Shown here: in pieces, positions 1 through 6,250 of the stretch | Numbering within the stretch: position 1 is the first letter of the stretch | How the letters are laid out: every line of letters begins with the position of its first letter | Origin: Deltaproteobacteria bacterium | GTDB lineage: Bacteria; Desulfobacterota; DSM-4660; Desulfatiglandales; Desulfatiglandaceae | Length of the DNA stretch: 6,250 nucleotides | Reading direction: 5' to 3' | Assembly: GCA_019307645.1 (NCBI GenBank) | Contig: JAFDJF010000162.1 | Coordinates: 1-6,250 of the forward strand | Notes under the pieces: model-generated | The model's input: only the letters and a program-made list of their open reading frames with translations | Database searches by the model: none | What the model was told of the DNA's origin: nothing | Program-made: the position numbers and the translations under genes

Positions 1-57
1 GTAAGGCGCTATCATCCCCCGGATTTCATTAATGGGCTTCTGTTCAGCAGTAATCAT
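1..57 (-). CDS. metV: metV-like gene, N-terminal fragment cut by the window edge
   Basis: The minus strand opens an ATG at 57 and reads 19 codons (MITAEQKPINEIRGMIAPY) without a stop to the window edge. A GGAG Shine-Dalgarno core lies at 67-70, nine bases before the ATG. The opening resembles MetV-type proteins (methylene-tetrahydrofolate reductase C-terminal/zinc-ribbon family), which typically begin with a xxAExKPxxEI pattern followed by a Cys-rich segment that would lie outside this window. MetV partners MetF in the methyl branch of the Wood-Ljungdahl pathway. The gene just upstream is an MvhD-like subunit, a common neighbour of metV/metF in acetogens and sulfate reducers, which supports the call. 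Only 19 residues are visible, so the identification is tentative. Confidence 0.55.
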   Translation of the reverse strand, partial: MITAEQKPINEIRGMIAPY

Positions 58-70
58 GGTAAGATTCTCC

Positions 71-160
71 GTAACTACTCAGGTTGTTAGGTTCAAGGTT
101 CAGCGGTTCACACAGTTGTTCCACAAGCCCCTGAACCGTGAACCCTTGAACCTGAGTTAC
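71..160. repeat. Imperfect inverted repeat R1 made of GGTTCAN heptamers
   Basis: The gap between the MvhD-like stop and the metV-like start is almost entirely a dyad. The left arm starts GTAACTACTCAGGTT (71-85), followed by GGTTCAA/GGTTCAG/CGGTTCA units to 110. The right arm, 131-160, ends AACCTGAGTTAC (149-160). Read in reverse complement, the right arm gives GTAACTCAGGTTCAAGGG, matching the left arm apart from small insertions. The heptamer-like GGTTCAN units recur in R3. It lies within a possible operon, so it could form a hairpin in the mRNA between the two cistrons. Its left end stops just short of the metV-like Shine-Dalgarno core. Confidence 0.7.
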
Positions 161-170
161 AACTCAACTA

Positions 171-599
171 TCATCCATTGGCCTGTTTAAATACCGGCGA
201 CGGTTTTATTTCTGACGCCTTTTCCAGAATTTCTTCTGCCAGATCGGCAAGCGACCTGGGGTTTTCTGCTGAGCCTATGACAATCCCCACACGTTCCTTT
301 TCAAGGCCTATGCCGGCAATGATTTCCTGAGTCCTCTCCACCCGTTTTTTTGCCCTCTGATTTCCCTCAAAATAACGGCAGGCGCCCTCGGGGCAGGTAA
401 TCAAGTAAGCGATATCAGCGAACTCTTCCAAAGCTCTAAGCAGATGTACCGGCTCCAGTCTTCCGCTACAGGGGATAGGGAAAAGCCGAATCCTATGACC
501 ATATTTTTTTTCTAGAAGCTGTCGGTGCCGTTCTCTACTTTCGGGAACATTCTGGCAATAAAAAAGAGCAACGGTAGGCCGCTGATCGTTGTCGGTCAT
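171..599 (-). CDS. MvhD-like hydrogenase/heterodisulfide reductase iron-sulfur subunit
   Basis: 142-residue protein matching the small MvhD/FlpD [2Fe-2S] family, which passes electrons between a hydrogenase or other donor and heterodisulfide-reductase-like HdrA; it should be cytoplasmic. The diagnostic stretch is PCSGRLEP at 43-50 (Cys44), followed by ITCPEGACRYFEGN at 67-80 (Cys69, Cys74) and an AKKRVER helix. The usual N-terminal CxxC is here YCQNV (14-18), keeping only Cys15. Length is normal for the family. The ATG at 599 is preceded by AGAAAGGA (611-618) with an 11-base spacer. The next gene is metV-like, 113 bases downstream, suggesting a MetFV-linked electron-transfer module; the rest of it lies outside the window. 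It is separated from the upstream synthetase-like gene by 353 bases, so it is probably transcribed separately. The family call is firm; the redox partner is inferred. Confidence 0.82.
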   Translation of the reverse strand: MTDNDQRPTVALFYCQNVPESRERHRQLLEKKYGHRIRLFPIPCSGRLEPVHLLRALEEFADIAYLITCPEGACRYFEGNQRAKKRVERTQEIIAGIGLEKERVGIVIGSAENPRSLADLAEEILEKASEIKPSPVFKQANG

Positions 600-644
600 T
601 TCTGTTTGATTCCTTTCTACTGACAGTTGTGCATCCGGAAATTG

Positions 645-789
645 TAACTGTTCAGGTTGCTTAGGCTGTAGGCTAAAGGCTGTTAGTTTCCGAACCCTGC
701 GCTATCTGCGCATTGATCGAAGCAGGGCGCCCAAAACCTTTTCCTGCGGTACCTCACAGTCTAAATGCCTACAGCCTATCTACCTGAGT
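645..789. repeat. Large nested inverted repeat R2 between genes
   Basis: Three nested stems are visible: TCAGGT (652-657) with ACCTGA (782-787); a perfect 12-bp TAGGCTGTAGGC (662-673) with GCCTACAGCCTA (767-778); and CCCTGC (695-700) with GCAGGG (722-727). The left arm has 7-base periodicity (GGCTGTA, GGCTAAA, GGCTGTT at 664-684). The outer left end GTAACTGTTCAGGTTG matches the left ends of R1 and R3, so the three share a boundary sequence but carry different heptamers. No reading frame of note lies inside. It lies in the leader of the MvhD-like gene and could form a cruciform or an RNA hairpin. Confidence 0.75.
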
Positions 790-952
790 GTTTCTAATTT
801 CAGCCCTCAAAACCCCGTGCCTTTATCTTACGCGAACTCTTAATCCTTTTTCAAAGAAATTTGCAATTTCTGTATGCATAAATAGGCCCACTGATGGAAA
901 AGCCTTATTTCCTCCAGCAGGCCCGGGATAAAGTTTTAAATATGTTGTTACT
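790..952. other. Gene-free stretch downstream of the synthetase-like gene
   Basis: No convincing gene or terminator is seen here. The one visible structure is a small AT-rich dyad, GAAATT (856-861) with AATTTC (865-870), which has no adjoining T-tract in either direction. The end of the glnA/synthetase-like transcript therefore cannot be placed; R2, just beyond, may serve that purpose. Confidence 0.5.
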
Positions 953-2185
953 CTAAAACATATAGATCTGATGGCTGTCAGGGTTCTTCCCAAAACAGGT
1001 GATATCATCAATCTTTTCAAGAACCGGACCCCGGGAAATGGCATAAAGGGTTCTTTCCACGCCAATGCCCCCTCCAAAAGTTTCGGGAAATGTGTTACGA
1101 CCCTGGTTATCCTTTTTTGCAGCCATCATCAGGAATGGACCGTAACCCCCGAATTCATCGATATTCTTGATATTTCCTTCAAAAATAACCGGTCTGGCAG
1201 GTATGATTTCATTATCAAGCAACCGTTCCACAATCGCCTCATAAACCCATTCCCTGACCGCACCGGACAGGATCTCAAGCGCCGGGGTCTGTTTGCCTGT
1301 ATCCCGAATAATACTCTTTGCGCAAATATCATAGTTGTATATCATGTCTGAGTTAACCTCAGATAGCGAAACTTTTCCCTCCGGCCTGAGATAGGGATAG
1401 ACCAAATCGTAGTTCTCCCTCAAAAGTCCTGTTATCCAAAAAAATGGCGCTTCAGTGTCTTCTCCCAGCTTAATCTCAAAGCCGGGGCCGTATTTCTTTT
1501 TGGACGCGTCCCACTTGAAGCGGGGGAATGGCTGTTTTGGCACTTCAATGGCAACTCCGAGGGCCCTTAGGTCATCCTCATTGTTCTCCACCAGTTTGCC
1601 CATTGCGTGGATAATCAGGCGCTCAAACAAATCAATCCCCTTTTCCATATCTTCAGAAAGGATCTTCTTCACCTTATCCGGTTCCTTCAGGTAGGTTTCA
1701 AGATCGATGTCACGGTTCCTCCTCACCTCAACGTCCATCTGGCTGAAATCGATCAGGTACTTGCCCCGCTGCAGCCTGTCGGGGCTTTCAATTTCCAGCC
1801 TGATGTTTGGCGAATCCACAAAGACGCCCTTAATCTTGGGGTTGTGACAGGCCAGAAACTTTGAATAGATCATACTGTGTGTCATAACATACAGCTGACC
1901 CTTATAACTAATGTTGGGGGTATGTTCCACATCATGGGCAAGTGGATCGGTCACCGGGCTCATTTGTATCCGTTCAAGATTAAACAGCCCCTCATCTGCC
2001 AAAAACTGGTGCATCGCAGTCACAAAGGTCGTCCTTAGAGACATGGCAGCATAAAGTGCATCCCCCATCCATTTATTAAAGTAATACTTATCCAGGTAGT
2101 CCTCCATGCTGGAACCGGACTGCTTCAAAGCCGCCTGAAAGTTAAAAAGGCTCTGCCCAATTACGGACATGGTGTCATCTTTCAT
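953..2185 (-). CDS. Class II Asp/Asn-tRNA-synthetase-like catalytic-domain protein, possible asparagine synthetase
   Basis: 410-residue protein with the class II aminoacyl-tRNA synthetase core of the Asp/Asn subgroup. A motif-1-like segment lies at about 57-80 (FLADEGLF...MSPVTDP). QLYVMTHSMIYSK (97-109) resembles the SPQLYKQ region of AspRS/AsnRS. Motif 2 is IRLE (128-131, Arg129 and Glu131) with YLIDFSQMDVEV (143-154). Motif 3 is GGGIGVERTLYAI (371-383, Arg378), followed by KIDDITCFGKNPDS, the counterpart of the RDxxPFPR tail. The N-terminal OB-fold anticodon-binding domain of true AspRS/AsnRS is absent; only about 55 unassigned residues precede motif 1. AspRS/AsnRS-like proteins without that domain include archaeal-type asparagine synthetases, and a position 47 bases behind glnA fits amide synthesis. 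The ATG at 2185 is preferred over Met6 because GGGAAGGAG lies at 2197-2205. The fold is confident; the substrate is inferred, and a tRNA-independent ligase for another acid is possible. Confidence 0.75.
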   Translation of the reverse strand: MKDDTMSVIGQSLFNFQAALKQSGSSMEDYLDKYYFNKWMGDALYAAMSLRTTFVTAMHQFLADEGLFNLERIQMSPVTDPLAHDVEHTPNISYKGQLYVMTHSMIYSKFLACHNPKIKGVFVDSPNIRLEIESPDRLQRGKYLIDFSQMDVEVRRNRDIDLETYLKEPDKVKKILSEDMEKGIDLFERLIIHAMGKLVENNEDDLRALGVAIEVPKQPFPRFKWDASKKKYGPGFEIKLGEDTEAPFFWITGLLRENYDLVYPYLRPEGKVSLSEVNSDMIYNYDICAKSIIRDTGKQTPALEILSGAVREWVYEAIVERLLDNEIIPARPVIFEGNIKNIDEFGGYGPFLMMAAKKDNQGRNTFPETFGGGIGVERTLYAISRGPVLEKIDDITCFGKNPDSHQIYMF

Positions 2186-2232
2186 GATTCCCTATACTCC
2201 TTCCCATGGTGATATCAGTTACAAAGGCTCTA

Positions 2233-3561
2233 TCATAAAATTGCCAAGTATTTATCAAGTTCGAACTGGCTGACATGGGTCCTGAAAGCATCCCATTCAA
2301 TTTTTTTATTGGCAATAAATTTATTAAATACGTGATCGCCCAATGTCTTTCGTACGAGTTCACTCTTCTCAGTCTCCAGAATAGCCGCATAAAGATTCCC
2401 CGGCAAGTCCGTAATCCCGTGCGCCTGTCTCTCGGCCGGGTTCATTTCAAAGATGTCTTCTTCAATGGGGTCCGGCAATTCATATTTATTCTCAATGCCT
2501 TCAAGCCCTGCAGCCAGCATAACAGCAAAAGCAAGATAAGGGTTGCATGAAGGATCCGGTGAGCGAAATTCAATCCGAGTTGCGGTTTCTTTCCCCGGTT
2601 TATACATGGGCACTCGAATCATGGCAGATCGATTTCTCCTGGCCCAGGATACATACACCGGAGCCTCATAACCGGGAACCAGGCGTTTGTATGAGTTGAC
2701 CCACTGATTGGTTACGGCTGTGATCTCCGGGGCGTGACGCAACAACCCGGCAATATAGTGTTTGGCCAAATCAGATAAATTGTATTTGTCATTCGGGTCA
2801 TAAAAGGCGTTTCGGCTGCCTTTAAAAAGGGACTGATGCACGTGCATCCCACTGCCATTTTCTCCAAAAATGGGTTTGGGCATAAACGTGGCATATACCC
2901 CGTGCTGTGTGGCGATCTCTTTTACAACCAGTCGGTAGGTCATGGTATTATCTGCCATCTTCATGCCCTCGTTATAACGAAGGTCAATTTCATGCTGACT
3001 GGGAGCGACTTCATGGTGGCTGTATTCCACCTGAATTCCCATGTCCTGCAGAGCAAAGATGGTCTCTCTTCTCAGGGTTCCGGCCATATCCAAAGGCCGG
3101 GAGTCAAAATAGCCACCGGTATCAATTATCTCAGTTGAATGATTGTCTTTGAAATAGAAATATTCCAGCTCAGGACCGATGTAATATGTGTAGCCCTGGT
3201 CTGCCACTTTTTTCAAGAGCCGCTTGAATACATATCGAGGGTCTCCTTCATAAGCTGTTCCATCCGGATTCAAAATGTCGCAAATCATCCTGGCTACAGG
3301 CCTATCCCCGCTTCTCCATGGGACCAGTTGGAATGTAGTAGGATCGGGTTTTGCGATCATGTCGCTTTCCTCGATCCTGGCAAAACCCTGAATAGAGGAT
3401 CCGTCAAATCCCATTCCCTCCGTCATTCCCTCTTCAAGTTCTGAAGGTGTAATGGCAAAACTTTTCAGAACACCCAAAACATCAGTGAACCAGTATTGAA
3501 TAAAACTGATATCCTTTTCCTTTACGATTTTCATTACATCTTCTTTGGTCTGGCAGTTCAT
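2233..3561 (-). CDS. glnA: Glutamine synthetase type I (GSI-alpha)
   Basis: 442-residue cytoplasmic enzyme joining ammonia to glutamate with ATP, expected as a dodecamer. The beta-grasp domain (about 15-100) carries FTDVLG (25-30) and GFDGSS (51-56, latch Asp53). Metal ligands fit GPELEYF (129-135, Glu131 and Glu133), SHHEVAPSQHEID (181-193, Glu184 and Glu191) and GSGMHVHQSL (237-246, His240). NSYKRLVPGYEAP (289-301) gives Arg293 and the flap Glu299; RIEFRSPDPSCNPYLA (329-344) completes the active site. The length equals the Bacillus type, and the adenylylation-site Tyr loop of GSI-beta is replaced by HGITDLPGNL (381-390). Arg62 in GFARIEESDM matches the residue used for glutamine feedback in Bacillus GSI-alpha, so feedback rather than adenylylation is likely. 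AGGAGGGG (3568-3575) sits six bases before the ATG. A sigma-54 promoter lies upstream and the synthetase-like gene follows. Confidence 0.97.
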   Translation of the reverse strand: MNCQTKEDVMKIVKEKDISFIQYWFTDVLGVLKSFAITPSELEEGMTEGMGFDGSSIQGFARIEESDMIAKPDPTTFQLVPWRSGDRPVARMICDILNPDGTAYEGDPRYVFKRLLKKVADQGYTYYIGPELEYFYFKDNHSTEIIDTGGYFDSRPLDMAGTLRRETIFALQDMGIQVEYSHHEVAPSQHEIDLRYNEGMKMADNTMTYRLVVKEIATQHGVYATFMPKPIFGENGSGMHVHQSLFKGSRNAFYDPNDKYNLSDLAKHYIAGLLRHAPEITAVTNQWVNSYKRLVPGYEAPVYVSWARRNRSAMIRVPMYKPGKETATRIEFRSPDPSCNPYLAFAVMLAAGLEGIENKYELPDPIEEDIFEMNPAERQAHGITDLPGNLYAAILETEKSELVRKTLGDHVFNKFIANKKIEWDAFRTHVSQFELDKYLAIL

Positions 3562-3617
3562 TAGTATCCCCTCCTGTCCATCAAAAATAATTCTTCATAA
3601 AACTCAGTTCGCTATCT

Positions 3618-3814
3618 AGTGCCCATCCATAACTGACTGTTTTGCCCGAGTTCTGTGTCAGATTCGAATTTTAGTCCTCGAAATATTACAATATATTCAC
3701 CCCAAGGGCACTTACTTCGTGGCGCCTCCGGTTAAAATCCTCATCCTCCCCCGCTCAAGGTCCGGGGTCTTCGACTTGAACTCGAACAAAATATCTCATT
3801 TCTGGATAGACACT
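3618..3814 (-). mobile_element. MITE-like repeat element, copy A, in the glnA leader
   Basis: A 197-bp unit with imperfect terminal inverted repeats of about 38 bases (3617-3653 against 3778-3815). The outer 13 bases are TAGTGCCCATCCA on the left and, in reverse complement, TAGTGTCTATCCA on the right; inner blocks are TTTTGCCCGAGTTC and TTTTGTTCGAGTTC. ATCT lies immediately outside both ends (3614-3617 and 3815-3818), inside a 7-base CTATCTA shared by both junctions, consistent with a 4-bp target duplication. It encodes no protein. A 71-base core at 3668-3738 is nearly identical to copy B at 6160-6229 (four differences including one indel). Inner structure includes AGTGCCC (3618-3624) with GGGCACT (3706-3712), and CCCCG (3749-3753) with CGGGG (3763-3767). 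Strand is given as glnA-sense. It lies between the predicted sigma-54 start and glnA, so it would be transcribed. It may be a non-autonomous transposon, a structured RNA leader, or both. Confidence 0.72.
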
Positions 3815-3817
3815 ATC
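3805..3817. promoter_or_regulatory. GATAG-ACA-CTATC dyad at the predicted start site
   Basis: A perfect 5+3+5 palindrome spans the position where transcription from the sigma-54 promoter should begin (about 3813). It also forms the outer tip of the right terminal repeat of copy A, so it may simply be element sequence. An operator role is possible but unsupported. Confidence 0.3.
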
Positions 3818-3824
3818 TACAATA

Positions 3825-3839
3825 GCAATCTTGGTGCCA
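3825..3839 (-). promoter_or_regulatory. Sigma-54 (RpoN) promoter of glnA
   Basis: The minus strand reads TGGCACCAAGATTGC from 3839 to 3825. This has the invariant GG (-24) and GC (-12) with exactly ten bases between them and a full TGGCAC -24 box; TTGC also matches the -12 element. The predicted start is near 3813, giving a leader of about 250 bases before the glnA ATG that includes copy A of the repeat element. Sigma-54 control of glnA through an NtrC-type activator is classical in proteobacteria, so context agrees. No textbook NtrC site was found upstream; the paired 16-bp repeats are the candidate activator sites. Confidence 0.72.
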
Positions 3840-3877
3840 AAGGTGATAAAATCAATTAAAGTAGAGATTTCAGCTGG

Positions 3878-3893
3878 TTATAATTTTGTGGGT
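3878..3893. promoter_or_regulatory. Candidate activator-binding site 1 (direct repeat unit)
   Basis: TTATAATTTTGTGGGT matches the unit at 3914-3929 in 14 of 16 bases, with a 36-base period. It lies about 65-80 bases upstream of the predicted sigma-54 start of glnA, within reach of an enhancer-binding protein. Its central dyad (TATAATTTTGTG) is imperfect. The binding protein is unknown. Confidence 0.4.
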
Positions 3894-3913
3894 TTGGATA
3901 CGGAAAACATAAA

Positions 3914-3929
3914 TTACAATTTTGTAGGT
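3914..3929. promoter_or_regulatory. Candidate activator-binding site 2 (direct repeat unit with dyad)
   Basis: TTACAATTTTGTAGGT contains the dyad TACAA-TT-TTGTA (3915-3926) with perfect arms. It is the better-formed copy of the unit at 3878-3893 and lies about 101-116 bases upstream of the predicted glnA start, a usual distance for sigma-54 activators. It does not fit the NtrC consensus with GC-rich half sites, so another activator or chance AT-rich symmetry is possible. Confidence 0.4.
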
Positions 3930-3958
3930 ATATATCAGAAAGAGCTACGAAAATGTAT

Positions 3959-4230
3959 TGAAACTATTCAGGTTATAAGGTTCACGGTTTCCCGCTTTCG
4001 CTTCGCTTCAGACGGGATCTACGCTTCGCTCCGACAGTCAAGGTTAAAAGCAATGAAGAAAGGGCTTTATTCTTTACACAAATACCCTGTTCATCCGGTT
4101 TTTTGATATGCCAAACGGTTTTGCACACAAAGTCCAAGGAAAACGCTATGTCGCTCTGGAAACATGAAGAAAATCCCGATAAAATCGGGTTTAACCGTGA
4201 ACCTTGAACCCTGAACCTGGGTAGCTACAA
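3959..4230. repeat. Large inverted repeat R3 between the transporter and the glnA promoter
   Basis: A perfect 13-bp pair, AAGGTTCACGGTT (3977-3989) and AACCGTGAACCTT (4193-4205), lies inside outer ends TTCAGGTT (3967-3974) and AACCTGGGTAGCTAC (4214-4228). The left end, GAAACTATTCAGGTTATAAGG, matches the left ends of R1 and R2. The right arm has the GGTTCAN heptamer run seen in R1 (reverse complement AGGTTCAGGGTTCAAGGTTCAC). The roughly 200-base interior holds a tandem-like CGCTTCGCT motif (4002-4010 region and 4022-4030), short frames with no recognisable product, and the terminator-like hairpin at 4175-4189. No transposase is present. Confidence 0.7.
4167..4189 (-). terminator. Terminator-like hairpin after the transporter gene
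   Basis: On the minus strand CCCGAT-TTT-ATCGGG (4189-4175) is followed by ATTTTCTT (4174-4167). It lies about 100 bases past the transporter stop at 4291, in the right place to end that transcript before the glnA promoter. The stem is only six base pairs and the T-run is interrupted by a C, so strength is uncertain. In the other direction a short TTT also follows the stem. Confidence 0.45.
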
Positions 4231-4290
4231 TGTATTATCGATAAAAGAAGCGGATGTCCTTTGAATAGAGTTAATTGGCTCACCCATACA

Positions 4291-5970
4291 CTATTTGACC
4301 TTTGCCACGGCTTGGGCGATATTGAAACAGTAGTCTCCCATCTTCTCAAAGGCCGTAAGCATATCAATCAAAATCAGGCCCGGATCCACTGCGCAAACAC
4401 CGCTATGCAGCCGTACCATATAATTCCCTCTCATCTCCTCTCTCATGCGATTGATGTCAGCTTCCAGGGCCAGGGCCTTGTCCATGAGGTTTATGTCTTT
4501 TTGCTTCATGGAGTCGATCGTAAAATCAATAAACTTCCGAACCCCTTTGGAGATTTCTTTATAATCGTTCATTCCCCCTTCAGACAAGGTCAGATTCTGT
4601 TCAATGAGTTCCTCGATCAGTTCAGCAACATTTTCGATTGAATCGCCAACCCTTTCCAGATTGTTTGTCATTCGTAATAAGGAGGATATCTCTCTGGACT
4701 CTTCATGCATTATATTTTTTTGCCCTACTTGTATGAGGAATTTGGTGATCTCCTTTTGGAGGATATCAATGGCGTCCTCTCTTTTTCTCCATTTGGCTAA
4801 TTTTTTAAGCTTCCGCGGTTCGAGAGAATTTATCACATCATCATACATCAGTTGCACAGATTCACCCATCCTGATGATCTCTGCCTTGGCTTGCTCGATG
4901 GCAACCGTCGGCGTATCAATAAACCCTGAATCCATGTATTTAATCTTATGCAGTTCTTCCAGCTCTGCTTCTCCTTTTTTGTGCGGTGTGAGCCATATGG
5001 CCACCTTTACCAGGTAGGGCAAAATCATAAGGAAAAACAATGCGTTCACAACATTGAACAAGGTATGGGAGTTGGCGATATGCCTCGCAATGTCGGGCTT
5101 CTCTTCCCCTACGATAAGATCCGGCGGCCCGATACCAAGTGTGGTGCTTGTGAGCCAAACAACAAGTTTCAGAAACAAAGGGAAAAATAGAATTATATTA
5201 AAAACACCAAGTACGTTAAAGAGTGTATGGGCCCTGGCAGTTCGATGTGCATTAATGCTTGCTCCCACACTGGCCAGCTCCGCTGTAATTGTTGTCCCTA
5301 TATTATCCCCGAGAATTACAGCAACGCTGGTCGGAAAATCCAATAGACCCTGCGTAGCAAGCACCATCGTGATCCCTACCGTGGCACTTGAACTCTGCAG
5401 AACCATAGTAAGTATTGTGCCCGCCAGAACACACAGCAGAATATTCAGATAATTATCCGCATTAAACTTTGTAAAAAAGGAGATAAACGTCTCGCTTTCC
5501 TTTAACGGTGCAAACCCGCCCTTCATGGTGGCCAATCCGAAAAAGACCAGCCCAAAACCCAAGAGGACATCCCCGACATAGACCCGTTTTCCCCTACCTA
5601 AAAAGAACTTTAACAGGACACCGGCTGCAATGGCAGGCAGGGCATAGGCCGTGATTTTGAAGGCGATTAACTGGGCAGTGACCGTCGTCCCGATATTTGC
5701 ACCTAGAATGACACCGATGGCCTGGACAAAAGTCATTAGTCCTGCATCAACAAAGCTCACCAACATCACCGTTGTGGCGCTGGAACTCTGGACAATACTG
5801 GTTACAAGCGCCCCAGCACCGCAACCAATAAATCGGTTGTTGGAGACCATACTGAGAACCTGACGCATCTTTTTCCCGGCGACTTTCTGGAGACCTTCAG
5901 ACATAATCTTCATGCCAAAAAGAAACATCCCCAAACCACCGAGAGACTGAAAAATAACCGACTGTATCAT
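4291..5970 (-). CDS. Na/Pi cotransporter family protein with C-terminal PhoU-like domain
   Basis: 559-residue inner-membrane protein. Two inverted-topology Na/Pi cotransporter repeats are clear: QSSSATT (61-67) with GANIGTT (90-96), and QSSSATV (192-198) with GDNIGTT (221-227). About eight or nine hydrophobic segments lie between 4 and 325. A soluble helical region from about 350 to 559 resembles PhoU, with paired LLRMTNNLERVGDSIENVAE (431-450) and MLTAFEKMGDYCFNIAQA (537-554) helices. The family (NptA/YjbB-like) carries sodium-coupled phosphate; some members act mainly in phosphate export or in regulation, and the direction cannot be told from sequence. Length is normal and no frameshift is seen. 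The ATG at 5970 has GGAG at 5977-5980, six bases upstream. It stands alone: 729 bases separate it from glnA, and its leader carries part of repeat copy B. Confidence 0.93.
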   Translation of the reverse strand: MIQSVIFQSLGGLGMFLFGMKIMSEGLQKVAGKKMRQVLSMVSNNRFIGCGAGALVTSIVQSSSATTVMLVSFVDAGLMTFVQAIGVILGANIGTTVTAQLIAFKITAYALPAIAAGVLLKFFLGRGKRVYVGDVLLGFGLVFFGLATMKGGFAPLKESETFISFFTKFNADNYLNILLCVLAGTILTMVLQSSSATVGITMVLATQGLLDFPTSVAVILGDNIGTTITAELASVGASINAHRTARAHTLFNVLGVFNIILFFPLFLKLVVWLTSTTLGIGPPDLIVGEEKPDIARHIANSHTLFNVVNALFFLMILPYLVKVAIWLTPHKKGEAELEELHKIKYMDSGFIDTPTVAIEQAKAEIIRMGESVQLMYDDVINSLEPRKLKKLAKWRKREDAIDILQKEITKFLIQVGQKNIMHEESREISSLLRMTNNLERVGDSIENVAELIEELIEQNLTLSEGGMNDYKEISKGVRKFIDFTIDSMKQKDINLMDKALALEADINRMREEMRGNYMVRLHSGVCAVDPGLILIDMLTAFEKMGDYCFNIAQAVAKVK

Positions 5971-5994
5971 AGACTACTCCAGATTTTAATCGCT

Positions 5995-6026
5995 CAGATA
6001 TTGATGGTCTCGTAAAAAGTCAATAT
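5995..6026 (-). promoter_or_regulatory. Weak sigma-70-like promoter overlapping a dyad, upstream of the transporter gene
   Basis: The minus strand reads TTGACT (6023-6018), 17 bases, then TATCTG (6000-5995). The -35 matches five of six bases; the -10 is poor (three of six). The same span holds an inverted repeat, ATATTGA (5998-6004) with TCAATAT (6020-6026), which could be an operator or merely repeat sequence. The start site would lie only about 20 bases before the ATG, giving a very short leader that excludes repeat copy B. Confidence 0.3.
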
Positions 6027-6068
6027 TTAGACGATTTCGGAAAAAGTTCCGTATATAAGGCTTTCAAA

Positions 6069-6083
6069 TCAGCCGGAGGCTGA
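6069..6083. repeat. Small GC-rich hairpin in the transporter leader
   Basis: TCAGCC-GGA-GGCTGA is a perfect six-base stem with a three-base loop. A second small hairpin, CGGAA-AAAG-TTCCG, lies at 6038-6051. Neither has a T-run, so neither looks like a terminator. They fill the space between repeat copy B and the transporter promoter region. Confidence 0.5.
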
Positions 6084-6109
6084 CAAGTCCTGAGGGATGA
6101 GGCGTAGTT

Positions 6110-6250
6110 AGTGCCCGAACGAAAACTGTCTTTTTAGTCAATCTCTGCGTCAGAAAAAAATTTTAATCCTCAAAATATTACATATATTCACCCCAAGGGC
6201 ACTTACTTCGTGGCGCCTGCGGTTAAAATTTTGATCTTCCTTGACCTTGA
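6110..6250 (-). mobile_element. MITE-like repeat element, copy B, cut by the window edge
   Basis: It begins AGTGCCC (6110-6116) like copy A and carries the same core: 6160-6229 matches 3668-3738 with four differences, and a 37-base stretch ending in GGCGCCT is identical. The AGTGCCC/GGGCACT pair is kept (6110-6116 with 6197-6203), as is a second pair, AATTTTAA (6159-6166) with TTAAAATT (6223-6230). Its right terminal repeat should lie about 50-60 bases beyond the window. Orientation relative to the downstream gene is the same as for copy A and glnA; it starts 139 bases before the transporter ATG. Confidence 0.68.

Follow-up and report, generated by a model that had tools for sequence, protein, structure and literature searches.

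A probable insertion of a MITE-like hairpin element of Desulfobacterota between glnA and its predicted sigma-54 promoter, with evidence for a family-wide strand bias in pairing

In a Deltaproteobacteria bacterium of the family Desulfatiglandaceae (GenBank assembly GCA_019307645.1), the coding region of glnA is separated from its predicted sigma-54 promoter by a repeat element with inverted ends. The window analysed here, i.e., the whole stretch of DNA under study, comprises 6,250 nucleotides of contig JAFDJF010000162.1. A sequence-only reading of this locus had proposed either a domesticated element acting as a glnA leader RNA or a family of elements on which selection acts as RNA in one direction. 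The customary view of small mobile hairpin repeats is that they are DNA palindromes whose transcription is incidental. The locus raises the question of whether the hairpin belongs to the regulation of glnA, to the biology of a mobile family, or simply to palindromic DNA. The reading that we favour, with a probability of roughly 0.7, is that the feature arose by a single insertion of a MITE-like, non-autonomous mobile element found in Desulfobacterota, whose one-strand hairpin matters to the source lineage and not to each copy. The features of the window are collected in Table 1.

Table 1. Features annotated in the window, with the basis of each assignment.
Feature	Position	Strand	Basis
FlpD-domain gene	171-599	-	domain match
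Gene with weak class II tRNA-synthetase domain match	953-2185	-	domain match
glnA (glutamine synthetase, 442 aa)	2233-3561	-	Pfam Gln-synt_C (1.3e-134), Gln-synt_N (1.8e-30)
glnA ribosome-binding site AGGAGGGG, assigned by eye	3568-3575	-	sequence; outside the long hairpin in the leader fold
Target-site duplication TATCTA, left copy	3613-3618		sequence; 6-bp duplication statistics of the family
MITE-like hairpin element, complete, 195 bp	3619-3813	- (better folding strand, glnA sense)	fold energies; covariance model R1
Left terminal inverted repeat (3' side of the hairpin on the minus strand)	3619-3655		sequence, fold
Insert relative to the 146-bp family consensus, holding AAGGGCACTTACTTCGTGGCG	~3699-3726 (limits by eye)		core also in G001 copy L001, partly in L002
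Small inserted hairpin, compared with the family consensus	~3749-3774 (limits by eye)		L020, L021 and L022 have a similar insert in this place
Right terminal inverted repeat (5' side of the hairpin on the minus strand)	3777-3813		sequence, fold
Target-site duplication TATCTA, right copy	3814-3819		sequence; family statistics
Predicted sigma-54 promoter TGGCACCAAGATTGC	3825-3839	-	pattern match TGGCAC-N5-TTGC
Na/Pi-cotransporter and PhoU domain gene	4291-5970	-	domain match

Counting 11-13 nt past the last C of the sigma-54 match places the predicted start at 3814-3812, i.e., on the first base of the element plus or minus one, in agreement with the earlier proposal that transcription would begin almost exactly on the first base of the stem. 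When positions 3618-3814 were folded, the minus strand reached -70.8 kcal/mol (z -5.1) and none of 200 shuffled sequences was as stable, compared with -47.1 kcal/mol (z -1.9) and 11 of 200 shuffles for the plus strand. The terminal repeats thus form the long stem that had been described; within it, the block TTTTGCCCGAGTTC (3640-3653) pairs with 3778-3791, whose reverse complement is TTTTGTTCGAGTTC. The span given at first was one base too wide at each side, since the element proper lies between two copies of TATCTA. In the predicted fold of the glnA leader (z -3.1), the ribosome-binding site and the start codon are located outside the long stem.

The sequence-only reading had drawn attention to four differences between the arms, all of them G-U wobbles in the glnA-sense strand, where the opposite strand would have mismatches. 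In the two blocks chosen at that time this holds (pairs 6:141, 8:139, 30:118 and 31:117), but over the 48 pairs of the family structure the window copy contains seven G-U pairs together with one A-C (58:89) and one A-G (17:130). Among 121 aligned copies, many of which were found by their similarity to the window copy, U-G is the commonest state at 6:141 (55 copies), 30:118 (67) and 31:117 (64), while pair 8:139 is U-G in only eight, the window copy included. Three of the four wobbles thus coincide with the most frequent family state at their pair, so that they do not represent four independent events at glnA, and most of this signal is inherited and family-wide. A covariance model built from 63 other copies (R1) scored positions 3617-3815 at 73.7 bits on the minus strand and 23.7 bits on the plus strand.

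The relatives of the element are dispersed. In the genome collection, an exact core pattern had a single match, on a Desulfatiglandales contig (genome G001), and a DNA search gave matches in at least 43 of 99 genomes, namely G001, a Desulfatiglandales genome, and its relatives; at most eight candidates per genome were scored in this search and 80 regions were hand-picked among the matches listed, which favours window-like copies. The end pattern was present in all 17 genomes inspected, which had been chosen as copy holders, with zero matches of the reversed control pattern. At E 1e-3 the element had no match in plasmid and phage records. In viral contigs the core pattern was without a match, and the end pattern had one, with no second end in the stretch examined. 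Rfam assigned no family to the window at gathering score and only sR21 (E 3.4) at a relaxed threshold, and no description of this repeat family was found in the openly licensed PMC literature searched by title and abstract opening.

Two sets of copies were assembled. The first contains 81 two-ended copies, including that of the window, and 63 of them measure 145-147 bp with the TA ends counted (typically 146 bp). Left out of this set were seven end pairs that lacked the core motif (four of them representing one place); overlapping pairs were cut to one per place, and the left end of copy L120 is wrongly long. For the second set, 343 hits were reduced to 220 places with one strand each, then to 148 with at least 120 model columns, and finally to 121 distinct insertions.

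Across the 81 copies, the identity between the two flanks peaks at a length of 6 bp, with a mean of 0.81 as against 0.21-0.34 at lengths 3-5 and 7-12; the value of 0.75 at length 2 arises through the shared TA. Perfect 6-bp flanks surround 35 of the copies, and at least five of six positions match in 57. The two middle bases of the TANNTA-like target agree at a rate of 0.76 compared with 0.30 expected (both are equal in 50 of 81 copies), and 12 perfect flank pairs do not have the TANNTA form at all. Together, these two observations indicate a true duplication and not merely a target preference. The element is short and without a transposase gene, no ORF of at least 60 aa being present inside 3619-3813, and it possesses the terminal inverted repeats, target-site duplication and dispersed copies by which MITEs are defined. 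The inverted ends, the perfect 6-bp duplication and the dispersed relatives at TANNTA-like sites mark the glnA copy as the probable insertion of a mobile element.

Some related or unusual forms were seen besides the typical copies. Small hairpin modules, including CCCGCTGACAGCGGG, CCTCCGGCCCGGAGG and others, are inserted at recurring positions of the element in L020, L022, L251 and L258-L260, and a related module also occurs in the subfamily B copy L018. At L250:296-333 there is a 38-bp version with little beyond the two ends and with TACCTA on both flanks. In the window itself, a second relative of the element at 6109-6250 runs off the window end; it scores 63.4 bits on the minus strand with the covariance model, and its left end, TAGTGCCCGAACGAAAACTG, is unlike those of subfamilies A and B.

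No parental transposase with the ends of the family was found in the genomes examined. Two pairs of ends, 3.4 and 5 kb apart, in G002 and G084 were considered as a parent transposon and rejected, as they enclose other genes. At L247:290-5399, ends of the element lie about 5.1 kb apart with an 820-aa ORF between them, and the inner insert appears by eye to be bounded by inverted ends of its own, with a CTTTAA duplication. Many contigs of G066 (L142, L187-L215) end within about 17-23 bases of the ends GTGCCCATCCAGAAATG or GTGTCCATCCAGAAAGG, and these contig breaks suggest a collapsed multi-copy insertion sequence with related ends. One interior end pattern of G066 was present in one of 148 genomes, G066 itself.

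To what extent the hairpin is a property of the family can be read from the pairing of the copies. RNAalifold and the pair statistics were applied to the 63 copies of 145-147 bp only, and gave -43.7 on the minus (sense-type) strand and -11.0 on the complement. At the 46 predicted pairs, 97.6% of the cells hold standard pairs, compared with 25-49% when the columns are slid by one to three. Double changes affect 18 of the 46 pairs (9.9 in shuffles) and 230 cells (65.9 in shuffles), and none of 500 shuffles reaches any of these measures. They occur in the inner stems as well, and columns 30 and 120 are U-G in 36 and G-U in 7 of the 63 copies. Since such values rise both with kinship among the sequences and when the structure is taken from the sequences themselves, tree-based tests were added. 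With an R-scape-like null that keeps the change counts per column on the tree (60 runs), only two pairs remained significant, 31:117 and 55:92, and both belong to the structure.

Neutral descent was simulated in 25 runs under each of two models. The mean energy of the minus strand is -55.0, compared with -36.2 and -34.4 under neutrality (z -6.4 and -7.9), and that of the plus strand is -40.2, compared with -26.4 and -25.2 (z -5.0 and -5.5); the energy difference between the strands also exceeds the neutral null (z -2.6 and -3.4). The minus strand folds better in 118 of 121 copies. This count was discarded as evidence of strand selection, as it mostly reflects inheritance, the neutral null giving about 113 of 121.

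Strand preference was also read from the kind of mismatch that accumulates. By parsimony, single changes away from Watson-Crick pairs were mapped on the tree at 44 consensus Watson-Crick pairs, as the mean of 30 resolutions, and yielded 98 changes to G-U versus 64 to A-C. On internal branches the numbers are about 19 and 10 (p 0.14 against one half), with 25 double changes in addition, and at the tips 79 and 54 (p 0.04). The cells at consensus Watson-Crick pairs comprise 181 G-U and 67 A-C, the pair list behind these counts having been predicted on the minus strand. With a strand-neutral pairing rule, the excess of 13 G-U over 5 A-C columns was non-significant (p 0.10; 503 versus 361 cells). 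Comparison of the copies indicates that pairing is better in one strand, the glnA-sense strand at this locus, owing to a tendency of its mismatches towards G-U.

The same tendency recurs in a second group of copies. Subfamily B, known from 11 copies in G001, has other ends (GAAGNCATCTCAAAAAT) but the same inner design, and the subfamily A model finds all 11 of the subfamily B loci searched, at 35-128 bits and with each best hit on the predicted strand. This strand also folds better in all 11. Counted over 11 rows, with a second, overlong reading of the L017 copy left out, subfamily B contains 59 G-U and 2 A-C over all pairs, and 30 versus 2 at consensus Watson-Crick pairs (6 versus 0 columns). 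The tip GGAAUA-loop-UAUUUCGAGGAUUA is strongly conserved and common to subfamilies with different ends. As the DNA pattern GGAATA-N8-TATTTCGAGGATTA, it had exact matches in 9 of 395 genomes sampled from the phylum, with zero matches of the reversed control, and one genome, G268, has 62 exact tip motifs. In this young expansion (29 unique aligned copies), no G-U excess was observed at consensus Watson-Crick pairs, where the columns with at least two cells are 5 for G-U and 7 for A-C; over all cells there are 88 G-U and 18 A-C, mostly inherited wobbles in an alignment fitted to the model.

At consensus Watson-Crick pairs, A-C is thus as frequent as G-U by columns in G268, but neither in the tree-mapped changes nor in subfamily B. 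The strand bias is weaker than the support for the hairpin, yet it recurs. Covariation, energies and G-U excess support selection of the element family as RNA in one direction, with the qualification that single-stranded DNA would leave an identical mark. The lack of bias in G268 and its mostly inherited wobbles can be read to mean that selection acted on the source lineage and that the resident copies then decayed neutrally. In such a scheme, the hairpin of one strand, as RNA or single-stranded DNA, would matter for the propagation of the source lineage or for tolerance by the host.

The pairing data have to be weighed against explanations that dispense with the selected strand. If the family were a pure DNA palindrome, covariation of the arms might result from the need of a transposase for matching ends or from mutual correction of the arms, and the strand bias from a founder effect. 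We regard this as somewhat unlikely: although the plus strand too keeps its pairing above the null, most of the 118 of 121 is inherited, the strand-neutral column counts are non-significant and the G268 copies are unbiased, a palindrome leaves unexplained the strand difference in energy, the G-U excess among tree-mapped changes, the 30:2 ratio in subfamily B, the presence of both U-G and G-U at columns 30 and 120, and the double changes in inner stems. Strand-specific mutation, e.g., deamination of one strand, could yield G-U pairs free of selection, and same-direction transitions could make all fixed wobbles, as the sequence-only reading had itself cautioned. Rates in unpaired columns of the same strand, however, predict G-U shares of 0.47 on internal branches and 0.37 at tips, below the observed values of about 0.66 and about 0.59, and double changes from one Watson-Crick pair to another would find no explanation, so that mutation bias appears very improbable. 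A narrower version of selection, in which the family propagates or is selected through the single-stranded hairpin of one fixed strand (RNA, or single-stranded DNA recognised in mobility), with the conserved tip as the recognised part and with selection on the source element while resident copies, that of glnA included, drift, is unlikely in so specific a form.

The remaining alternative concerns glnA itself, namely that the element is retained to regulate the glnA mRNA through stability, RNase III processing or attenuation, and is selected as RNA at this place. The predicted start on the first stem base, the leader fold with its ribosome-binding site outside the long stem and the coincidence of the better strand with the sense strand are what such a leader would present. 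Set against these are the orthologues. A search of 61 genomes gave 37 glnA matches at E 1e-100 or better, from which 30 loci were taken; 29 upstream regions were readable, L236 being left out as its match begins at the contig end. None of the 29 readable leaders contains the element, whereas a sigma-54-like site (loose pattern) is located upstream of 16. Sigma-54 control of nitrogen genes is described for Desulfovibrio in PMC4641369. Within this set of genomes, the insertion is confined to the lineage to which the window belongs. Moreover, the target duplication is intact, three of the four wobbles are the most frequent family states, and the sense orientation had an even prior in what is a single case. 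Among the 81 copies, both neighbouring genes are in sense with the structured strand in 17, both are against it in 17, only the downstream neighbour is in sense in 15 and only the upstream neighbour in 9. By the simple ORF rule used, 23 copies fall outside these classes (21 that lack close neighbours on both sides and 2 within a predicted ORF), and no orientation preference was seen among the 58 classed. A domesticated leader is therefore unlikely, and the findings do not support a tie of the element to glnA control.

Under the preferred reading of a mobile insertion, the element would have landed between the glnA promoter and the ribosome-binding site and would thereby give an mRNA with a long 5' hairpin. 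Locally, an influence on mRNA stability of the kind reported for ERIC would be the likeliest consequence, more so than a dedicated switch. The glnA case may serve as a clean natural example of a mobile hairpin at a predicted transcription start. More generally, the pairing record of many copies suggests that the fold of one strand is itself under selection, even though the elements adjoin genes in either orientation. If this is true, a single-stranded form is needed for transposition or for tolerance by the host, which can be tested against the record of G-U versus A-C within the family itself.

Among known hairpin repeats, REPIN and REP sequences form hairpins, depend on a single-strand transposase and are not known to leave a target duplication. 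The Desulfobacterota family differs in this last respect by its 6-bp duplications, and is similar to REPIN and REP as dispersed miniature mobile DNA (PMC3116915). PMC2229807 groups Correia/NEMIS, ERIC, RUP, YPAL and others among repeats some 100-200 bp long that form long stem-loops in their transcripts. ERIC (also IRU or RU-1) of enterobacteria comes close in being short (127 bp), mobile, bounded by inverted repeats and co-transcribed into a long RNA stem-loop, and the same source mentions an orientation-dependent effect on mRNA stability (PMC2229807). The Desulfobacterota family appears to differ from ERIC, as described, in its ends, in the 6-bp TANNTA duplication and in its phylum. NEMIS/Correia of Neisseria are likewise mobile repeats with terminal inverted repeats, for whose transcripts cutting by RNase III is proposed (PMC2229807), but their ends and sequence differ. 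The Ype and Efa families, also dispersed repeats, came to light through their long stem-loops in a survey with G-U pairs permitted; they are stated to lie preferentially near gene 3' ends (PMC1590033), whereas the Desulfobacterota copies have no orientation preference and one is situated at a predicted transcription start. The best reading is that the family resembles ERIC/NEMIS-like hairpin repeats while differing from them in its ends, in a 6-bp duplication and in a strand bias of pairing that can be measured.

A few further observations concern the surroundings of glnA. A partial copy of the element is located just downstream of a glnA orthologue at L232:1301-1480. The window contains another palindromic repeat with GGTTCAAGGTTCA-like arms at 3967-4215 (computed pair 3967-3989/4193-4215), and a second site of this repeat was noticed by eye at about 80-165. 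Upstream of the sigma-54 site, TACAATTTTGTA is present at 3915-3926, and similar TACA-N4-TGTA motifs, detected by eye, precede several glnA orthologues and are possibly enhancer sites.
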